Below are positions 1 through 64,000 of a DNA stretch of 64,000 nt, one piece after another (position 1 is the first letter of the stretch; each line of letters begins with the position of its first letter). The stretch is from Flavobacteriales bacterium (GTDB lineage Bacteria; Bacteroidota; Bacteroidia; UBA10329). A program made the position numbers and the translations under genes. The DNA is taken from assembly GCA_021739695.1 (NCBI GenBank), contig JAIPBM010000016.1:1-64000 (forward strand). The letters are read 5' to 3'. Under the pieces are notes generated by a model that was not told where the DNA came from, searched no databases, and worked only from the letters and a program-made list of their open reading frames with translations.

Positions 1-2
1 CG

Positions 3-185
3 TTCATTGAAAGCATAGATTTTTTCAGTGACGACATCTTTACAAGAAACCCAAAATTGCTCTTGGACACGCTGGACGTACTTAAAAGAAAACAGCCAGA
101 GATTGAGAACGTTATAGGCTGGAAACGTTACGAACGAATTGTAAGGAAATTTGAAGAAAAAACACCTGCACACAACAACCACTAA
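3..185 (+). CDS. C-terminal part of an unknown protein, truncated by the window edge
   Basis: The third frame is open from the left edge to a TAA at 183-185 and gives the last 60 residues of a protein. The tail is charged, rich in Lys, Arg and Glu, with the segment FEEKTPAHNNH at the end. I do not recognise the family. The stop codon lies inside the left arm of an attC-like inverted repeat (170-299), which is how a gene cassette would sit against its recombination site. This is inference from geometry only. The start and most of the protein lie outside the window. Confidence 0.55.
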   Translation, partial: FIESIDFFSDDIFTRNPKLLLDTLDVLKRKQPEIENVIGWKRYERIVRKFEEKTPAHNNH

Positions 186-299
186 ACCTAATGCGTGCGA
201 CTGTACGTCAGTCAGTCTCAGTTTCGTTCTGCGCTGTCTGTGCATGGCGAAAGAACGGCAGTTTCTAACGCATTATCTTTAGCGGAAAACGTTGTGTGT
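170..299. repeat. attC-like imperfect inverted repeat, copy 1
   Basis: The left arm 170-196 (ACACAACAACC then ACTAAACCTAATGCGT) pairs imperfectly with the right arm 268-299 (ACGCATTATCTTTAGC then GGAAAACGTTGTGTGT). A few unpaired bases occur on one side only, as in integron attC sites. The loop holds TCAGTTTCG (218-226) and GCGAAAG (247-253), both of which recur in the loop of the repeat at 4251-4380, so the two are related. The terminal GTTGTGT does not fit the classical attC core GTTRRRY, so this may be a different repeat class. Confidence 0.5.
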
Positions 300-383
300 A
301 ATTTTAAAATGCCTCGCATCGAACTTGCAACCTTTCAGAAAGTTCATCAATCAACTCTCTTCAACTAATCTTAAACAATAAGT

Positions 384-1496
384 TCAATCCCCATCATTAT
401 CGTTGAAAGTGAGCGTAATTCCCAAAGAAGGGAATGCTTCTGTTTTCAGCAGAACAACCACATTTTGAATATGACTTCTGATTTCTTGCAGCGTTTGAGG
501 AGATGACGTGACGCCTTCTGCAAGCGAAGTGTTATAGTTATCAATTAGAATAATGGATTCAGAAAGGTGCTCTTCAATATCTGTTGCGGTGGCCGATGCA
601 CCACAGGCAATTAGGTGGTTTCTGAGTGAAGCACTGTCCGACAAACCATCCATTTTTCCATTCAGCGTTTCTAATAAGGATATGATGGATGCACGAATAC
701 AGGCAAGCGATTCTCTACTTCTGAACGCTTCAGCCAACGTTTCGTCTGGAGTTCCACCGTTGTAGTTTCCAAGAGCTTGGCCGAGTTCCGAAGCATAGAT
801 ACGCTCGGCTTGAGCAACCAAGGCATTACAGATAATATTCACCGGACTTTCGAGCCCAGATCTTGGTGAATTGGTCACAAACGTTTGGCCGTAATTTTCT
901 CCAGTCATAGCCCACAAATCATTCAGAAAATACGCCTTGAAGTAAAGGTCTTGCGAATACGCTTCTATCAGGTCTTTCCGTCTCGCAAAATCAGCTGAGG
1001 ACGTTAGTTGCATATGCATCTCAGTCTCTGAAAGTGTCGGATCAAAAAGCAGGTATTCCAATGCTGGCAATCCTTTCGCTGTAGAACCTTTTGTGTCAAT
1101 ATACGCTTGGTCTAGTACAACCACATCTGCCAACATATCATCAATGAACGTGGTGTTACAAGGCCACTTGTTCATCTTATTGTGCATGTATGTATCGTAA
1201 ACATCGCCAAGGTTAAACAGCTCAATAAGTTTGTAGGCTTTTTTAGACTCAAGCCATTCCTGTCTGAGGGTTTGGAAATTGCTAAAGGAAGCATCTGTCT
1301 TAAACGCCTGCGCAGCATTATACAGCGCAAATGTTTTGTCTTGCGCACTCTGCTGCCTTGGTAGGATAACGTTATTCACCAGTTCTTGAACCAAGAGAAC
1401 GCGGTCATACTCAGCTGATTCCGTCTTTTTACACGATTGATATGCTCCAATAGTGGCAATAAACAGGAAGAGCAGAACGAGTTTTGAGTAGCGCAT
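384..1496 (-). CDS. Imelysin-like lipoprotein (peptidase M75 family), divergent
   Basis: A 370-residue protein with a lipoprotein signal ending at Cys22 (AYQSC). It has the helical imelysin/EfeO-type layout. The family signature GxHxxE appears as GLPALEYLLFD at residues 142-152, so the His is replaced by Pro while the Glu stays. The upstream paralogue at 2907-4100 keeps the full motif. Imelysin-family proteins are envelope proteins tied to iron uptake or iron regulation. Whether they are peptidases is doubtful. The start ATG overlaps the stop of the di-haem gene (TAATG at 1494-1498), so the two are probably translationally coupled. It is the last gene of a three-gene minus-strand operon. Confidence 0.75.
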   Translation of the reverse strand: MRYSKLVLLFLFIATIGAYQSCKKTESAEYDRVLLVQELVNNVILPRQQSAQDKTFALYNAAQAFKTDASFSNFQTLRQEWLESKKAYKLIELFNLGDVYDTYMHNKMNKWPCNTTFIDDMLADVVVLDQAYIDTKGSTAKGLPALEYLLFDPTLSETEMHMQLTSSADFARRKDLIEAYSQDLYFKAYFLNDLWAMTGENYGQTFVTNSPRSGLESPVNIICNALVAQAERIYASELGQALGNYNGGTPDETLAEAFRSRESLACIRASIISLLETLNGKMDGLSDSASLRNHLIACGASATATDIEEHLSESIILIDNYNTSLAEGVTSSPQTLQEIRSHIQNVVVLLKTEAFPSLGITLTFNDNDGD

Positions 1497-2893
1497 TACA
1501 GCGAATTTAAGAATGTGATAATATCGTTGCGCTGCGCGGAGGACAGCGCTTTGAATTTATTGACGGAGTTTTCAGCTTCGCCACCATGCCAGAGAATGGC
1601 TTCTTCAAGATTTCTCGCTCTGCCATCATGCATGTAATTGGTATGTCCGTTTACGGTTTGAAACAGGCCAATGCCCCAAAGTGGCGGGGTGCGCCATTCG
1701 TTTCCATCGGCTAAAAAGTCTGGGCGATTATCGGCCAATCCTTCGCCCATATCGTGCAACAGCATATCGGTATATGGGAAAATGGTCTGACCAGACAATG
1801 CGGAAACATCTGGATGGTTTCCCGTAACCATTTTAGAACGGTGGCAGCTTTCGCAACCGATAGAGAAGAAGAGTTCTTTTCCTTTCAACACCTCTGGTGC
1901 ATTGTGGTTTCTGCGCACAGGAACCGCCAGGGTTCTGCAATAGAGTTCCACTTTTCTCAGGTCGTCATCCTCGATTTCGGGTTGACCACCGTTGGGTGCG
2001 TTCTGACAGTCGTTCTGCGGACTTGTGCAATTCTCTGATGGGTTAACGAAAGAGGTAATTCCCATATCGCCCAAAAATGCCCCAGCCGCTTGCAGCAGCA
2101 AATTGGGCTGATTGGCTTTCCATCCAAACCTTCCGAGTTGTGTTGTTTGTGTAAGACTGTTCCAAACATAATTCGGTCTGCCTGAAACGCCATCGCCATC
2201 GGCATCTCCTGCATCGGCCCGTTCCAAAATGGTACTCTCTGAAAGAGCCTCTAACAGACCGAGCCCTATCATTTGGTTGGCTACGCGGGGAGAGAACATC
2301 ACCCCACCTGCTCCGCCATAACCCGTAAAGTTGAGTTGATAATTCGGTTCGCGTAGCGAATATGACGTTCCATCATCATACTGACCAGAAACGGTGCTGT
2401 ACGAGATGCTGAAATCGCCTTCCGCAGGCACACCAACAATTGCCTGATCATGTAACTGGCCGCCATAGGCCGGATGCGGCAATGGTTCGCCATGCGGTCC
2501 CATGCCGGGTGTGCTCAGCCTGATCAACAGTCCTGAGGAAACTTCACCTGAATATTCGGGTGCGCGGCCTCGGCCATCTTTAAAATGACAACCAGAACAT
2601 GAACGCGAATTGAAAAACGGCCCTAATCCGTCTCTGGCTGTGGTGCTGGCAGGTGCTGTTACCCAATTCTGATTGAAGAAGGAATTGCCTACAAAGAACA
2701 GCAGGGCGTCATCTCCCGTTAATCCATCTATGGATTTGGAAAACGCCAAAGGCGAAGCATCATGAACTGATGCTCCGCCTCCAGATAATTCTTCGCTTGG
2801 GTCAAGGTATTCCCAAAAGCTTTCTTCTTCTGGCTTGCAGGCATGTAGCATGCACAACAATCCCAGAAAGAGGAAGGGTTTTCTATGTTTCAC
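1496..2893 (-). CDS. Di-haem DUF1111 cytochrome c / thiol oxidoreductase-like lipoprotein
   Basis: A 465-residue protein with a lipobox ending at Cys19 (LHAC) and two c-type haem sites, CSGCH at residues 99-103 and CESCH near residue 348. The stretch FNSRSCSGCHFKDGRGRAP and the late MHDGRARNLEEAILWHGGEA are typical of DUF1111 (PF06537). These proteins are commonly encoded next to imelysins in iron-responsive loci. The start codon is GTG (2891-2893), 13 bases after the stop of the upstream imelysin gene. Periplasmic, membrane-anchored electron transfer is the likely role; its partner is unknown. Confidence 0.85.
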   Translation of the reverse strand: MKHRKPFLFLGLLCMLHACKPEEESFWEYLDPSEELSGGGASVHDASPLAFSKSIDGLTGDDALLFFVGNSFFNQNWVTAPASTTARDGLGPFFNSRSCSGCHFKDGRGRAPEYSGEVSSGLLIRLSTPGMGPHGEPLPHPAYGGQLHDQAIVGVPAEGDFSISYSTVSGQYDDGTSYSLREPNYQLNFTGYGGAGGVMFSPRVANQMIGLGLLEALSESTILERADAGDADGDGVSGRPNYVWNSLTQTTQLGRFGWKANQPNLLLQAAGAFLGDMGITSFVNPSENCTSPQNDCQNAPNGGQPEIEDDDLRKVELYCRTLAVPVRRNHNAPEVLKGKELFFSIGCESCHRSKMVTGNHPDVSALSGQTIFPYTDMLLHDMGEGLADNRPDFLADGNEWRTPPLWGIGLFQTVNGHTNYMHDGRARNLEEAILWHGGEAENSVNKFKALSSAQRNDIITFLNSL

Positions 2894-2906
2894 TTCGTCT
2901 TCGTGT

Positions 2907-4100
2907 TTATTCAGGCAGTTCGGTACTTACGGTCAATCCGAGTTCGGTTGCGGCTTCGGTAATCTTATCTCCCTGATCTTGAAGTTCGCGAATGGCTTGC
3001 ATGATAGGACCGTTTCCTCCTGCTGTTTCTGCAATTATAGCTTGGTCAAAAGGATTGCCAATGGCGTTCACTTTAGTAATTACACTTTCTGACAATACAT
3101 CAAGTTCTGAACCCAGTGTTGTGTTGGTTTCATTCACCAGATCAATAAGTGAGTACCCTGATACAACAGCGCTGTTTGTTCTTGTGTAGGTGCCTTGAAT
3201 AACGTTGTAAATGCCTTGCGCATTGGTAACGATGTCTCTGTCTGTATTGTCAGAAAAGCATGAGTGCTCATCTTCTTGATTTTGGTTATCGAGAGCCGTG
3301 AACATGCGCTCGCCAGAAAGTTCGCTGCTGCTCAGTGTGCCAATTCCAGTAAGGATGTTGGCCAATGCTACGTCATTTTCCAATGCCAAGAAACTTGTTC
3401 TGTAAGCACCACCTGCTTCCCAAGTATTAACCATTTCTTCCAAGTGCTGTACCAACAATTCGGCACAAGCTTGCAAGTATCGAGCTCTTCTGTCTTGGTT
3501 TGCAGCCGTGCCGCCACCACCAGTAACGTAGTCGGTGTACGGACGCATTCCAGCGGATGAAGAACTCATATCCTGTCCCCAAAGCAAGAACTCAATAGCG
3601 TGGTAGCCAATGCTGATGTTTGTTTCGCCCCCAACTTCGTTCAATGTTTCCAAATACGCTGCTGTGATGTTCGGGTGTGAGGTTGGGTCGTTGATGATGC
3701 CAGATGTTGGGGCACCATTCACGTAATCCACATAGTTCTCATCTAACGGCCAAGCGTTGAGCGCGCCTTCAGGTCCGTCCTCATCGTCAATCGGTCCGCC
3801 AGCAAAGCGGAAGGCTTCTGTTTGTCCGTAAGGCTCGCGGGCATCCAACCAAGCCTGCTTCGCATCATCAAACAAGGTCTGAGATGGCGCTGCCACAAAT
3901 GAATCAATCGCAGTTTTTAAGGCAACAGCGGTGGTATAGCTGTCTTCATATCCGGCCAGAACAATGTCGGCATAGTTAGAAATGTAGCGTGCTTTTTTGT
4001 CTGCCAATGGGTCGGTATCGTTATCTTTCTTACAGCCCGCCAAAAACATGATCGGGAGTGTTGCTAAAAGCATTAATCGGATGGTAAAGGGGTTGAACAT
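2907..4100 (-). CDS. Imelysin family lipoprotein (peptidase M75-like)
   Basis: A 397-residue protein with a lipobox LAGC ending at Cys23. The defining imelysin motif is intact: GYHAIEFLLWG at residues 165-175, preceded by the usual N-terminal helices. This is the first gene of the operon imelysin / DUF1111 / imelysin-like. Known members (IrpA, EfeO-like, algal and cyanobacterial iron-regulated proteins) act at the cell surface or periplasm in iron handling. A good Bacteroidota promoter lies upstream (4137-4167). I did not see a clear Fur box. Confidence 0.88.
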   Translation of the reverse strand: MFNPFTIRLMLLATLPIMFLAGCKKDNDTDPLADKKARYISNYADIVLAGYEDSYTTAVALKTAIDSFVAAPSQTLFDDAKQAWLDAREPYGQTEAFRFAGGPIDDEDGPEGALNAWPLDENYVDYVNGAPTSGIINDPTSHPNITAAYLETLNEVGGETNISIGYHAIEFLLWGQDMSSSSAGMRPYTDYVTGGGGTAANQDRRARYLQACAELLVQHLEEMVNTWEAGGAYRTSFLALENDVALANILTGIGTLSSSELSGERMFTALDNQNQEDEHSCFSDNTDRDIVTNAQGIYNVIQGTYTRTNSAVVSGYSLIDLVNETNTTLGSELDVLSESVITKVNAIGNPFDQAIIAETAGGNGPIMQAIRELQDQGDKITEAATELGLTVSTELPE

Positions 4101-4136
4101 GGGCTTCTTTATTTAGATTGATTTTAAATAGTGGGA

Positions 4137-4167
4137 CAAACGTATGGTAGTGATCATCAAGTGGCAA
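4137..4167 (-). promoter_or_regulatory. Bacteroidota-type promoter of the imelysin operon
   Basis: On the minus strand TACGTTTG (4144-4137) matches the -7 element TAnnTTTG. A TTG (4167-4165) sits 20 bases upstream, the spacing expected for the -33 element. It lies about 37 bases before the ATG of the first imelysin gene. This is one of the two best promoter matches in the window. Confidence 0.6.
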
Positions 4168-4250
4168 TACCCATTTTAGGGTAATGTTATGCTGACGAAG
4201 CGTTTTCCGTAACGGACGAGAAAAGCTGTTGTAGCGAAAAGAAACAACGA

Positions 4251-4380
4251 CACGCCAACACTGCTATCAAAACAGGACGTGACGAGAGCTACGCAAGCTC
4301 AGTTGTTTCTACCAAGTTCAGTTTCGGGCGAAAGGTCGAAGGAATTAAAGCCCTATTTTCATAGCAGTAACCGTTGCGCG
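4251..4380. repeat. attC-like imperfect inverted repeat, copy 2
   Basis: The left arm CACGCCAAC then ACTGCTATCAAAACAGG (4251-4276) pairs with CCTATTTTCATAGCAGT then AACCGTTGCGCG (4352-4380). The right arm has extra unpaired bases, the same asymmetry as in copy 1. The loop again has TCAGTTTCG (4318-4326) followed by GCGAAAG (4328-4334). The outer core CGTTGCGCG parallels CGTTGTGTG of copy 1. No complete gene lies between this copy and the esterase gene. Confidence 0.5.
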
Positions 4381-4731
4381 CGTTTAACGCAGCGTAACGC
4401 GTGCCTGTGATACTCGCTGTATTCCGTTAGTGCTTCTAAGCCCATCCGTATTCGGTACGCTCCGTTCCGAGAATAATCAGGAGTTATCGGTACAATCAAA
4501 TAACCCCGAGGAAAAGAAACCAAGACCTACTAGGTTTTGGAAAGCTAGAAGCTCTCTCCACTGTTTGCTAATGTCCCACAAAGCCTGTACTGAGCGTGAT
4601 GAAAGAATTACTCTTTAGCGTTAAAGCACAATCAATCTGTGACAGGTATTTTCGTTGCATGAAAATCAGCTATTTGAATCGCTACCTTCGGGAGGCTGCC
4701 AAACGTCCTTAACACGGGTGCAGACAAACTG

Positions 4732-5997
4732 ATGATGAAAACATTTCACCAACTAATTCTCATCCTTTTCCTTTTTGTGTTTAGCAACGCGAATGCACAG
4801 TATTGCGCGAGTGATGAAAGATATACCGAAGCGGTCTATTTTGATATCGCAGAGATAACGGTACAGAACGATGTGGCATATGGTCAGGCATTGGATCATC
4901 TTGGAGTGAACACTACATTATTAATGGATGTGTATTACCCGAGCCTAACCATTGACGCTTCTCCACTAAGGCCGTTTGTGCTTCTGATGCATGGTGGTGG
5001 ATTTTCTTCGGGAGACAAACAATTGGGAGACATCAGAGACCTGTGTTATCACCTTGCCATGCGAGGGTTTGCATGTGCTTCCATCAACTACAGACTGGGA
5101 TACGACTTTACCGAATATGGTCAGTATAAGGCCAGATACAGATCTATCCAGGATGCTAACGCTGCCATGAGGTTTGTTGTTGCCAATGCCAATAGCGTGA
5201 GAATTGACCCGAATTGGCTGTTCGTAGGTGGACAAAGTGCGGGCTCGTTAACGGCTCATGGTATGATCTATGCTGATGAATCGGAGTGCGACAACATCTC
5301 GGTGCTATACAACGCTACGTCAATTAGCACAGAGCTAGGCGGTCTATACAATTCAGGCAACAACCTTACAGATACCTATACCATCAAAGGGCTGTTCAAT
5401 AATTGGGGTGCCGTTGCTGGCAACGAAGTGGAAACTTTAGAAATGGTTCCAACAATTGCGTTCCATGGAGGCCTTGATAATACAGTGCTTATCGATACCG
5501 ACAACTCATTTGCCAATTATTCTCTTTTTGGCTCGGAGACGATGCATGATCAATTGCTGGCGGCAAATATTTGTAGCGAATTGACAGTGGACATACTTGG
5601 TGGTCATGGAATATACAGGAATGCAAGCAGTGTTTTTAGAGCCGAAAGAGCCAGTTGCTTTTTCAAGAGCATTTTCTGTAACAGTTGTTCCGATTTCTAT
5701 GCAACCGATTCAATCCCATCAAACTGCTCTACAACACTTGGTCTAAGTGTTGCAGAAAGTGCCAAGAATGCACTTGTCAAAGCATATCCAAACCCTACCA
5801 ATGGTATAGTTTGGTTAGAAGGAATAAATGAACCCATAGAAATTCTCGTACTGAACGCAATGGGTCAGATTTTAAGCAAGCAAAGTTCTGTTACACATGT
5901 GGACCTATCCGAATTTCCTAAAGGAATCTATTTCATTTTAACAGAATCAATTGGAGATTCATTTGATCGCCATATCATCAAAGTGATGAAAGATTAA
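4732..5997 (+). CDS. T9SS-exported alpha/beta-hydrolase (carboxylesterase-like)
   Basis: A 421-residue protein with a signal peptide ending near NANAQ. The esterase fold is shown by the oxyanion loop HGGGFSSGDK (from residue 87) and the nucleophile elbow GGQSAG (166-171, Ser169). A likely catalytic His lies in GGHGIY near residue 290. This resembles the BD-FAE/acetyl-esterase group acting on sugar or lipid esters; the substrate is unknown. The last 75 residues (KAYPNPTNGIVWLEG, then VDLSEFPKGIYF) form a type A T9SS sorting domain, so the enzyme should be exported and surface-bound or released. It stands alone on the plus strand. Confidence 0.82.
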   Translation: MMKTFHQLILILFLFVFSNANAQYCASDERYTEAVYFDIAEITVQNDVAYGQALDHLGVNTTLLMDVYYPSLTIDASPLRPFVLLMHGGGFSSGDKQLGDIRDLCYHLAMRGFACASINYRLGYDFTEYGQYKARYRSIQDANAAMRFVVANANSVRIDPNWLFVGGQSAGSLTAHGMIYADESECDNISVLYNATSISTELGGLYNSGNNLTDTYTIKGLFNNWGAVAGNEVETLEMVPTIAFHGGLDNTVLIDTDNSFANYSLFGSETMHDQLLAANICSELTVDILGGHGIYRNASSVFRAERASCFFKSIFCNSCSDFYATDSIPSNCSTTLGLSVAESAKNALVKAYPNPTNGIVWLEGINEPIEILVLNAMGQILSKQSSVTHVDLSEFPKGIYFILTESIGDSFDRHIIKVMKD

Positions 5998-6038
5998 TGC
6001 TAAGAGACAGCACCCCATAAAACTCAACCATTAAAGAA

Positions 6039-6290
6039 ATGAAGCAAAGAGCACTTTCAGAATTAACGGATCAGGAGCTGCTGGATATAGTAAAGAAGAA
6101 GAAATCAACTTCCATAAAATACGCCCTACTGATAGGGTTTCTTATCGGTATTGTCATTTACGGTGTGGCAAAAAACAGCTGGGGATTCTTTACACTGATT
6201 CCTTTGTACTTTATCTACAAGTTGATCAGCAACTCAAGGTATGACGATAAGGAATTGGAGAAAATTCTGAAAGAGCGAAATTTGAACTGA
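6039..6290 (+). CDS. Small two-helix membrane protein, unknown function
   Basis: An 83-residue protein with a charged N-terminus (LTDQELLDIVKKKK), two hydrophobic helices around residues 28-45 and 50-65, and a charged C-terminus (ELEKILKERNLN). This layout matches small Bacteroidota proteins sometimes labelled redox-active disulfide protein 2, but there is no cysteine here, so that label should not be read as a function. It starts 41 bases after the esterase gene and could share its transcript. Confidence 0.6.
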   Translation: MKQRALSELTDQELLDIVKKKKSTSIKYALLIGFLIGIVIYGVAKNSWGFFTLIPLYFIYKLISNSRYDDKELEKILKERNLN

Positions 6291-6342
6291 GAAAAGACGC
6301 TGCTCTCCTCAGCCTATGACCTGCTAGGTTTTATAGCGCATC

Positions 6343-8577
6343 TCAAAACCTCACACTCAGCTTTCCACGGATGAAGAAAGGCGTTCCGGGTGTGAAATGG
6401 ATTTCTTCCACGCTTGCAGTTTCATCGCGCAAGCGCGATTCAGTTGCAAACTGCGTTTCGTTCCATTTGCTGTTGAAGAGGTTTTGAATAACGATACCAG
6501 CTGTCCATTTGCGCCATGTGTAACTCAGGTTGGCATCGCACACAAAATAGCCCTTGGCCGTGATGGAGTAATCTTCGTTAGCTGGTCGGTCGCCTATCCA
6601 GCGGTAGTTGATGCCGCCCGAAATACCAATTGGGTGATTGACCGAAACACCGCCCACCGAGGTCAGCTCGGCCGCCAGCGGAATGTAATTGGCATCGGCA
6701 GGTTCATCCATAGCCCGAGCAAAAGCATAGTTGAAATCGGCATAGATGAAAAGCCACTTGAGCGGTTGATAGCGCAGGCTCAGGTCAGCACCCAGTCGCT
6801 GCGTTCTGCCGCTGGGTTCCACAATGGCTGCATCTCCAACGTACACGAATTCCTGTTCGAGATATAAGTACCAACCGCCCACGTTTATCATCAGGTTATC
6901 AATGGGTTTGATGATGGCGCCAAGGTCGGCTCCGTAGGCAGTAGGAAGCGTTCTGCGGCCATTCTGCGCCACCACCACGCGCGTATCGTTGCTGTGGAAT
7001 CCCATTCCTGTTTTCAGGTACAATTGCCAGCGATTGCTAGGCGAGTAGATCACGTTGAATTTGGGGCTCGGCTTGATGGTTTGTTCCGAACGGTTGTTGT
7101 AAACCGAATCCAACCTATTGTGATAATCGAATTTGAAATGATCTAAACGGATGGCCGTGTTGATGAGGAAATCTCCGAACTCAAAATCGGCACCCAAAAA
7201 GGCATAGATGTTCGATTCGTCTATATCGCCCAGCGCATACGGAACGAGCAAGGAATCGCGGTTTACGGTGTGCGAAAGTTCTACATCATTCACATCATCA
7301 TAGCGCATTCCAAGACCGCCTTTCAGACCGATGGTGCCTTTGTTCAAATGGAAATGATGATCGACCACGCTTTCAAACCCTGCTAGGTTTCTGCGTTCGA
7401 ATTGCTTTATCTGATCACCATTTATCGAGTCATCAAGGAAGAACGTGAAGTTGCTGTAGAGTTCAAATCCGTAGCGGCTGTAGTAGGCATTGCTCTTTAC
7501 GGTGGTGTGTTCGCCAAGGATGGCGGTATGGTTCATGGCTGCGTTGATGCGGTGCGTATTGCCGCCCTCGGTATCGTCAATGGCTCCAAATCTTCCAATC
7601 AAACCGTTTTCCACAGCACGGACGGGAATCTGCCCGCTTGCATCCCATTTACTGTTAAAGTAAGAAGCTTGAAACGATAGGAATTGCCGCTTGTCAATGG
7701 CTGCGTTGTATTTCGCCATTACGTTAATTCGGTTGAAATTCTGCGATGATTTGAACGGGCCATCCGTCAGTTGAAACTCGCCAGCTACGTAAGCATCTTG
7801 GTTGGGTCTGTTCTTCATAAGGTTGAACATTCCTAGCGCTCTGATGGTGTTGAATTGGCCATATTCCAACGAGACCAGACTTTCGTTTAGCTTGTCTTTG
7901 GTTTTCATGGCGACATAACCTGCCGTGTTGAAATTCCCTTTGTCGGCATAGTACGGGCCTTTGCCAAAATCTATTTCCTCTATGGTTTCAGGAATCACGA
8001 AGTGGAGGTCGGCATAGCCTTGTCCGTGTGCATGCGAAGCCATATTCACCGGCATTCCATCCACAGAAATAGTAATGTCTGTTCCGTGGTCGATATCAAA
8101 TCCCCGAAGGAATATCTGCTCTGCTTTTCCACCCCCAGCGTGTTGACCAATGATAAGGCCAGGCACTTTGCGCAGCACTTCTTGAGAAGTGGTTACAGGA
8201 TTCACCGCGACATCAATTTTCGTAATACTGTTTATCGCTTTTAAGCTATGACTTACTTCCACAGCGGCCAACTCGAAGGAACTTTCGCTGAGAGTTACGG
8301 TCAATGGTTCAAAATCGTTGACAATGACAGACTGTGGCATGTAGCTGATATGCGTGATCAGCAGCGTATCGCCCAGTTTTACATCATCAATTGCGAACTT
8401 TCCCTTTAGGTCGGAGTGCGTATGTGCGCCTGAATTAGTAGTGATATGCGCGTTTGCAACTCCACTTTTGTTGGTGGAAATGATCGATCCCGTCAGCGTT
8501 TGTCCAAAGCTGGTTGATGTAAAAACTAGTCCAAAAAGGGTTATAATTAAGAATGGAATGCGGAAGTGCTTAGGCAT
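6343..8577 (-). CDS. TonB-dependent outer membrane receptor
   Basis: About 744 residues from the ATG at 8577. The longer frame begins at a TTG at 8607 and adds ten residues ahead of the signal peptide, so I prefer the ATG. In order: a signal peptide ending at TSFGQ, a carboxypeptidase-regulatory-like beta-sandwich (to about residue 105), a plug domain with FLRGFDIDHGTDI and SVDGMPVNM, then a 22-strand barrel ending in Phe (GKLSVRF). The His-rich plug segment NMASHAHGQGYADLHF is distinctive. Ligands of such receptors include siderophores, metals, vitamins and glycans; no SusD partner is adjacent, so glycan uptake is less likely. The neighbouring lipoprotein gene at 8694 may be co-transcribed. 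Confidence 0.9.
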   Translation of the reverse strand: MPKHFRIPFLIITLFGLVFTSTSFGQTLTGSIISTNKSGVANAHITTNSGAHTHSDLKGKFAIDDVKLGDTLLITHISYMPQSVIVNDFEPLTVTLSESSFELAAVEVSHSLKAINSITKIDVAVNPVTTSQEVLRKVPGLIIGQHAGGGKAEQIFLRGFDIDHGTDITISVDGMPVNMASHAHGQGYADLHFVIPETIEEIDFGKGPYYADKGNFNTAGYVAMKTKDKLNESLVSLEYGQFNTIRALGMFNLMKNRPNQDAYVAGEFQLTDGPFKSSQNFNRINVMAKYNAAIDKRQFLSFQASYFNSKWDASGQIPVRAVENGLIGRFGAIDDTEGGNTHRINAAMNHTAILGEHTTVKSNAYYSRYGFELYSNFTFFLDDSINGDQIKQFERRNLAGFESVVDHHFHLNKGTIGLKGGLGMRYDDVNDVELSHTVNRDSLLVPYALGDIDESNIYAFLGADFEFGDFLINTAIRLDHFKFDYHNRLDSVYNNRSEQTIKPSPKFNVIYSPSNRWQLYLKTGMGFHSNDTRVVVAQNGRRTLPTAYGADLGAIIKPIDNLMINVGGWYLYLEQEFVYVGDAAIVEPSGRTQRLGADLSLRYQPLKWLFIYADFNYAFARAMDEPADANYIPLAAELTSVGGVSVNHPIGISGGINYRWIGDRPANEDYSITAKGYFVCDANLSYTWRKWTAGIVIQNLFNSKWNETQFATESRLRDETASVEEIHFTPGTPFFIRGKLSVRF

Positions 8578-8693
8578 GGAATTGGGGTTGATCAAAACAT
8601 TCAACAACGCTAAACTAAAAACGAACTCGAAAGTTCACAGCATAGCAGGTCAATTCTATCTACGAGATATTTTCTAGCTCGGTTTTGTAAAAC

Positions 8694-9425
8694 CTAAAGC
8701 TCCGCAAAAGGGTCTTTTTCCGAAAACGTGCTTACGCTTGATGCAGCTTTGATGTCAGTTAGCTTCAGCTTAATGAAACCAAGCTTGTGAAGACCTGCTG
8801 TTTTGGCACCCGTTTCGAGCGTTTGCCAATCTTCCCAACTGAACTTTATGCCTTTGATGGGAATAATGGAAACCCACATTTTTACAGCGATCGGCAGCCC
8901 CGTTTCATCGCATATCCATAGGTAAGAATCGCCAGGCGTGTTGCCGCCCGTGGTGTAAGTAATGAGCAATGCATCGTTCCCGTCCTCCGTTTTCACGTAG
9001 GCCCGTTCGGTGCCATCATCGTATAATTTCTCAAAGGGATTGAGCCAGAACGAATCGTTCGCCCACGAATTCCAAGCTTCGTCAATAAGCTCAACGAGTT
9101 CTTCGCCTTCCACGGGCTTGCCATCTTTCCAAGCTCTGCCTTTTTTGGTCGTATGGTCAAAGATGACGATGGTTTTGCCCCATTCAACGCGTGAGTATTT
9201 GCGCTCGCGGTCCCAAATGTGTTTGTTCTTCCCCGCAAACGTCCAACCGACAATGGCTGTTTCTTGCCAAGCATCATGCCCAGTGGCGAGCATGATCTTT
9301 TGCGCAAGCGAATCTGCTCGTGGGCCTGAATCCTTTTCGGAGATGGCTTTGTCAACACCTGCACAACCGATGATGAGCAGAAAGGCTGTAAATAGGATAA
9401 TGGAATGGCTGAATGAATATTTCAT
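8694..9425 (-). CDS. Lipoprotein of unknown function
   Basis: A 243-residue protein with a lipobox LIIGC ending at Cys21. The rest is rich in beta strand and aromatics (TFAGKNKHIWDRERKYSRVEW, KMWVSIIPIKGIKFSWEDW), suggesting a LolA/LppX-like half-barrel, but this is inference from composition. It precedes the TonB receptor gene in the same direction with about 116 bases between them, so it may be its accessory lipoprotein or simply a neighbour. I do not recognise a named family. Confidence 0.65.
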   Translation of the reverse strand: MKYSFSHSIILFTAFLLIIGCAGVDKAISEKDSGPRADSLAQKIMLATGHDAWQETAIVGWTFAGKNKHIWDRERKYSRVEWGKTIVIFDHTTKKGRAWKDGKPVEGEELVELIDEAWNSWANDSFWLNPFEKLYDDGTERAYVKTEDGNDALLITYTTGGNTPGDSYLWICDETGLPIAVKMWVSIIPIKGIKFSWEDWQTLETGAKTAGLHKLGFIKLKLTDIKAASSVSTFSEKDPFAEL

Positions 9426-9490
9426 GCTAGCAAGCTACTCAGTTTTGAGCGGATGGCGACTGTGAACACTGGTGCGTTACGGGCAAAGAC

Positions 9491-11302
9491 TCAATCTTCC
9501 GAAAACTCGACCAGCAATTTTCGGTATTCCGTAAAGAGTTTAGAACGGCTCAAATAGCCTTTGTATTTGCCGTTTTCGAGTACGGGCAAATTCCATGCAT
9601 TCACATCCTTGAATGTGTTGACGACCTTTTCCATGCTGTCGGTAATTTCCACTTTGCCAAGCGGTGGACGCATGAGTTCTGCAACCAAAACAGAGTCGTA
9701 TTTAGAGGTATCAAACATGATATCGCGAACATCATCCAAAAAGATGATTCCGAGGAAATTCTCATCTGGGTCTACAACTGGGAAAATATTTCGCGTTGAC
9801 TTTTTAATCACCTGAACCAATTGACCAAGGTTCATTGTAGGCTGGATGCAGACCAGATTGCGTTCGAGCAATTGATCCATTCGCATAAGCGTAAGCACGT
9901 TTCGGTCTTTGTGGTGCGTTAGCAGTTCTCCACGACTTGCCAGTTTGAAGTTGTAGACAGAATGCGGAAATAGGAATTTTGAAGTGAGAAACGACATCGA
10001 AACAGCAATCATCAACGGAACGAAAAGCGAGTAGCCATTGGTTATTTCGGCAATGAGGAAAATGGCAGTTAGCGGAGCACGCATGTTTCCTCCCATTAGC
10101 GCAGCCATGCCAACCAGTGTGAAGTTAACTACGGAAATGTGCTCGAAACCGACCAGATTCAACGTTTTGGCCACAATGAATCCCAAGGTGCTGCCCATAA
10201 AAAGTGTTGGGGCGAAAATTCCTCCAACGCCTCCGATTCCAATGGTGACCGAAGTGGCCACGGCTTTGAAGATCACCAATCCCGTGAGGAATAAAAGCAT
10301 CAGTGGAAGTTGATTTTCCAACCCTACAAATAAGGTGTTACTGAAAATTTTGGAGTAATTCCCGTCAATGAGCGAATTGATGAGGTCGAAACCCTCGCCA
10401 TAAAGCGGAGGGAACACGAAAATCATCATCCCAAGCAATGCACCGCCACCAGCAATGCGCAAGTATGGGTTCATTTTCCGCGTTCCCAGTTTGGTAATGG
10501 TAAGGAACGTGATGGTGAAATAGACAGAAAACAGACCTGCTGCGATTCCGAGAAGGATGTAAAATGGAACTTCTGAAAGTCGCAACACTTCCATAAGTGG
10601 AAAGTGAAAAAGCGTGTCGTTTCCGAGAAATAATCGGGATGTGACCGATGCGGATGCTGAAGCCATCAACAGCGGAATGAGTGAAGCGGTGGTCAGATCG
10701 ATCATGATCACCTCGATGGCGAAAACGATGCCTGCGATCGGTGCGTTGAAGATCGATGAAACGGTTCCTGCAGCTGCACAGGCTATCAGTTGCGTGCGCA
10801 TTTTATAGTCGAGGTGAAAAATGCGACCGAGATTGGAACCGATTGCAGCGCCAGTGATCACGGTCGGAGCCTCCAAACCAACAGAACCACCAAAAGCTAC
10901 AGTGAATGGAGCGGTAATAAGAGACGCAAACGTGTGATAGAACTTGATGAAACCGCTTTCCTTGCTCAGCGAATACAAAATGAGCGGAACACCTTCGCTC
11001 AATGGTCGTCTGATGACCCGATGAATGATGAGATAGGTAATGAGAATCCCAATTGTTGGAAGTACGAAATAGAGGTACTGTTGAATTGGACGGATGTATT
11101 CGCTCAGCAATCCTGATTGAATGAGGTGCACCGCATTTTTGATGGTAACGGCTACAAGTCCTGAGGTGAAGCCAACAAGAACGCTGAGGATCAGAACGAA
11201 ATTCCGGTGCGAAATATTCCTAAGTCGCCACTTGACAAAGATCCGGAACCACTTTTTTAAGGATCCCTGCGATTGAATGAAAATGGACCTAAGCAGATTC
11301 AT
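9491..11302 (-). CDS. CLC-family chloride channel/antiporter with C-terminal CBS pair
   Basis: A 603-residue polytopic membrane protein. The CLC selectivity motifs are visible: SEGVPLILYS (102-111), corresponding to GSGIP, GGSVGLEAP (138-146) with the gating Glu144, and GIGGVGGIFAPTLFMG in the second half. Two CBS domains fill roughly residues 460-603 and probably bind adenine nucleotides. The altered first motif (EGVP rather than GSGIP) is seen in a subgroup of bacterial CLCs and leaves ion selectivity open. The gene starts 3 bases after the kdsC stop and is very likely co-transcribed with it. Confidence 0.92.
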   Translation of the reverse strand: MNLLRSIFIQSQGSLKKWFRIFVKWRLRNISHRNFVLILSVLVGFTSGLVAVTIKNAVHLIQSGLLSEYIRPIQQYLYFVLPTIGILITYLIIHRVIRRPLSEGVPLILYSLSKESGFIKFYHTFASLITAPFTVAFGGSVGLEAPTVITGAAIGSNLGRIFHLDYKMRTQLIACAAAGTVSSIFNAPIAGIVFAIEVIMIDLTTASLIPLLMASASASVTSRLFLGNDTLFHFPLMEVLRLSEVPFYILLGIAAGLFSVYFTITFLTITKLGTRKMNPYLRIAGGGALLGMMIFVFPPLYGEGFDLINSLIDGNYSKIFSNTLFVGLENQLPLMLLFLTGLVIFKAVATSVTIGIGGVGGIFAPTLFMGSTLGFIVAKTLNLVGFEHISVVNFTLVGMAALMGGNMRAPLTAIFLIAEITNGYSLFVPLMIAVSMSFLTSKFLFPHSVYNFKLASRGELLTHHKDRNVLTLMRMDQLLERNLVCIQPTMNLGQLVQVIKKSTRNIFPVVDPDENFLGIIFLDDVRDIMFDTSKYDSVLVAELMRPPLGKVEITDSMEKVVNTFKDVNAWNLPVLENGKYKGYLSRSKLFTEYRKLLVEFSED

Positions 11303-11305
11303 TTA

Positions 11306-11809
11306 TCAGGAAGAGAGAAGATGCTCGTCTACAAATTCACGCACACAAGCGTCACCACCTTTTCGGGTAAGAATCACCGTAGCTTTCATTTTAACAGCTT
11401 CCACAGCATCGGCCGGACAGCCCGAGAAACCAACGGCATCCATCACTTCCAGGTCGTTGATGTCATCGCCAATGTAAGCCACGTTTTCGAGCTTGATTCC
11501 CAGCTCATTACACCATTGATTGAGAACTTCGAGTTTAGGTTTTGAACCGACATATACACGCTCAACACCTAGTGTTTTTGCTCGGTTCTGAATGATGTGA
11601 TTGGTGCTTCCTGAGCTCAAAAACGCCACATTCATTCCTTTTTCTCGAATGATCTTAATGGCCATTCCATCCTTGGTGTTGAACTTCTTGAACTGATCGC
11701 CATTTTCGGTGTAATACATGCCGCCATCGGTCATTACACCATCTACATCCAACACCAAAAATTTGATGTTGTGCGTTGCGAATTCTTCAAATGCATTGTG
11801 ATGTGACAT
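11306..11809 (-). CDS. kdsC: 3-deoxy-D-manno-octulosonate 8-phosphate phosphatase
   Basis: A 167-residue HAD-family phosphatase of the KdsC type, which removes phosphate from KDO-8-P on the way to lipid A inner-core KDO. Motif I is FLVLDVDGVMTDG near residues 17-29 with both Asp. The Ser/Thr motif is FLSSGST, and the last motif is YIGDDINDLEVM. The length fits the capless tetrameric KdsC group. It sits in the minus-strand array with an aroF-type DAHP synthase and an epimerase-CBS fusion. KdsA and KdsD are not in the window. Confidence 0.9.
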   Translation of the reverse strand: MSHHNAFEEFATHNIKFLVLDVDGVMTDGGMYYTENGDQFKKFNTKDGMAIKIIREKGMNVAFLSSGSTNHIIQNRAKTLGVERVYVGSKPKLEVLNQWCNELGIKLENVAYIGDDINDLEVMDAVGFSGCPADAVEAVKMKATVILTRKGGDACVREFVDEHLLSS

Positions 11810-11829
11810 TAATTCCTTCGTTTATCTAT

Positions 11830-12087
11830 TTAAGCGGAGCCAAGTTCGTTGAAATCCATGTCATCAAATTCATCTCGTTTTGATTTTGTCATAACCTCAG
11901 TTGGCTTAAGCATGTCTCGAATTAGGAGAAACCAGAGAAAGGGAATTATCCAAACCACAATCGTATTTAACCTCTTTTGCGTTTCACCAAACCTATTCGA
12001 CCTGTAAATCCGTTTTGTGAAACGAATTGCGAAAATCACGTGAGTCAAGCCAAGGAGGATACAAATGATTGTTGAACCAAGGTTCAT
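11830..12087 (-). CDS. Small membrane protein, unknown function
   Basis: An 85-residue protein with two hydrophobic helices (about residues 5-22 and 42-60) separated by a basic loop (RFTKRIYRSNRFGETQKR), and an acidic C-terminal tail. It resembles phospholipase_D-nuclease N-terminal-like small proteins in layout but I see no diagnostic motif. It lies between aroF and kdsC in the same direction with gaps of about 37 and 20 bases, so it is probably in the operon. Confidence 0.6.
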   Translation of the reverse strand: MNLGSTIICILLGLTHVIFAIRFTKRIYRSNRFGETQKRLNTIVVWIIPFLWFLLIRDMLKPTEVMTKSKRDEFDDMDFNELGSA

Positions 12088-12124
12088 GGTACAAAACTAA
12101 TCGCTATTCGCTGGTGGCTATTCA

Positions 12125-13123
12125 CTAAATGATTTCTCTTCCAATCGCCTTCGCAATCGGTCTGAGCGTTCCTAAAAGGTCACGGAATTCATCATGATTC
12201 AATTGCTGAGAAGCATCGCTTTTCGCCACTTTCGGATTCGGGTGAACTTCAACCAACAGTCCATCAACACCCATGGCAACACATGCGCGACTGAGATCAG
12301 CAACACCATACGCATAACCCATAGCGTGCGAAGGATCCAATACCAATGGAAGATTGGTGTATTCTTTCAAATACGCCACTCCACAGAGATCAAGTGTAAA
12401 TCTTGTTTTCGTTTCGAATGTGCGAATACCGCGCTCACAAAGCATCACATTCTGGTTTCCACCCGAAAGGATGAACTCCGAAGCCTGTACAAATTCCTGC
12501 AAGGTGGTGCCAAAACCACGCTTCAGCAGCACAGGCTGTTTTGCCTTTCCGCATTTCTTCAGAATACCGTGATCATACATCGATTTTGCTCCGATCTGAA
12601 TGATGTCAGCATATTCAATGATATCATCCACTTGAGTTGCATCGCGCACTTCCGTAATGATGTTCAGACCGAATTCATCGCGCATCTTAGCTAGCAGTTT
12701 CAGTCCTTCTAAACCCATTCCTTGGAACGAGTAAGGCGATGTTCGTGGCTTATAAGCTCCTGCACGAAGCGTGCTGATGCCTAGCTCTTTCATCAAAGAT
12801 GCCGAAGAACGAATCTGCTCTTCGCTTTCTACCGAACATGGACCGCCAATGACAACCGTGTTTCCAGAATTGCCTCCAATTTGCACCTTGCCCAATTGAA
12901 TGGTGCGCGTTTCGTTTTTGTACTTACGACTTCCAAGCTGAAGATCATCCGCAAACACAACGAATTTGTTTGTCAGATTTTCGAGTTCGGTTGGTAATTC
13001 TTTTTCTGACGAACTGTTGATCAGCACAAATCGGGTTCCATCGTAAATGCAAAAGGCTTTCGCAATTTTTGCCAGCTCATGAGCTCGTTCTTCGCTAACG
13101 TTTTCGTTCAGTTCAATGATCAT
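12125..13123 (-). CDS. aroF: 3-deoxy-7-phosphoheptulonate (DAHP) synthase, AroF/type I-beta
   Basis: A 332-residue enzyme that condenses phosphoenolpyruvate and erythrose-4-phosphate, the first step of the shikimate pathway. An N-terminal ferredoxin-like regulatory domain spans about residues 1-70. The barrel has GGPCSVES (93-100, metal Cys96), KPRTSPYSFQG (125-135), KRGFGTT, CERGIRTFET and DPSHAMG. The I-beta signature KPRTSPYSFQG separates it from the related KDO-8-P synthase KdsA. KRGFGTT replaces the usual KRGLSAT. The ATG overlaps the stop of the upstream epimerase-CBS gene by four bases (13120-13123), implying coupled translation. Confidence 0.9.
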   Translation of the reverse strand: MIIELNENVSEERAHELAKIAKAFCIYDGTRFVLINSSSEKELPTELENLTNKFVVFADDLQLGSRKYKNETRTIQLGKVQIGGNSGNTVVIGGPCSVESEEQIRSSASLMKELGISTLRAGAYKPRTSPYSFQGMGLEGLKLLAKMRDEFGLNIITEVRDATQVDDIIEYADIIQIGAKSMYDHGILKKCGKAKQPVLLKRGFGTTLQEFVQASEFILSGGNQNVMLCERGIRTFETKTRFTLDLCGVAYLKEYTNLPLVLDPSHAMGYAYGVADLSRACVAMGVDGLLVEVHPNPKVAKSDASQQLNHDEFRDLLGTLRPIAKAIGREII

Positions 13124-14127
13124 GCTTCTCCTTTAATGAGGTCGTTAAATGTGAGTGAACCCGTCAGTTTTCCTTTGGAATTGACCACGGGCAAATAGTT
13201 TATCGGTATGGTTTGATGGCGAATGAATCGCAGCAACTCTGTCACCGTCATGTCTTCATTCACCACAATTGGATTCAGATTGATGAGTGATTCCGCTTGA
13301 AGCGAAGCCAGATCGTCAATGTGTTGAAGCAATCCTTTTCGAACATCTGCATTGCTGATAATTCCTTTCAAAAAACCAGCTTTGTCAATCACAGCTGTGA
13401 AAGCCATTCGTGCTTCTTCGATGGATTGCAGCACACTTTTCAATGAAAGATTTGAAAGACCAACAGTTGGCGTTTCGTTCAGGCCAAGCATGAAATCAGC
13501 TACGCGATAATGCGAATCAACTTCTCCATTTTTAAGACTGAGCATCGCACCGCCAACGGTATTCTGCTTAAAAAGGTACGAACCAGAAACCGCACAATGC
13601 ACGCCTAGATTGCGCAAAATGAAAGAGACTTCGGCATTCACACCGCCATCCACATGTATCTGTTTGTTCGGGAATTTCTGTTTGAATTCGCGAATGCGCT
13701 TGAAATTATCCTTGTTGAATGTTCCACCACTTTCACCAGGAACGGTCGCCATAAGCAAAACGAAATCGCAGGTCTTTGCAAACTCTCCGAACACATCCAC
13801 AGGCGTGGCTGAGGTCAAGGCCAAACCAAGCTTTTTGAATCCAGTATTTGGCAGTTCTCGGCTTCCATTCAAATTCTCGTATTGAATGGTGAGGAAATCG
13901 ACCGGATTTGTTTCCAACACTGAACCAAAATCCATTGGTTTGCTGGTGATCAAGTGGAGGTCGAGTGGGAGTGAGGTCTGGGTTTTAACACGTGCCAGAT
14001 CAGCAAAAACAGAAAGATCGTTCTTACAATCGATGTGCAGCATATCGGCATGATGCGCTTCCAATTCCTTTACGGTCTCCAGAATATCCTGAGTTCCGTT
14101 GGCGTATATGGAAGCTGAAATGCGCAT
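13120..14127 (-). CDS. Ribulose-phosphate 3-epimerase-like domain fused to two CBS domains
   Basis: The ATG at 14127 (MRISASIYANG) gives 335 residues. A longer frame starts at TTG 14142 inside the probable promoter and is rejected. Residue numbers here count from that longer frame. Residues 6 to about 215 form a TIM barrel of the ribulose-phosphate 3-epimerase family: HID (His36, Asp38), DLHLI (His63) and VDGGVN (Asp165) correspond to its metal ligands and the two catalytic Asp. The phosphate loop is diverged, with TVPGESGGTF where NPGFGGQ is usual. Residues about 230-340 are a CBS pair. The fusion is unusual. By context with DAHP synthase, I infer it helps balance pentose-phosphate supply (erythrose-4-phosphate) under nucleotide control. 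Confidence 0.72.
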   Translation of the reverse strand: MRISASIYANGTQDILETVKELEAHHADMLHIDCKNDLSVFADLARVKTQTSLPLDLHLITSKPMDFGSVLETNPVDFLTIQYENLNGSRELPNTGFKKLGLALTSATPVDVFGEFAKTCDFVLLMATVPGESGGTFNKDNFKRIREFKQKFPNKQIHVDGGVNAEVSFILRNLGVHCAVSGSYLFKQNTVGGAMLSLKNGEVDSHYRVADFMLGLNETPTVGLSNLSLKSVLQSIEEARMAFTAVIDKAGFLKGIISNADVRKGLLQHIDDLASLQAESLINLNPIVVNEDMTVTELLRFIRHQTIPINYLPVVNSKGKLTGSLTFNDLIKGEA

Positions 14128-14139
14128 TTTTCTATCGCG

Positions 14140-14147
14140 CAAAAGTA
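14140..14147 (-). promoter_or_regulatory. -7 element TACTTTTG before the epimerase-CBS gene
   Basis: On the minus strand TACTTTTG matches TAnnTTTG and ends 12 bases before the ATG at 14127. It argues for that ATG over the upstream TTG and for an internal start of transcription after cysM. No clear -33 TTG is seen. Confidence 0.4.
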
Positions 14148-14166
14148 GGGCTTTGCCGCTTGGGAA

Positions 14167-15057
14167 TTAGAAATTGAAAAGGTCGGAACTCAGGTATCGG
14201 TCACCACGATCGCAAGTGATGCAAACGATGGTTCCACTTTCTAATTCGGAAGCCACTTTCAGCGCTGCGAAAAGTGCTCCTCCACTGCTCATTCCAGCAA
14301 GAATTCCTTCTTCGCGTGCCATTCTTCTCGTGGTCTGAGTCGCATCATCCTGACTCACATCTACAATGCGGTCAACGCGAGTAGCATCAAAGATCTTTGG
14401 TAGAAATTCGGGCGACCATCTTCTGATGCCTGGAATACTTGATCCATCTGTTGGTTGTGTGCCTACAATTTGAACGTTCGGGTTCTGCTCTTTCAAGTAG
14501 CGAGAAACCCCCATGATCGTGCCTGTTGTTCCCATGGCCGAAACAAAATGCGTCACTTCGCCATTCGTATCTCGCCAAATTTCCGGTCCAGTTGTTTTGT
14601 AATGCGCTCCCGAATTGTCGTGATTCGCGAATTGATTGAGCATGAAATATTCTCCAGTGGCGGCCATTTCCTCTGCCAATTCACGCGAATATTCAATCGT
14701 TCTTGCTGCTGGCGTCAGAATCACTTCTGCGCCATAAGCTTTCATGGTCTGAATCCGTTCTTCGGTAGAATTATCGGGCATAATCAGGTGCATTTCCACA
14801 CCTTTCAGCTGCGCGATCATTGCCAATGCAATGCCGGTGTTTCCGCTTGTTGCTTCTACGAGTTTATCACCTTTCTTAATGTCACCACGCTTCAAGGCAT
14901 CTGATATCATTCCGTAGGCTGCTCGGTCTTTCACACTTCCACCAGGATTGTTGCCTTCCAACTTGCAGAAGATCCGCACGTTTGGATTAGTGTTAAGATG
15001 AGTTATCTCTACAAGTGGCGTGTTTCCAATTAGACTTTCAATTCCCACTTTGTTCAA
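14167..15057 (-). CDS. cysM: Cysteine synthase (O-acetylserine sulfhydrylase), CysM type
   Basis: A 296-residue PLP enzyme that makes cysteine from O-acetylserine and sulfide or thiosulfate. The PLP lysine is Lys43 in EGNNPGGSVKDRA, a CysM-type motif. The phosphate and substrate loops are GNTPLVEI (11-18) and TSGNTG (70-75), and the glycine loop GTTGTIMG is near residue 180. The length matches CysM. The gene follows cysE by about 100 bases in the same direction, giving the two-step serine-to-cysteine pathway in order. Confidence 0.92.
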   Translation of the reverse strand: MNKVGIESLIGNTPLVEITHLNTNPNVRIFCKLEGNNPGGSVKDRAAYGMISDALKRGDIKKGDKLVEATSGNTGIALAMIAQLKGVEMHLIMPDNSTEERIQTMKAYGAEVILTPAARTIEYSRELAEEMAATGEYFMLNQFANHDNSGAHYKTTGPEIWRDTNGEVTHFVSAMGTTGTIMGVSRYLKEQNPNVQIVGTQPTDGSSIPGIRRWSPEFLPKIFDATRVDRIVDVSQDDATQTTRRMAREEGILAGMSSGGALFAALKVASELESGTIVCITCDRGDRYLSSDLFNF

Positions 15058-15086
15058 TTATGAATTAGTAATTAAAAATTAAGAAT

Positions 15087-15121
15087 GAGATTGCCACGTT
15101 CGTTCCTCACTCGCAATGACG
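15087..15121. repeat. Half copy of a dispersed palindromic repeat
   Basis: The 35 bases GAGATTGCC through AATGACG are the reverse complement, with one mismatch, of 40184-40218, the left arm of a 69-base palindromic repeat. It lies between cysM and cysE. Confidence 0.7.
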
Positions 15122-15157
15122 TTGTTAAACTATCAACTTTATCTCTTTATATACTGA

Positions 15158-15982
15158 TCAACTCTTTATCGTGATTCGGTCCGTTTTGCCGCTTTCATCA
15201 CTCATACTGGCGCTGTAATAGACCTTGCTTCCTGCTGGAACACTTCGCGTTAGCCACACATTTCCACCAATAACTGAGCCTTTACCAACGGTAGTGGTGC
15301 CTCCTAAAATGGTTGCTCCTGCGTAGATCACTACTTCATCTTCAATGGTTGGATGGCGCTTGGAAGTCGCATCTTTCTTATCCACGCTCAACGCACCAAG
15401 CGTTACGCCTTGATACAATTTTACGTGACGGCCGATAACAGTCGTCTCTCCAACAACGATTCCTGTTCCGTGATCGATACAGAAATATTCTCCAATTGCG
15501 GCAGATGGATGAATGTCGATTCCCGTTTGAGTGTGCGCGTATTCTGTCAGAGCTCGTGGAACCAAATGTGTTCCCATCTTATCCAAAGCATGCGCAATTC
15601 GGTAAGCTGAAATGGCGTAAAAACCTGGATAAGAACGTGCTACAACCTGTTTGGTTTTTGCAGCTGGATCGCCCAGAAAAGTAGCTTCCAGATCGAGATC
15701 AAGCGCAGCCTTGATCGAAGGAAGTTGTTGGAAGAATGCGGTAACAATTCCTTCTGGTTTCTCTTCGGAACAAGAACAAAGAATGTCATCTAAAATCACT
15801 TTTAGACTTTCATAATGCTGCGTAAAATCGGCTTCATTGTCGAATTTGACAGTGCTTCGTTCAGGATAAAGAACTCCCAAGAGTTCGTTCAGCCATTTGG
15901 CCACAACCTCAGGAGAAAGGCATTTGCCCGTTTTCTGATGTTGCTCGAAAAGTTTATGTATGAATGAAGATTCCAAATTCAA
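15158..15982 (-). CDS. cysE: Serine O-acetyltransferase
   Basis: Acetyl-CoA-dependent transferase making O-acetylserine. The C-terminal left-handed beta-helix shows hexapeptide repeats. Catalytic signatures are IDIHPSAAIG, FCIDHGTGIVVGET and LYQGVTLGA, then KRHPTIEDEVVIYAGA. The open frame runs to 16021 but contains no early ATG. TTG codons at 15982, 15976 or 16021 are the candidates. I chose 15982 because the homologous start should be just before ESSFIHKLFE and a TATCTTCG element lies shortly upstream. The neighbours are cysM downstream and a HepT/MntA pair upstream. Start certainty is low; family certainty is high. Confidence 0.88.
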   Translation of the reverse strand: MNLESSFIHKLFEQHQKTGKCLSPEVVAKWLNELLGVLYPERSTVKFDNEADFTQHYESLKVILDDILCSCSEEKPEGIVTAFFQQLPSIKAALDLDLEATFLGDPAAKTKQVVARSYPGFYAISAYRIAHALDKMGTHLVPRALTEYAHTQTGIDIHPSAAIGEYFCIDHGTGIVVGETTVIGRHVKLYQGVTLGALSVDKKDATSKRHPTIEDEVVIYAGATILGGTTTVGKGSVIGGNVWLTRSVPAGSKVYYSASMSDESGKTDRITIKS

Positions 15983-16034
15983 AAATGAAGTGCGCGAAGA
16001 TAACGCTGCACATTGAAACAATGTTCTTCTTGAA

Positions 16035-16373
16035 TTAGCCTTTCAGTAATCTCAGTTCTTGTTTCAGAGCTGGAACGTGTTTGACTGCGATTGACCAAAT
16101 GACCGAGATTTCAATACTATCGTATGCATGTGCCAAATAGTTTCGAAGTGAAATGATGCTGTCGGAATGTTGAATGGAAATTGACGGGTCCGCTTTTCGC
16201 ATCTTACTTACCGCTTCGCCAATGATCTCCAGATTTCTTTCAAGCGTGCGAATGGCCATGAAATTCTGTGTGAATGTTTCATAGTTGCTGTCGCACAGGG
16301 TGATAACCTGCTCAATTTCCTCAATCACAGATTCAATGTCAAGAATATACTTGAGAACGAGACTACGCGGCAT
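16035..16373 (-). CDS. hepT: HepT-like RNase toxin (DUF86)
   Basis: A 112-residue all-helical HEPN protein. The RNase motif Rx4H is RNYLAH (residues 77-82) followed by AYD, as in HepT. It is encoded just after the MntA-like gene with an 11-base overlap, the usual order of type VII MntA/HepT systems. There the nucleotidyltransferase AMPylates the tyrosine near the HEPN motif and inactivates the toxin. The key residues are present, so the pair may be functional. Confidence 0.85.
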   Translation of the reverse strand: MPRSLVLKYILDIESVIEEIEQVITLCDSNYETFTQNFMAIRTLERNLEIIGEAVSKMRKADPSISIQHSDSIISLRNYLAHAYDSIEISVIWSIAVKHVPALKQELRLLKG

Positions 16374-16674
16374 ATAATTGAACCTTAGTCGAGTTCAGTT
16401 CCTCAATGAAAATGGGGTTTTTCAACGCTGGAATTGAAACCAGATCTACCTTCTTGTTAAATAGATTTTCCAATGCACTGATAAGACCGAAAAAATGGTC
16501 GGCCATGTCAACAACTGGTACGTGGGCAGAAAATTTCACAGCAAAATCAAGGTCGCTCTTAGTCGAATCAAAAGATTGTCCAGTGGCAGAACCGAACAGA
16601 TATAATTCCACCACATCATACTTTTTGCAAAGGATGAGCAAGGATTCGCGGTTCTGTTCTATCAATTTAAGCAT
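16363..16674 (-). CDS. mntA: MntA-like minimal nucleotidyltransferase antitoxin
   Basis: A 103-residue protein with the polymerase-beta-like nucleotidyltransferase signature: GSATGQSFDSTKSDLDFAV from residue 28, with Gly28-Ser29 and the Asp41/Asp43 pair. This is the size of MntA antitoxins, which transfer AMP to HepT. The gene overlaps hepT. The pair stands directly upstream of cysE in the same direction, so read-through into cysteine biosynthesis is possible. Confidence 0.85.
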   Translation of the reverse strand: MLKLIEQNRESLLILCKKYDVVELYLFGSATGQSFDSTKSDLDFAVKFSAHVPVVDMADHFFGLISALENLFNKKVDLVSIPALKNPIFIEELNSTKVQLYAA

Positions 16675-16713
16675 GAACCAAAGATACGTTACTTGATTAA
16701 TGAAGAACGAACT

Positions 16714-17886
16714 CTATTTTTTTCCTCGTTTTTGAGGAGTGAGTTCCTCTTTCTCGGTTCCATTCAAAAACTTAAGTGCCACGTTGACAGGAACGCGTTT
16801 TTTGCGATTGAAAGCGGTGACGAACGCATCGGTCAGCCCTTGCTGCTGCAACATGTCGCGATGTTTCTGTGCTTCTTCGTAAGTATCGAATTTACCAGCG
16901 GTGAGAATGGTGAGGTCGTTTTCGCGCACTTCCTTTAGTTTGTCCACTTCAAAATAATAAGAGCGTAGGTCTTTTGGAAGCGTTTCTGCAAACGCACCGA
17001 TCTGTACACGGAATTCAATTTTGCCTTTCAGGTCGGAGTGAATGTTGTGGTCGTTGAGCGAAACCACTTCTTCTCCGTAACGCTCCGGTTGATTGATATC
17101 TACAATGAATGCATCTGGATAACCATTGGAACGCACTTCTTCCAACAACTCTTCTGCCTGCGAACGGAAGCTCAGATTTCCGATAACGTATCGGTAGATC
17201 TTGTTCTCATCTACATAAACCCCCACATTTTTCAGTTTCGGAAATTCAATCGTGTAAGCAGGATTGATGGACGCGCTTACTTGAACACCATAAAGCACCG
17301 AATTGGTGGTGTAATTCACTTCGCGCGTCACTACTTCGGGCTCGTCTGGTTGCATGCTTACCAAACGGTCTTTTAGGTAATTGGAAGAATGCGTGTTGAT
17401 GTAATTCCGTGTTTTGATCTCTTGCGCCATGCGCATTGGTTCGTGGCAGAGTTCAATCCATTTCACAGCCTCATTGGTGTAAAATGGATCTCCTTGAGAG
17501 AAAACCTGCACAAACTTATTGTAGCGGTCCAAGGCTTTATCGCAGTCTTTCAATCTACTGTAAGCAATCACCAAATAGTACCAGCAGAATTCAGGTTCGC
17601 CCATGCCTGGGTCGATATCCGTCTTGCTATAATCGTCAGCGGCTTTTTCGAGATAACCAACCGCTTCTTCAATCCTAATTCCCTCTTTTACCAAGCACAT
17701 TCCGAGGAAATAGTTATTCGGTGCTGCCGTGGCATCTGCTTTCATCAATTCTTCCAAGATCGGAATTGCTTCGCGGGTTTTGTTGGATGCGATCAGAATC
17801 TTCGCCTTTTCCAATTGCGACTCAACGGCAAACGAAGCGGTGCACAGCAGCACGCTGGTAATGAGTGTGGTCAATATCTTATTCAT
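16714..17886 (-). CDS. Secreted TPR protein with two SPOR-like domains
   Basis: A 390-residue protein with a cleavable signal peptide (CTASFAVES). TPR-like helices lie at about residues 24-150. Two SPOR-like repeats follow, around residues 195-275 (YGVQVSASINPAY ... YRYVIGNLSFRSQAEELLEEV) and 293-365 (FRVQIGAFAETLP ... LTILTAGKFDTYEEAQKHRDML). SPOR domains bind denuded peptidoglycan, so a periplasmic cell-wall or division role is likely. The C-terminus is basic. The gene overlaps terC by 8 bases, so the two are coupled. Confidence 0.8.
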   Translation of the reverse strand: MNKILTTLITSVLLCTASFAVESQLEKAKILIASNKTREAIPILEELMKADATAAPNNYFLGMCLVKEGIRIEEAVGYLEKAADDYSKTDIDPGMGEPEFCWYYLVIAYSRLKDCDKALDRYNKFVQVFSQGDPFYTNEAVKWIELCHEPMRMAQEIKTRNYINTHSSNYLKDRLVSMQPDEPEVVTREVNYTTNSVLYGVQVSASINPAYTIEFPKLKNVGVYVDENKIYRYVIGNLSFRSQAEELLEEVRSNGYPDAFIVDINQPERYGEEVVSLNDHNIHSDLKGKIEFRVQIGAFAETLPKDLRSYYFEVDKLKEVRENDLTILTAGKFDTYEEAQKHRDMLQQQGLTDAFVTAFNRKKRVPVNVALKFLNGTEKEELTPQKRGKK

Positions 17887-18634
17887 CGTCAGCAGTCATG
17901 TGTTTGTTGAGTTTAACGGCACTCTTCGATTTTCGTAATCGCATGTTCACCATTTCCACCACGAGTGAAAAAGCAACTGCGAAATAGATGTATCCTTTTG
18001 GCACATGGAAACCCAATGCATCCAAAATCAGCATAAAACCAATAAGAATAAGGAACGCGAGTGCGAGAATCTGAAGAGTAGGGTGCTGATTGATGAATTT
18101 GCTGATAACGCCCGAAAACAGCATCATCACGATCATGGAAAGTACGACCGCACCAATCATAATAAGTACGTGCTCTGTAAGTCCGATGGCCGTTAGAATG
18201 GAATCGAAGCTGAAAACCATGTCAAGTGCTACTATCTGGATAAGTGCGTTGGAGAGGGACAAGGCCTTTTTCGCTACTTTTTGTTCTTGGTCTTCATTCA
18301 CACCTTCCAATTTGTGGTGGATTTCGGTTGTGCTTTTGCCCAACAGGAAAAGTCCTCCAGCCATCAGAATCAGGTCGCGGCCGCTTACCGCATGTTCAAA
18401 AACGGTGAACAATGGTTCTGAGAAACCAATGATCCAGGTAATGCCGAGCAACAAGCCGATGCGAAAAACAAGTGCTAGCATAAGGCCGATGTTCCGTCCT
18501 TTTGCCTGTTCGTTTATGGGCAGTTTGTCTGTTACAATGGATATGAAAATGATGTTGTCGATTCCGAGAACGATTTCGAGAAAGGTTAGCGTAAGAAGCG
18601 CAATCCAAGTTTCTGAATGCAAGAATATTTCCAT
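17879..18634 (-). CDS. TerC-family integral membrane protein
   Basis: A 251-residue protein from the ATG at 18634 (MEIFLHSETWIALLTLTFLE). The longer frame to 18691 adds a non-conserved 19-residue head. The TerC signature EIVLGIDNIIF with its conserved Asp lies in helix 1, and a second, similar acidic motif DMVFSFDSIL lies near the middle. These mark a metal-site membrane protein linked to tellurite resistance or manganese export and to metalation of secreted proteins. It has seven or so membrane helices and ends with a basic then acidic tail. Confidence 0.88.
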   Translation of the reverse strand: MEIFLHSETWIALLTLTFLEIVLGIDNIIFISIVTDKLPINEQAKGRNIGLMLALVFRIGLLLGITWIIGFSEPLFTVFEHAVSGRDLILMAGGLFLLGKSTTEIHHKLEGVNEDQEQKVAKKALSLSNALIQIVALDMVFSFDSILTAIGLTEHVLIMIGAVVLSMIVMMLFSGVISKFINQHPTLQILALAFLILIGFMLILDALGFHVPKGYIYFAVAFSLVVEMVNMRLRKSKSAVKLNKHMTADDE

Positions 18635-18756
18635 GGAGTGAAGGTATTCTGAGTTTCCTGCGAAGTTCAAAGAACACCTCATTCTTTGCACACAGTCGCG
18701 TGTTAATTATCAACACCTGTGCATCAATTATCGAGCGAATGTTACCTTGATCCCCG

Positions 18757-21525
18757 ATGAAAACCTTTTTGGATGAGATTGCTGAGGAGCTGCTGAAGGA
18801 CGGTTCCAACGATATTTCGAAGACCTGTATCGTGCTGCCAAACCGCAGAGCAGGCGTGTTTCTTCGCGATGCCATTTCTAGGCAAAGCGATCGGGCCATT
18901 TGGGCGCCATCAATTCTTTCTATCGAAGATTTTGTATTCCAACTGTCAGACATTGTCAAGGCCGATCAGACCACGTTGCTGTTCAGTTTCTATGAGGTTT
19001 ATCGGCAGTCGGTAACCGATCCGCAGACCATTGAACAGTTTGCCAATTGGGCGCCAACATTCCTTTCAGATATCAACGAATTGGATCTGAACCTGATCGA
19101 TGCGGAAGATATTTTTCAGCAACTGCATGCTGTAGAACGTATTTCAAGATGGAATCCGGAAACGGGAAAAGCCACCGAATTCCAGCAAAAACACCTCGAT
19201 TTTGTGAAGCAGCTTTATCCTTTCTATCAGCAGCTTCGCGAGGTTTTGAACGGCAGAAAGGTCGGATATCAAGGAATGGCGTTCCGTTCGGTGGCCGAAA
19301 ACATCGAAACGGTTATTGCCAACACACATTTCGAACGGATATGGTTTGCGGGTTTCAACGCACTTACTATTTCGGAAGAGAAAATGCTGAATGCTTGGCA
19401 ACAATCAGGCAAAGCCAAGATATTTTGGGACATGGATTCGTTCTATGCTGATGATCCGATGCACGAAGCAGGGCATTACATCAGGCGATTCCGAAGTGGC
19501 GAAAGCGAACTCAAAATTGCTGCCGATTTTCTATGGAAGGGCAATCGACTTTCCACTGATCCTAAAGAAATTCATCTCATTGCCACGCAACGGAACATGA
19601 CGCAAGCGTTCGTTGCAGGAACGATCTTGAACAGACGTTTGATGGCTGAACGAGATACGGTGATGGCGAATTCGGCAGTAGTTCTGAACGATGAGCAGTT
19701 GCTGATTCCGCTTTTAAGCGCAATTCCAGCCGATCTGAATGGCGTGAACATCACAATGGGTTATGGTTTGACCTATTCGCAAAGCGCCACGTTTGTGGAA
19801 CATCTGTTTGCCCTTTACACTCGATTCAGGGAGCACGGAAGTCGCTTTTATCACGCTGATGTGGCTGCCTTGGCCGAAGGTGCGTTTTTGAAATTGACCG
19901 AAGATAAACTTGCCAATCAACTGAAATTGCGAAAGCAGGTTTATTTCAGCGTGGAAGAATTGCAGGGTTCTGCCATTTCCGCTATGATCTTCAATAACGA
20001 AATGTCATCCGTTGCTGGATTTCTTTTGGGTTTGCAGCGCATCCTTCAGTACTTCGGAAACAGTTTGCGAGAAGCGGAAGATGCTTCGTTGGAAGGTGAA
20101 TTCCTGTTTTTGCTTGCAACACAAACGCAACGGCTTATCGATCTCACAGCCGAATTCGGAAGCATCGATTCTATAAAAACCTTGCATTCGTTCTGGAAAC
20201 AATTGCTGCGCGGACAACAACTTGATTTTGTGGGCGAGCCGCTCAAAGGTTTGCAGGTGATGGGAATGCTCGAAACGCGTAACCTCGATTTTGAGGAAGT
20301 GATCATGCTTGGGGTGAACGAGGGAAATCTGCCTTCCAATGCACATTCCAATTCGTATTTCACTTTCGATATTCGAAGAGCGTATGGATTGGCTTGTCAG
20401 AACGAGCGCGATGCGGTTACTGCTTACCATTTCTATCGCTTGTTGCAGCGAGCAAAGAAGGTTTATCTCATTTATGATCAAGACACCGATTCGCTTGGAA
20501 GAGGGGAGATGAGTCGCTACGTTCGGCAATTGTTGATGGAGAAAAAGGACAACATCACCTTGCATCAGTGGAATGTAGACCAGGAAATTCCATTTGGAGG
20601 ATTAGCGCTGCCGATAAGCATCCAAAAAACAGATCACGAATTCGCCAAGCTCCAACAATTGGCCGAAAAAGGGTTTTCGCCTTCGGCTCTGAACACGTAC
20701 AGGAGCTGTTCCCTCAAATATTATTTCCGCTACATCGCTGGCATTGGAGAGCCCGATAAGCTAACCGAAGAAATGGATCACGCCAAATTCGGAACGGCAG
20801 TTCACGATACCTTGGAAGAACTGTACAAACCGTATCTGAATAGGCCGCTTTCTGAAGCGATACTCCAAGCAGCCAAAAAAAGATTCGATCCTATTTTAAA
20901 AAGCAATTTCGCCAAACAGTTGGCCACAGGAAATGAGTTGACAGGAAAGAATCTGTTGATCTTTGAAGTGGCATCTTCCTACGTAAATCGTGTGTTGGAC
21001 CACGATCTGAAGACCATTCGGTCTGGCAACATCATCACTCCATTGGAATTGGAAACAGTACTTTCAAGCAGCTATCAGTTAAACCTTGATGAGCAATCCG
21101 TGACCATCAATCTAAAAGGAATGGCAGATAGGATTGACAGACTTTCTGATGGCACCGTCCGATTGATCGACTATAAAACGGGTTCGTTCGATAAGAAAAC
21201 GGAAATAAAGCAGTTGGAGGATTTTGACTCCAGTAAGGCCGATCATGCTTTTCAGTTACTCACTTATTTGGTGATGTATTCAGAAAATCAACCAATCAAT
21301 TCGATTAAGCCAACGGTGTTTTACTTGCGTTCACAGCAAGTGGAGCGTCCGATTTCGGTGTCCGAAAACAAGATTGAACTGCATGATGCTGCTTTGGTTG
21401 ATTACGGCAAGGAGCGAATCACGGAATTGCTTCAAGATCTGTTCAGTCCAGAAAACTCATTTGAACAGACCGAAGATCGAATGACCTGTCAAACCTGCGA
21501 TTTCAATCAGGTATGTCAGCGCTAA
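18757..21525 (+). CDS. PD-(D/E)XK nuclease, AddB-like
   Basis: A 922-residue protein. The N-terminal two thirds resemble the inactivated helicase part of AddB; VLPNRRAGVFLRDA replaces a true Walker A. The C-terminal nuclease domain begins at SALNTYRSCSLKYYFRY (around residue 650), then FGTAVHDTLEELY and RLIDYKTGSFDKK, which carries the catalytic D...K core. It ends with CQTCDFNQVC (911-920). These three Cys plus the one near residue 653 should hold an AddB-type iron-sulfur cluster. Such proteins act in double-strand-break end resection. No AddA-like helicase gene is adjacent, so the partner must be elsewhere. Confidence 0.85.
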   Translation: MKTFLDEIAEELLKDGSNDISKTCIVLPNRRAGVFLRDAISRQSDRAIWAPSILSIEDFVFQLSDIVKADQTTLLFSFYEVYRQSVTDPQTIEQFANWAPTFLSDINELDLNLIDAEDIFQQLHAVERISRWNPETGKATEFQQKHLDFVKQLYPFYQQLREVLNGRKVGYQGMAFRSVAENIETVIANTHFERIWFAGFNALTISEEKMLNAWQQSGKAKIFWDMDSFYADDPMHEAGHYIRRFRSGESELKIAADFLWKGNRLSTDPKEIHLIATQRNMTQAFVAGTILNRRLMAERDTVMANSAVVLNDEQLLIPLLSAIPADLNGVNITMGYGLTYSQSATFVEHLFALYTRFREHGSRFYHADVAALAEGAFLKLTEDKLANQLKLRKQVYFSVEELQGSAISAMIFNNEMSSVAGFLLGLQRILQYFGNSLREAEDASLEGEFLFLLATQTQRLIDLTAEFGSIDSIKTLHSFWKQLLRGQQLDFVGEPLKGLQVMGMLETRNLDFEEVIMLGVNEGNLPSNAHSNSYFTFDIRRAYGLACQNERDAVTAYHFYRLLQRAKKVYLIYDQDTDSLGRGEMSRYVRQLLMEKKDNITLHQWNVDQEIPFGGLALPISIQKTDHEFAKLQQLAEKGFSPSALNTYRSCSLKYYFRYIAGIGEPDKLTEEMDHAKFGTAVHDTLEELYKPYLNRPLSEAILQAAKKRFDPILKSNFAKQLATGNELTGKNLLIFEVASSYVNRVLDHDLKTIRSGNIITPLELETVLSSSYQLNLDEQSVTINLKGMADRIDRLSDGTVRLIDYKTGSFDKKTEIKQLEDFDSSKADHAFQLLTYLVMYSENQPINSIKPTVFYLRSQQVERPISVSENKIELHDAALVDYGKERITELLQDLFSPENSFEQTEDRMTCQTCDFNQVCQR

Positions 21526-21585
21526 AGCAACGCTGACGCAATTGTCCGTCTGTCGTATTGGTTACGAATTCGTTAAATGTCAATG

Positions 21586-21603
21586 GTTGACACGATTGTC
21601 AAC
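21586..21603. promoter_or_regulatory. Perfect inverted repeat GTTGACA-N4-TGTCAAC (possible operator)
   Basis: Seven-base arms separated by CGAT. It lies about 12 bases upstream of a TATTTTCG element (around 21617-21624) and 37 bases upstream of the ATG at 21640, a good place for a regulator to act on the -33 region. The regulator is unknown. Confidence 0.4.
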
Positions 21604-21639
21604 TGCATTAAAAAAGTATTTTCGCATCGCTTTAAATCA

Positions 21640-24561
21640 ATGAAAATGAAAAGAATAGCTACTCTTATTGCATTTGTAATTGCATTTGTCACGTTTCAAA
21701 CGAACACGGCCGATGCTCAATGTCCTGGTTGTACCATCGATGCCACCTGCGGTGTTGGCGTAAGTCCTGTGGCACCGGCTTTATGTCCTGCCGTACTTCC
21801 AAATGGAATGCAAGGCGTTTATTATGATGAGAACGCTACCTTTTTCATGCCTCGGGATTTTGTGGACGCTGCTTCAGGACAGTCTGTAACGCTTAACACG
21901 ATTACAGTTACCAGCGTAACAGGAATGCCGCAAGGTTTGAGTTATCAGTGCGATCAGCCAGGTTGTGCTTACACCGTTACCACCGATCCGCTAACTCAAC
22001 GTGGCTGCGTTAAAATGTGTGGAACGCCAACGGTTCCTGGAAACTACAATATCGTTATTTCGGTTGTGGCCAATGTTGGTACGCCAATTGGAACGATCAA
22101 TCAGCCAACAGGATTTACAATTCCATTGACCATTGATCCTGCACCGGGTGGCAACTGCTGCTTCAGTTTCAATCCTCCTTCTGCTTGCGGAAGTTTGGAT
22201 GTGACTTACGAAGGGCTGTTGAATTTTGAGCCTTTGCAACCAACAACTTACGATTGGGATTTTGGAAATGGCAACACGTCTACAAGCGCAACTCCACCAG
22301 TTCAATCGTATACAACTCCAGGTGATTTTTATCCTGAGTTGGTAACGACCGTTTACAATTATGTAGTTACAGACATCGACTTTACAGCAGCAGGTTCAAA
22401 CTGGTGTGGTGATGTTGAGGAAATTTCATTCCTAGGTGTTTGTCAGGGCTCGCCTGATATTTACTACACATTCACAAACGGAAACCAAAGCGTGCAGTCA
22501 AGTGCAGGAAGCAATAGCTTGTCGCAATCATGGACAAATCAGGGTCTGGTTCTTGAAAACAACCTTTTGTCGTTCCAATTCTGGGATTCTGACGGAACTT
22601 CTGCAGATGACAACCTCGGTGTTTTTTCGCTTAACGTCACGAGCACAGGCACCTTTCAGTTCAGCACATTCGTAAATGGTAATCAAGAAGGTTTCGGCAC
22701 CGTTACTATCGGTACAGAAGTGGAAACGGTTTACACCACAACAGACACCGTTTCTGTTTTTCCAATTCCTGCTCAACCGCAGTTAGTTTTCAGTCCAGCT
22801 CAGGAGGTTTGTGTTGGAGATTCAATTCTGATTTCTGGTCCAGCAGGTCCGTATCAATATCAATGGAAACAGGCCGGTTCGTTTATTTCCGATTCAATTG
22901 CTGTTTGGGTTAACGAAACTGATTACTATGCTCTATTGATCATCGATACCAACTACTACTGTGGAATTGAATCAGATTCTGCACTTGTTCAATTATTCAC
23001 AAATCCATTGCCTCCCGTCATTGCGTACAATAGTAACACGGGTAATATGGAGGTTACCAATAATCCGAATGGATATGACGTAGAATGGTATGTTGATGGC
23101 GTTGTGGTTCAGGGCGAAACAGGAGATACACTAGCGAATGTTGGTGTTGGCCCATATGCGGCTATTTACTTGAACGGTGGACTTTGCGCTTCAGGTCAGT
23201 CTACAGAATATTCTTTATGCCTGCCGGCTTCAATTCAACCACTCAATAATGACACACTTTGCTGTGGTGATATGGTGACTTTCGATGCGAGTGGCTTTGA
23301 AGTGAATCCTTTCAGCACAATTGCTTGGGCGGTAACACCTCAGTCTGCTGGTCCAGTAACAGATCAGCAAAGCGCCACGATGGCTGGAGATAATGGACAG
23401 ATTTTATCTGAATATGGTCCAGTGGTTGATTTTTCGCGCAACTGCGTAAGCTACGCAGACAGCGTTGCTTCTGGAAGTTATTACGTAACGCCATTTGCAA
23501 TTGAAAATCCGAACGTAACACCGCTGACTTACGATACACTTCAAGGATGTTCTCCTTATGCGGAAATATGCCCAGCATTAAGCGCTGCTGATGATAACTG
23601 GGAGATTTTTCCAATGGTTTTCACCTTCCCAGATAACTCAACGTTGAATGTGAATGATGCGATCGCATTCGGTCTTCCAATCACACAACAGTTACTTGAT
23701 CTTGCTGGCGGACTTCCTTGTTTGGCACTGACGGATCTGTTCCGTGGTAATCCAAATGGCGTTTGGACAATCAGTGTGACGAACACCGGAACTACTGCGT
23801 TGGATATGTCGGTGCCAGATTTCGTTGTCATCAACTCTGTTGATAGTTGTAACCTTATTACTGAGGATGAAACCTATTTGATTGAAGGTGTTGACGTGAC
23901 CGCCAATCCTGGTCAAACCGTGACTATCAGCTTCAATATTCCACCACTTCCAAGTAATTTTCCTTCTGTGAGCCCTGAGTGCTCTGCATTTGGCGAACCG
24001 ATTTTGATCACGTTCAAGGATTGTTTCCCTGAATTGACCAACAACTTGGTTATTACCGGTATTGTCAGTAATCCAACCTTGGATTTCCAGAACAACTACA
24101 TCTACGGAAACATCGATGTGACCATCACTGGAGGAACACTTCCTTACACTATTTCATGGGCTGATGGACCAACAAGCGAAGATCGATTGAACCTTCAACC
24201 AGGAACATACACGATCAATGTTGAGGATGCCAATGGATTAACAGCTTCTGAAACATTCGTGCTTACTGGACCATATCTTGGCATTGAAGATTTGAACCGT
24301 TATGGATTCTCCTTGGGGCAAAGCGTTCCAAATCCTACAACTGGAAATTCGCTGATCTCTTTTCAAAGCAACATTCAGGATAACTTCACATTCATTGTGC
24401 GCGATGCCTCAGGTAGAGAAGTTGCCAGAATGGCTGTTCCTGCCAAGCAAGGAGAGAATAGAATCCTATTTGACGGAAGCAACTTGAGCTCTGGTCTTTA
24501 CACATATTCCCTTTCCAATGGAACGAATGCGTTGACCGAGCGCATGATCATCAACAAGTAA
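21640..24561 (+). CDS. Large T9SS-secreted protein with PKD-like domain
   Basis: 973 residues from the ATG at 21640 (MKMKRIATLIAFVIAF). An upstream in-frame ATG at 21577 would put the inverted repeat and promoter inside the coding region. The signal peptide ends at ADAQ. Features in order: a Cys-rich segment, a PKD-like domain (YDWDFGNGNTSTSATPPVQSY, YTTPGDFYPELVTT), further Ig-like modules, and a proprotein-convertase-P-like beta region (LFRGNPNGVWTISVTNTGTT) near residue 730. It ends with a type A sorting domain (LGQSVPNPTTGNSLISF ... GLYTYSLSNG). It is likely a cell-surface adhesin or matrix protein; no enzyme motif is seen. A terminator follows. Confidence 0.82.
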   Translation: MKMKRIATLIAFVIAFVTFQTNTADAQCPGCTIDATCGVGVSPVAPALCPAVLPNGMQGVYYDENATFFMPRDFVDAASGQSVTLNTITVTSVTGMPQGLSYQCDQPGCAYTVTTDPLTQRGCVKMCGTPTVPGNYNIVISVVANVGTPIGTINQPTGFTIPLTIDPAPGGNCCFSFNPPSACGSLDVTYEGLLNFEPLQPTTYDWDFGNGNTSTSATPPVQSYTTPGDFYPELVTTVYNYVVTDIDFTAAGSNWCGDVEEISFLGVCQGSPDIYYTFTNGNQSVQSSAGSNSLSQSWTNQGLVLENNLLSFQFWDSDGTSADDNLGVFSLNVTSTGTFQFSTFVNGNQEGFGTVTIGTEVETVYTTTDTVSVFPIPAQPQLVFSPAQEVCVGDSILISGPAGPYQYQWKQAGSFISDSIAVWVNETDYYALLIIDTNYYCGIESDSALVQLFTNPLPPVIAYNSNTGNMEVTNNPNGYDVEWYVDGVVVQGETGDTLANVGVGPYAAIYLNGGLCASGQSTEYSLCLPASIQPLNNDTLCCGDMVTFDASGFEVNPFSTIAWAVTPQSAGPVTDQQSATMAGDNGQILSEYGPVVDFSRNCVSYADSVASGSYYVTPFAIENPNVTPLTYDTLQGCSPYAEICPALSAADDNWEIFPMVFTFPDNSTLNVNDAIAFGLPITQQLLDLAGGLPCLALTDLFRGNPNGVWTISVTNTGTTALDMSVPDFVVINSVDSCNLITEDETYLIEGVDVTANPGQTVTISFNIPPLPSNFPSVSPECSAFGEPILITFKDCFPELTNNLVITGIVSNPTLDFQNNYIYGNIDVTITGGTLPYTISWADGPTSEDRLNLQPGTYTINVEDANGLTASETFVLTGPYLGIEDLNRYGFSLGQSVPNPTTGNSLISFQSNIQDNFTFIVRDASGREVARMAVPAKQGENRILFDGSNLSSGLYTYSLSNGTNALTERMIINK

Positions 24562-24573
24562 CAATTATTACAA

Positions 24574-24612
24574 AAGGTTCCTTGATCATTTATGGTCGAG
24601 GAACCTTCTTTG
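24574..24612 (+). terminator. Rho-independent terminator
   Basis: AAGGTTCCT (24574-24582) pairs perfectly with AGGAACCTT (24599-24607) across a 16-base loop, followed by CTTTG. It lies 12 bases after the stop of the large secreted protein gene. Confidence 0.65.
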
Positions 24613-24616
24613 CAAC

Positions 24617-24624
24617 TAGCTTTG
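24617..24624 (+). promoter_or_regulatory. -7 element TAGCTTTG
   Basis: Matches TAnnTTTG and ends 18 bases before the ATG of the lipoprotein gene at 24643, directly after the terminator of the previous gene. The -33 element is unclear. Confidence 0.4.
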
Positions 24625-24642
24625 TGTTTTAAATAAAAATCT

Positions 24643-25065
24643 ATGAAGCGACTTCTTTCTGTTCTCCTTGTATCCATTGTGCTCGTATCTTTCAATTCCT
24701 GTAACAAGAATCTTGATAAGGTGCTTTTTGGTACTTGGAGCGTGACCAAGGTTGAAGGGACATTGAATGTCAATGGCTTTTCTGTTTTTACCGGAGCAGA
24801 TCAAAACCCGACTGGGACCGTTGAGTTCAAAAGCAACGGAAGAGGAGAGCAAGACTACAGTTTTGTGTTTGCCGGAACTACTTATTCGCAAACTGGCACT
24901 TTCACTTGGGAAGCCAACGAAGACGAGATCATTATTGATCGTACCTCAGATCCAGATATGATCTGGGTACGAACGGTTGATACGGAGAACAGACAAGTGG
25001 CATCTTACAATATTGTTGTGGATGCTAATCAGAACTGGGATTATACCATAACGCTAGAGAAGTGA
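24643..25065 (+). CDS. Lipocalin-like lipoprotein
   Basis: A 140-residue protein with a lipobox SFNSC ending at Cys20. The body reads like the Bacteroidota lipocalin-like group: LFGTWSVTKVEG, then GTVEFKSNGRGE, and GTFTWEANEDEIIIDR, a beta-barrel of modest size. The ligand is unknown. Its 3' end overlaps the convergent arfB gene by 12 bases. Confidence 0.72.
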   Translation: MKRLLSVLLVSIVLVSFNSCNKNLDKVLFGTWSVTKVEGTLNVNGFSVFTGADQNPTGTVEFKSNGRGEQDYSFVFAGTTYSQTGTFTWEANEDEIIIDRTSDPDMIWVRTVDTENRQVASYNIVVDANQNWDYTITLEK

Positions 25066-25470
25066 TCGAGGGTTAAATCCTCTTCGGCTCTTTTTTTCCG
25101 AGCGGACTTTCTTATCCTCCAATCGTTTTCGTTTTACTGATTCAGGAATAGCAGTTTTCTTTCGGAGTTTCTTCTTTTTGAGCGCCAGGATCACCAGTTC
25201 AATCAGCCTTTCGGTTGCAAATGATTTGTTTCTGATCTGAGATCGGGTTTCTGAACTATCAACAGATAAAATCCCGTCTGAATTAATGCGGTTCTTTAAA
25301 CGTAAGGCAACTCGTGCTCGTTGGTTCTCATCCAACACCTGAGATTCGGAAACGTTAAATTGAGCGCTTACTTTGGTTTCCACCTTATTCACGTTCTGTC
25401 CGCCACTGCCCGAACTTCTCGATGTTCGATACGTGATTTCTTTCTCTATGGCATTACGAAGCGTCTGCAT
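25054..25470 (-). CDS. arfB: Alternative ribosome-rescue factor (RF-1 domain, ArfB/YaeJ)
   Basis: A 138-residue peptidyl-tRNA hydrolase that frees stalled ribosomes. The GGQ loop is in SRSSGSGGQNVNKVETKV (from residue 17). A lysine/arginine-rich C-terminal tail (KKKKLRKK ... KRKRLEDKKVRSEKKSRR) is what inserts into the mRNA channel. The length fits ArfB and not RF1 or RF2. It is the last gene of a minus-strand run with the GDPD gene 5 bases upstream. Confidence 0.92.
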   Translation of the reverse strand: MQTLRNAIEKEITYRTSRSSGSGGQNVNKVETKVSAQFNVSESQVLDENQRARVALRLKNRINSDGILSVDSSETRSQIRNKSFATERLIELVILALKKKKLRKKTAIPESVKRKRLEDKKVRSEKKSRRGFNPRSLL

Positions 25471-25475
25471 CAGTT

Positions 25476-26279
25476 TTAAGGTAAGATTCGCATCATGGAA
25501 GCAATATCGTCAGTTTGAATGATATCTGCCGATAGGAGCAATGCCTTTCGATTGGAGAAAACATCGCCACAACCCCAGATCATCACTTTGATTCCTGCAT
25601 TTTTAGCACGTTCAACATCTTCGGGCTTCAATAAATTCATTTCAATTGAAATCCCATCCAAATTGGATTTCACAGCTTGATCAATGTCTGCAGTCGGTTC
25701 GTGCGCATAGTAGAACAACTCGGCATTTACGCCAGCAGTTTTTACAATGGATAGAAGTTGTAGGTCTTGAGATTCTATGAGAAAACGGTATTGGGGAAAT
25801 GTGCTGGTTATCGAGTTCAACTGACGAACGAATACTTTCATGTCAACACCTTCATCTGGTTTTAGGTCTAACGAGAAAATGGTGCCATCGCGCCAATTTC
25901 CGTTCAAAATGCTAGCTAGATCTGAAATGGGTTCTGAGCTGAACCAGCCTGATGTTTGGCAAGAATTCAGTTCGCTGAAAGTTTTAGAAGCCACTGTTCC
26001 CGAACATTGGGTGGCTTTATCAAGCGAGCCATCGTGGAATGAAACTAAAACTGAATCATGCGTCATTTTCACATCAAGCTCAGTTCCATTGATCGGATAG
26101 GAAAGTGCTTCTTGAATCGATCGTTTCGAATCTAATGGAATGGAAGAGCGAACACCCATTCCACCGTGTCCCAGTATGATCGGTACATTTTCGATTTCAA
26201 TCGAGCGATGAATGTAAATCCATCCTGCAAGGAAAAATACCAGCAGCGCCAATCCTGCGATAAGGAATGGATTTTTCAA
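25476..26279 (-). CDS. Glycerophosphodiester phosphodiesterase family protein
   Basis: A 267-residue protein with one N-terminal membrane helix (LIAGLALLVFFLAGW). The GDPD barrel residues are present: HGGMG (the first catalytic His), GTELDVKMTHD (Glu and Asp metal ligands), VSFHDGSLDKAT (second His), and the late SIEMNLLKPEDVERAKNAG. HGG instead of the usual HRG is a small departure. It would hydrolyse glycerophosphodiesters in the periplasm. It lies 1 base from the upstream secreted protein gene and 5 bases from arfB, so an operon is likely. Confidence 0.85.
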   Translation of the reverse strand: MKNPFLIAGLALLVFFLAGWIYIHRSIEIENVPIILGHGGMGVRSSIPLDSKRSIQEALSYPINGTELDVKMTHDSVLVSFHDGSLDKATQCSGTVASKTFSELNSCQTSGWFSSEPISDLASILNGNWRDGTIFSLDLKPDEGVDMKVFVRQLNSITSTFPQYRFLIESQDLQLLSIVKTAGVNAELFYYAHEPTADIDQAVKSNLDGISIEMNLLKPEDVERAKNAGIKVMIWGCGDVFSNRKALLLSADIIQTDDIASMMRILP

Positions 26280-26280
26280 T

Positions 26281-28116
26281 TTATTGTTTGATCAGCTTAT
26301 TGCTGAATACCAGTTTCTGATTGTCATAAGCGTTCAGGAAATAAGTGCCAGAAGAAAGGAAATCCGCATTGAAGGAAAGGCGATTCTTCCCTGCTTTGAT
26401 TCGGTCTTCCAGAAGCAACTTAACGGTGCGACCTTCAATATCAACCAATTCCAAACGAAGTAAAGTGGCTTTTTCGAGTTCAAATTCCACCTGCAAGCCG
26501 CTCGTTACGGGATTCGGAAAAACGAGTGCTTGCTCAGCGTCCTTACTGAGGTTGTGAATTCCAGTGGATAGGTCAGGCGTGGTGAGTTCGGCCAGCCACG
26601 TGCCATGCCCATGCGCAGCACTTCCGAACGAGCCAGCGGCCCAAACCTTTCCAGGTTGGTTGTAAACCCGTTGCGAACCTGAGTAATCTCCCCAGCGTTC
26701 CAGCGTGTCATTCATCACGTTCACGAATCCCAGACCTTCTTTTATTTGAACACGGTCGGATCGTTCTAAATCTCCATTGACGTGAATGGCGCTGAAACCT
26801 GCAAACTCCGTTTCGCTTGTATGGTTGAAAGTGATGATCGATTGCTCATCATTCGCACTGAGCCCTGTCCATGAGATGTTCGGATAACCAAGGTAGAGGT
26901 TCGGTTCGCTGTAAATACGTGAAACCATGGTTGGAGCCTCGGCTGCATTGTCAATAACGCCATGATAGATTGCTGAAGTTCCAGTGGCTGGATCGGTGCA
27001 GCTCTGTACGAAATAGATCCTTCCATTTAGTGTGTAGCCGCCCAAGATGCGACTATCATTCGTGTCGAACCAATGGTTGCCGGCTTGCTTTGCCGGAACG
27101 GGAAGGATGTACGGTTGGTCAGCTTGAATGGTTCGAACTTCCAGTTCCGTGTTCGGGTCGGAAACACGGCCTGTTACATGAAGGACGAAAATGCTGTCAT
27201 TTTCCGCACTCGTATTTCGGTTAGAAAGCAGGAACATGTCTTCCGATGTAGATGCATCTGCTGGAGACATCGGAGTGATATTGAAGATTTTCTTGGACTG
27301 AGGAAGAATGTCGTTGTAATAATTCGTGATGAGTTCAAATCCCAAGTAACCTTCTTTCAATCCAACTTGCCATAGGCAGGTTTCCGTAAAACCAGAGTTG
27401 TTCGAAGAGCCGTTGGTAAACGTATTGATGCCGATAAAAAGATCCTTACCCGAAATTCCGATAACGGGATAATCCGCCCACGTTTCATTCCCCAACGGAT
27501 TACCAGGTAAAGCATACATGTTCCAATCTCCTGTTGGATCAGATGTTCTACTGAATCCAACCACAATCCAGCTCGTTTGCCATGTGAAACCGTTCAGAAA
27601 AACCATCACGAAACGGTTGTTGTTCGGGTCGTAAACCACTTTTGGGTCGAACTTGCTTCCTGAAAGGTCGAGTGTGTCGGCTATATTTCCCAATGATCGA
27701 AAAAGCAGTTGCTGCTCGGTGCTTGAGTTGTACATGTGAATTCTCGAATTCGTCACCGAAACGATGTTTCCATCATTCGAAATAGCCATGTCGTTGTCGT
27801 TTGGAACACCGTTGAAGCTATTGCCTTCGAAGTTGAGTCCCAAACCGGGAGCATTTCCGGCAGCAGCACGCGGTGACTCAGAAGTTTGGGCTGGATATCG
27901 TTCCATCACCCACTTCTTTTTCTCCATTAGTTCGGCTCGTTTACCTGATACGCCAGGCTTTGGAGCTTCCAAATGCTGCAACAGAATTTCCCAATCTTCC
28001 GTTGGTTTGTTCATGTTTATCGTTGCTCCTTTGGCAATGGCGAAATGATTGACCTTAGCCGTTTGCGCCAAACTCAAAACAGGAAGTGCGAGGAATATGA
28101 TGATGAGATTTCTCAT
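26281..28116 (-). CDS. T9SS-secreted protein with beta-propeller-like body
   Basis: A 611-residue protein with signal peptide (PVLSLAQ). The body has repeated acidic/aromatic blade-like segments such as NDNDMAISNDGNIVSVTN, KFDPKVVYDPNNNRFVMVF and ETWADYPVIGISGKDLFIGIN, suggesting a propeller fold; this is inference. It ends in a type A T9SS domain: VFPNPVTSGLQVEFEL, then SSGTYFLNAYDNQ and KLIKQ. No catalytic motif is recognised. It is followed by the GDPD gene after one base. Confidence 0.78.
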   Translation of the reverse strand: MRNLIIIFLALPVLSLAQTAKVNHFAIAKGATINMNKPTEDWEILLQHLEAPKPGVSGKRAELMEKKKWVMERYPAQTSESPRAAAGNAPGLGLNFEGNSFNGVPNDNDMAISNDGNIVSVTNSRIHMYNSSTEQQLLFRSLGNIADTLDLSGSKFDPKVVYDPNNNRFVMVFLNGFTWQTSWIVVGFSRTSDPTGDWNMYALPGNPLGNETWADYPVIGISGKDLFIGINTFTNGSSNNSGFTETCLWQVGLKEGYLGFELITNYYNDILPQSKKIFNITPMSPADASTSEDMFLLSNRNTSAENDSIFVLHVTGRVSDPNTELEVRTIQADQPYILPVPAKQAGNHWFDTNDSRILGGYTLNGRIYFVQSCTDPATGTSAIYHGVIDNAAEAPTMVSRIYSEPNLYLGYPNISWTGLSANDEQSIITFNHTSETEFAGFSAIHVNGDLERSDRVQIKEGLGFVNVMNDTLERWGDYSGSQRVYNQPGKVWAAGSFGSAAHGHGTWLAELTTPDLSTGIHNLSKDAEQALVFPNPVTSGLQVEFELEKATLLRLELVDIEGRTVKLLLEDRIKAGKNRLSFNADFLSSGTYFLNAYDNQKLVFSNKLIKQ

Positions 28117-28140
28117 GTAGCGAGCTTATTCGTTCAAGTT

Positions 28141-28701
28141 CTAAAATTTCTTCCACATGCTGCAATGTGGACCAACGTTCGGTACCTCATATTCTGGCCC
28201 AAAACAGCACCAGCCATTTGCTTCATAAAAAGGAATGGCAACAATTCGTGCTTGGAGCCAGCCTGTTTTTGCGTCCCAACGTTCCATGCTTTCTGTCTCT
28301 AACGTTGAAAGCACTTCGCTTGCCAAGCCTTGTCCCTGATATGCATCCAACGTTCCCATGGCCCGAATCTGAATGGCAGGTCTAAGGCCTTCTGCCGGAA
28401 TTTCGGTGCCGCTATCGTCCTCCATCATTGCATAATCTGCGCAAAGCGGTTCAAATGGCGGACAAGCGCTTTTAGCTTTCGCGTCCATGGCGCTTCCGTC
28501 AGCATCTTCTGGGATGAGATGCGCGCGACCTACTGCTACGATCTTTCCATCGTCTTCCACCCAAGCATTGATCGCTTCATCATCGCCCGCTAATTTTTCA
28601 GAGCCTTTTGGCGAACCAAGAGGTTTTCTGAGGATTTCAAAACGAACATCAAAATATGCTTCAGGCACATCCTGTCCGGGGAATTTCACAACGGTTTTCA
28701 T
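28141..28701 (-). CDS. GNAT-family N-acetyltransferase
   Basis: A 186-residue protein. The acetyl-CoA site is IRAMGTLDAYQGQGLASEVL, with the QGQGLAS loop in the Q/RxxGxG/A position, followed by IPFYEANGWCCFG, typical of the GNAT C-terminal half. An acidic insertion with three Cys (residues about 70-100) is unusual. Substrate unknown. The ATG overlaps the stop of the prenyltransferase gene by four bases, implying coupling. Confidence 0.8.
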   Translation of the reverse strand: MKTVVKFPGQDVPEAYFDVRFEILRKPLGSPKGSEKLAGDDEAINAWVEDDGKIVAVGRAHLIPEDADGSAMDAKAKSACPPFEPLCADYAMMEDDSGTEIPAEGLRPAIQIRAMGTLDAYQGQGLASEVLSTLETESMERWDAKTGWLQARIVAIPFYEANGWCCFGPEYEVPNVGPHCSMWKKF

Positions 28702-29546
28702 AGGAAAAGATCAGTGATAACAAATGAGGCAAACAGCACGCTTGCAATACCATTTGTAGTGAAAAACGCCAAATTAACCCTGCTGAGGTCATTCGGTTTT
28801 ACAATGGCATGCTGGTAGATAAGTAGGCAAAGAAAAATGCTGTACCCGATCCAATATAGCCATCCAAAATTTCCAGTTCTTCCGGCAATAAAAAGAAGGC
28901 TTGCAGTGATGGCGTGCAACACATTCGAAAGCATCAATGCTTTTGGTTTTCCGAGCCACACAGGAATGGAGAAAAGTCCATTTTCGCGGTCGAACTCTTC
29001 ATCCTGCAATGCATAGATGATGTCGAATCCTCCAACCCAAAAAAGCACAGCTAAGGAAAAAAGCAACGGCAACAGGTCGAAATGACCGACAACAGCCAAG
29101 TACGCACCGATCGGTGCTAGACTGAGCCCGAGACCAAGGATCAGATGGCAAAGCGCTGTATATCGCTTGGTAAGGCTGTATCCGAGCACAACGGCCAATG
29201 CAACTGGCGAAAGTGCCAAACACAATGGATTGATGAAATACGTGGTGACTACGAACGCAACGGAGTTCAAGATGACAAACCACAGGGCTGCGTTGGCGTT
29301 AATGATTCCTGCCGGAATTTCGCGAATGGCTGTGCGTGGGTTCTTTTCGTCAATGTTTCTGTCGATGAAGCGATTGAATGCCATGGCTGCGTTGCGCGCA
29401 AAAACCATACAAAGCACGACTTTTATCAAAAGATGAAGTTCGAACGAAGCAGAGGTGAGCTGAACGGCAAGGAAAAAACCGATCATCGCAAAGGGCATCG
29501 CGAAAATGGTGTGCGAAAACTTTACGAGCGATAGGTAGTTTTTCAT
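28698..29546 (-). CDS. UbiA-family polyprenyltransferase
   Basis: About 282 residues from the ATG at 29546 (MKNYLSLVKFSHTIFAMPFA). The longer frame starts at a TTG at 29564 within the promoter. The two prenyl-diphosphate binding motifs are NRFIDRNIDEKNPRT and LQDEEFDRENGLFSIP. Seven or more membrane helices are evident. It belongs to the UbiA subgroup often annotated as 4-hydroxybenzoate polyprenyltransferase. In quinone biosynthesis of Bacteroidota it could serve menaquinone formation (MqnP-like), but the acceptor cannot be told from sequence. Confidence 0.85.
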   Translation of the reverse strand: MKNYLSLVKFSHTIFAMPFAMIGFFLAVQLTSASFELHLLIKVVLCMVFARNAAMAFNRFIDRNIDEKNPRTAIREIPAGIINANAALWFVILNSVAFVVTTYFINPLCLALSPVALAVVLGYSLTKRYTALCHLILGLGLSLAPIGAYLAVVGHFDLLPLLFSLAVLFWVGGFDIIYALQDEEFDRENGLFSIPVWLGKPKALMLSNVLHAITASLLFIAGRTGNFGWLYWIGYSIFLCLLIYQHAIVKPNDLSRVNLAFFTTNGIASVLFASFVITDLFL

Positions 29547-29561
29547 CGGATTTACGTTTGT

Positions 29562-29569
29562 CAAAAGTA
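29562..29569 (-). promoter_or_regulatory. -7 element TACTTTTG before the prenyltransferase gene
   Basis: Minus-strand TAnnTTTG match, 15 bases before the ATG at 29546. It supports that start. No clear -33 TTG is seen. Confidence 0.4.
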
Positions 29570-29596
29570 GTACATGACCAATAATTGACTAACCCA

Positions 29597-29604
29597 TAAA
29601 TTTG
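29597..29604 (+). promoter_or_regulatory. -7 element TAAATTTG before the 58-residue gene
   Basis: TAnnTTTG match ending 4 bases before the ATG at 29609, so the transcript would be nearly leaderless. It forms a divergent promoter region with 29562-29569. Confidence 0.4.
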
Positions 29605-29608
29605 CAGC

Positions 29609-29785
29609 ATGTTCAAGCGCCTCTTTCTAGTTTCCGGTATTGTTGCATTTGTGTTAGCAATGCTCACCATGTGGTTCTGGTATCTACCTCGTCAAGCAAG
29701 CATTGATTCGGCTGCTGAGCAATCGGTTATACCTGTCGATTCGCTGGTGAACAATTCTACAGAAACGGAACTTCCTATTGAATGA
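29609..29785 (+). CDS. Small single-pass membrane protein (58 residues)
   Basis: A short frame starting ATGTTCAAGCGC. It encodes a basic N-terminus (MFKRLF), one hydrophobic helix (about residues 7-25) and a polar, acidic outside tail ending STETELPIE. A promoter element stands 4 bases upstream. Its TGA overlaps the ATG of the next gene (ATGA at 29782-29785), the pattern of a real coupled gene. No known family. It may assist the secreted protein encoded downstream. Confidence 0.6.
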   Translation: MFKRLFLVSGIVAFVLAMLTMWFWYLPRQASIDSAAEQSVIPVDSLVNNSTETELPIE

Positions 29786-30531
29786 CCTTCAAAAATCGGG
29801 TTCTTTGGTTCTTTCTTCTACTGCCAAGCATCGTGTTCGGGCAGCAGATCGTAGAATACAATCCTGATTTCAAATTCCAAGATGGGATTTATCTTTCTTT
29901 TCAAGATTTCAAGAACAATAATCCTGTACCCGTCACTTATATTTTGAGCGATCTTGATATCCGCGACAAGGATTATCTGGAACTGGTGTTGGATACCGAT
30001 TCGGTTGTTTATTTCGATAATCTGCTCGAAGAGCGTGTCATTGGCATTCAATCAATTTGGGGTTACGCTAAAAATGACAGGATATACATCGGTTTTAATA
30101 CCGTAGATGGATCTGCCGAATGGCAAGATCGTGGATGGTTTCCCATACTTTCAATCGGTGCCTATAGCTATTTCACAGCTGTGAGATACGTTACACGCTA
30201 CATGTCTCCAGCTCCTGGAGCCATGATGCCTTCCTATGGTATGTCGATGGGAATGGGTTCTGGATCCATGTATCCGAACACAGGAACCTATTACCAAGAG
30301 GCGCAAAACCTTCAGATGCTGCTCGAATTCTCATCTGGCCGTTTGATTCTACTTGGGCAAGGAGATCTGAATTCGGTCACTCCGAGTATAATGGAGAATC
30401 TGTTGGCGCCCGATCGCGCCTTGCTTGCCGAATTTGACGAGCAATCGAAACGAGATCAGAAACAAACCTCCATGTACTACATCAGGCGGTATAACGAACG
30501 TAATCCGATCTACTTCCCGGTTGTTCAGTAG
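29782..30531 (+). CDS. Exported protein of unknown function
   Basis: A 249-residue protein with signal peptide ending at VFGQ. The first half is rich in beta strands and Asp (ILSDLDIRDKDYLELVLDTDSVVYFDNL). A Met/Gly/Ser-rich segment, PSYGMSMGMGSGSMYPN (residues about 152-168), looks like a flexible linker and could bind metal. The end is basic and aromatic (YYIRRYNERNPIYFPVVQ). I do not recognise the family. It is translationally coupled to the 58-residue membrane protein. Confidence 0.65.
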   Translation: MTFKNRVLWFFLLLPSIVFGQQIVEYNPDFKFQDGIYLSFQDFKNNNPVPVTYILSDLDIRDKDYLELVLDTDSVVYFDNLLEERVIGIQSIWGYAKNDRIYIGFNTVDGSAEWQDRGWFPILSIGAYSYFTAVRYVTRYMSPAPGAMMPSYGMSMGMGSGSMYPNTGTYYQEAQNLQMLLEFSSGRLILLGQGDLNSVTPSIMENLLAPDRALLAEFDEQSKRDQKQTSMYYIRRYNERNPIYFPVVQ

Positions 30532-30635
30532 ATATTCTTTTGTATTGTTTAAAATTTCAGGGCAACCCTTATGATAAATAGGGTGTAAGCTTTAAAAACT
30601 CATTTTCTTTGCGGAATATTTTAAAATAGCAAGGG

Positions 30636-31958
30636 ATGGGACGAAAAATGAGTAAAACGTATGCTACTGTAGCGTTGTTTCTGTTGGTGCTGATCGGCCT
30701 TTTTGCCGCTTTCTTTCCAACAGTTCATCCATCAGGAGGTGATTTTGATTCGGGAGATATCGCTTGGCTTATTTCCGCATCGGGACTTGTGCTCATCATG
30801 ACGCCTGGCCTCTCCTATTTCTACGGAGGAATGGTCTCCGCCAAGAATATCATTTCCACCATGCTTCAGAGTTTTGTGGCGCTTGGGGTAATCACCATTC
30901 TGTGGTTCGTAGTTGGTTTCAGTCTAAGTTTTGGAGATAGTATTGGTGGATTCATCGGTGATCCGCGCACCTTCTTTATGTTCAATAATGTGGGAACCGC
31001 AGCCCATTCTACCATCGCCACAGGAATTCCATTCGTACTTTTTGCTGCGTTTCAGCTCAAATTCGCCATCATCACGCCAGCGCTCATCACCGGTGCATTT
31101 GCCGAACGCATCAAGTTCTGGGGCTACATGCTTTTCATGGTGCTGTTCTGTCTTTTCATTTACACACCATTGGCGCATTGGACCTGGCATCCAGAAGGTT
31201 TCCTTTACAAATGGGGTGTGCTCGATTTTGCGGGTGGAACCGTGGTTCATATCTCAGCGGGAATGGCAGCTTTGGCCGGAGCCATGTTCTTCGGAAGAAG
31301 AAAAGTGCACATGGAAAAAGTGGAAAGTACGCCTGTCAATATTCCGTATGTCTTGCTTGGAACGGGCTTGCTCTGGTTCGGGTGGTTCGGGTTCAACGCA
31401 GGTTCAGCCTTGGCTGCCGATGAATTGGCAGTAACCGCTTTCGTAAATACCAATTTGGCTTCTGCTGCAGCTATGCTCGCTTGGTTGGTCTACGATTCTG
31501 CTCGCGGACGCAAACCATCAGCCTTGGGCGGAAGCATCGGAGCGGTGGTCGGTCTGGTAGCCATCACACCAGCAGCAGGTTTTGTGAGTTTCGGTGCAAG
31601 CATCGCCATCGGCATCACGGCCAGCATCGTTTCGAACATCGCAGTTCACATCAAGTCAAAATCAACTTTGGATGATACCTTGGATGTGTTTCCATGCCAC
31701 GGAATCGGTGGCATTGTGGGTATGATCCTGACAGGCGTTTTCGCGTTGGATGGCGGATTGATAACAGGTGAGACCACTTTATTTCTAAATCACCTGTTGG
31801 CGCTGGTCATCGTTTGCGCCTTCACTTTTGGAGGAAGCTACTTGCTGTATTTCATCACCAACGCCATTATTCCACTTCGCGTAAGCGAAGAAGCGGAAGA
31901 GATAGGTTTGGATCTTACACAACATGACGAGAAGTACATTCTGGCTCGGGTGGATTGA
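30636..31958 (+). CDS. amt: Ammonium transporter
   Basis: A 440-residue Amt/MEP/Rh-family channel for ammonium uptake. Diagnostic stretches are MTPGLSYFYGGMVSAKN, LAHWTWHPEGFLYKWGVLDFAGGTVVHISAG (broken here by a Trp-rich loop), and CHGIGGIVGMILTGVF, which carry the pore His pair region. An extra N-terminal helix precedes the usual eleven. Either the ATG at 30636 or the one at 30648 (MSKTYATV) may be used. No glnB/glnK gene is adjacent. An AllA-like gene follows after 55 bases on the same strand. Confidence 0.93.
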   Translation: MGRKMSKTYATVALFLLVLIGLFAAFFPTVHPSGGDFDSGDIAWLISASGLVLIMTPGLSYFYGGMVSAKNIISTMLQSFVALGVITILWFVVGFSLSFGDSIGGFIGDPRTFFMFNNVGTAAHSTIATGIPFVLFAAFQLKFAIITPALITGAFAERIKFWGYMLFMVLFCLFIYTPLAHWTWHPEGFLYKWGVLDFAGGTVVHISAGMAALAGAMFFGRRKVHMEKVESTPVNIPYVLLGTGLLWFGWFGFNAGSALAADELAVTAFVNTNLASAAAMLAWLVYDSARGRKPSALGGSIGAVVGLVAITPAAGFVSFGASIAIGITASIVSNIAVHIKSKSTLDDTLDVFPCHGIGGIVGMILTGVFALDGGLITGETTLFLNHLLALVIVCAFTFGGSYLLYFITNAIIPLRVSEEAEEIGLDLTQHDEKYILARVD

Positions 31959-32001
31959 TCTAGGTTAACATTGGTTTAACCAAGGTTCTTTACCGAAAAA
32001 G

Positions 32002-32009
32002 TAGCTTTG
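32002..32009 (+). promoter_or_regulatory. -7 element TAGCTTTG directly before the AllA-like gene
   Basis: TAnnTTTG match ending 4 bases before the ATG at 32014, which would give a leaderless or nearly leaderless transcript. It suggests the gene can be transcribed apart from amt. Confidence 0.4.
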
Positions 32010-32013
32010 GGTC

Positions 32014-32673
32014 ATGAAACTCGATTACCTCAATCCTGACGTACCGGCAGAATTGCCTTGGCACGAAGTACAGATCATCAAAGCCACCCAAGAGAACTTA
32101 GAGGGTTATGGCAAGTTGGTTGAAGCTGATGAGTACAAGGATTACCCCATGGAAATTGTGCGATGGCCAAAGCCAAATGGCCGCCCAATTGATGAAGGAA
32201 CGGGCGATGAGGCAGGGACGGTTTCGGGCGATTTTACTTTCTATTGGGATGGAGATGTCTTCAAAGGCAAGAACGAAGCAGTTAATTCGCAGTACGTTTT
32301 CGGATGGAGCAAGAACCCGAAAGATGCTTCCGAAACCTCAACTGAAAAGCCAGAACGGGTCTTGCTTTGGCATGCCAACTATCACCCAGATGGCGGACAA
32401 TTGTTCTTCCCTTTGGATGGCGGTTCTTTCATGACCGCGTTGGCTCTTCCTGGCGATGATGTGAAACCCGAGCATTTCAAAGCATTCTTGGTTGAAGGAG
32501 GAAAAGGGCTTTACATCCACCCGAATGTTTGGCACGAAGCGATTGTGCCGCTTACTTCAAGGGCCAAATTCTACGATGAGCAAGGTGCGGTTCATGGTCG
32601 CGTAAGTGTGCATTTTCCGAAGGAATTTGGGGTTTTTCTTTGCGTTCCGTTGACACACAGCGCGTCATTGTAA
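32014..32673 (+). CDS. Ureidoglycolate lyase (AllA)-like cupin protein
   Basis: A 219-residue protein. The second half aligns by eye with E. coli AllA: GGQLFFPLDGGSFMTALALPG matches [21 protein letters not shown] (both shortened here in intent), and GKGLYIHPNVWHEAIVPL matches EQGVNYHRNVWHHPLFAW, with the conserved His and Trp. AllA splits ureidoglycolate to glyoxylate and urea in purine-nitrogen recovery. The N-terminal part is longer than in E. coli (219 versus about 160). Being next to amt supports a role in nitrogen salvage, but no other allantoin genes are present, so the true substrate may differ. Confidence 0.65.
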   Translation: MKLDYLNPDVPAELPWHEVQIIKATQENLEGYGKLVEADEYKDYPMEIVRWPKPNGRPIDEGTGDEAGTVSGDFTFYWDGDVFKGKNEAVNSQYVFGWSKNPKDASETSTEKPERVLLWHANYHPDGGQLFFPLDGGSFMTALALPGDDVKPEHFKAFLVEGGKGLYIHPNVWHEAIVPLTSRAKFYDEQGAVHGRVSVHFPKEFGVFLCVPLTHSASL

Positions 32674-32867
32674 CCGGCCTCTCCTCCCTTTGTAAGATGG
32701 CAATCGTAATTAGGGAGATGCTCTCCTGCACCGTGCAAGAGGGCAATGGTAATTGACCTTAGGGAATGGTGATTGCGGGGGCCATCTCCCATAATGCCTA
32801 GAGTTGCAATCCTTATCATTTGACGGAGATTACTCCATTTCCCATATTCTTGACTTATTTTCAGGTC

Positions 32868-33842
32868 ATGAAAAAGTTTGTCGTAGGATTCTTTCTGATT
32901 CTTTCGCTTCTGTTCATCGGATTCATTTCGGGTGGAACAATCGCCAAATTCTTCTTCATTAAGGCTGGTGATGGTTTGGCTGGTGCAGCGACTGCAGCCA
33001 TGTTGGGATTTTTCGGAGTGGGAATCGGACTGGCAATCTCCATTGTTCTTATGAGGAAGCTCAACGAAAAGGCCAAGCTCATCACAACCATTGTGCTGAC
33101 GCTGTTTTCGGTGATTCTTTGGGGCATTTTCCACTATCAGTTCAAGCAGCGGCAAAAGGAAAAACAGCAGGAGAATGTCGGACTGTTCGGGGAGAATAGG
33201 AGGAATGGAATGGCAAATGAGCCCATTGCCATGGCAACGAAGCCAGCGCCTTCAGCCCCTCTTTTATTGAAACTGGCAGATGGAACGGAAATGGGAATTG
33301 GCCTCGTTTCTATATCGCCAGAAGATGGAAAGGTGCTGCGCTTTTACAGCAAGCCTAAGCATTTTGAGTTGCCCGAAAATCTGAAATCCATAGATAGTCT
33401 TACGTTCAAAGCAGGGCAACATTACGTTGACATTGCCACCGCTCCGCCATGGTTTGTGCCGCAATACATGAAGCTCGATTACGGCATTTTGCAGTTGGTG
33501 GCCGTTACTGTCCAACAGAATTGGATTGAAGTGATCGTGAACAGGAGCAATGGTCAGACATCTTGGATTTACAGACAGGACGTAGGTTATTCAACATGGT
33601 CAGAGTTCTTACTGACCGTGCATTCCGTGGAATTGCTCAACCCAAGCGATTTTCCACCACGCATCAAACCGATGGACCATGCCTCGCCAGACGAAAGCGT
33701 GGATGCCAATGGCATTTTCTATCCCATTTCTGTGAAAGATGATTGGCTACAGGTTCATCCTGATAAGGAGGTGGACCACGACATCTGGGTCCGCTGGAAG
33801 CGGGATGGAATTCTCTTGGTGAGATATTCCTTATTGAGCTGA
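32868..33842 (+). CDS. Membrane protein with C-terminal soluble domain, unknown
   Basis: 324 residues from the ATG at 32868 (MKKFVVGFFLILSLLF); the frame is open 48 bases further upstream. Three membrane helices lie in the first 100 residues, then a Lys/Gln-rich linker (QFKQRQKEKQQE), then a soluble part of about 200 residues. It includes a paired motif (WFVPQYMKLDYGILQLVAV ... WIEVIVNRSNGQTSWI) resembling SH3-like wall-binding folds. No family recognised. The 190 bases before it hold short G/A-rich direct repeats and no gene. Confidence 0.6.
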   Translation: MKKFVVGFFLILSLLFIGFISGGTIAKFFFIKAGDGLAGAATAAMLGFFGVGIGLAISIVLMRKLNEKAKLITTIVLTLFSVILWGIFHYQFKQRQKEKQQENVGLFGENRRNGMANEPIAMATKPAPSAPLLLKLADGTEMGIGLVSISPEDGKVLRFYSKPKHFELPENLKSIDSLTFKAGQHYVDIATAPPWFVPQYMKLDYGILQLVAVTVQQNWIEVIVNRSNGQTSWIYRQDVGYSTWSEFLLTVHSVELLNPSDFPPRIKPMDHASPDESVDANGIFYPISVKDDWLQVHPDKEVDHDIWVRWKRDGILLVRYSLLS

Positions 33843-34006
33843 GGTTCTTCCTCCTTTCATTTTCTTAAGCTTTTTTGATTGGAATAGGGTGGCCCCCACA
33901 GCTTATGGGGCTGCCTTCCTGTGTTTTCATTTTAGACTTCAGCGTTTTATGGAATTCCCAAAATCGCTGCATCCAAAGGGAAAGTTTAACCTAAAATCTA
34001 CAAAAC
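33843..34006. other. Intergenic DNA with a weak GC-rich hairpin
   Basis: About 164 bases. GGTGGCCCCCACA (33888-33900) can pair with TATGGGGCTGCC (33904-33915), a weak terminator-like hairpin for the preceding gene. No clear TAnnTTTG element was found. Confidence 0.3.
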
Positions 34007-35296
34007 ATGAAAACGCTTGCAGTCATTATCACATCCGCATCAACCCTTGTTTTCTTATCGCTTTATTCCATCTTTCCAGATAGGTTTTTGCCCAAACCAG
34101 TGGAACGCGAAAAGGGTTGCGTGTTCAATTCCATGATGGGAATAGAAAATACCGAGAATTACGCACAGTACAAGACCCCTGATAAGGTTGTGCAATCCAT
34201 CGATCATGCCATGGGTTGGATGGCCGCAGCGCAGCAGCAAAATGGCGGTTGGGGAGCCGGAAGCCATTACAAGCAAATGGAAATGGACCCGCACGCGGTG
34301 GCTGCCGACCCAGCAACCACTTCGATGGTCGGAATGGCGCTTTTGCGCAATGGAAGCACGCTCGATAAGGGAACTTACAGCGCGCAACTGAAAAAGGCGG
34401 TCGAATTCATTCTGAAGGAAGTGGAGAATTCAAGCCCGAACTCATTGAACATCACCAGCCTGACCGGCACGCAGATCCAAACCAAACTCGGACAGAACAT
34501 CGATGTGGTGTTGGCTTCGCAGTTTTTGACCAATCTGTTGGAGAAAGTGCCTGCCAATGATCCGCTGAGAAAAAGGATCAAAGAAGCGCTGAATGTCTGT
34601 GTGGTGAAAATCCAGAATGGACAAATGGCTGATGGAAGCACGCAAGGAGCAGGCTGGGCAGGCGTGTTGCAATCGTCACTTGCATCCAACGCTTTGGAAG
34701 CGGCTGAATTTGCAGGGGCAAAGGTGGATACCAAGAAATTGGAGCTCGCCAGAGATTATCAGAAAAGCAATTATGATGCGGAAAGTGGGAATGTGAATAC
34801 CGACCGAGGTGCGGGCGTTGTGCTCTATTCCGTTTCGGGTTCGGCACGCGCATCAGCGAAGGAGGCTAGAGAAGTGCAGGAACAGATGGATAAGGCCAAG
34901 ATGCCATCGCGGGGTCAAGCTGTCACGGCTTCTGATCTGGAAGACCTAGGTTACAACAAGGACGAAGCGGTAAAAAAGGCAGCGGCTTACAACGTTTACC
35001 AAAGCGCCAAGCAAACAGCCCAGCGAGAAGATGTGATGAGTGGTTTTGGCAACAACGGAGGCGAGGAATTCCTCAGCTTTTTGCAAACAGGCGAAGGATT
35101 GGTCATTGCGAAAGACAATTCGTGGAAAAACTGGTACGATGATGTTTCGGGGAAAATGGTCCGTATTCAGAATCAGGATGGAAGCTGGAATGGACATCAT
35201 TGCATTACAAGTCCGGTGTTCTGCACTGCTACTTGTCTGCTGATCCTCTCGATAGAAAATGACCTTCAGAATCTTCAAAAAATGGGAGGCTCGTAG
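34007..35296 (+). CDS. Exported alpha/alpha-toroid (prenyltransferase/squalene-oxidase repeat) protein
   Basis: A 429-residue protein with an N-terminal signal or anchor helix. Toroid repeats of the terpenoid-cyclase fold are visible: GWMAAAQQQNGGWGAGSH (residues about 70-88) and VRIQNQDGSWNGHHCITSPVFCTATCLLIL near the C-terminus (split here by its Cys cluster). These QxxxGxW-type repeats occur in cyclases and in non-enzymatic secreted helper proteins. The cyclase acid motif DxDD is absent, so catalysis as a terpene cyclase is unlikely. Related in style to the gene at 46821. A strong terminator follows. Confidence 0.65.
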   Translation: MKTLAVIITSASTLVFLSLYSIFPDRFLPKPVEREKGCVFNSMMGIENTENYAQYKTPDKVVQSIDHAMGWMAAAQQQNGGWGAGSHYKQMEMDPHAVAADPATTSMVGMALLRNGSTLDKGTYSAQLKKAVEFILKEVENSSPNSLNITSLTGTQIQTKLGQNIDVVLASQFLTNLLEKVPANDPLRKRIKEALNVCVVKIQNGQMADGSTQGAGWAGVLQSSLASNALEAAEFAGAKVDTKKLELARDYQKSNYDAESGNVNTDRGAGVVLYSVSGSARASAKEAREVQEQMDKAKMPSRGQAVTASDLEDLGYNKDEAVKKAAAYNVYQSAKQTAQREDVMSGFGNNGGEEFLSFLQTGEGLVIAKDNSWKNWYDDVSGKMVRIQNQDGSWNGHHCITSPVFCTATCLLILSIENDLQNLQKMGGS

Positions 35297-35321
35297 AAAT
35301 GCGATGAATCCATTTAAGAAG

Positions 35322-35367
35322 AAACCGACCTCGCACAACTGATTTCCGTTGTGCGAGGTCGGTTTTT
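35322..35367. terminator. Strong bidirectional terminator
   Basis: AAACCGACCTCGCACAAC (35322-35339) and its perfect 18-base complement (35348-35365) form a stem with an 8-base loop, followed by T's on both strands. It separates the toroid gene from the convergent carboxypeptidase gene. Confidence 0.9.
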
Positions 35368-35385
35368 CGTTCAGCTGATAGGGGT

Positions 35386-36876
35386 TCAGATCCCGTAGAT
35401 CACCCCATACTTCTTCTTGGCATAATCCATAAAGTACTGCGAATTCAACGGTTCTCCGCTAATGCGTTCACACAATTCTTTCGAGCTGTAAAGCTTTCCG
35501 TGTTGATGCACGTTTTCTCGTAACCAAGCCAACAGATTCTCTAAGTATGGTTTCGGGTTCGAAGGGTCTAACGCACCGATTTCTTTCTCTGCCGCAGCAT
35601 GAAACTGAGCAGCGTAGAAACTTCCGATAGAGTAAGTTGGGAAATACCCGATAGAACCATGACTCCAGTGAATATCCTGCAACACACCTTGGCTATCGCT
35701 CGGAACATCCACACCTAGGTATTCCTTGTATTTCGCGTTCCACGCAGCTGGCAGATCAACCGCGTTCAGCTTTCCTTCCATAATGCCTTTTTCAATCTCG
35801 TATCGAATGAGAATATGGAAATGGTAGGTCAATTCATCTGCATTCACACGTATCAAACTCGACTGAACCTTATTCATCGCTTTGAAGAAATCCAAAGCAG
35901 AAACGCCCTCGAATTGTGTGGGGAAGATCTCCTTCAATCGGGCAAATTTCCATTCCCAAAAAGGAAGCGATCGGCCTACATTATTCTCCCACAATCGGCT
36001 TTGGCTTTCATGAATTCCCAACGAGATCGCTTCGCCACTCGGCAGGCCATATTCGCTATCTGGCAAGCCTTGCTCGTATAGTGCATGACCACCTTCGTGA
36101 ATACAACTCCACAGCATTTCGTTGAAGGTTTCTTCCGAAACACGCGTGGTTACCCGAACATCCGTTGCGGAGAAATTGATGGTAAATGGATGACTCGAAA
36201 CGTCTTGTCTTCCAGCCTCAAAATCATAACCCATATCCTTCAAAACCTCAATGCCGAAATCCCATTGTTTATCGTGGTTGAAGTACTGATCCATGAAGCT
36301 GTCATTCACCTGCGGCTTGGCTTTGATGGCGTCCAACAGCGGCTTCAAATCTTTCTTCACGCCTTCGAACAGTGCATCCAACTGGGCAACGGTGCAATCA
36401 GGTTCAAACTCATCGCACAGCGCATCATACGGATGACCTTCGTAACCCACAATTTCGGCCTCTTTCCGTTTCAGGTCAATCACTTTTTGGAGGAAAGGCG
36501 CATACAACGAAAAATCATTCTTCTTTTTGGCCTCTTGCCAATGGAAGAAGGCTTCGCTTGTAGCACGGCTCATCTCTTCCACAAACTTGCTATCGAACAG
36601 CGTTTTACGCTTCAGATCACGCGCAGTTTGCTTGATATTGGATGCTTGTTTCGCATCAGCAGGAAGGTTCGCTAGCAATTCATCTACCAACTTTTTCAGT
36701 TCAGGATCGGTCATTTTGATGTGCGCCAACTTAGAAAGCGTACCGATCTGCTGCGCTCTGCGCGCATGGCTTTTCTCGGGCATATATGTTTCAAGGTCCC
36801 AATGCAAAAGGGCAGTGGCGTGCGAAATATCAGCGATCTCCGAAAGTGCTTCGGTATATTGAGTGTAATTGTCCAT
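35386..36876 (-). CDS. Metallocarboxypeptidase Taq (M32 family)
   Basis: A 496-residue cytosolic zinc carboxypeptidase. The M32 active site HExxH is IHEGGHALYEQG, followed by LGIHESQSRLWEN carrying the third ligand region, and IRVNADELTYHFHILIRYEIE. The length matches family members (about 500). It trims C-terminal residues from peptides. It stands alone between a terminator and a 186-base gap. Confidence 0.93.
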   Translation of the reverse strand: MDNYTQYTEALSEIADISHATALLHWDLETYMPEKSHARRAQQIGTLSKLAHIKMTDPELKKLVDELLANLPADAKQASNIKQTARDLKRKTLFDSKFVEEMSRATSEAFFHWQEAKKKNDFSLYAPFLQKVIDLKRKEAEIVGYEGHPYDALCDEFEPDCTVAQLDALFEGVKKDLKPLLDAIKAKPQVNDSFMDQYFNHDKQWDFGIEVLKDMGYDFEAGRQDVSSHPFTINFSATDVRVTTRVSEETFNEMLWSCIHEGGHALYEQGLPDSEYGLPSGEAISLGIHESQSRLWENNVGRSLPFWEWKFARLKEIFPTQFEGVSALDFFKAMNKVQSSLIRVNADELTYHFHILIRYEIEKGIMEGKLNAVDLPAAWNAKYKEYLGVDVPSDSQGVLQDIHWSHGSIGYFPTYSIGSFYAAQFHAAAEKEIGALDPSNPKPYLENLLAWLRENVHQHGKLYSSKELCERISGEPLNSQYFMDYAKKKYGVIYGI

Positions 36877-36957
36877 GGTAATAAGAGTAATATGCGAATT
36901 AGTGAATCTGCGAATGTATAATAATCCGCGGCCATTGCTGGTCGTTCTGTGCTCATT

Positions 36958-37022
36958 CCCCCTTCAAAAGGGGGTGGACTGAAAATGAAGCTTGTGGAAT
37001 TTTCAGGACGGGGGATTTTTGC
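36958..37022. repeat. CCCCCTT-N-AAAGGGGG repeat, left of the ThDP gene
   Basis: CCCCCTTCAAAAGGGGG (36958-36974) is a palindrome followed by about 35 bases and CGGGGGATTTTTG (37010-37022). The same two elements recur at 38733-38774 on the other side of the ThDP-enzyme gene. Confidence 0.6.
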
Positions 37023-37062
37023 TTAAAATCGTTCTGAATTTCAGGGACTAACAAAAACGGAT

Positions 37063-38730
37063 ATGAGCAAGGCAAAGAGCAATGGCGCAAAAGCGCTGAT
37101 CAATACACTGACCAACGCAGGGATTGATACCTGTTTCACCAATCCGGGCACTTCTGAAATGCATTTTGTGGCTGCGCTCGATAATTCTGAAATGCGCGCG
37201 GTGCTAACCCTTTTTGAAGGTGTGGCAACGGGTGCTGCTGATGGTTATGCGCGTATTGCTGAAAAGCCTGCTGCCACTTTGCTGCATCTGGGTTGCGGAC
37301 TGGGAAATGGTCTTGCCAATTTGCACAACGCTCGCAAAGCGCGTGTGCCGATGATCAACATTGTGGGCGACCACGCCAAATACCATGTGCAGTACGATGC
37401 ACAGCTACAATCTGATATTGAAACCGTTGCACGTAACTGTTCCAACTGGGTGAAAACTTCACAAGAGACAAGTGAAATCGGGGCTGATACGGCCGAGGCG
37501 ATCAAAGTAGCTACGAGCCAGCCAAACCAGATTTCCACGCTTATTCTTCCTGCGGATGTTTCGTGGGGCGAAGGTGGCGAAGCGGTAACGGATTTCTCGC
37601 AACCTGCACCAGAGCCAGCTTCGGATGCAACGATAAATGCCATTGCTGAAGTGTTAAAAACGGCAGGAAAGAAGACCGCCATTCTTCTTGGAAGAAGAGT
37701 AACGCAAGAGGCGGGTTTGATGGCTGCTTCTAAGATTGCAGAGAAGACAGGGGCAAAGCTTTTTGCCGAAGTCTTCCCAACACGCTTACAACGTGGTGCT
37801 GGCTTGCCGAACGTGGAGCGCATTGCCTACTTGGCCGAAATGGCTTCGGTGCAATTGGGTGGCTACGACCATTTGATTTTGATCGATGCCAAAGCGCCTG
37901 TTTCATTTTTCGCTTATCCAGGAAAGAAAAGTTACCTCGTTCCAGATGATTGCAAACTCCATGATCTGGTAACGAACGAGCAGGATGCGCTGAAAAGCTT
38001 GGATGCCTTGGTTGCGGCAGTAGGAGCTTCAGATACGGCTCCGAAGTTGCAAGAAGTTTCGCGTCCAAAACTTCCTTCGGGAAAGCTGAATGCGGAGAAG
38101 ATCACACAGGCAGTCGGTGCCTTGCTTCCAGCCAACGCCATCATTTCTGATGAGGCGCAAACTTCCGGTCTCAAGTTGCCTAGCAACACGGCCGGTGCGC
38201 CAAAACATGATCTGTTGACGCTTACAGGAGGTGCAATCGGGCAAGGTTTGCCAGTGGCTGTTGGTGCTGCTGTAGCAGGCAAAAACCGACCTGTGCTGGC
38301 ACTGATCGGAGACGGTTCTTCTATGTACACCATCCAATCGCTTTGGACCATTGTGGCCGAAAAGTTGGATGTGACCACTGTGATTATGAACAATGGTTCG
38401 TACGCCATTCTCAATATCGAATTGGAAAGGGTGGGAGCGGACAAGGCTGGTCCAAAGGCCTTGGCGCAATTGGATATCTCCAATCCTGGAATTGACTTCG
38501 TTTCCATCGCTAAAGGAATGGGAATGCCTGCTGAGCGTGTGCGTACTGCCGAAGAATTCAACTCAGCATTGGAGCGCGCATTCAGAGAACCAGGCCCGCA
38601 TTTGATTGATGCCATTGTGCCGAGCGAATATGAAGGCTTCAAACTGAAAGCGCTACCTTACTTGCTGAATTCATTGGATAAAATCCCAAATCCAATCGCG
38701 AAAGCGATTAAGAATAAGTTGGCTCCGTAG
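37063..38730 (+). CDS. Thiamine-diphosphate enzyme (acetolactate synthase/benzoylformate decarboxylase-like)
   Basis: A 555-residue protein in the three-domain ThDP order. The activating Glu is in LFEGVATGAADGYARI (residues about 46-61). The ThDP/Mg motif is LIGDGSSMYTIQSLW ... MNNGSYAIL (GDGS, then N-N-G). The central domain is FAD/nucleotide-like but short. It is close to proteins annotated as acetolactate synthase large subunit. No ilvH or other branched-chain genes are nearby, so a stand-alone 2-oxoacid decarboxylase or carboligase is equally possible. It is flanked by matching GC-rich palindromic repeats. Confidence 0.85.
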   Translation: MSKAKSNGAKALINTLTNAGIDTCFTNPGTSEMHFVAALDNSEMRAVLTLFEGVATGAADGYARIAEKPAATLLHLGCGLGNGLANLHNARKARVPMINIVGDHAKYHVQYDAQLQSDIETVARNCSNWVKTSQETSEIGADTAEAIKVATSQPNQISTLILPADVSWGEGGEAVTDFSQPAPEPASDATINAIAEVLKTAGKKTAILLGRRVTQEAGLMAASKIAEKTGAKLFAEVFPTRLQRGAGLPNVERIAYLAEMASVQLGGYDHLILIDAKAPVSFFAYPGKKSYLVPDDCKLHDLVTNEQDALKSLDALVAAVGASDTAPKLQEVSRPKLPSGKLNAEKITQAVGALLPANAIISDEAQTSGLKLPSNTAGAPKHDLLTLTGGAIGQGLPVAVGAAVAGKNRPVLALIGDGSSMYTIQSLWTIVAEKLDVTTVIMNNGSYAILNIELERVGADKAGPKALAQLDISNPGIDFVSIAKGMGMPAERVRTAEEFNSALERAFREPGPHLIDAIVPSEYEGFKLKALPYLLNSLDKIPNPIAKAIKNKLAP

Positions 38731-38732
38731 TT

Positions 38733-39050
38733 CCCCCTTTTAAAGGGGGTGCCGAGGTACGAGGCGGGGGATTTACTTCCTTATTCTCAAAAAGGTCAGT
38801 CTATCTCTCGCTCATATTGTTCCTAAACTGAGTTATAGTAAGCTTGCAGAAAAAAGAGATTCCTCGTTCCTCGGAATGACAAACGGATGTCTACGGAGTT
38901 TTCAAGTTGTCACCCTGAGGTTGAGCCTGCCCTGAGTTTTTACCGAAGGGAAGGGTCTCGCCAAGAATCTGTCATGCTGAACTCGTTTCAGCATCTATTT
39001 AAATGCGTAGGATAGACACTGAAGCAAGTTCAGTGTGACGGTCTATCTGG
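38733..39050. repeat. Cluster of dispersed palindromic repeats
   Basis: This stretch has no gene. It holds CCCCCTTTTAAAGGGGG (38733-38749) with CGGGGGATTT (38765-38774), AGATTCCTCGTTCCTCGGAATGAC near 38859 (broken in intent into its two arms), a CACCCTGAG...CCGAAGG element near 38911-38951, CATGCTGAAC...TTTCAGCATC near 38971, and CACTGAAGCAAGTTCAGTG (39018-39036). Each is a short imperfect palindrome of a kind repeated across Bacteroidota genomes. The region ends at the convergent DUF423 gene. Confidence 0.65.
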
Positions 39051-39069
39051 TTTTAGTGGGAATCTATTT

Positions 39070-39453
39070 CTACTTCTTCCTCATAAACTGAACAGCCACG
39101 CTCAACCAAGCGGCAACCAGTATGAGTCCACCAATGGGCGTAGCCAAACCAATGGCTTTCACGCCTTCCATTCCATGAACGGGAATAGTGGAAAGCAGGA
39201 AGATGGAACCAGAGAAAAATAGGACGCCAATGACGAAAAGCCAAAGCGACACATTTAGATTTACATTAAATTGTTTCGAGAGCACAACGCATCCAACAAT
39301 GGCAAAAATGTGCCACATCTGATACCGAACGCCCGTAGCAAAACTGTTCAGTTGCATTTCATTCAGCGTGTTCTGTAGCGTATGCGCTCCAATGGCACCA
39401 AGAATGACGGTGATGGCTCCGAGAATGGCGGCTAAGATTATCCAGTTTTTCAT
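39070..39453 (-). CDS. DUF423 family membrane protein
   Basis: A 127-residue protein with four membrane helices. The DUF423 pattern is clear: LGAIGAHTL at the end of helix 1, TGVRYQMWHIFAI, LFFSGSIFLLS, and TPIGGLILVAAWL. Function unknown in general. A TAATTTCG element stands about 6 bases before the ATG, a near match to the -7 box. Confidence 0.9.
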   Translation of the reverse strand: MKNWIILAAILGAITVILGAIGAHTLQNTLNEMQLNSFATGVRYQMWHIFAIVGCVVLSKQFNVNLNVSLWLFVIGVLFFSGSIFLLSTIPVHGMEGVKAIGLATPIGGLILVAAWLSVAVQFMRKK

Positions 39454-39532
39454 TCCGCGAAATTAATGGTCTTCGATAAGGATCATTGTTTTGGATTTGG
39501 AGGTGTGATTTATACAATTCAAAAAGAGTGAC

Positions 39533-39757
39533 TTACATAAACGATAAGAAAACCAAGGACATAATGAACAATAATCCTACTAGTCGATTTACAAATTCAT
39601 GACCGGTTTGATCAAACCAATCTTTACTTTTTTTGGGGCCGAACAGATACTCATTGAAAGTAAATTTCGGTTTATTAAAAATAGTTCTCCATACAGAGCC
39701 ATAGCACCAACGCAGTACTGCTCCAATGAATCCAACTATTTCCCCTCCTAAAAACAT
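39533..39757 (-). CDS. Small membrane-associated protein, unknown
   Basis: A 74-residue protein with a hydrophobic, Gly-rich N-terminus (MFLGGEIVGFIGAVLRWCYG), a basic aromatic middle (NKPKFTFNEYLFGPKKSKDWFDQ) and a C-terminal helix (LVGLLFIMSLVFLSF). It begins 2 bases after the stop of the DUF1801 gene, so it should be coupled to it. Not recognised. Confidence 0.6.
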   Translation of the reverse strand: MFLGGEIVGFIGAVLRWCYGSVWRTIFNKPKFTFNEYLFGPKKSKDWFDQTGHEFVNRLVGLLFIMSLVFLSFM

Positions 39758-39759
39758 GA

Positions 39760-40131
39760 TTAAATGAACTCTTCCTTCGCATATAATTCAACCCCTTTCT
39801 TCACCATCTCTCCAATCTCCTTTTCCATTTCTGGACTAAGTTTTTTAATGTGGAAACAGCTTTTGCCTTTCAATGCCTTTTGCAATTCTTCAGAAAGAGA
39901 AAACTCGCTTGGGTGCGTGTAAATGGGGAAGTAGTAAAGCCGTATGTCTTTTGGTTTTGGAACAACGCTGGCGAAGTAAAAACCATCCACTTTCTGTTTG
40001 TACTGCATCACTTCTTTGGTGCCGCACATTTCCAGCACAGTTGCTTCGTCCTTCCGAATCCGAAGCTTCGGTTGTTGCGCCTTGAGAATTGCTCTCAGCG
40101 TTTCTTCAATTTCCTTCAGGTCGGTTTTCAT
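39760..40131 (-). CDS. DUF1801 domain protein
   Basis: 123 residues from the ATG at 40131 (MKTDLKEIEETLRAIL); the longer frame to 40179 adds an unlikely head. The fold is YdhG/DUF1801-like: VDGFYFASVVPKPKDIRLYYFPIY, LSEELQKALKGKSCFHIKKL, and EMVKKGVELYAKEEFI at the end. These small cytosolic proteins have no firm function. It leads a two-gene unit with the 74-residue protein. Confidence 0.8.
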   Translation of the reverse strand: MKTDLKEIEETLRAILKAQQPKLRIRKDEATVLEMCGTKEVMQYKQKVDGFYFASVVPKPKDIRLYYFPIYTHPSEFSLSEELQKALKGKSCFHIKKLSPEMEKEIGEMVKKGVELYAKEEFI

Positions 40132-40183
40132 GGCTCTAAAATAGTGACTGGCGAAAAGCAACCAGTAATCAGTAAACAACTAG

Positions 40184-40252
40184 CGTCATTGCGAGTGAGG
40201 AACGAACGCGGCAATCTCTATCAGGAGATTGCTTCAATCCGTTCGCAATGAA
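40184..40252. repeat. 69-base dispersed palindromic repeat
   Basis: CGTCATTGCGAGTGAGGAA (start 40184) pairs imperfectly with TTCAATCCGTTCGCAATGA (end about 40252), around the centre GGCAATCTC...GAGATTGC. The element at 53499-53567 has the same length and layout, and a half copy is at 15087-15121. Confidence 0.75.
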
Positions 40253-40299
40253 GTTGAAAATTCTCTTCACTGGTCACTCATCGCTAGTCACTAAGTAGC

Positions 40300-40307
40300 T
40301 AAGTTTG
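40300..40307 (+). promoter_or_regulatory. -7 element TAAGTTTG before the saccharopine dehydrogenase gene
   Basis: TAnnTTTG match, 6 bases before the ATG at 40314. It overlaps the TTG at 40305 that opens a longer frame, which supports the ATG as start. Confidence 0.45.
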
Positions 40308-40313
40308 CCTTCC

Positions 40314-41666
40314 ATGAAGAACATTCTCATCATAGGAGCAGGACGCTCCGCAACAACCTTGATCGCTTACTTTTTAGAGCATTCCGAGGCGAATGATTGG
40401 CGCATTACCGTTGGCGATATATCCGCGGAATTGTGCGAAAAGAAGATCGGTGGACATCCGCACGGAAGAGCCATTGCCTTCGATGTGTTCAATGCGGAAC
40501 AGCGAAAAGAAGAGATTTCCAAAGCAGCTATTGTAGTGAGCATGCTTCCTGCAAGTATGCACATCGAAGTGGCGAAGGATTGCTTGGAGATGGGCAAACA
40601 TCTGTGCACGGCATCTTACATCTCGAAAGAAATGAAGGCTTTGGATGATGCGGCAAAGGCGAAAGGCCTCATCTTTTTGAACGAGATCGGTCTTGATCCA
40701 GGTATCGATCATCTCTCTGCCATGAAACTCTTGGACGAGATTCGTGCTGATGGTGGAAAAGTAGAGCATTTCGAAAGCTTTACGGGTGGATTGGTTGCGC
40801 CAGAAAGTGACGACAATCCGTGGCATTACAAATTCACTTGGAACCCACGCAACGTGGTGTTGGCATCGCAAGGTGGTGCGGTCAAGTTCATTCACAATGG
40901 CAAGTACAAGTACATTCCCTACCACCGTGTGTTCCGCAGAACGGAATACATCACCATTGAAGGTCATGGCGAGTTTGAAGGCTATGCCAATCGCGATAGC
41001 CTTTCGTACAGAGAAGTGTACGGCCTGAAAGATGTGAAAACGCTTTATCGGGGAACGCTGCGCAGACCGGGCTACAGCCGTTCGTGGGACACCTTTGTGC
41101 AACTTGGAATGACAGACGACAGCTACGTGATGGAAGGTTCGGAAACCATGACCCATCGCGAATTTGTGAATTCATTCCTGCCGTTCAGCCTGCGCGATAG
41201 TGTGGAATTGAAGCTTCGCGCCATGCTTAAACTCGATCAGGACGACCGCTTGATGGAAAAACTACAATGGCTCGGCTTATTCGATAAGACTGTGGTTGGC
41301 TTGAAAGATGCCACGCCTGCTCAGATCCTTCAGCACATTTTGGAGAAGAAATGGGCCATGAAACCGAACGATAAGGACATGATCGTGATGTGGCACAAGA
41401 TCGGTTTTGTGAAAGATGGTCAGAAGCACGTGACCGAAAGTTCGATGGTGGTGAAAGGCGATGATCAGGATAATACGGCCATGGCCAAAACGGTTGGATT
41501 GCCGCTGGCCATTGCCACGCACATGATCCTGGATGGAAAGATCAAAGAACGTGGTGTACTGCTGCCACTTTCGAGCGATGTTTACGCACCTGTTTTGGCT
41601 GAATTGGCCAATAATGGCATTGTTTTCAATGAAAAGACCTATCAGGTTGAGGAGTTCTCTACGTAA
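40314..41666 (+). CDS. Saccharopine dehydrogenase family protein
   Basis: 450 residues from MKNILIIGAGRSATTLIAYFL, whose GAGRSA is the Rossmann NAD(P) loop. The Sacchrp_dh_NADP part includes ISKEMKALDDAAKAKG and FLNEIGLDPGIDHLSAMKLLD, a hallmark of saccharopine reductase/LYS9-like enzymes. The C-terminal part starts ESFTGGLVAPESDDNPWHYKFTW and continues YIPYHRVFRRTEY. The enzyme would act on lysine or a carboxynorspermidine-like substrate with NAD(P). No lysine genes are nearby, so the substrate is uncertain. Confidence 0.9.
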   Translation: MKNILIIGAGRSATTLIAYFLEHSEANDWRITVGDISAELCEKKIGGHPHGRAIAFDVFNAEQRKEEISKAAIVVSMLPASMHIEVAKDCLEMGKHLCTASYISKEMKALDDAAKAKGLIFLNEIGLDPGIDHLSAMKLLDEIRADGGKVEHFESFTGGLVAPESDDNPWHYKFTWNPRNVVLASQGGAVKFIHNGKYKYIPYHRVFRRTEYITIEGHGEFEGYANRDSLSYREVYGLKDVKTLYRGTLRRPGYSRSWDTFVQLGMTDDSYVMEGSETMTHREFVNSFLPFSLRDSVELKLRAMLKLDQDDRLMEKLQWLGLFDKTVVGLKDATPAQILQHILEKKWAMKPNDKDMIVMWHKIGFVKDGQKHVTESSMVVKGDDQDNTAMAKTVGLPLAIATHMILDGKIKERGVLLPLSSDVYAPVLAELANNGIVFNEKTYQVEEFST

Positions 41667-41684
41667 TTGATGTACATTTTATAG

Positions 41685-41769
41685 CCACAGATTCACAGAT
41701 TAACTCAGATTTTTCACAGAGAACATGAATTCACCAGAGTCATCAGTGGAAATCTGTGAATCTGTGGCC
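41685..41769. repeat. Perfect 18-base inverted repeat GCCACAGATTCACAGATT
   Basis: The arms 41685-41702 and 41752-41769 are exact complements separated by 49 bases, which themselves hold CTCAGATTTTTCACAG and AATCAT-like fragments. It lies between the saccharopine dehydrogenase gene and coaD. The CCACAGATT motif is repeated in many genomes. Confidence 0.75.
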
Positions 41770-41810
41770 AACTCATGTATAAGTATATTCGCAAAGCATA
41801 AATATCATCC

Positions 41811-42275
41811 ATGAAAAAAACGGCTGTTTTTCCAGGGTCTTTCGACCCCATAACCAAAGGTCACGAGGATATTATTCTGCGTGCCGTTCCGTTGTTCGAT
41901 GAGATCATTGTGGCCATCGGTACCAATTCCAGTAAGAAGTACATGTTCTCGTTGGAGCGGAGGTTGGAAATGATCCGTTACACCTTTAGAAACGAGCCCA
42001 AAGTAAAGGTGGAAACCTACCTTGGAATGACGGTCGATTACTGCAAAGAGGTTGGTGCCAATTACTTGCTTCGTGGATTGCGGACTTCTGCCGACTTTGA
42101 ATTTGAACGCAGCATTGCCCACATCAATCAGACCATTTATCCCGAATTGGATACCGTATTTCTGCTCTCGTTACAGGAGTACTCTGCAATAAACTCGACC
42201 ATTGTCCGTGATATACTTATCAACGGGGGAGACGCCATGCGTTTTGTTCCCGAAGGAATGGACATGAGCCGATGA
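41811..42275 (+). CDS. coaD: Phosphopantetheine adenylyltransferase
   Basis: A 154-residue nucleotidyltransferase of coenzyme A synthesis that joins 4'-phosphopantetheine and ATP. FPGSFDPITKGHEDII holds the T/HxGH motif as TKGH, followed by RGLRTSADFEFE and the NSTIVRDIL motif (ISSTxVR). The full length fits CoaD. A TATATTCG element is about 25 bases upstream. Its TGA overlaps the ATG of the next gene (ATGA at 42272-42275). Confidence 0.95.
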   Translation: MKKTAVFPGSFDPITKGHEDIILRAVPLFDEIIVAIGTNSSKKYMFSLERRLEMIRYTFRNEPKVKVETYLGMTVDYCKEVGANYLLRGLRTSADFEFERSIAHINQTIYPELDTVFLLSLQEYSAINSTIVRDILINGGDAMRFVPEGMDMSR

Positions 42276-43690
42276 GATTTTTCTGGATTTTTCTTGTGCT
42301 TCCGTTGCTTACCAACGGACAAAACGCAGTTATCCGTGGGGTAGCTCCACTTTCTATTGGACAGGAAATTCAGCTACGCGTAAATGACGACCCCATTAGC
42401 GGAAAGGAACGCGTGCTGGCTTCGCAAGTGGTAGATGTGGACGGCACTTTTGAACTGAAAGGAATACCGAATGGCGTGCAATATGTATTCCTGCAAGTAG
42501 GGCAGTACTGTGCAGATTTTTTCATCGAGCGCGATAAGGATGTCGAACTCACCTTTGTGCCACCGGCCAAAGACCCCAATAAGGCAGAGGCCTTATACGA
42601 GCGGCATTTTTTCGCGCCTAAGATTTTGGGAGGGAAGTCGGCTGCGCTCAATCATCAGATCTCGGCTTTCAACGATAGCATCGATGCCTTTATGGAAGCC
42701 ATCTATCCAACGCTCGTCAATCGGAAAAGTCCAGACGTGGTGGCAAAAGCCTTGGCACAATTTGAGAAACGCATGCAGAAGCAACATGCAACTGCTCATC
42801 CCTTTGCGAAAAGCTACATCAAGTACTCGATAGCCAGTGTGGAGCAAACCTTTCTGAGCAACCGCGAACGGCTTTTCGCCAAGTACCTCAAAGATGTGCA
42901 GCCACAGTTCAACAATCCTGCGTACACCGATTTTGTCATGCAATTCTATCAGGGAACGGTCTATAAACTGGCCGTGGCCAATAAGCACGAAGAATGCAAA
43001 AAAGCACTGGCGCAACCAGAGGCTTATGCTGCGCTGGACCGCATGCTGTTGGAGGCAGAACCTTTGCTTTTGGATGTTTCGGTGAGGAGGTTGGTGTTGA
43101 TTGAAGGAATGGATGGGCTTTTTGGTCAGAAGGATTTTGAAGATGGGCAACTCATTAAGGCACTCAAAGGTTTTGCAGGGCTTTCTTCCAATTCAGACCA
43201 CGCCAATGCAGCCAAGAACATTGCTGCCAAGCACGAGAAATTAGGCAAGGGAACGAATGCACCAGAGATTGTTTACCGCGACCTGAATGGCGTGGAAAAA
43301 CGTCTTTCAGGTCTAGAAGGGAATTATGTTTTTCTTGAATTGACGGATGCTACCAATGGCTATTGCCAACGCGAAACCAACGTGATTCCGAACCTGAAAG
43401 ATGAATTCAAGAACATTCGATTTGCTACTGTTTGCGTGGGCAATTCGGTAGCGGAAATGAAAAGCCTGCAACGACAGATGAACATCGATTGGGAATTTGG
43501 TGGCGTGGCCATTTCAAGCTCTGTGATGGACGATTATGCCATCAAAAGCCTACCACTTTTCTTCATCATAGACCCCGATGGGAAATTCTATGCCGTTCCG
43601 GCCAAAGACCCAACCAAAGGCGCCCAAATGGAATTGATGGCCCTTACCGAAATTCTGAAGACCAAGAACAAACGTCCAGTTGGGAGGTAA
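42272..43690 (+). CDS. Exported thioredoxin-fold protein without a CxxC pair
   Basis: A 472-residue protein with signal peptide (LLTNGQ). The N-terminal beta domain (VLASQVVDVDGTFELKGIPNG) looks like the DUF4369 module usually found in front of TlpA-like domains. A helical middle follows. The C-terminal part is TlpA-like: APEIVYRDLNGVEKRLSGLEGNYVFLEL, then DYAIKSLPLFFIIDPDGKF with the cis-Pro loop. Where CxxC is expected there is TNGYCQRE, with one Cys only, so it is probably not a classical disulfide reductase. It overlaps coaD by four bases. Confidence 0.7.
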   Translation: MRFFWIFLVLPLLTNGQNAVIRGVAPLSIGQEIQLRVNDDPISGKERVLASQVVDVDGTFELKGIPNGVQYVFLQVGQYCADFFIERDKDVELTFVPPAKDPNKAEALYERHFFAPKILGGKSAALNHQISAFNDSIDAFMEAIYPTLVNRKSPDVVAKALAQFEKRMQKQHATAHPFAKSYIKYSIASVEQTFLSNRERLFAKYLKDVQPQFNNPAYTDFVMQFYQGTVYKLAVANKHEECKKALAQPEAYAALDRMLLEAEPLLLDVSVRRLVLIEGMDGLFGQKDFEDGQLIKALKGFAGLSSNSDHANAAKNIAAKHEKLGKGTNAPEIVYRDLNGVEKRLSGLEGNYVFLELTDATNGYCQRETNVIPNLKDEFKNIRFATVCVGNSVAEMKSLQRQMNIDWEFGGVAISSSVMDDYAIKSLPLFFIIDPDGKFYAVPAKDPTKGAQMELMALTEILKTKNKRPVGR

Positions 43691-43849
43691 GTGTTTTGTC
43701 GCTATTCAGCAAGGTTTTACGTTTCTTCTTAGCATTCAAAAGAGGCCACCCTGAACAGAGAATGCGTTAAAATTTCACAAACGCTAGTGCCACGATAAAT
43801 CAGTGAGGACATTCGCGTAATAAATGCTTGAAAACGAAGTTATCGCGGC

Positions 43850-44332
43850 ATGGAAAATCAAGAATATCGTAGGCGTTTAAAAACCATTCGCATTTGGCTT
43901 GGCCTGTTCATGGTCGGATTGGCATTATCAGGAATCACCGCTTTTCCCTTAGAAACTGAGCTTAATTGGCTGGCAGATAGTTTCGATGATCCGAACACCA
44001 CCATGGCCATGTGGATAGACTCTTGCAGGGATGCCATTGTTTATGTGAATGCCGAATATCCATTTCTGTCTTACGGAACCGATTGGCTCGCATTTGCACA
44101 TTTGGTGCTGGCTTTGGTTTTTGTTGGTCCGTGGATGGACCCCGTCAAGAACATTTGGGTTATCCGATTCGGTATTATCACTTGCCTTGCCGTTTTTCCA
44201 CTTGCCTTTATTGCTGGCTCCATTCGCGGCATTCCGCTTTACTGGCAACTGATTGATTGTTCGTTCGGAGTATTCGGAAGCATTCCTCTCTTCATAGCGC
44301 TTCATCACACCAAGTTGCTTGAGTCAAAGTAG
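43850..44332 (+). CDS. Polytopic membrane protein, unknown
   Basis: A 160-residue protein with four membrane helices (about residues 12-30, 78-98, 103-122 and 130-152), a long loop after helix 1 (LETELNWLADSFDDPNTTMAM in part) and no catalytic signature. The neighbours give no clue: coaD unit upstream, convergent methyltransferase downstream. I do not recognise the family. Confidence 0.65.
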   Translation: MENQEYRRRLKTIRIWLGLFMVGLALSGITAFPLETELNWLADSFDDPNTTMAMWIDSCRDAIVYVNAEYPFLSYGTDWLAFAHLVLALVFVGPWMDPVKNIWVIRFGIITCLAVFPLAFIAGSIRGIPLYWQLIDCSFGVFGSIPLFIALHHTKLLESK

Positions 44333-44372
44333 GAGAGCTTGCAAGCTTAGGTGCGAAAACGATAGACTACGT

Positions 44373-45056
44373 TTAGGAAAGGACAAAAAGCGTGGTTTCA
44401 ATCATGCCTTTGCCATCCTTTAAAACCACCGACAGCAAGTGCTTCTTTTCCTTGATCTTGAAATTGAATGGAGGAGCCAACAGGTCTACGCCACTTTGCT
44501 TCTTCAGTCTGGTTCCTTGTCCGGAAATGATGTCTTTATTAGGCGTGAAAGCGCCTTCTGGCAGATGTTCTGTGATGATGACGTATTGGTAAGCGGCTAG
44601 CTTAGTCACTACGCTCTGCACTTCGGCATTGGAAAGATGCTGAAGTACCTGTCTTACAATGGCGCAATCTCCGGCAGGCAGCTCATCTACCGCTATGTCC
44701 AAACAATGAAATGCGAGGTTTTCTGCGTTGAACCGTTCACGGTTTCTGTCTATCAGCTCAGGCACTATATCTACAGCCACATATTTTTTGCTGTGCGCTA
44801 CCAACTTGCTTCCTACATTAAAATCGCCACAACCTAGGTCGCAAACGGTAAGCGGAGGTTTAAAGGATGCTAAGAATGCCGTCACCACATCTATGTAGGG
44901 ATCAACGATCTCGGCCAAATGCGAACCTGTGCCAGAATAGAAATCAGCTTGCTCGCCACCCCAAAGCTTCATTTGGTAAACCTGCTTCATGGCGGCTTTG
45001 GTGGGCCAAGGTTTCTTTACGCTGTTCGCTTCCTTGTCTTTCATCTTTATTGGCAT
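44373..45056 (-). CDS. Class I SAM-dependent methyltransferase
   Basis: A 227-residue protein. Motif I is VCDLGCGDFNVGSKL, with the acidic residue after the next strand in YVAVDIVPELID and a later CLDIAVDELPAGDCAIVRQVLQHL. These define a Rossmann-fold methyltransferase. The C-terminal half is diverged and the substrate is unknown. Start may be the ATG at 45056 or the one 12 bases inward. It converges with the gene at 43850. Confidence 0.82.
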   Translation of the reverse strand: MPIKMKDKEANSVKKPWPTKAAMKQVYQMKLWGGEQADFYSGTGSHLAEIVDPYIDVVTAFLASFKPPLTVCDLGCGDFNVGSKLVAHSKKYVAVDIVPELIDRNRERFNAENLAFHCLDIAVDELPAGDCAIVRQVLQHLSNAEVQSVVTKLAAYQYVIITEHLPEGAFTPNKDIISGQGTRLKKQSGVDLLAPPFNFKIKEKKHLLSVVLKDGKGMIETTLFVLS

Positions 45057-45179
45057 GCAACTGGCTTGGGAGCAAACTTACAGGGCTTGTTGGTTCTTCT
45101 ATACACTAACTAGAAACAAATGGCTTTCTACTCGACAAAACAAACCCCTTTCTTACCTTGCAGGCAGTAAAGACAAGGC

Positions 45180-46223
45180 ATGGCAGAAGAATCAGTTTTA
45201 GGTAGCATCGATCATATTTCGGTACACAGAGTAGGCAACAAAGGCAACGAAGAAGGCATGATCCTGTCCGAACTGCCTTTGGCTTTGGATTGGCAAGTTA
45301 CTGAGGCGCTTACCGAGTACTTCAGATCGCCCCTCAAAACACAGGAATACTACAAACTCTACCACGATAGTGGCTTGGAGTTGAATGAGGTTTTCACCTT
45401 TGTAAGTGCCATTTTTGAAGACCCAGAAAACCTGCATGCGCAGTCGGTTAAACTGGCCAAGCACTTGTTTGAGTGCAGCACGCATCCGAACATCAAAGGC
45501 GGAGAATTCTACACCGTTTTCTTCCACCATTGCTTGATGGAAGGTACGCTGATAGATGCCGTTGGCCTCTTTAAATCAGAGAACAAAGACACCTTTCTGA
45601 AAGTGAACCCAACAGGAGAAGGTTTTGTGGTCAATACCGATCAGGGCATTAACATCAATAAGCTCGATAAGGGAGCCATTATCTTCAATACCGAGAAGGA
45701 CAGAGGCTACGTGGTGGCCATTGTGGATAAGACCAACAAGAACACCGAGGCGCAGTATTGGGTAGATGATTTTCTGCATGTAAAACCGCGCGAAGACGAT
45801 TTTTACCAGACCCGCGAAACCTTGGCCATGACCAAGAGTTTCATTACCCAGGAGCTTCCACAGCATTTCAATGTGAGCAAGCCCGATCAGGCTGATTTCC
45901 TTAACCGTTCCATTGCTTTCTTCAAAGAGCAGGACACCTTTGATATGAGCGAGTTTGAAGCGGAGGTCATCATTCAGCCCGATGTCATCAATCAGTTCAA
46001 GCAATACAAGCAAGAGTATCAGCAAGAGCGCGAAATGTACATAGCCGATGCCTTCGATATCTCAACGCCTGCCGTTAAGAAACAGCAAGGTGTGTTTAAG
46101 AGCATTCTGAAACTGGATAAGAATTTCTCCATCTACATTCATGGCGATAAGACCCTTATTCAGCAAGGAAAGGACGATGATGGCCGCAAATACTACAAGC
46201 TCTACTACCAAGAGGAGCGGTAA
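45180..46223 (+). CDS. Nucleoid-associated protein (NA37/YejK family)
   Basis: A 347-residue protein fitting the 37-kDa nucleoid-associated family (PF04245). The N-terminus IDHISVHRVGNKGNEEG, the middle KGGEFYTVFFH, then ILK-type core with NTDQGININKLDKGAIIF, and the late SDFLNRSIAFFKEQDTFDMSEFE are in family order (the Asp/Phe-rich core starts at residue about 235). These proteins bind DNA or chromatin-associated partners and are often near defence loci, but nothing defensive is adjacent here. Confidence 0.8.
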   Translation: MAEESVLGSIDHISVHRVGNKGNEEGMILSELPLALDWQVTEALTEYFRSPLKTQEYYKLYHDSGLELNEVFTFVSAIFEDPENLHAQSVKLAKHLFECSTHPNIKGGEFYTVFFHHCLMEGTLIDAVGLFKSENKDTFLKVNPTGEGFVVNTDQGININKLDKGAIIFNTEKDRGYVVAIVDKTNKNTEAQYWVDDFLHVKPREDDFYQTRETLAMTKSFITQELPQHFNVSKPDQADFLNRSIAFFKEQDTFDMSEFEAEVIIQPDVINQFKQYKQEYQQEREMYIADAFDISTPAVKKQQGVFKSILKLDKNFSIYIHGDKTLIQQGKDDDGRKYYKLYYQEER

Positions 46224-46820
46224 GCTCGTTAGCCAATTAGATGATCGGGGAATTAGAAAAGCTGAAATTCTAACAAGCTAATTAGCTAACCGGCTGGTTA
46301 CGCTCCCAAAAAGCATCCTCCGCAAACGCGCAAAACGTGTTGTTGTTTGCTTCGAGGTTTCTGTCCTGCAACATGTTCGACATGAGCATTGTTGAGTTAA
46401 AATTTCAGTAATTATCCGAAATACAATCGCGTAGACTTCGTTTTGTTTAATATTTGGATTGTTGAAATTCAAATGAACGTGGGCTTTTTCTTAAGAGGCC
46501 CATTCCAAATTAAAAACCGATTAAAACGGGATTAAAATCTAATTAAGATCGCGGTCAGGATGAGTTTCGCTACAATTACGCGCAATTCTCTTATCTAATT
46601 TCAACCTCTGATAAGCATAATTGGAAGTATGAAAAAGCGCGCGCATTACACCATTCCGACCTCGCGGGCTTTTTACGTCAGTTCTAACGATGTGCGCTTA
46701 GACTTCGTCACTTCGATAGCTCTGGTTCACACGTTTCTTGATGGAGTTTCGATGATTCCGTCAAAAGTGCATGACAGGTTTTCGTACTGATACGAAGCTG
46801 TTCTCGGAAAAATATTAGAC
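46224..46820. other. Gene-poor AT-rich stretch with an SDR gene remnant
   Basis: About 600 bases with no secure gene. It contains the 14-codon SDR tail remnant (46298-46339) and the AT-rich part 46440-46570 (ATTAAAA, CTAATTAAG). A 53-codon frame at 46629-46790 (starts MKKRAHYTIPTSRAF) has an ATG but no clear ribosome site and no family; it lies 30 bases before the toroid-like gene and may be a leader or noise. No clear promoter for the block at 46.8 kb was found. Confidence 0.5.
46298..46339 (-). pseudogene. Displaced 3' end of an SDR reductase gene
   Basis: Read on the minus strand this gives HVLRVCGGCFLGA and a stop, against QVLRVCGGSFLGA at the C-terminus of the intact SDR gene (52243-52284). 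The two 42-base pieces differ at 5 positions, three of them silent. The frame is lost immediately upstream. It is either the remnant of a second SDR copy or the displaced end left by an insertion event. Confidence 0.65.
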
Positions 46821-47669
46821 ATGAAATCAAGGACAATGTCACTCCTACTGGGAGTGTTACTCACCGCGGTGGTTTTTCGTTTGGAGGCTCAGCATGCTGG
46901 CAATACGAATGGAAATTCAGCTTTAAACGAGAAGATATCGAATTCCATTCGTAAAGGTTTGGTGTTTCTGGCCGATACCTCTTACACGTTGGATTATGGG
47001 AGCTACGCGCTCATGCATTATGTAGAAAGGATTGCTGGCGAACCGATTGCCTTCGATAAGATAGAAGGACAGAAAAGGATTGCCAAAACCTATGCAGGAA
47101 AAGAGGTTGAAATGCAATTCTTCGGCAGGCTGATCGGTGAAACTGAACAGGCTCCAACTTGGAACGACATTAATGGACTAGTAAGCCAAGTGGATAGCAC
47201 CACACTTCAGGCACTTTGGAGTGATCGATTGAAACCACAGAAAAAAGCCTATTACGATTGGCTTGTGAAAATTTCGAAGAAAGGAGGCTACGAACTGACC
47301 CATGCCTTATTGGCCTGCCAATGGTTGGAAGAGACAGGGTATGTGGATGGACAAACGGACGAGGAGTTTGCAAAGACCAAAAGATACTTGGCTTCCGAAG
47401 TAAGAGCAGAAATCCTAAGCAAGGTCTCTTTTTGGGGAGATATTGAGATTGAATCGGTTGCCCTTCTCTTGTATGTTGGTGAGCAGTCTTCTGTTAAGCA
47501 AGAATGGATAAAGGCCATTCTCAAAGCTCAACGTGCCGATGGAAGTTGGGCCATTGATTCAGAACAGAACTCATCTGTACCGCATGCCACGGCATTGGCC
47601 ATTTGGGCACTTAAGCAATACAGTATGAGTGTGGAGTCCCACATTTCTTGGATTCAACCAGAACATTAA
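46821..47669 (+). CDS. Exported alpha/alpha-toroid-like protein
   Basis: A 282-residue protein with signal peptide (RLEAQ). Helical repeats throughout end in the terpenoid-cyclase-type repeat KAQRADGSWAIDSEQ...PHATALAIWALKQY, near residues 235-268. It lacks DxDD or other catalytic motifs. In style it resembles the protein at 34007. It starts the accessory block and stops 12 bases before the giant secreted-protein gene, so the two should be co-transcribed and may work together at the cell surface. Confidence 0.6.
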   Translation: MKSRTMSLLLGVLLTAVVFRLEAQHAGNTNGNSALNEKISNSIRKGLVFLADTSYTLDYGSYALMHYVERIAGEPIAFDKIEGQKRIAKTYAGKEVEMQFFGRLIGETEQAPTWNDINGLVSQVDSTTLQALWSDRLKPQKKAYYDWLVKISKKGGYELTHALLACQWLEETGYVDGQTDEEFAKTKRYLASEVRAEILSKVSFWGDIEIESVALLLYVGEQSSVKQEWIKAILKAQRADGSWAIDSEQNSSVPHATALAIWALKQYSMSVESHISWIQPEH

Positions 47670-47681
47670 AACACGTAGGTC

Positions 47682-50600
47682 ATGATTTTCAGTTCTAAAT
47701 TCAAGATTGTTTTTCTGGTCATTTCGTTCCTCTCTCTTGTTTATGGAGAAGGAATTGCGCAAAACATAACCTACAAGGCCCGCGTAGATCAGCTACAAGG
47801 GGCTGAGTGCGGAGATTGTGTTTTCTGTGGTGGGCCAGACAATCATTGGTATGTGGCCATCAGAGATAATAATGCAAGTACCAGCAACAGTATATGGGAT
47901 TACTATAGAGGTGATGATGATTGCGGTTGGAGAAATTATTCAAACGCGAACTGGAGAACAGCTACCAATGCAGCTTATGGAACCAGTGTCATTGCAAGTA
48001 TGACAGCATTTGAGGATGATGGCGGTAGTTGGGGTGGAGGAAACGATGCAAGTTGTGGTTCTTCTTATCTTGATATCAACACGGTCAACATCACTAACGA
48101 TGCACCCTGCAATTGGAAGCAATACACAGGAACCAGAAGTTGCGGTGGGGATCAAACATGGGGAGTTCGTTGGTCCATCTATTGGGAATACAATCAAGCG
48201 CCAACGCTCACTTCGCCAACTCCACTTAATCAACTTAAGTGTCAAGGAACCACAGCCACTGCCTTAACTGTTACGTCTGATGCAGATGGTAATGGAAGAA
48301 GCATGGCCAGATGGCGCAAATGGCAGATAGCAAGTACTGCAAGCGGTCCTTGGACCGACATTTCAGGCACACAGAATGCCACTGTTAATACAGCTACTAC
48401 AACACTCAGCTACACGCCTGCTCAGATCAGTGGCACGAGGTATTACCGATGCTTGGCAACCAGTAGTTGTTCTGCCGATTTCACTTCATTGACTTCAATA
48501 TCATCAGTTTATACCGTAACCTATGCCTTCAATACATCAGGCGCATTTGGCGGAGGCGATGTTGCTCCGGCTATTCAATCTGGAGTTTGTGGAAGCACGA
48601 TTCTCCCATCGCAGGTCATCACTTTCAATACGCTGAACAGCAATGCGGTCGCAGGTTCAGCCTTGAACAATTCATTTGCTTGGACAGCCACTGGTGGGTC
48701 TCCAACATCTGGCACGGCCAATAACCTTGTTTGGACCGCCCCAACCACTGCTGGAACATATACCATCAGTCTGACCTATAATTATTCGCCAGTTTGTGCT
48801 TCTCCGGTCACACTTACATGTGTCGTCACAGTGGGTTCGCCTAATTGTAATTATGCTTACGTAGCACCAGGAGGAACAAACACTACAACCTCAGGTGGAC
48901 CAAGCAATCCGTATGCGACCATTGCCTATGCCATTTCTCAGTTGGGCAGTAGAGATTATATACGTGTTGCGGAAGGCACCATCAATGAAACTTCCATTAT
49001 CAACATTCCAACTGGAATAACCATAGAAGGTGGTTATGTGGTTACAGCAGGAAATTGGGTAAAAAGCTTTGATGGTGTATCTGATAAAACCACTGTTAAC
49101 GGACCTAGTGCAGTAGAGACCATCACAAGTGTTTCTCCGAACGTTTGCCACACGGCAACATTTAAGGCGGTTGGAGTAACCAACTGGAAATTGATAGACC
49201 TAACGGTTCGGTCTGCCAACGCCAGTGGAACAGCAGCAAGCATGGGTTGCAGTAGTTATGGTATTTACATGAGCAATACCAGTGGCTACAACGTTGTCCG
49301 CTGCGATATAAAAGCTGGAAATGGAGCTTCTGGAACAGCTGGTGCTGCCGGCTCCACTGGTCATACTGGAGGAAATGGTGGTGCAGGGCAATCCGCTTCT
49401 TGTGGAGATGGGGCTAAAACAGGAGGAAGTGGCGGAAATGGTGGCTCCAATGCTTGGGGAAACAACGGAGGAAATGGTGGAAAGGGCGGTAATTCGGTCA
49501 GTAATGGAGGAGGGACCAATGCAGGCGCAGCTGGAACGGCAGGCGTTGGTGGAACGGCAGGTACACTTGGTGCAGCGGGAACAAACGGAGGTGGTAACTG
49601 TGGTACTAACTCAACAGGTGGCAATGCAGGAGCTGGTGGCGGTTATACAACCACCACTGTTAGTACAAGTGGTATAAACGGGGGAACGGCTGCAGTTACT
49701 CATACTTATGGCGCTTGGTACACACCAAGTGGTGTAGGGTCTCAAGGAGGGCATGGTAATTCCGGTGGTGGAGGTGGTGGCGGTGGCGCCAGTCGCGGAC
49801 AGAGTGGGTCATTCATCAGTTGTGTTTCCAATGGTGGAAATGCAGGTGGTGGCGGAGGTCAAGGTGGCGGAGGTGGAGAAGGTGGAGATGGTGGCTATGG
49901 TGGTGGTGGTAGTTTCGGTATCTACCGAACCAGCAATGCTGCCACAGGTACATTCACCGATATGACAGCAGCATCAGGAACTGGCGGTGCAGGAGGCGCA
50001 GGCGGAACTGGTGGAAATGGCGGTCCTGGTGGAAGCGCTGGAAATGGACCAAGTGATTGTTCTGGTGAACGCGGCAACGCAGGTGATGGTGGTGTCGGTG
50101 GAGCAGGTGCTAAAGGTGGAAGTGGACAAACGGGTGCTGCAGGTGCCACAGCGGTTATGTATACTCAAGGAACGGGTGCTTCCGATCCTTCTACCTCTAT
50201 TCCAACAACGCCAATGTTGAAAATACTGACCAACAATACCAGCTATTGCAGGAATAGCGTCATCACGCTTGATAGAACATCCGGGTCTGGAAACTGGAGC
50301 TTCAGTAATGCGAATATGGATTATGTCGATAACCTCACATCAACCACAGGAACCAATAGCGCAACTTCTGACCCGGTAAATGTTTTCACCGCTGTTGGAG
50401 GGATCAATACAGACATCACTGTGGGAGTCGAAACCTACACAAGAGGTTTGGAAATTGAAGGAACTGCAAGGTCACTTCCAAGTTTGTCGTTGGATTATTC
50501 GACCATCTGCGTTGGTGGTTCGGTCACAGCTTCGTTCACCGAAACTGGATATTCTCAATCAAATGTGGATTATATCTGGGAAGTATTTAGTGGAACGCAA

Positions 50601-52154
50601 GCAAGCGGAACGGTGGTTTTCAGTTCAAATCTTCCTTCACCTTCTTTTGGGCCTTTCAATACGAATGGAACATATACTATTCGATTCCAAGTAAAGGAGA
50701 TCTGCTGTGGATGGAGTATTCCTCGTTTTACTACGCTTACTGTTAATGCCGATCCAACAGCTCCTACCAACATCACATTCAGTTCTCCGGCCTCTGGTGC
50801 TGAGATCTGCGTGGGATCTACTGTTTCTGTGAGCGGAACTTCGGGTGGAACTGGAGGATTTTCTCCTTACACCTACGAATATGTATATGATAATGGAGCT
50901 GGTTTTGGAACATACAGCACTGGCCTACCATCGTTTGCAGCTCAAGAAGGAGCTAATGAAGTGAAGGTCAGAATTCAGGAAAACCTTGCACGAGGTTGCG
51001 ATGCGTCTTCAGAATATGCTGAAACCATCACGGGTCGTCCAATACCTGTTGGCGTTGCTGGCCCTGCTTCGCAGGAAATCTGCAGCGGTCAAACGGCCGA
51101 CATCAGTTTTAATACAAGCAATGCCGTATCTGGAACAACATTCGCATGGACAAGGACAAACACAGGTTTGGTTACAGGTCTGGCAGCTAGCGGCACCGGA
51201 GATATTTCGGCAGCCTTGACAAGTTCTTCTGCTGTTGCACAAACCGTAACCTTCACAATAATACCTACAGGTCCTAGCCCGACTTCTTGTCCAGGAGCTT
51301 CGTTTACTTCTGTTGTTGTCGTAAATCCGAATCCGACTGCGAGCCCTACGAACAATGGTCCATTGTGCGAAGGAGCGACATTGGTACTGACAGGAGGTGC
51401 GTCTGCAGGAACTGCTCCATACACGTACGCATGGACAGGACCTAGTGGTTTTGTAGGCACTGGAAGTCCAAAAAGTAGAACCTTCAGTACAGTAGCTATG
51501 TCAGGTACGTATGATCTTACTGTTACAGATGATAAAGGATGCACAGCAACTGGAAGCACCGTGGTATCGATTGTGCTAGACCCGACCATTGGAACACAGC
51601 CTCTCGGAACAACCATTTGTGCTGGCGCATCTTACGGTATGAGTGTGATAGTGAACGATGGAATTGGTTTGAGCTATCAGTGGCAATACAGTACGGATGG
51701 TACCAATTGGTTCAGCGTAGGTGCAAATCTTCCTGTGTCGGGATTTTCTTACTCGGGGGCAAATACTGCGTCTATGACCATAAGCACAACGGTTGCAACC
51801 GCACCATCAGCCAATTATAGATACTGATGTTCGGTTGGAAGTGGAACGGGCTGCAATCCTAATCCGCTTATTACGTCTAGCGTAACGGTTAATGTGGTTC
51901 CGGCCAGCATCAGCAGTCCATTCAGAACTTGGACCGGCATGGTGTCTACCAGTTGGTTGAATCCTTTAAATTGGGATTGTGGTGGCGTGCCGACCACAAC
52001 CACAGACGTAATCATCCCGATCAGCGTAAGCACAGGAAACTATCCGATCATATTGAATGGAGAGGTGGGTGATTGTAGGACGATAGAAATTAAAGGTCCG
52101 CCCAGCGAAGTGGAAATTCAAGATGGGGGCACCTTAAATGTAGTAAGCCCATAG
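47682..52154 (+). CDS. Giant Gly-rich secreted beta-helix protein, split by an in-frame TGA
   Basis: The frame runs 1381 residues to TGA 51825-51827, then continues open in the same frame for 108 codons to a TAG at 52152-52154. The conserved pattern NYRY-stop-CSVGSGTGC shows the stop falls inside a repeat module (CGA to TGA would do it). In order: signal peptide (EGIAQ), an N-terminal Cys/Trp-rich domain, Ig-like modules, a right-handed beta-helix segment (GPSNPYATIAYAISQLG ... ITIEGGYVV), a Gly-rich insertion (residues about 545-830), then further Ig-like modules. The end (WTGMVSTSWLNPLNWDCGG) is a typical surface-protein module, but no T9SS tail follows. It is likely a surface matrix or adhesin, broken or read through. 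Confidence 0.75.
49320..50160 (+). repeat. Gly-rich coding repeat (GGNGG / GAGG type)
   Basis: Within the giant gene this stretch encodes imperfect short repeats such as GGNGGAG, GGSGGNGG, GGGGGGGGAS and GGAGGTGGNGGPGG, interrupted by ordinary beta-helix strands (SFGIYRTSNAATG). The insertion therefore seems to extend loops of the helix rather than replace it. The DNA is G-rich with GGTGG/GGAGG runs. Confidence 0.8.
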
Positions 52155-52189
52155 TATCAAGAGAAGACAAGGATTAAATGGACAATGAC

Positions 52190-52235
52190 AAACCTAAAGA
52201 GTCTAGAATATTCTAGATTCTTCAGGTTTTGTTTT
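52190..52235. terminator. Bidirectional terminator
   Basis: AAACCTAAAGAGTCTAGAAT (52190-52209) pairs with the following 20 bases (52210-52229) at 18 of 20 positions, with T's after it on the plus strand. It separates the giant gene from the convergent SDR gene. Confidence 0.75.
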
Positions 52236-52242
52236 TCATCCA

Positions 52243-53478
52243 TTATGCTCCCAAAAAGCTTCCTCCGCAAACACGCAACACTTGGCCGGTAATGGCTTCT
52301 GCACCAGGATGTGCTAGGAATGCCATTGCTTCTGCAATGTCTTCAGGTTTTCCAGCTTGGGCCAGGCTCGTTAAGCGTTCGGCAAATATTCTCGTCATCA
52401 GCGGCATGGTCTTCACCATATCTGTCTCAATGTAGCCCGGAGCAATGGCGTTGATGGTGATGCCTTTAGCTTTCAATTCTTTCGATTTTGCAGCGGAATA
52501 ACCGATCAAAGCGGCTTTGGTGGCCGTGTAATTCGTTTGTCCGAAGTTGCCTGCAATGCCAGAGATGGATGAAGTACTGATGATGCGTCCACCTTCGGGA
52601 ATCAATTCCATGGCAAGCGCATCTTCCGTTAGATTGATAACAGCTGTTAGGTTGATGGCAATCAATTGGTCCCAATAATGCTCGGGCATGTTCTTCAATG
52701 TTTTATCGCGGGTAATGCCAGCGTTGTTCACCAACACATCAATGCGTCCATGTTTTGCTTTAATGGTTTCGAGAAGATTCTTTCGAGCAGCTTCATCGGT
52801 TAGGTCTGCTCCTAAGAAGGAAACCTTGCTTGCATTGAGCGAAGTCGAAGTGTCATTTAAAAGCGACTTAGCGCGCTCTTCCATCTGCGGCATGTCTGCA
52901 ATAATGACTGTGGCACCTTCGGCAGCCAATCGCTTCACAGTAGCAGAACCGATTCCTCCAGCACCGCCAGTTACCACACAGATTTTCTCCGATAATTCTC
53001 TACCTGTTTTAGTTGAATTGTTTGCAGCAATCGCTTGTCCGGTAATGAACGCAGAACGGCCTGACGTGAAGAATTCCTGAATGGTTGCGTAGTTCTTCAG
53101 ATCCACATTCGGTGGAAGTTTGACCAAATTGACTGTGGTTCCTCTTCCGCCCAACTCTTTTGCCAACGAACGGCTAATTCCTTCTAGCGCTCGCTGATAG
53201 GTTGAGTGATGAACGCTTGCACTGAGCGAGGTCGAAGTGTCATCAAGCAACTCTGGCTGAATGGAATAGATCAGCACTTTTCCGTTTGAGTTCAGCGATT
53301 TTATGCCGTTTTGCAATTGATGGAAGATGGTTTTTAAACCCGAAGCATTTCCCACATTTCGACCATCAACGATGAGTGAGTCAGGCACAATCGTTGTCCC
53401 ATCTTTCCATGGTCCGTAGGTCTTATTTAAAACCGCTGGTGGCGGAAAACCGAATAGGGAGAGGATCTTTTCTTTCAT
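52243..53478 (-). CDS. Two-domain SDR, 3-oxoacyl-ACP reductase (FabG4-like)
   Basis: A 411-residue protein. The N-terminal about 170 residues are a degenerate Rossmann unit (LIVDGRNVGNASGLKTIFHQL). The C-terminal SDR has VTGGAGGIGSATVKRLAAEG, VLVNNAGITRD, and the active-site YTATKAALIGYSAAKSKELK with Tyr and Lys. This is the high-molecular-weight FabG layout. The C-terminus is QVLRVCGGSFLGA. Two nearly identical 28-base repeats (52829-52856, 53216-53243) lie in frame and both encode DTSTSLxAS. The ATG is followed closely upstream by a TAAAATTG element. Confidence 0.88.
   Translation of the reverse strand: MKEKILSLFGFPPPAVLNKTYGPWKDGTTIVPDSLIVDGRNVGNASGLKTIFHQLQNGIKSLNSNGKVLIYSIQPELLDDTSTSLSASVHHSTYQRALEGISRSLAKELGGRGTTVNLVKLPPNVDLKNYATIQEFFTSGRSAFITGQAIAANNSTKTGRELSEKICVVTGGAGGIGSATVKRLAAEGATVIIADMPQMEERAKSLLNDTSTSLNASKVSFLGADLTDEAARKNLLETIKAKHGRIDVLVNNAGITRDKTLKNMPEHYWDQLIAINLTAVINLTEDALAMELIPEGGRIISTSSISGIAGNFGQTNYTATKAALIGYSAAKSKELKAKGITINAIAPGYIETDMVKTMPLMTRIFAERLTSLAQAGKPEDIAEAMAFLAHPGAEAITGQVLRVCGGSFLGA
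52829..52856 (-). repeat. In-frame palindromic repeat, copy in C-terminal SDR domain
   Basis: 28 bases, 26 identical to 53216-53243 and exactly 387 bases (129 codons) away, in the same frame. It encodes DTSTSLNAS in the loop after MEERAKSLL, where SDRs normally have a short linker. It is absent from the usual family pattern, so it looks inserted. Confidence 0.75.
53216..53243 (-). repeat. In-frame palindromic repeat, copy in N-terminal SDR domain
   Basis: The second copy encodes DTSTSLSAS after QPELLD. The core ACTGAGCGAGGTCGAAGT matches the style of CACTGAG...CGAAGTG repeats common between genes in this group. Confidence 0.75.
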
Positions 53479-53498
53479 TGCGCAATTTTACGCATAAA

Positions 53499-53567
53499 CG
53501 TCATTGCGAGCGAAGAATGAACATGGCAATCTTTTCATGTATGATTGCTTTGTTCCTTGCAATGACG
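53499..53567. repeat. 69-base dispersed palindromic repeat, second copy
   Basis: CGTCATTGCGAGCGAAGAA begins at 53499 and TTCCTTGCAATGACG ends at 53567, with GGCAATC and GATTGC near the centre. Same length and layout as 40184-40252. The rest of 53568-53756 holds no gene that I can support. Confidence 0.75.
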
Positions 53568-53756
53568 GTTTTATGATTTTCCTCACCGACAACATTTCCG
53601 CTGCAATCAACTATTTCAGCCACAACGGCATTGAAATACATGAGTAACTGCCAATATTACCGCTAAATGCTTGATATTCAGTAATGGATGTGCTTTTGAT
53701 GAGTGCTTGCGGTCTGCGTCTATCGCAGATGGAATACAAACCAAAACCAGTACGAT

Positions 53757-56369
53757 ATGAACTTCAATAATTTCACGATAAAGTCGCAGGAAGCGTTGCA
53801 AGCAGCTACGCAGGAAGCGATGAACAACGGCCAACAGGCCATCGAAACAGGACACGTGTTAAAAGGTGTTCTGAACGTTGACGAGAACGTAACTCCATTT
53901 CTTCTCAAGAAATTGGGGGTAAATCTTCAAGCGTTCCAAGCAGCAGTTGACAGCCAAGTGAAAAGCTATCCCAAGATTGAGGGTGGACAGCCTTACCTAT
54001 CCAACAACGCCAATCAGGTCTTGAATAAGGCTAATAACTTCCTAAAAGAGTTTGGCGATGAGTATGTTTCCATCGAACACATTCTTTTGGCCTTGCTTGC
54101 AGGGGGCGATACCATTGCACAGCTGATGAAAGACAGCGGTGTGACCGAAAAAGGACTGAAATCTGCCATTACTGAACTTAGAAAAGGAGGAAAGGTAACC
54201 AGCCAATCGGCAGAGGAAACCTACAACGCCTTGGGTAAATACGCCTTGAATTTCAACGAGTTGGCAAAGAGTGGAAAACTCGACCCGGTCATCGGAAGGG
54301 ATGAAGAGATCAGACGCGTGTTGCAGATACTTTCCCGAAGAACCAAGAACAATCCGATCCTTATTGGAGAGCCAGGTGTGGGTAAAACCGCCATTGCCGA
54401 AGGCATTGCTCACCGTATCATAAACGGAGATGTTCCTGAGAATCTGAAAACGAAGCAATTGTATTCCTTGGATATGGGTGCATTGATTGCTGGGGCCAAA
54501 TACAAAGGCGAGTTTGAAGAACGTTTGAAATCTGTGGTGAAAGAGGTTATTTCTGCCGATGGCGAGATCATCCTTTTCATTGATGAGATACACACGCTTG
54601 TTGGAGCAGGTGGAGGAGAAGGCGCCATGGATGCGGCCAATATCCTGAAGCCAGCGTTAGCACGTGGCGAACTGAAAGCAATCGGTGCCACCACACTGAA
54701 CGAGTATCAGAAATACTTCGAAAAGGACAAGGCGCTTGAAAGACGTTTCCAGAAAGTGATGGTGGACGAGCCAAATACGGAAGACGCCATTTCCATTCTG
54801 CGTGGCCTGAAAGAGAAATACGAAACGCACCATAAGGTCCGAATTAAGGATGAGGCTATCATCTCAGCAGTTACGCTGTCACAACGCTACATCAACGACC
54901 GTTTTTTACCAGACAAGGCCATTGACCTGATTGATGAAGCTGCTTCTAAACTTCGTATCGAGATCAACTCATCTCCGCAGGAATTGGATGAAATTGAACG
55001 TAAGATCCGACAATTGGAGATTGAGCGCGAAGCCATTAAACGGGAGAAAGACCAGCCGAAGTTGGATAAGCTTGCTTCCCAATTGGCAGAATTAAGTGAT
55101 GAACGCGATTCGCTAAAAGCCAAGTGGCAGAATGAGAAAGACATCGTAGAAGGCATTCAGCAGGCCAAGGAAGACATTGAGAACTTCAAATTGCAAGCTG
55201 AGCAGGCGGAACGTGCAGGAGACTTTGGAAAAGTAGCGGAGTTGCGCTACGGAAGAATTCAGGAAGCAGAAGCCAAATTGGAGGAAAGCAAACATCAATT
55301 GGCCGAACTCCAAGAGAATTCTCCGATGATCAAAGAGGAAGTAGATTCGGAAGACATTGCAGGCGTGGTTTCGCGCTGGACGGGAATTCCCATCAATAAG
55401 ATGCTGGAAAGCGACCGTGAGAAGCTTCTCAAATTGGAAGACGAATTGCACAAACGTGTGGTAGGGCAAGAAGAAGCCATTTCTGCTATTTCAGATGCTG
55501 TGAGACGAAGCCGAGCAGGACTACAGGATGAAAAACGACCCATCGGTTCGTTTATCTTCTTAGGAACAACGGGTGTAGGTAAAACCGAACTTGCTAAAGC
55601 CTTGGCGGATTATCTTTTCAATAACGAGAACGCCATGACGCGTATTGATATGAGTGAGTATCAGGAACGCCATTCGGTTTCCCGTTTGGTAGGAGCACCT
55701 CCGGGATACGTGGGCTACGATGAAGGCGGACAGTTGACCGAAGCGGTGCGAAGAAAGCCGTACTCGATCGTGCTTTTGGATGAGATTGAGAAAGCGCATC
55801 CTGATGTGTTCAACATCTTACTGCAAGTGTTGGATGATGGCCGATTGACCGACAACAAGGGCCGCGTGGTGAACTTTAAGAACACCATCATCATCATGAC
55901 CTCGAACCTTGGTTCGCACTTGATCCAAGAGAAGATGGAGGATATCAATGAATTCAACCGCGAGGAAGTGTTGGCATCTACCAAAACAGAACTGTTTGAA
56001 CTGCTGAAGAAAACCTTGCGACCTGAGTTCTTGAATCGAATTGACGACATCATCATGTTTACACCGCTCACGCGAGATGATGTGTCAAGCATTGCCAGAC
56101 TGCAGTTGCAGTTACTTGCCAAGCAATTGGCTAAGAATGGTATCACCTTCGAATTCACGGATGAATGTGTGGATTGGCTGTCTCAACTTGGTTTCGACCC
56201 ACAGTTTGGTGCCAGACCATTGAAACGTGTCATCCAACGTGAAGTACTGAACGAACTCTCTAAGGAGATTCTTGCCGGAAAAGTGAACAAAGATGGTGTT
56301 ATCATCCTCGATTGCTTTGACAAGAAGATCGTCTTCAGAAATCAACCGAAGCAAGAAGAGACGGTTTAA
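53757..56369 (+). CDS. clpB: ATP-dependent disaggregase ClpB
   Basis: 870 residues from the ATG at 53757 ([19 protein letters not shown]); the frame is open 54 bases upstream without support. The Clp N domain is followed by AAA+ 1 with [13 protein letters not shown] and [14 protein letters not shown], a long coiled-coil M domain rich in Glu/Lys (around residues 395-520), and AAA+ 2 with [13 protein letters not shown] and the arginine-finger region. With DnaK it rescues aggregated proteins. It stands alone with its own terminator; I see no CIRCE element. Confidence 0.96.
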
Positions 56370-56388
56370 GTTGAGTTTGATTGAAAGT

Positions 56389-56424
56389 AAAAGTCCCGTT
56401 ACACTCGTGTAACGGGACTTTTTT
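56389..56424. terminator. Strong terminator after clpB
   Basis: AAAAGTCCCGTTACAC (56389-56404) and its perfect complement (56407-56422) with a two-base loop, then T's. It can act on both strands because arsM converges here. Confidence 0.92.
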
Positions 56425-56426
56425 AA

Positions 56427-57326
56427 TTAACAGCAGCCACTTTTAGGCGTACAGCAAGAAGATTCCTTCTCTATTTCGGAAAGCTTCACTTTAGGTTTTA
56501 CGGTTTTTGCACCAGGCTTTTCTGCGTAAACTGTAATGCTGAAAATGCCTGTATCTCCGCTATTGAATGCGTTCACTTCTTCTGTTGATAGGTACTTGCC
56601 CAGTATGTCATCAGGAATGACGATCGGTTTTTCCTTTTGAACCGTGATGTTCTCGAAGCCAGTGTCGGTTATCAGTTTCAGGTATTCCGCCCGTTGAATG
56701 GCACCAGCCACACATCCGGCATACATTTCGGCATCTTGTCGCAATGCTTCTGGCAGTTCACCAACCAGAACGATGTCTGAAATGCTGAAGTGTCCGCCAG
56801 GTTTTAATACCCGATGAATTTCGGCAATCACTTTCTGTTTGTCTGGAACCAGATTCAGAACGCAGTTGCTTACCACTACATCGGCCACATCATTACTCAC
56901 GGGCATCGCATCAATATCTCCTTCTCTGAATTCGACATTATTCAAACCGAGCTTTTCGGCATTGGCACGGGCCTTTTCAATCATAATAGGCGTGAAGTCA
57001 ATTCCAATGACCTTTCCTTCTGCACCCGTTTCATGTCGGGCAACAAAACAATCATTTCCAGCCCCAGAACCAAGGTCAATGACCGTATCTCCGTTCTGGA
57101 TCTTTGCAAATTGTGTAGGCAAACCACAACCTAATCCCAGGTCGGCATCTTCCACGTAGCCTTCCGTTTGGGAGTAGTCATCCATCATAATGTTGTAAAC
57201 CTTGTTTGCAGGCGTGGTTGCACCACAGCAAGAGGACGCATTCTGCGTTTTACCCTGCTCGGCAATTTTGGCGTACCGCTCTTTCACTAAATTCTTTAAC
57301 TGCTCTTCGTTCTTCATTTCAACCAT
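56427..57326 (-). CDS. arsM: Arsenite S-adenosylmethionine methyltransferase
   Basis: A 299-residue enzyme. VIDLGSGAGNDCFVARHETG is the SAM motif. The ArsM cysteines are present: SSCCG near residue 29, the Cys in LGLGCGLP, the Cys in VSNCVLNLVPD and in YAGCVAGA. The end is Cys-rich (SSCCTPKSGCC). It converts arsenite to methylated arsenicals that can leave the cell. No arsR or other ars genes are adjacent. Start may be 57326 or the ATG at 57317. Confidence 0.9.
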   Translation of the reverse strand: MVEMKNEEQLKNLVKERYAKIAEQGKTQNASSCCGATTPANKVYNIMMDDYSQTEGYVEDADLGLGCGLPTQFAKIQNGDTVIDLGSGAGNDCFVARHETGAEGKVIGIDFTPIMIEKARANAEKLGLNNVEFREGDIDAMPVSNDVADVVVSNCVLNLVPDKQKVIAEIHRVLKPGGHFSISDIVLVGELPEALRQDAEMYAGCVAGAIQRAEYLKLITDTGFENITVQKEKPIVIPDDILGKYLSTEEVNAFNSGDTGIFSITVYAEKPGAKTVKPKVKLSEIEKESSCCTPKSGCC

Positions 57327-57427
57327 CTTTTGGAGAAGTAAGATTAGTGAATTGATGGAGCATTGGCCTTGTAGGTGAGTTAGGTATGTTTCTGATTATT
57401 ATCATGGGGAAGGAATTGATTCCCGCA

Positions 57428-57577
57428 CAAATGCCAACAACACCCGTGTCATTCCGACCGCAGTGGAGGAATCTTTTGTTGAGAAATGCTAGATTGAATG
57501 AGATGCTTCGTTCCTAAGTATGACAGACGAGATACGATGGATGCTACTCATAAACGCCAACTGCACCTCTCACCCTG
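57428..57577. repeat. Long direct repeat, copy A
   Basis: Begins CAAATGCCAACAACACCCGT and runs to CTCACCCTGA. By eye it is over 90 percent identical to 57776-57924. The start of copy A has an extra GT in CCCGTGTCATTCC. Confidence 0.8.
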
Positions 57578-57617
57578 AGAAACAGCCTGCCTGAGGTACT
57601 CGAAGGAAAGTAGGGGC

Positions 57618-57737
57618 TTGTATGCTGGAAGGAATGCGTTACAGCTTCCGCTCGCTGCCGGTTCGTATCTTTACAGGATAGATGCACAGGATGGAGATAC
57701 CGTTGACATGGGCCGTGTGGTCATCATTCAGAAATAA
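57618..57737 (+). pseudogene. Remnant of a T9SS sorting domain
   Basis: The frame reads LYAGRNALQLPLAAGSYLYR then IDAQDGDTVDMGRVVIIQK and a TAA. This is the end of a type A sorting domain (compare GENRILFDGSNLSSGLYTY in the protein at 21640). The upstream side joins a palindromic repeat, so the rest of the gene has been lost or replaced. Confidence 0.75.
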
Positions 57738-57775
57738 TGTGTTGATCATGATGTTCTGTGCATTCGCTATTGTAG

Positions 57776-57924
57776 CAAATGCCAACAACACCCGTCATTC
57801 CGACCGCAGTGAAGGAATCTTTTGTTGAGAGATGCTAGATTGAATGAGATGCTTCGTTCCTAAGCATGACAGACGAGACAGGGTGGATGCTACTCATAAA
57901 CGCCAACTACACCTGTCACTCTGA
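57776..57924. repeat. Long direct repeat, copy B
   Basis: Second copy of the unit at 57428-57577, ending in CACCTGTCACTCTGACG just before the stop of the GH114-like gene. Confidence 0.8.
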
Positions 57925-57944
57925 CGAAGGAAGAGTCTCACACC

Positions 57945-58919
57945 TCACTCCTCAAAATATTCGTATCCATCAATGATATCGAGGTAAGCACCATCAAACC
58001 CAGCATCCACTATCATTTTGGTGTAGGATTCATTATTACCATAAATGATGTTCTGCCAATCAGTATTCCAATACTTGACCTTGTAATTGCCTTCCCAATC
58101 TGGGTTTTCGGCTTCAAGCCAAACGGGTTTGTCTGTACTCCAACTCGATTGCCAGTAATAACGATAGTCTTCTGCTTCGCCAATGCTCATGTAGCACACC
58201 ACCATGCGCTGACCGCCATTGGCTTTTTCGCGTAGTTGGCTGATGTCGGAAGCTGTAAATGGCGTTCCGTCATTAAAGAAGAGGTCAATAACCAGCAGGT
58301 CGTAATTGGTGGCACGTACTTGATTGATGAAGTTTGTTTTAGATGGATAATTCTCCGAATTGAGCAGATACAGGAAGTTCTGTACGATAGGTAATGAATT
58401 GACCAGCGAACTGCTTTCCTGCCATATCGTGTTCGGATAACTTGGAATAGTGGTGAGGTTCCGTTCATCAGCGGCAAAGCCCACATAACCAGCAGCTTCG
58501 TTCAGTTCATACGAATCCAACATGTTTGCTGGCGTGGAACAATAATCAATGACCAGAATGCGGTTTCCGGCTTGCAACGACTTGTTCAGGAATCCTTGGA
58601 TGTATTCCGATTCTTGCGTGGGAGTTGCCACGTAATCGTTATTGTAGCCATAGAACAGATCTTCTTGTCCGTGGGCATCAATGGCCATGGTATACGCGGT
58701 ATGCAGCGGGCCGTCCACTTCACCGTTGGTGCTAATCAGTTCAATTCCATTCTGTGGAATGATGACGAAATTCGGATTCATGCCCTTCGCATATTCGCTT
58801 ATTCCGATAACGAAACTTCGCATTTCCTCACGGTAATCTGTGTTGTCTGGTGTTTCATCCTTGGTGTTGCAACCTGCCAATAAACTGGCAATGAAAACGA
58901 GAATAGTCAGATGTCTCAT
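57945..58919 (-). CDS. GH114/TM1410-like lipoprotein (putative polygalactosaminidase family)
   Basis: A 324-residue protein with lipobox LLAGC (Cys16). The TIM-barrel signature of the TM1410/GH114 group is present: VIDYCSTPAN, YDLLVIDLFFNDGTPFTASDI, RMVVCYMSIGEAEDYRYYW and the closing DAGFDGAYLDIIDGYEYFEE with the acidic pair near the end. The family is linked to alpha-1,4-galactosaminogalactan cleavage, so it may act on surface or biofilm glycan. The O-acetylation pair at 61-63 kb is the nearest polysaccharide-related locus. Confidence 0.78.
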   Translation of the reverse strand: MRHLTILVFIASLLAGCNTKDETPDNTDYREEMRSFVIGISEYAKGMNPNFVIIPQNGIELISTNGEVDGPLHTAYTMAIDAHGQEDLFYGYNNDYVATPTQESEYIQGFLNKSLQAGNRILVIDYCSTPANMLDSYELNEAAGYVGFAADERNLTTIPSYPNTIWQESSSLVNSLPIVQNFLYLLNSENYPSKTNFINQVRATNYDLLVIDLFFNDGTPFTASDISQLREKANGGQRMVVCYMSIGEAEDYRYYWQSSWSTDKPVWLEAENPDWEGNYKVKYWNTDWQNIIYGNNESYTKMIVDAGFDGAYLDIIDGYEYFEE

Positions 58920-59052
58920 GATTGGGAATTGGTTTGTCGATAAGGTATTTCGGTAATGGAATGTAGGGTTTTGGTCTCGTAACGCTGTTGATGGTTTTCA
59001 CAAGTAAGAGGCGTTCGTGAACCACCTAAAACTCTCGCCTCATTTTAATGAA

Positions 59053-59084
59053 GAAAGCCTGCCATTTGGCAGGCCCTTTTCTTT
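59053..59084. terminator. Terminator hairpin
   Basis: GCCTGCC (59057-59063) and GGCAGGC (59068-59074) with an ATTT loop. T-rich DNA follows on both strands (CCTTTTCTTT on plus, TTTCTTC on minus). It lies 30 bases after the stop of the DUF1761 gene, which reads on the minus strand. Confidence 0.7.
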
Positions 59085-59103
59085 AACGTCAAGATCATCA
59101 GAG

Positions 59104-59526
59104 TTACATGCCAGCCCCAGCAAAGGTGTAAAGGATGGCTCCCATCGCTGAAAAGCAAAGCACCCAATAGCCAGAGTTGATGAGGATTCCTTTCAAGTTC
59201 CTACGCTCGAATAATGAGTTGGTAATAAGCACCGGAAGCGCAAAATAGAGCGAATACAGCATTCCGTGAAACGCTCCATGCAACGCGGTTCTGTCGTCTT
59301 CGCCATGATGGTAAGCACCACCAGATAGTTTGTAGGCAACAACCATTGCCAAGAGGAACGACAGCCCGAAAATGAGCGGCATGCTTCCTTTTTTCAGTCC
59401 TTCTTCAGTCAGTCCGATTGATTCCATCCAGGCCTTTCCGAATACCTTAGGGTTATACCAGATAAAGCCAATGGCCAATGTTGATGCGGCTGAAACAGCC
59501 ACGGCAATCCAATTTACTTCGTCCAT
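59104..59526 (-). CDS. DUF1761 family membrane protein
   Basis: A 140-residue protein with four membrane helices. The DUF1761 pattern is visible: VNWIAVAVSAASTLAIGFIWY, NPKVFGKAW, then HGAFHGMLYSLYFALPVLITN and NSGYWVLCFSAMGAILY. Function unknown. It has its own terminator and diverges from the M48 gene. Confidence 0.85.
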   Translation of the reverse strand: MDEVNWIAVAVSAASTLAIGFIWYNPKVFGKAWMESIGLTEEGLKKGSMPLIFGLSFLLAMVVAYKLSGGAYHHGEDDRTALHGAFHGMLYSLYFALPVLITNSLFERRNLKGILINSGYWVLCFSAMGAILYTFAGAGM

Positions 59527-59616
59527 TATTTTTTGTTTTTTGATGGTTTATGAAATCAAGGTACTGAAAAAAAACAATTTTGATTCATTGGTCCGACAAT
59601 CACCAATACCCTTGGT

Positions 59617-59624
59617 TAATTTTG
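59617..59624 (+). promoter_or_regulatory. -7 element TAATTTTG before the M48 protease gene
   Basis: TAnnTTTG match 17 bases before the ATG at 59642. It shows that the longer frame open from 59372 is not the true start. Confidence 0.45.
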
Positions 59625-59641
59625 TGGCTCAAATAAACATC

Positions 59642-60454
59642 ATGAAAAAAGCCATCATATACTTAGTGATTGTTGCCTTTGCCATAGCCTGCACCACGGT
59701 GCCCATCACAGGTAGAAAGCAAATGAATCTTTTGCCCGAGAGCCAGATGATGAGCATGTCTCTCGCAAATTATAATCAGTTTTTGGGTGCGAATCCCACC
59801 TTGCCGGCCAGCGACCAGCACGTTCAGCAAGTTAAACGAGTGGGAGAGAAGATAGCCGCAGCCGCTACACGCTATTTGAAAGCAAAAGGCGCCTCCGACC
59901 GTGTGGCAGGTTTTAAATGGGATTTCAATGTGGTGCAGAGCAACGAGGTGAACGCGTGGTGCATGCCGGGCGGAAAGGTGGTGTTCTACACCGGAATTCT
60001 ACCTGTTTGTCAGGATGAAGATGGAATTGCCGTGGTAATGGGGCATGAAGTGGCGCATGCCATTGCTCGTCATGGTAATGAACGAATGAGTCAAGGTCTG
60101 CTGGTGCAGGGTGGAGGAATGGCAGTTGATTTAGCTTCTGCAATGACTAACCAGTCAGCACAAACAACAGCTCTTTTCCAACAGGCATACGGTATTGGTG
60201 CAACGGTTGGAGCAATTCTTCCGTTTTCACGTTTGCATGAAAGCGAAGCAGACGAAATGGGACTGATCTTTACGGCCATGGCCGGTTACGACCCCGCAAC
60301 GGCTGTTCCTTTCTGGGAACGCATGTCGAAATTGGGTGGGAGCAGACCTCCTGAATTCTTGAGCACGCATCCAGACCCTGAAAAACGAAGTCAGAAATTG
60401 GCAGAACAGGTCAGATTGGCAAGAGCGTACGGTATTAAGTACGGAACCAATTAA
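59642..60454 (+). CDS. M48-family metalloprotease lipoprotein (LoiP/YggG-like)
   Basis: 270 residues from MKKAIIYLVIVAFAIAC, a lipobox ending at Cys17, followed by TTVPITGRKQMNLLPESQMM, a sequence typical of these lipoproteins. The zinc motif is MGHEVAHAIARHG (HExxH), with the third ligand Glu in LHESEADEMGL and the late LSTHPDPEKRSQKL. It would degrade or quality-control envelope proteins. Confidence 0.93.
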   Translation: MKKAIIYLVIVAFAIACTTVPITGRKQMNLLPESQMMSMSLANYNQFLGANPTLPASDQHVQQVKRVGEKIAAAATRYLKAKGASDRVAGFKWDFNVVQSNEVNAWCMPGGKVVFYTGILPVCQDEDGIAVVMGHEVAHAIARHGNERMSQGLLVQGGGMAVDLASAMTNQSAQTTALFQQAYGIGATVGAILPFSRLHESEADEMGLIFTAMAGYDPATAVPFWERMSKLGGSRPPEFLSTHPDPEKRSQKLAEQVRLARAYGIKYGTN

Positions 60455-60507
60455 AGACGATTTCTGAACAATAAACCAAAGTGACTGCTGTTTTAGCTCT
60501 GTGCTGT

Positions 60508-60515
60508 TAAATTTG
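60508..60515 (+). promoter_or_regulatory. -7 element TAAATTTG before the Cys-rich lipoprotein pair
   Basis: TAnnTTTG match 23 bases before the ATG at 60539. Confidence 0.4.
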
Positions 60516-60538
60516 TGCAAGCATTACTGTCCTTGGAT

Positions 60539-60724
60539 ATGAAATTCACGATGATACTGGTACTCTTTTTGCTTGGTTGCACTCTAAGTTCGTGTGATGA
60601 TGGTTGTGTTACCTGTTCCGGTGTCACTGCTCCTCAGGAAGTCTGTAAAGGCGATTACACGGATAATAGCTATTACCAGAGTTATGTGGATGAATACGAA
60701 AATAAAGGAGGTACCTGTGAATAG
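60539..60724 (+). CDS. Tiny Cys-rich lipoprotein 1
   Basis: 61 residues from the ATG at 60539 (MKFTMILVLFLLGC), with a lipoprotein signal whose likely lipid site is LSSC; LLGC is an alternative. The mature part has CVTC, then EVCKGDYTDNSYYQSYVDEY and a final GGTCE. It is related to the next protein by the pattern C-x2-C, VC/IC, acidic Tyr-rich helix, G-x-TC. The disulfide or metal role is unknown. Confidence 0.65.
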   Translation: MKFTMILVLFLLGCTLSSCDDGCVTCSGVTAPQEVCKGDYTDNSYYQSYVDEYENKGGTCE

Positions 60725-60914
60725 AACTTGGGGATTGATCGTAGTAGTGGTTTCCATCAGTCTTGTTGGTTGTGGAAAATGTGAAGAGTGCGAATTGAAC
60801 AATTCTTCCGAAACCATCTGCGAAACGGAGTTCGACAACACCGATCAATATCAAGATGCCATTGCAGACCGTGAGGCTGCTGGTGCTACCTGTACTTCAA
60901 AGGGTGGTTTCTGA
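60717..60914 (+). CDS. Tiny Cys-rich lipoprotein 2 (GTG start)
   Basis: 65 residues starting at a GTG at 60717, preceded by a strong ribosome site AAAGGAGG about 6 bases upstream and overlapping the previous gene by 8 bases. A longer frame from 60594 is a shadow of gene 1. The lipobox is LVGC. The mature part, GKCEEC then TICETEFDNTDQYQDAI and GATC, is a paralogue of gene 1. The 3' end overlaps the convergent AlgJ-like gene by 18 bases. Confidence 0.65.
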   Translation: MNRTWGLIVVVVSISLVGCGKCEECELNNSSETICETEFDNTDQYQDAIADREAAGATCTSKGGF

Positions 60915-62051
60915 TTCTGTTTTCGGATAAAGAAGTTCTTCCAATTTTTCTACTGACCCCCAACCGAAACGCTGCATTTGAGGTTCGGTCATCATCAGCA
61001 TTAGCACGTCCTGTTTCTTAAGCTCTTCAAGAATATCCAATTCCTCAACATTGGAAGTAGGGAAAACATGCGAAGGCTGCGCGTCTTTGAAATAGAACCA
61101 GAAACCACCGTAGCTGCAGACACGGTCTCCGAAGCCGCTACGCATGATTCCGTAATAATAGCTGTCCGCAATCACTATAAATTTGGTGGGAGTGATAGTT
61201 GAATCTTCTCCAAAATATCGAATAGGGTAGGCAAGCTTTTCATGATTTGGGGTGAAAAGGAGATTCATGCCAACCGCAATATCATTATCACCACCTCTAG
61301 CGGTGTCAGAAATCTCAATGTCGTACCAGAATTTCTGTAGTGGTCTTCCTGTCAATGATTGGATGTAGCCTCTTAGTGTATCGCAAACATGGGCTACTCC
61401 GTATTCACTCCAGTGAATGCCTCCTTTTGGAAAAAGTGGAAAGCGGCTCGTATCGTTCCAGCTATGGTATAGTTTCTTCAGGTCGAGCAGCCGGATATCG
61501 TTGCCCAGTGCAAAATCTGCTATGAACTCATAGTTGGTAATCGGGCGATGTTCGTCTTTCAGAAAATCGGAGAACTTATCTTCAAAGAAGCTTCCCTTTC
61601 CGGGAGCGAGTGCCAGAAAAGCCTTTACTCCAACAGAATCAAGTCCACGTTGAACGTGTTTCCATCGCAGAAGCTTATCGGTCAAGACATCTTCTCCAGC
61701 GAAATCTTTTCCGTAAAAAGCATCCACGTAGCCTACATCAAGCAAGACACCGTCTTTGCCAGGCGAAACACCATTAGCCATGGCCATGTCAAACACATCG
61801 AAATAATATTGATTCCTTAATCGCACCAAGTATTCTCTCGCTCCTATCTGCTCATTAAGCCAAGTTTCTTCTGCCGATTGGAAATTTCCATCGAACCAAT
61901 CGTTCCAATCGAATTCAGGTTCTGATGCAGATTGGAAAGAGCCATCCAAAGGCCAAGCTGGAATAAATCTGAAATTCCGCTGAAGCAATGGCAACGACAG
62001 CGAAGCCAGCACCAACGCGAACAACAGATATTTCAGTGCACTTTGTATCAA
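60897..62051 (-). CDS. SGNH/AlgX-AlgJ-like O-acetyltransferase accessory protein
   Basis: A 384-residue protein with an N-terminal membrane/signal helix. The SGNH/AlgX-type region has KDGVLLDVGYVDAFYGKDF, FLALAPGKGSFFEDKF, the GGIHWSEYGVAHVCD motif in the DHHW-like His position, and FIVIADSYYYGI with a likely catalytic Ser. AlgJ/AlgX-like proteins move acetyl groups onto exported polysaccharide. Its ATG overlaps the stop of the MBOAT gene by four bases. Confidence 0.82.
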   Translation of the reverse strand: MIQSALKYLLFALVLASLSLPLLQRNFRFIPAWPLDGSFQSASEPEFDWNDWFDGNFQSAEETWLNEQIGAREYLVRLRNQYYFDVFDMAMANGVSPGKDGVLLDVGYVDAFYGKDFAGEDVLTDKLLRWKHVQRGLDSVGVKAFLALAPGKGSFFEDKFSDFLKDEHRPITNYEFIADFALGNDIRLLDLKKLYHSWNDTSRFPLFPKGGIHWSEYGVAHVCDTLRGYIQSLTGRPLQKFWYDIEISDTARGGDNDIAVGMNLLFTPNHEKLAYPIRYFGEDSTITPTKFIVIADSYYYGIMRSGFGDRVCSYGGFWFYFKDAQPSHVFPTSNVEELDILEELKKQDVLMLMMTEPQMQRFGWGSVEKLEELLYPKTESETTL

Positions 62052-63469
62052 AACTTGAAGTAAATGAAGGGGTTGAAGCCAGAAGCGGTGATCATACTAA
62101 GACAGAAAATGAAGAGTACAATGGATATGATGGTCTTGATGGCGTTTGCGAGTAGGCCTGCGCTGGAATCTTGTACCATTTTGTTCGTCCATTTTTCGAT
62201 GGCAGGAACGATGGCCATGAATGAAAAAACGATAGCCAAGGCTAATGTCCACTTGAACTCCATGCTTAATGCAGGGAAATAAATGTCTTGACCGAAGGAT
62301 AGCAAAGCACTATAAAAATGCAGCGCATGCTCAAATGTTTCTGTTCGGAACAGCACCCAGCCGAACATGGCTATCACAAAAGTGATAAGTATGCTTGTAA
62401 TACGCCCAATTCGCTCGTATAATTTAGCTACGAACAAGCGTTCTAGTACAAGGAAAAGTCCGTGATAACCACCCCAGATGACAAAATTCCAAGAGGCTCC
62501 GTGCCAGAGACCGGACAAGAGAAAAACAACCCACAAGTTAAAATAGGTGCGTCCTACGCCTTTCCTGTTTCCTCCGAGAGGTATGTAGAGATAGTCCTTC
62601 ATCCATCGGCTAAGCGTCATGTGCCAGCGTCTCCAGAATTCGGTAATGCTCGCAGAAACATATGGGCTATTGAAGTTTTCAGGGAATACGAATCCCATCA
62701 TCCTGCCAAGCCCAATGGCCATATCAGAATAGCCAGAGAAATCGAAATAGATCTGCATGCTGTACGCGATAATGCCGATCCATGCCCAAGAAAATGTTAA
62801 GGCCTCGCCTTCCAAAGCAAAGGCTGAATCTGCCACTTGACCAACCACGTTTGCTACCAATACCTTTTTTGCCAAACCAATGGTAAACCGAAAGAACCCC
62901 AGCAAACGGTCATCTATTGTTTCGTGCTTACTTCGGTCAATCAGCTGGTCCGCTATTTCATTGAAACGGACAATCGGACCAGCTATCAACTGAGGGAACA
63001 GTATGATATACAAAGCATAATCTCCAAAGCTTTTCAAGGCAGCGTGTTTTCCTCTGTAGACATCTAGCGTGTAGCTCAATTTCTGAAACGTGAAAAACGA
63101 TATGCCGATAGGAAGCGCAACAGCAGTCCAGTTGATGGATTCGATTCCGATTGAAATTAGAATGCTGTTGGCGTTTTCAACAAAAAAATTGGCGTATTTG
63201 AAGTAAGCAAGAAGTCCAACGTTTAGCACTACGCTTGCCGCTGCAAGCCATTTCCGATAACGCGTTTCGCTGGAGAGTTGTCGTACAAGCCAAAAATCAA
63301 TCAGCAGGCTGGTATAAACTACAAATACGAATAGTGGTGCGCCCCAAGCATAGAAAAAGGTGCTTGCCAAAAGGGCTGTGTAGTTGCGGCTTTTCGCTGG
63401 CGCCAACAGATACAGTCCCAAAAAAACGGGGAGAAAGTATACAAGGAAAAGCGTACTGCTGAACACCAT
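62048..63469 (-). CDS. MBOAT O-acyltransferase (AlgI/DltB-like)
   Basis: A 473-residue membrane-bound O-acyltransferase with about eleven helices. MBOAT residues are clear: FFTFQKLSYTLDVYRGK, FPQLIAGPIVRFNEI, FWRRWHMTLSRWMKDYLYIPLGGNRKG (the AlgI signature, split by the line), and GLWHGASWNFVIWGGYHGL with the catalytic His. It supplies acyl groups across the inner membrane to the AlgJ-like partner. The acceptor polysaccharide is not encoded here. Confidence 0.93.
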   Translation of the reverse strand: MVFSSTLFLVYFLPVFLGLYLLAPAKSRNYTALLASTFFYAWGAPLFVFVVYTSLLIDFWLVRQLSSETRYRKWLAAASVVLNVGLLAYFKYANFFVENANSILISIGIESINWTAVALPIGISFFTFQKLSYTLDVYRGKHAALKSFGDYALYIILFPQLIAGPIVRFNEIADQLIDRSKHETIDDRLLGFFRFTIGLAKKVLVANVVGQVADSAFALEGEALTFSWAWIGIIAYSMQIYFDFSGYSDMAIGLGRMMGFVFPENFNSPYVSASITEFWRRWHMTLSRWMKDYLYIPLGGNRKGVGRTYFNLWVVFLLSGLWHGASWNFVIWGGYHGLFLVLERLFVAKLYERIGRITSILITFVIAMFGWVLFRTETFEHALHFYSALLSFGQDIYFPALSMEFKWTLALAIVFSFMAIVPAIEKWTNKMVQDSSAGLLANAIKTIISIVLFIFCLSMITASGFNPFIYFKF

Positions 63470-63513
63470 TTACGAAGCTTGAAAGCTATGAAAACATTGC
63501 CAATTCGTCCGTG

Positions 63514-63543
63514 TTGGATTGCTAATCAACTTAGTTAAATTTG
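63514..63543 (+). promoter_or_regulatory. Bacteroidota-type promoter of efp
   Basis: TTG (63514-63516), then 19 bases, then TAAATTTG (63536-63543), a close match to the -33/-7 consensus with the expected spacing, 20 bases before the ATG at 63563. Confidence 0.65.
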
Positions 63544-63562
63544 CCGACCTAAAAATTCAATT

Positions 63563-64000
63563 ATGGCATCAACTTCTGATATCAAAGTAGGATCAGTTAT
63601 CCGATACAATGGCGAGCTCTGTATTGTGAGCGAAAAGCAACACACCATGCCTGGCAAAGGTGGCGCATTCTACCAAGTGAAAATGAAATCCATCCAAAGC
63701 GGAAGGAACTATGAAAATCGTTTCCGATCTGGAGAAAACGTAGATATTGCCCGTTTGATGTACAATGAATTGCAATACATCTACGAAGAAGGAGAACATT
63801 TTGTGTGCATGAATCAGGAAACCTACGAGCAGGTTATGATACCCAAGAAATTGTTCGGAGACAATGCCCGATTCTTGAAAGAGAGCATGATCGTGAAAGT
63901 GGGTTTTGAAAGTGACCAACCAATCATTGCTGAAGCACCAACATTTGTTGAATTGCTCATAACCCATTCAGAACCAGGCATTAAAGGCGATACAGCAACA
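63563..64000 (+). CDS. efp: Elongation factor P, truncated at the window edge
   Basis: 146 residues are visible. The KOW-like domain I has HTMPGKGGAFYQVKMKS, with Lys32 in the PGKGxA loop, the residue that is modified or left bare in EF-P subfamilies. Domain II follows with YEEGEHFVCMNQETYEQ and the start of domain III (VELLITHSEPGIKGDTAT). EF-P relieves stalling at polyproline. The C-terminus is outside the window. Confidence 0.95.
   Translation, partial: MASTSDIKVGSVIRYNGELCIVSEKQHTMPGKGGAFYQVKMKSIQSGRNYENRFRSGENVDIARLMYNELQYIYEEGEHFVCMNQETYEQVMIPKKLFGDNARFLKESMIVKVGFESDQPIIAEAPTFVELLITHSEPGIKGDTAT

Follow-up and report, generated by a model that had tools for sequence, protein, structure and literature searches.

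An in-frame TGA in the gene of a giant secreted Flavobacteriales protein, a probable recent nonsense allele ahead of a recurrent C-terminal module

A gene for a secreted multi-repeat protein of about 1490 residues, lying in the 64,000-nt stretch of DNA analysed here (the window), carries an in-frame TGA at 51825-51827 on the plus strand. On balance the TGA probably arose by a real nonsense substitution, of recent date and confined to this genome, that would truncate the product and leave the copy at least partly non-functional. Translation of 47682-52154 (plus strand) yields 1381 residues, the TGA, a further 108 residues and a TAG at 52152-52154. Both the stop within a giant secreted protein and the 108-codon continuation behind it, claimed in a sequence-only reading of the window, are thus borne out, the continuation being homologous to a paralog in the same genome. 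The genome is a 4.24 Mb assembly in 53 contigs, 98.49% complete with 0.16% contamination.

The reading frame and its relatives

The coding part ahead of the stop (47682-51824, plus strand, 1381 aa) has a hydrophobic N-terminus that by eye resembles a signal peptide, a Gly-rich region, and PKD_5 and Ig-like repeats. Twelve nt upstream lies a gene on the same strand (46821-47669, 282 aa), probably in a common operon, whose product shows a weak, below-cut-off resemblance to the squalene-hopene cyclase N-terminal family. The open codons behind the TGA (51828-52151, plus strand) are conserved with the paralog and with homologues, and the TAG that closes them is probably the natural stop, since it places the protein end exactly where the paralog on contig C2 and the homologue from genome G011 end; the homologue from G007 is 8 residues longer. 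A terminator-like palindrome at 52190-52229 (plus strand) folds far better than shuffled sequences (z -5.3) and is placed as expected for a terminator of the second stop, the TAG, not of the first.

When the 324 nt between the two stops were shuffled 20,000 times by mononucleotide, only 0.15% of the shuffles kept this frame open, so its openness exceeds chance; in the actual sequence the remaining two frames of the plus strand contain 10 and 6 stops. The 108 residues find eight matches in the genome itself and align with the paralog at 65% identity (E 2.6e-36), so that the stretch is to be regarded as coding. A separate second gene behind the TGA was considered and rejected: the first in-frame start is a GTG at 51894 and elsewhere the stretch forms the C-terminus of longer proteins.

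Searching the genome with the pre-stop protein gives 12 matches including itself, and none of the other 11 has an internal stop. The best of these relatives, encoded on contig C2, has both parts in one ORF of 1400 aa. The segment around the stop has matches in 26 of the 59 genomes searched and, among the matches listed, only the present gene is interrupted; the closest of these are G011:C32 (64% identity), the paralog on C2 (62%) and G007:C67 (58%). Among named records, the two nearest homologues come from assembled metagenomes labelled Bacteroidetes bacterium and Flavobacteriales bacterium. In the C2, G011:C32 and G007:C67 sequences the column of the TGA holds Arg, encoded by three different codons. 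Among 403 related repeats, Arg occupies 224 of the 319 ungapped cells of that column and Gln 59. The Arg column supports the proposal in the sequence-only reading that a nonsense substitution took place, with CGA, its simplest precursor in that reading, as one possible starting codon.

Conservation does not fall off behind the stop. Identities before and after it are 66 and 62% with G011, 58 and 65% with C2, and 58 and 59% with G007. At columns invariant in these three relatives, the gene differs at 6 of 39 before the stop and 3 of 44 after it; the same test applied to each relative in turn over the post-stop part gives differences at 10 of 51 (G011), 5 of 46 (C2) and 11 of 52 (G007). At the level of these alignments, then, selection shows no sign of having relaxed behind the TGA, and a stretch free of decay implies that the stop is either recent or not real. 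The age of the stop is resolvable only to this 'no visible decay', and dN/dS dating fails, since synonymous sites are at or near saturation (dS to homologues undefined in four of six comparisons and 1.8-2.5 in the remaining two).

A homologous frame that is intact but for one in-frame stop, a stop missing from both paralog and relatives, is found here as in nonsense-inactivated genes. The likeness to a nonsense allele or early pseudogene in a paralogous pair extends to the single premature stop, the intact paralog and the conserved remainder; no difference was seen, the present candidate being recognised from its sequence.

The position of the stop in the protein can be judged from an AlphaFold2 model of the 193-aa read-through segment. 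Residues 1-110 form an Ig-like domain (pLDDT 82-97 over ten-residue blocks), and the matches listed by Foldseek are Ig folds. This is the last Ig-like domain of the protein, encoded by 51573 to about 51902 (plus strand), and the TGA, at residue 85 of the model, falls within the strand of residues 79-90 and ahead of the last strand, 104-109. The C-terminal module in the same model has pLDDT below 50 and so carries no structural information. A first model (277 aa, three sequences) had a mean pLDDT of 34 and was unusable; the alignment for the second was made without five module-only rows that are misaligned in A4. The sequence-only reading had the continued frame completing a recognisable surface module. 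Such a module, with the residues WTG..NWDCGG, is indeed present, but it lies entirely behind the TGA (51918-52151), and the element that the stop interrupts is the preceding Ig-like repeat.

The course of events that we propose would begin with a nonsense substitution in one gene of the paralogous pair. Termination by RF2 at the TGA would then give a product of 1381 residues, lacking the whole C-terminal module. As judged from the model, its final Ig-like domain would also be without its last strand and the latter half of the strand in which the TGA falls. As the chain would end mid-domain, inside a strand, its folding should be impaired; the end of the product would probably fold poorly, the role of the module would be lost and the copy would no longer be fully functional, if functional at all. 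The paralog on C2 is intact.

Sequence error, readthrough and switching as alternatives

The main alternative, to which we give appreciably less credence, is that the TGA is an error of base calling, assembly or consensus, or a minority allele fixed by the consensus, and that the real gene is intact with about 1490 codons. Conservation behind the stop that equals that before it, together with an intact natural end, is what would be expected under such an error; the genome is, moreover, an assembly of 53 contigs, and a single-base error would give the same picture. Against it, the lack of a stop in the other 11 matches within the genome gives no sign of a noisy assembly, although this is a weak test, and polished assemblies contain few substitution errors. 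Of the three options offered by the sequence-only reading, a newly broken gene, as we prefer, fits best, and a wrong read comes next.

That the TGA is decoded often enough to be of use, through recoding, a suppressor tRNA or selenocysteine, with a short form and a long, module-bearing form both being made, is improbable. The conserved frame behind the stop would suit it, and TGA is described as the leakiest stop in E. coli in passages of PMC11126739, but the TGA is kept in neither the paralog nor the homologues. Of the 38 large ORFs in the window, 13 terminate in TGA, the present one among them, and RF2 is found with 478.3 bits against a cut-off of 370, the opposite of an alternative code in which TGA is unused as a stop and RF2 is lost. 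The best SelB match in the genome scores 191.6 bits, below the cut-off of 242.25; this match, in a 398-aa frame, is probably EF-Tu. None of the 34 tRNAs found has a UCA anticodon (150 of 266 candidates scored). Folding just behind the TGA is no better than that of shuffled sequences (z -0.08 for the 60 nt from the TGA, and +0.55). On these tests of SelB, tRNA, RF2, TGA usage and hairpins, we reject selenocysteine, a suppressor tRNA and a reassigned TGA. The base directly 3' of the TGA is T, and according to the same passages of PMC11126739 a T after the stop raises termination in E. coli reporters, while TGA readthrough in E. coli inserts mostly Trp, not the Arg of the relatives. Low background readthrough of the TGA is possible.

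Still less probable, to the point of being hardly tenable, is that the TGA belongs to a switch, whether phase-variable or at the level of the population, since there is no tandem repeat at 51500-52200 and no second copy of the TGA site within the window, the nearest paralog has only 62% protein identity over the segment, and a point substitution is no known phase switch. Phase variation driven by repeats is rejected, as no repeat is present at the site. With SelB below cut-off, no UCA tRNA, no repeat, no unusual hairpin and no stop in relatives, the suggestion in the sequence-only reading of a stop that is read through or phase-variable finds no backing.

What could speak for a switch is the setting of the gene. 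Two 42-nt direct copies (88% identical), at 46298-46339 and 52243-52284, correspond to the 3' end of a short-chain dehydrogenase gene and are the only two found genome-wide. They flank the two-gene unit 46821-52154, which thus sits between the intact dehydrogenase gene and a second copy of its 3' end. Given these flanking copies, the unit may have moved, having been inserted between them. A further direct repeat, of 29 nt (93%), is present in a dehydrogenase ORF at 52828-52856 and 53215-53243.

The C-terminal module

The part lost behind the Ig-like domain is a module of about 80 aa with the pattern WTG..NWDCGG..DVIIP..LxVxxP (here 78 aa, 51918-52151, plus strand), which also forms the C-terminal end of several other giant proteins. 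A profile built from 11 terminal copies (A3) has no convincing match in Pfam or NCBIfam, the best being E 0.0037 and for one member, and a keyword search of open-licence papers found no report of it. The genome itself has 12 module matches. Five are at the extreme C-terminus, all in giant proteins (contigs C16, the present gene, C2, C28, C11 and C13); for another five (C9, C12, C7 twice and C6) the frame agrees in contig, strand and length with one bearing a tail of type A, as known from the type IX secretion system (T9SS); one of the remaining two is at a contig edge and the other on C3. Internal copies in this genus often run on to a type A tail: in the 13 that were read to a stop and, by eye, end in such a tail, the module is followed by 450-471 residues, the tail included.

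Nine genomes figure in the genus search and 295 in the class search, 37 of these at E of at most 1e-12. Terminal copies beyond those in the profile are G006:C256 and G001:C451 in the genus and, in the class, one each in G155 and G230 and two each in G185 and G074, the module being terminal in 7 of 30 rows when G011 is included. Counting matches read to their ends, there are at least 19 terminal copies, 5 in this genome and 14 elsewhere, in families f1, f4, f35, f55 and f65. The module stops 0-3 residues from the protein end in 18 of the 19; in G007:C67, 8 residues follow it. Among the five proteins of this genome all ten pairs of modules match (E < 0.01), and the parts ahead of the module are related between C16 and C2 and between C11 and C13, and over 67 aa between C16 and C28.

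The natural stop is TAG in all five of these genes (L011, L012, L013, L017 and L043), TAG ending 6 of the 38 large ORFs of the window; common descent or chance may account for this. The first six terminal copies examined from other genomes all end in TAA, and among further ones TAG, TGA and TAA are all represented.

Comparison with T9SS tails and meaning of the loss

Type A, B and C T9SS tails are described in parts of PMC10202324, and types A and B in parts of PMC12618676. The protein studied resembles type A cargo (Por_Secre_tail, TIGR04183 / PF18962) in being a giant secreted multi-domain Bacteroidota protein that ends in a conserved domain of about 80 aa, and the module sits where type A tails usually do. 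It differs in that the lost module matches neither the type A models nor a type A profile: the TIGR04183 and TIGR04131 models find nothing in the 11 module sequences, and hhalign gives a probability of 0.2% between the module and the type A tail profile. No type B tail (TIGR04131 / PF13585) is recognised on the module either. Gly-rich relatives in the same genome, on C4 and C30, do have a type A tail, and at least 150 matches to this tail were counted genome-wide (all 150 scored of 291 candidates), from which the organism appears to rely heavily on T9SS. This wealth of Bacteroidota-type tails, together with the labels of the nearest named homologues, points to a member of the Bacteroidota.

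The module is not confined to protein ends. Chain D of PDB 8gl6, which we take to be RemA, the gliding adhesin of Flavobacterium johnsoniae, has one copy at residues 890-960 (E 2.3e-10). There it lies inside the chain, with about 476 residues still to follow, whereas in the present protein it is the C-terminus. The name RemA for the 8gl6 protein appears in part of PMC12618676.

By comparison of sequences, the module appears to stand in place of a type A T9SS tail on partly unrelated cargo in five families. A conserved end on differing cargo resembles sorting domains, which makes it a candidate surface-sorting module; it could equally well be a plain structural end cap. That the TGA removes a so far undescribed module by which giant Bacteroidota proteins are sorted or anchored through their C-terminus is a tentative proposal, and one we consider doubtful.

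Taken by itself, the TGA concerns one member of a gene pair, either broken or mis-called, and has no general consequence. A little more weight comes from the part that is lost, as this C-terminal module recurs and neither Pfam nor NCBIfam has a family for it. If sorting or anchoring is indeed its role, the TGA allele would make its protein a natural 'no-address' mutant. Were the module a signal for secretion or surface attachment, it would represent a new class beside the T9SS tails, with cargo that current annotation misses.
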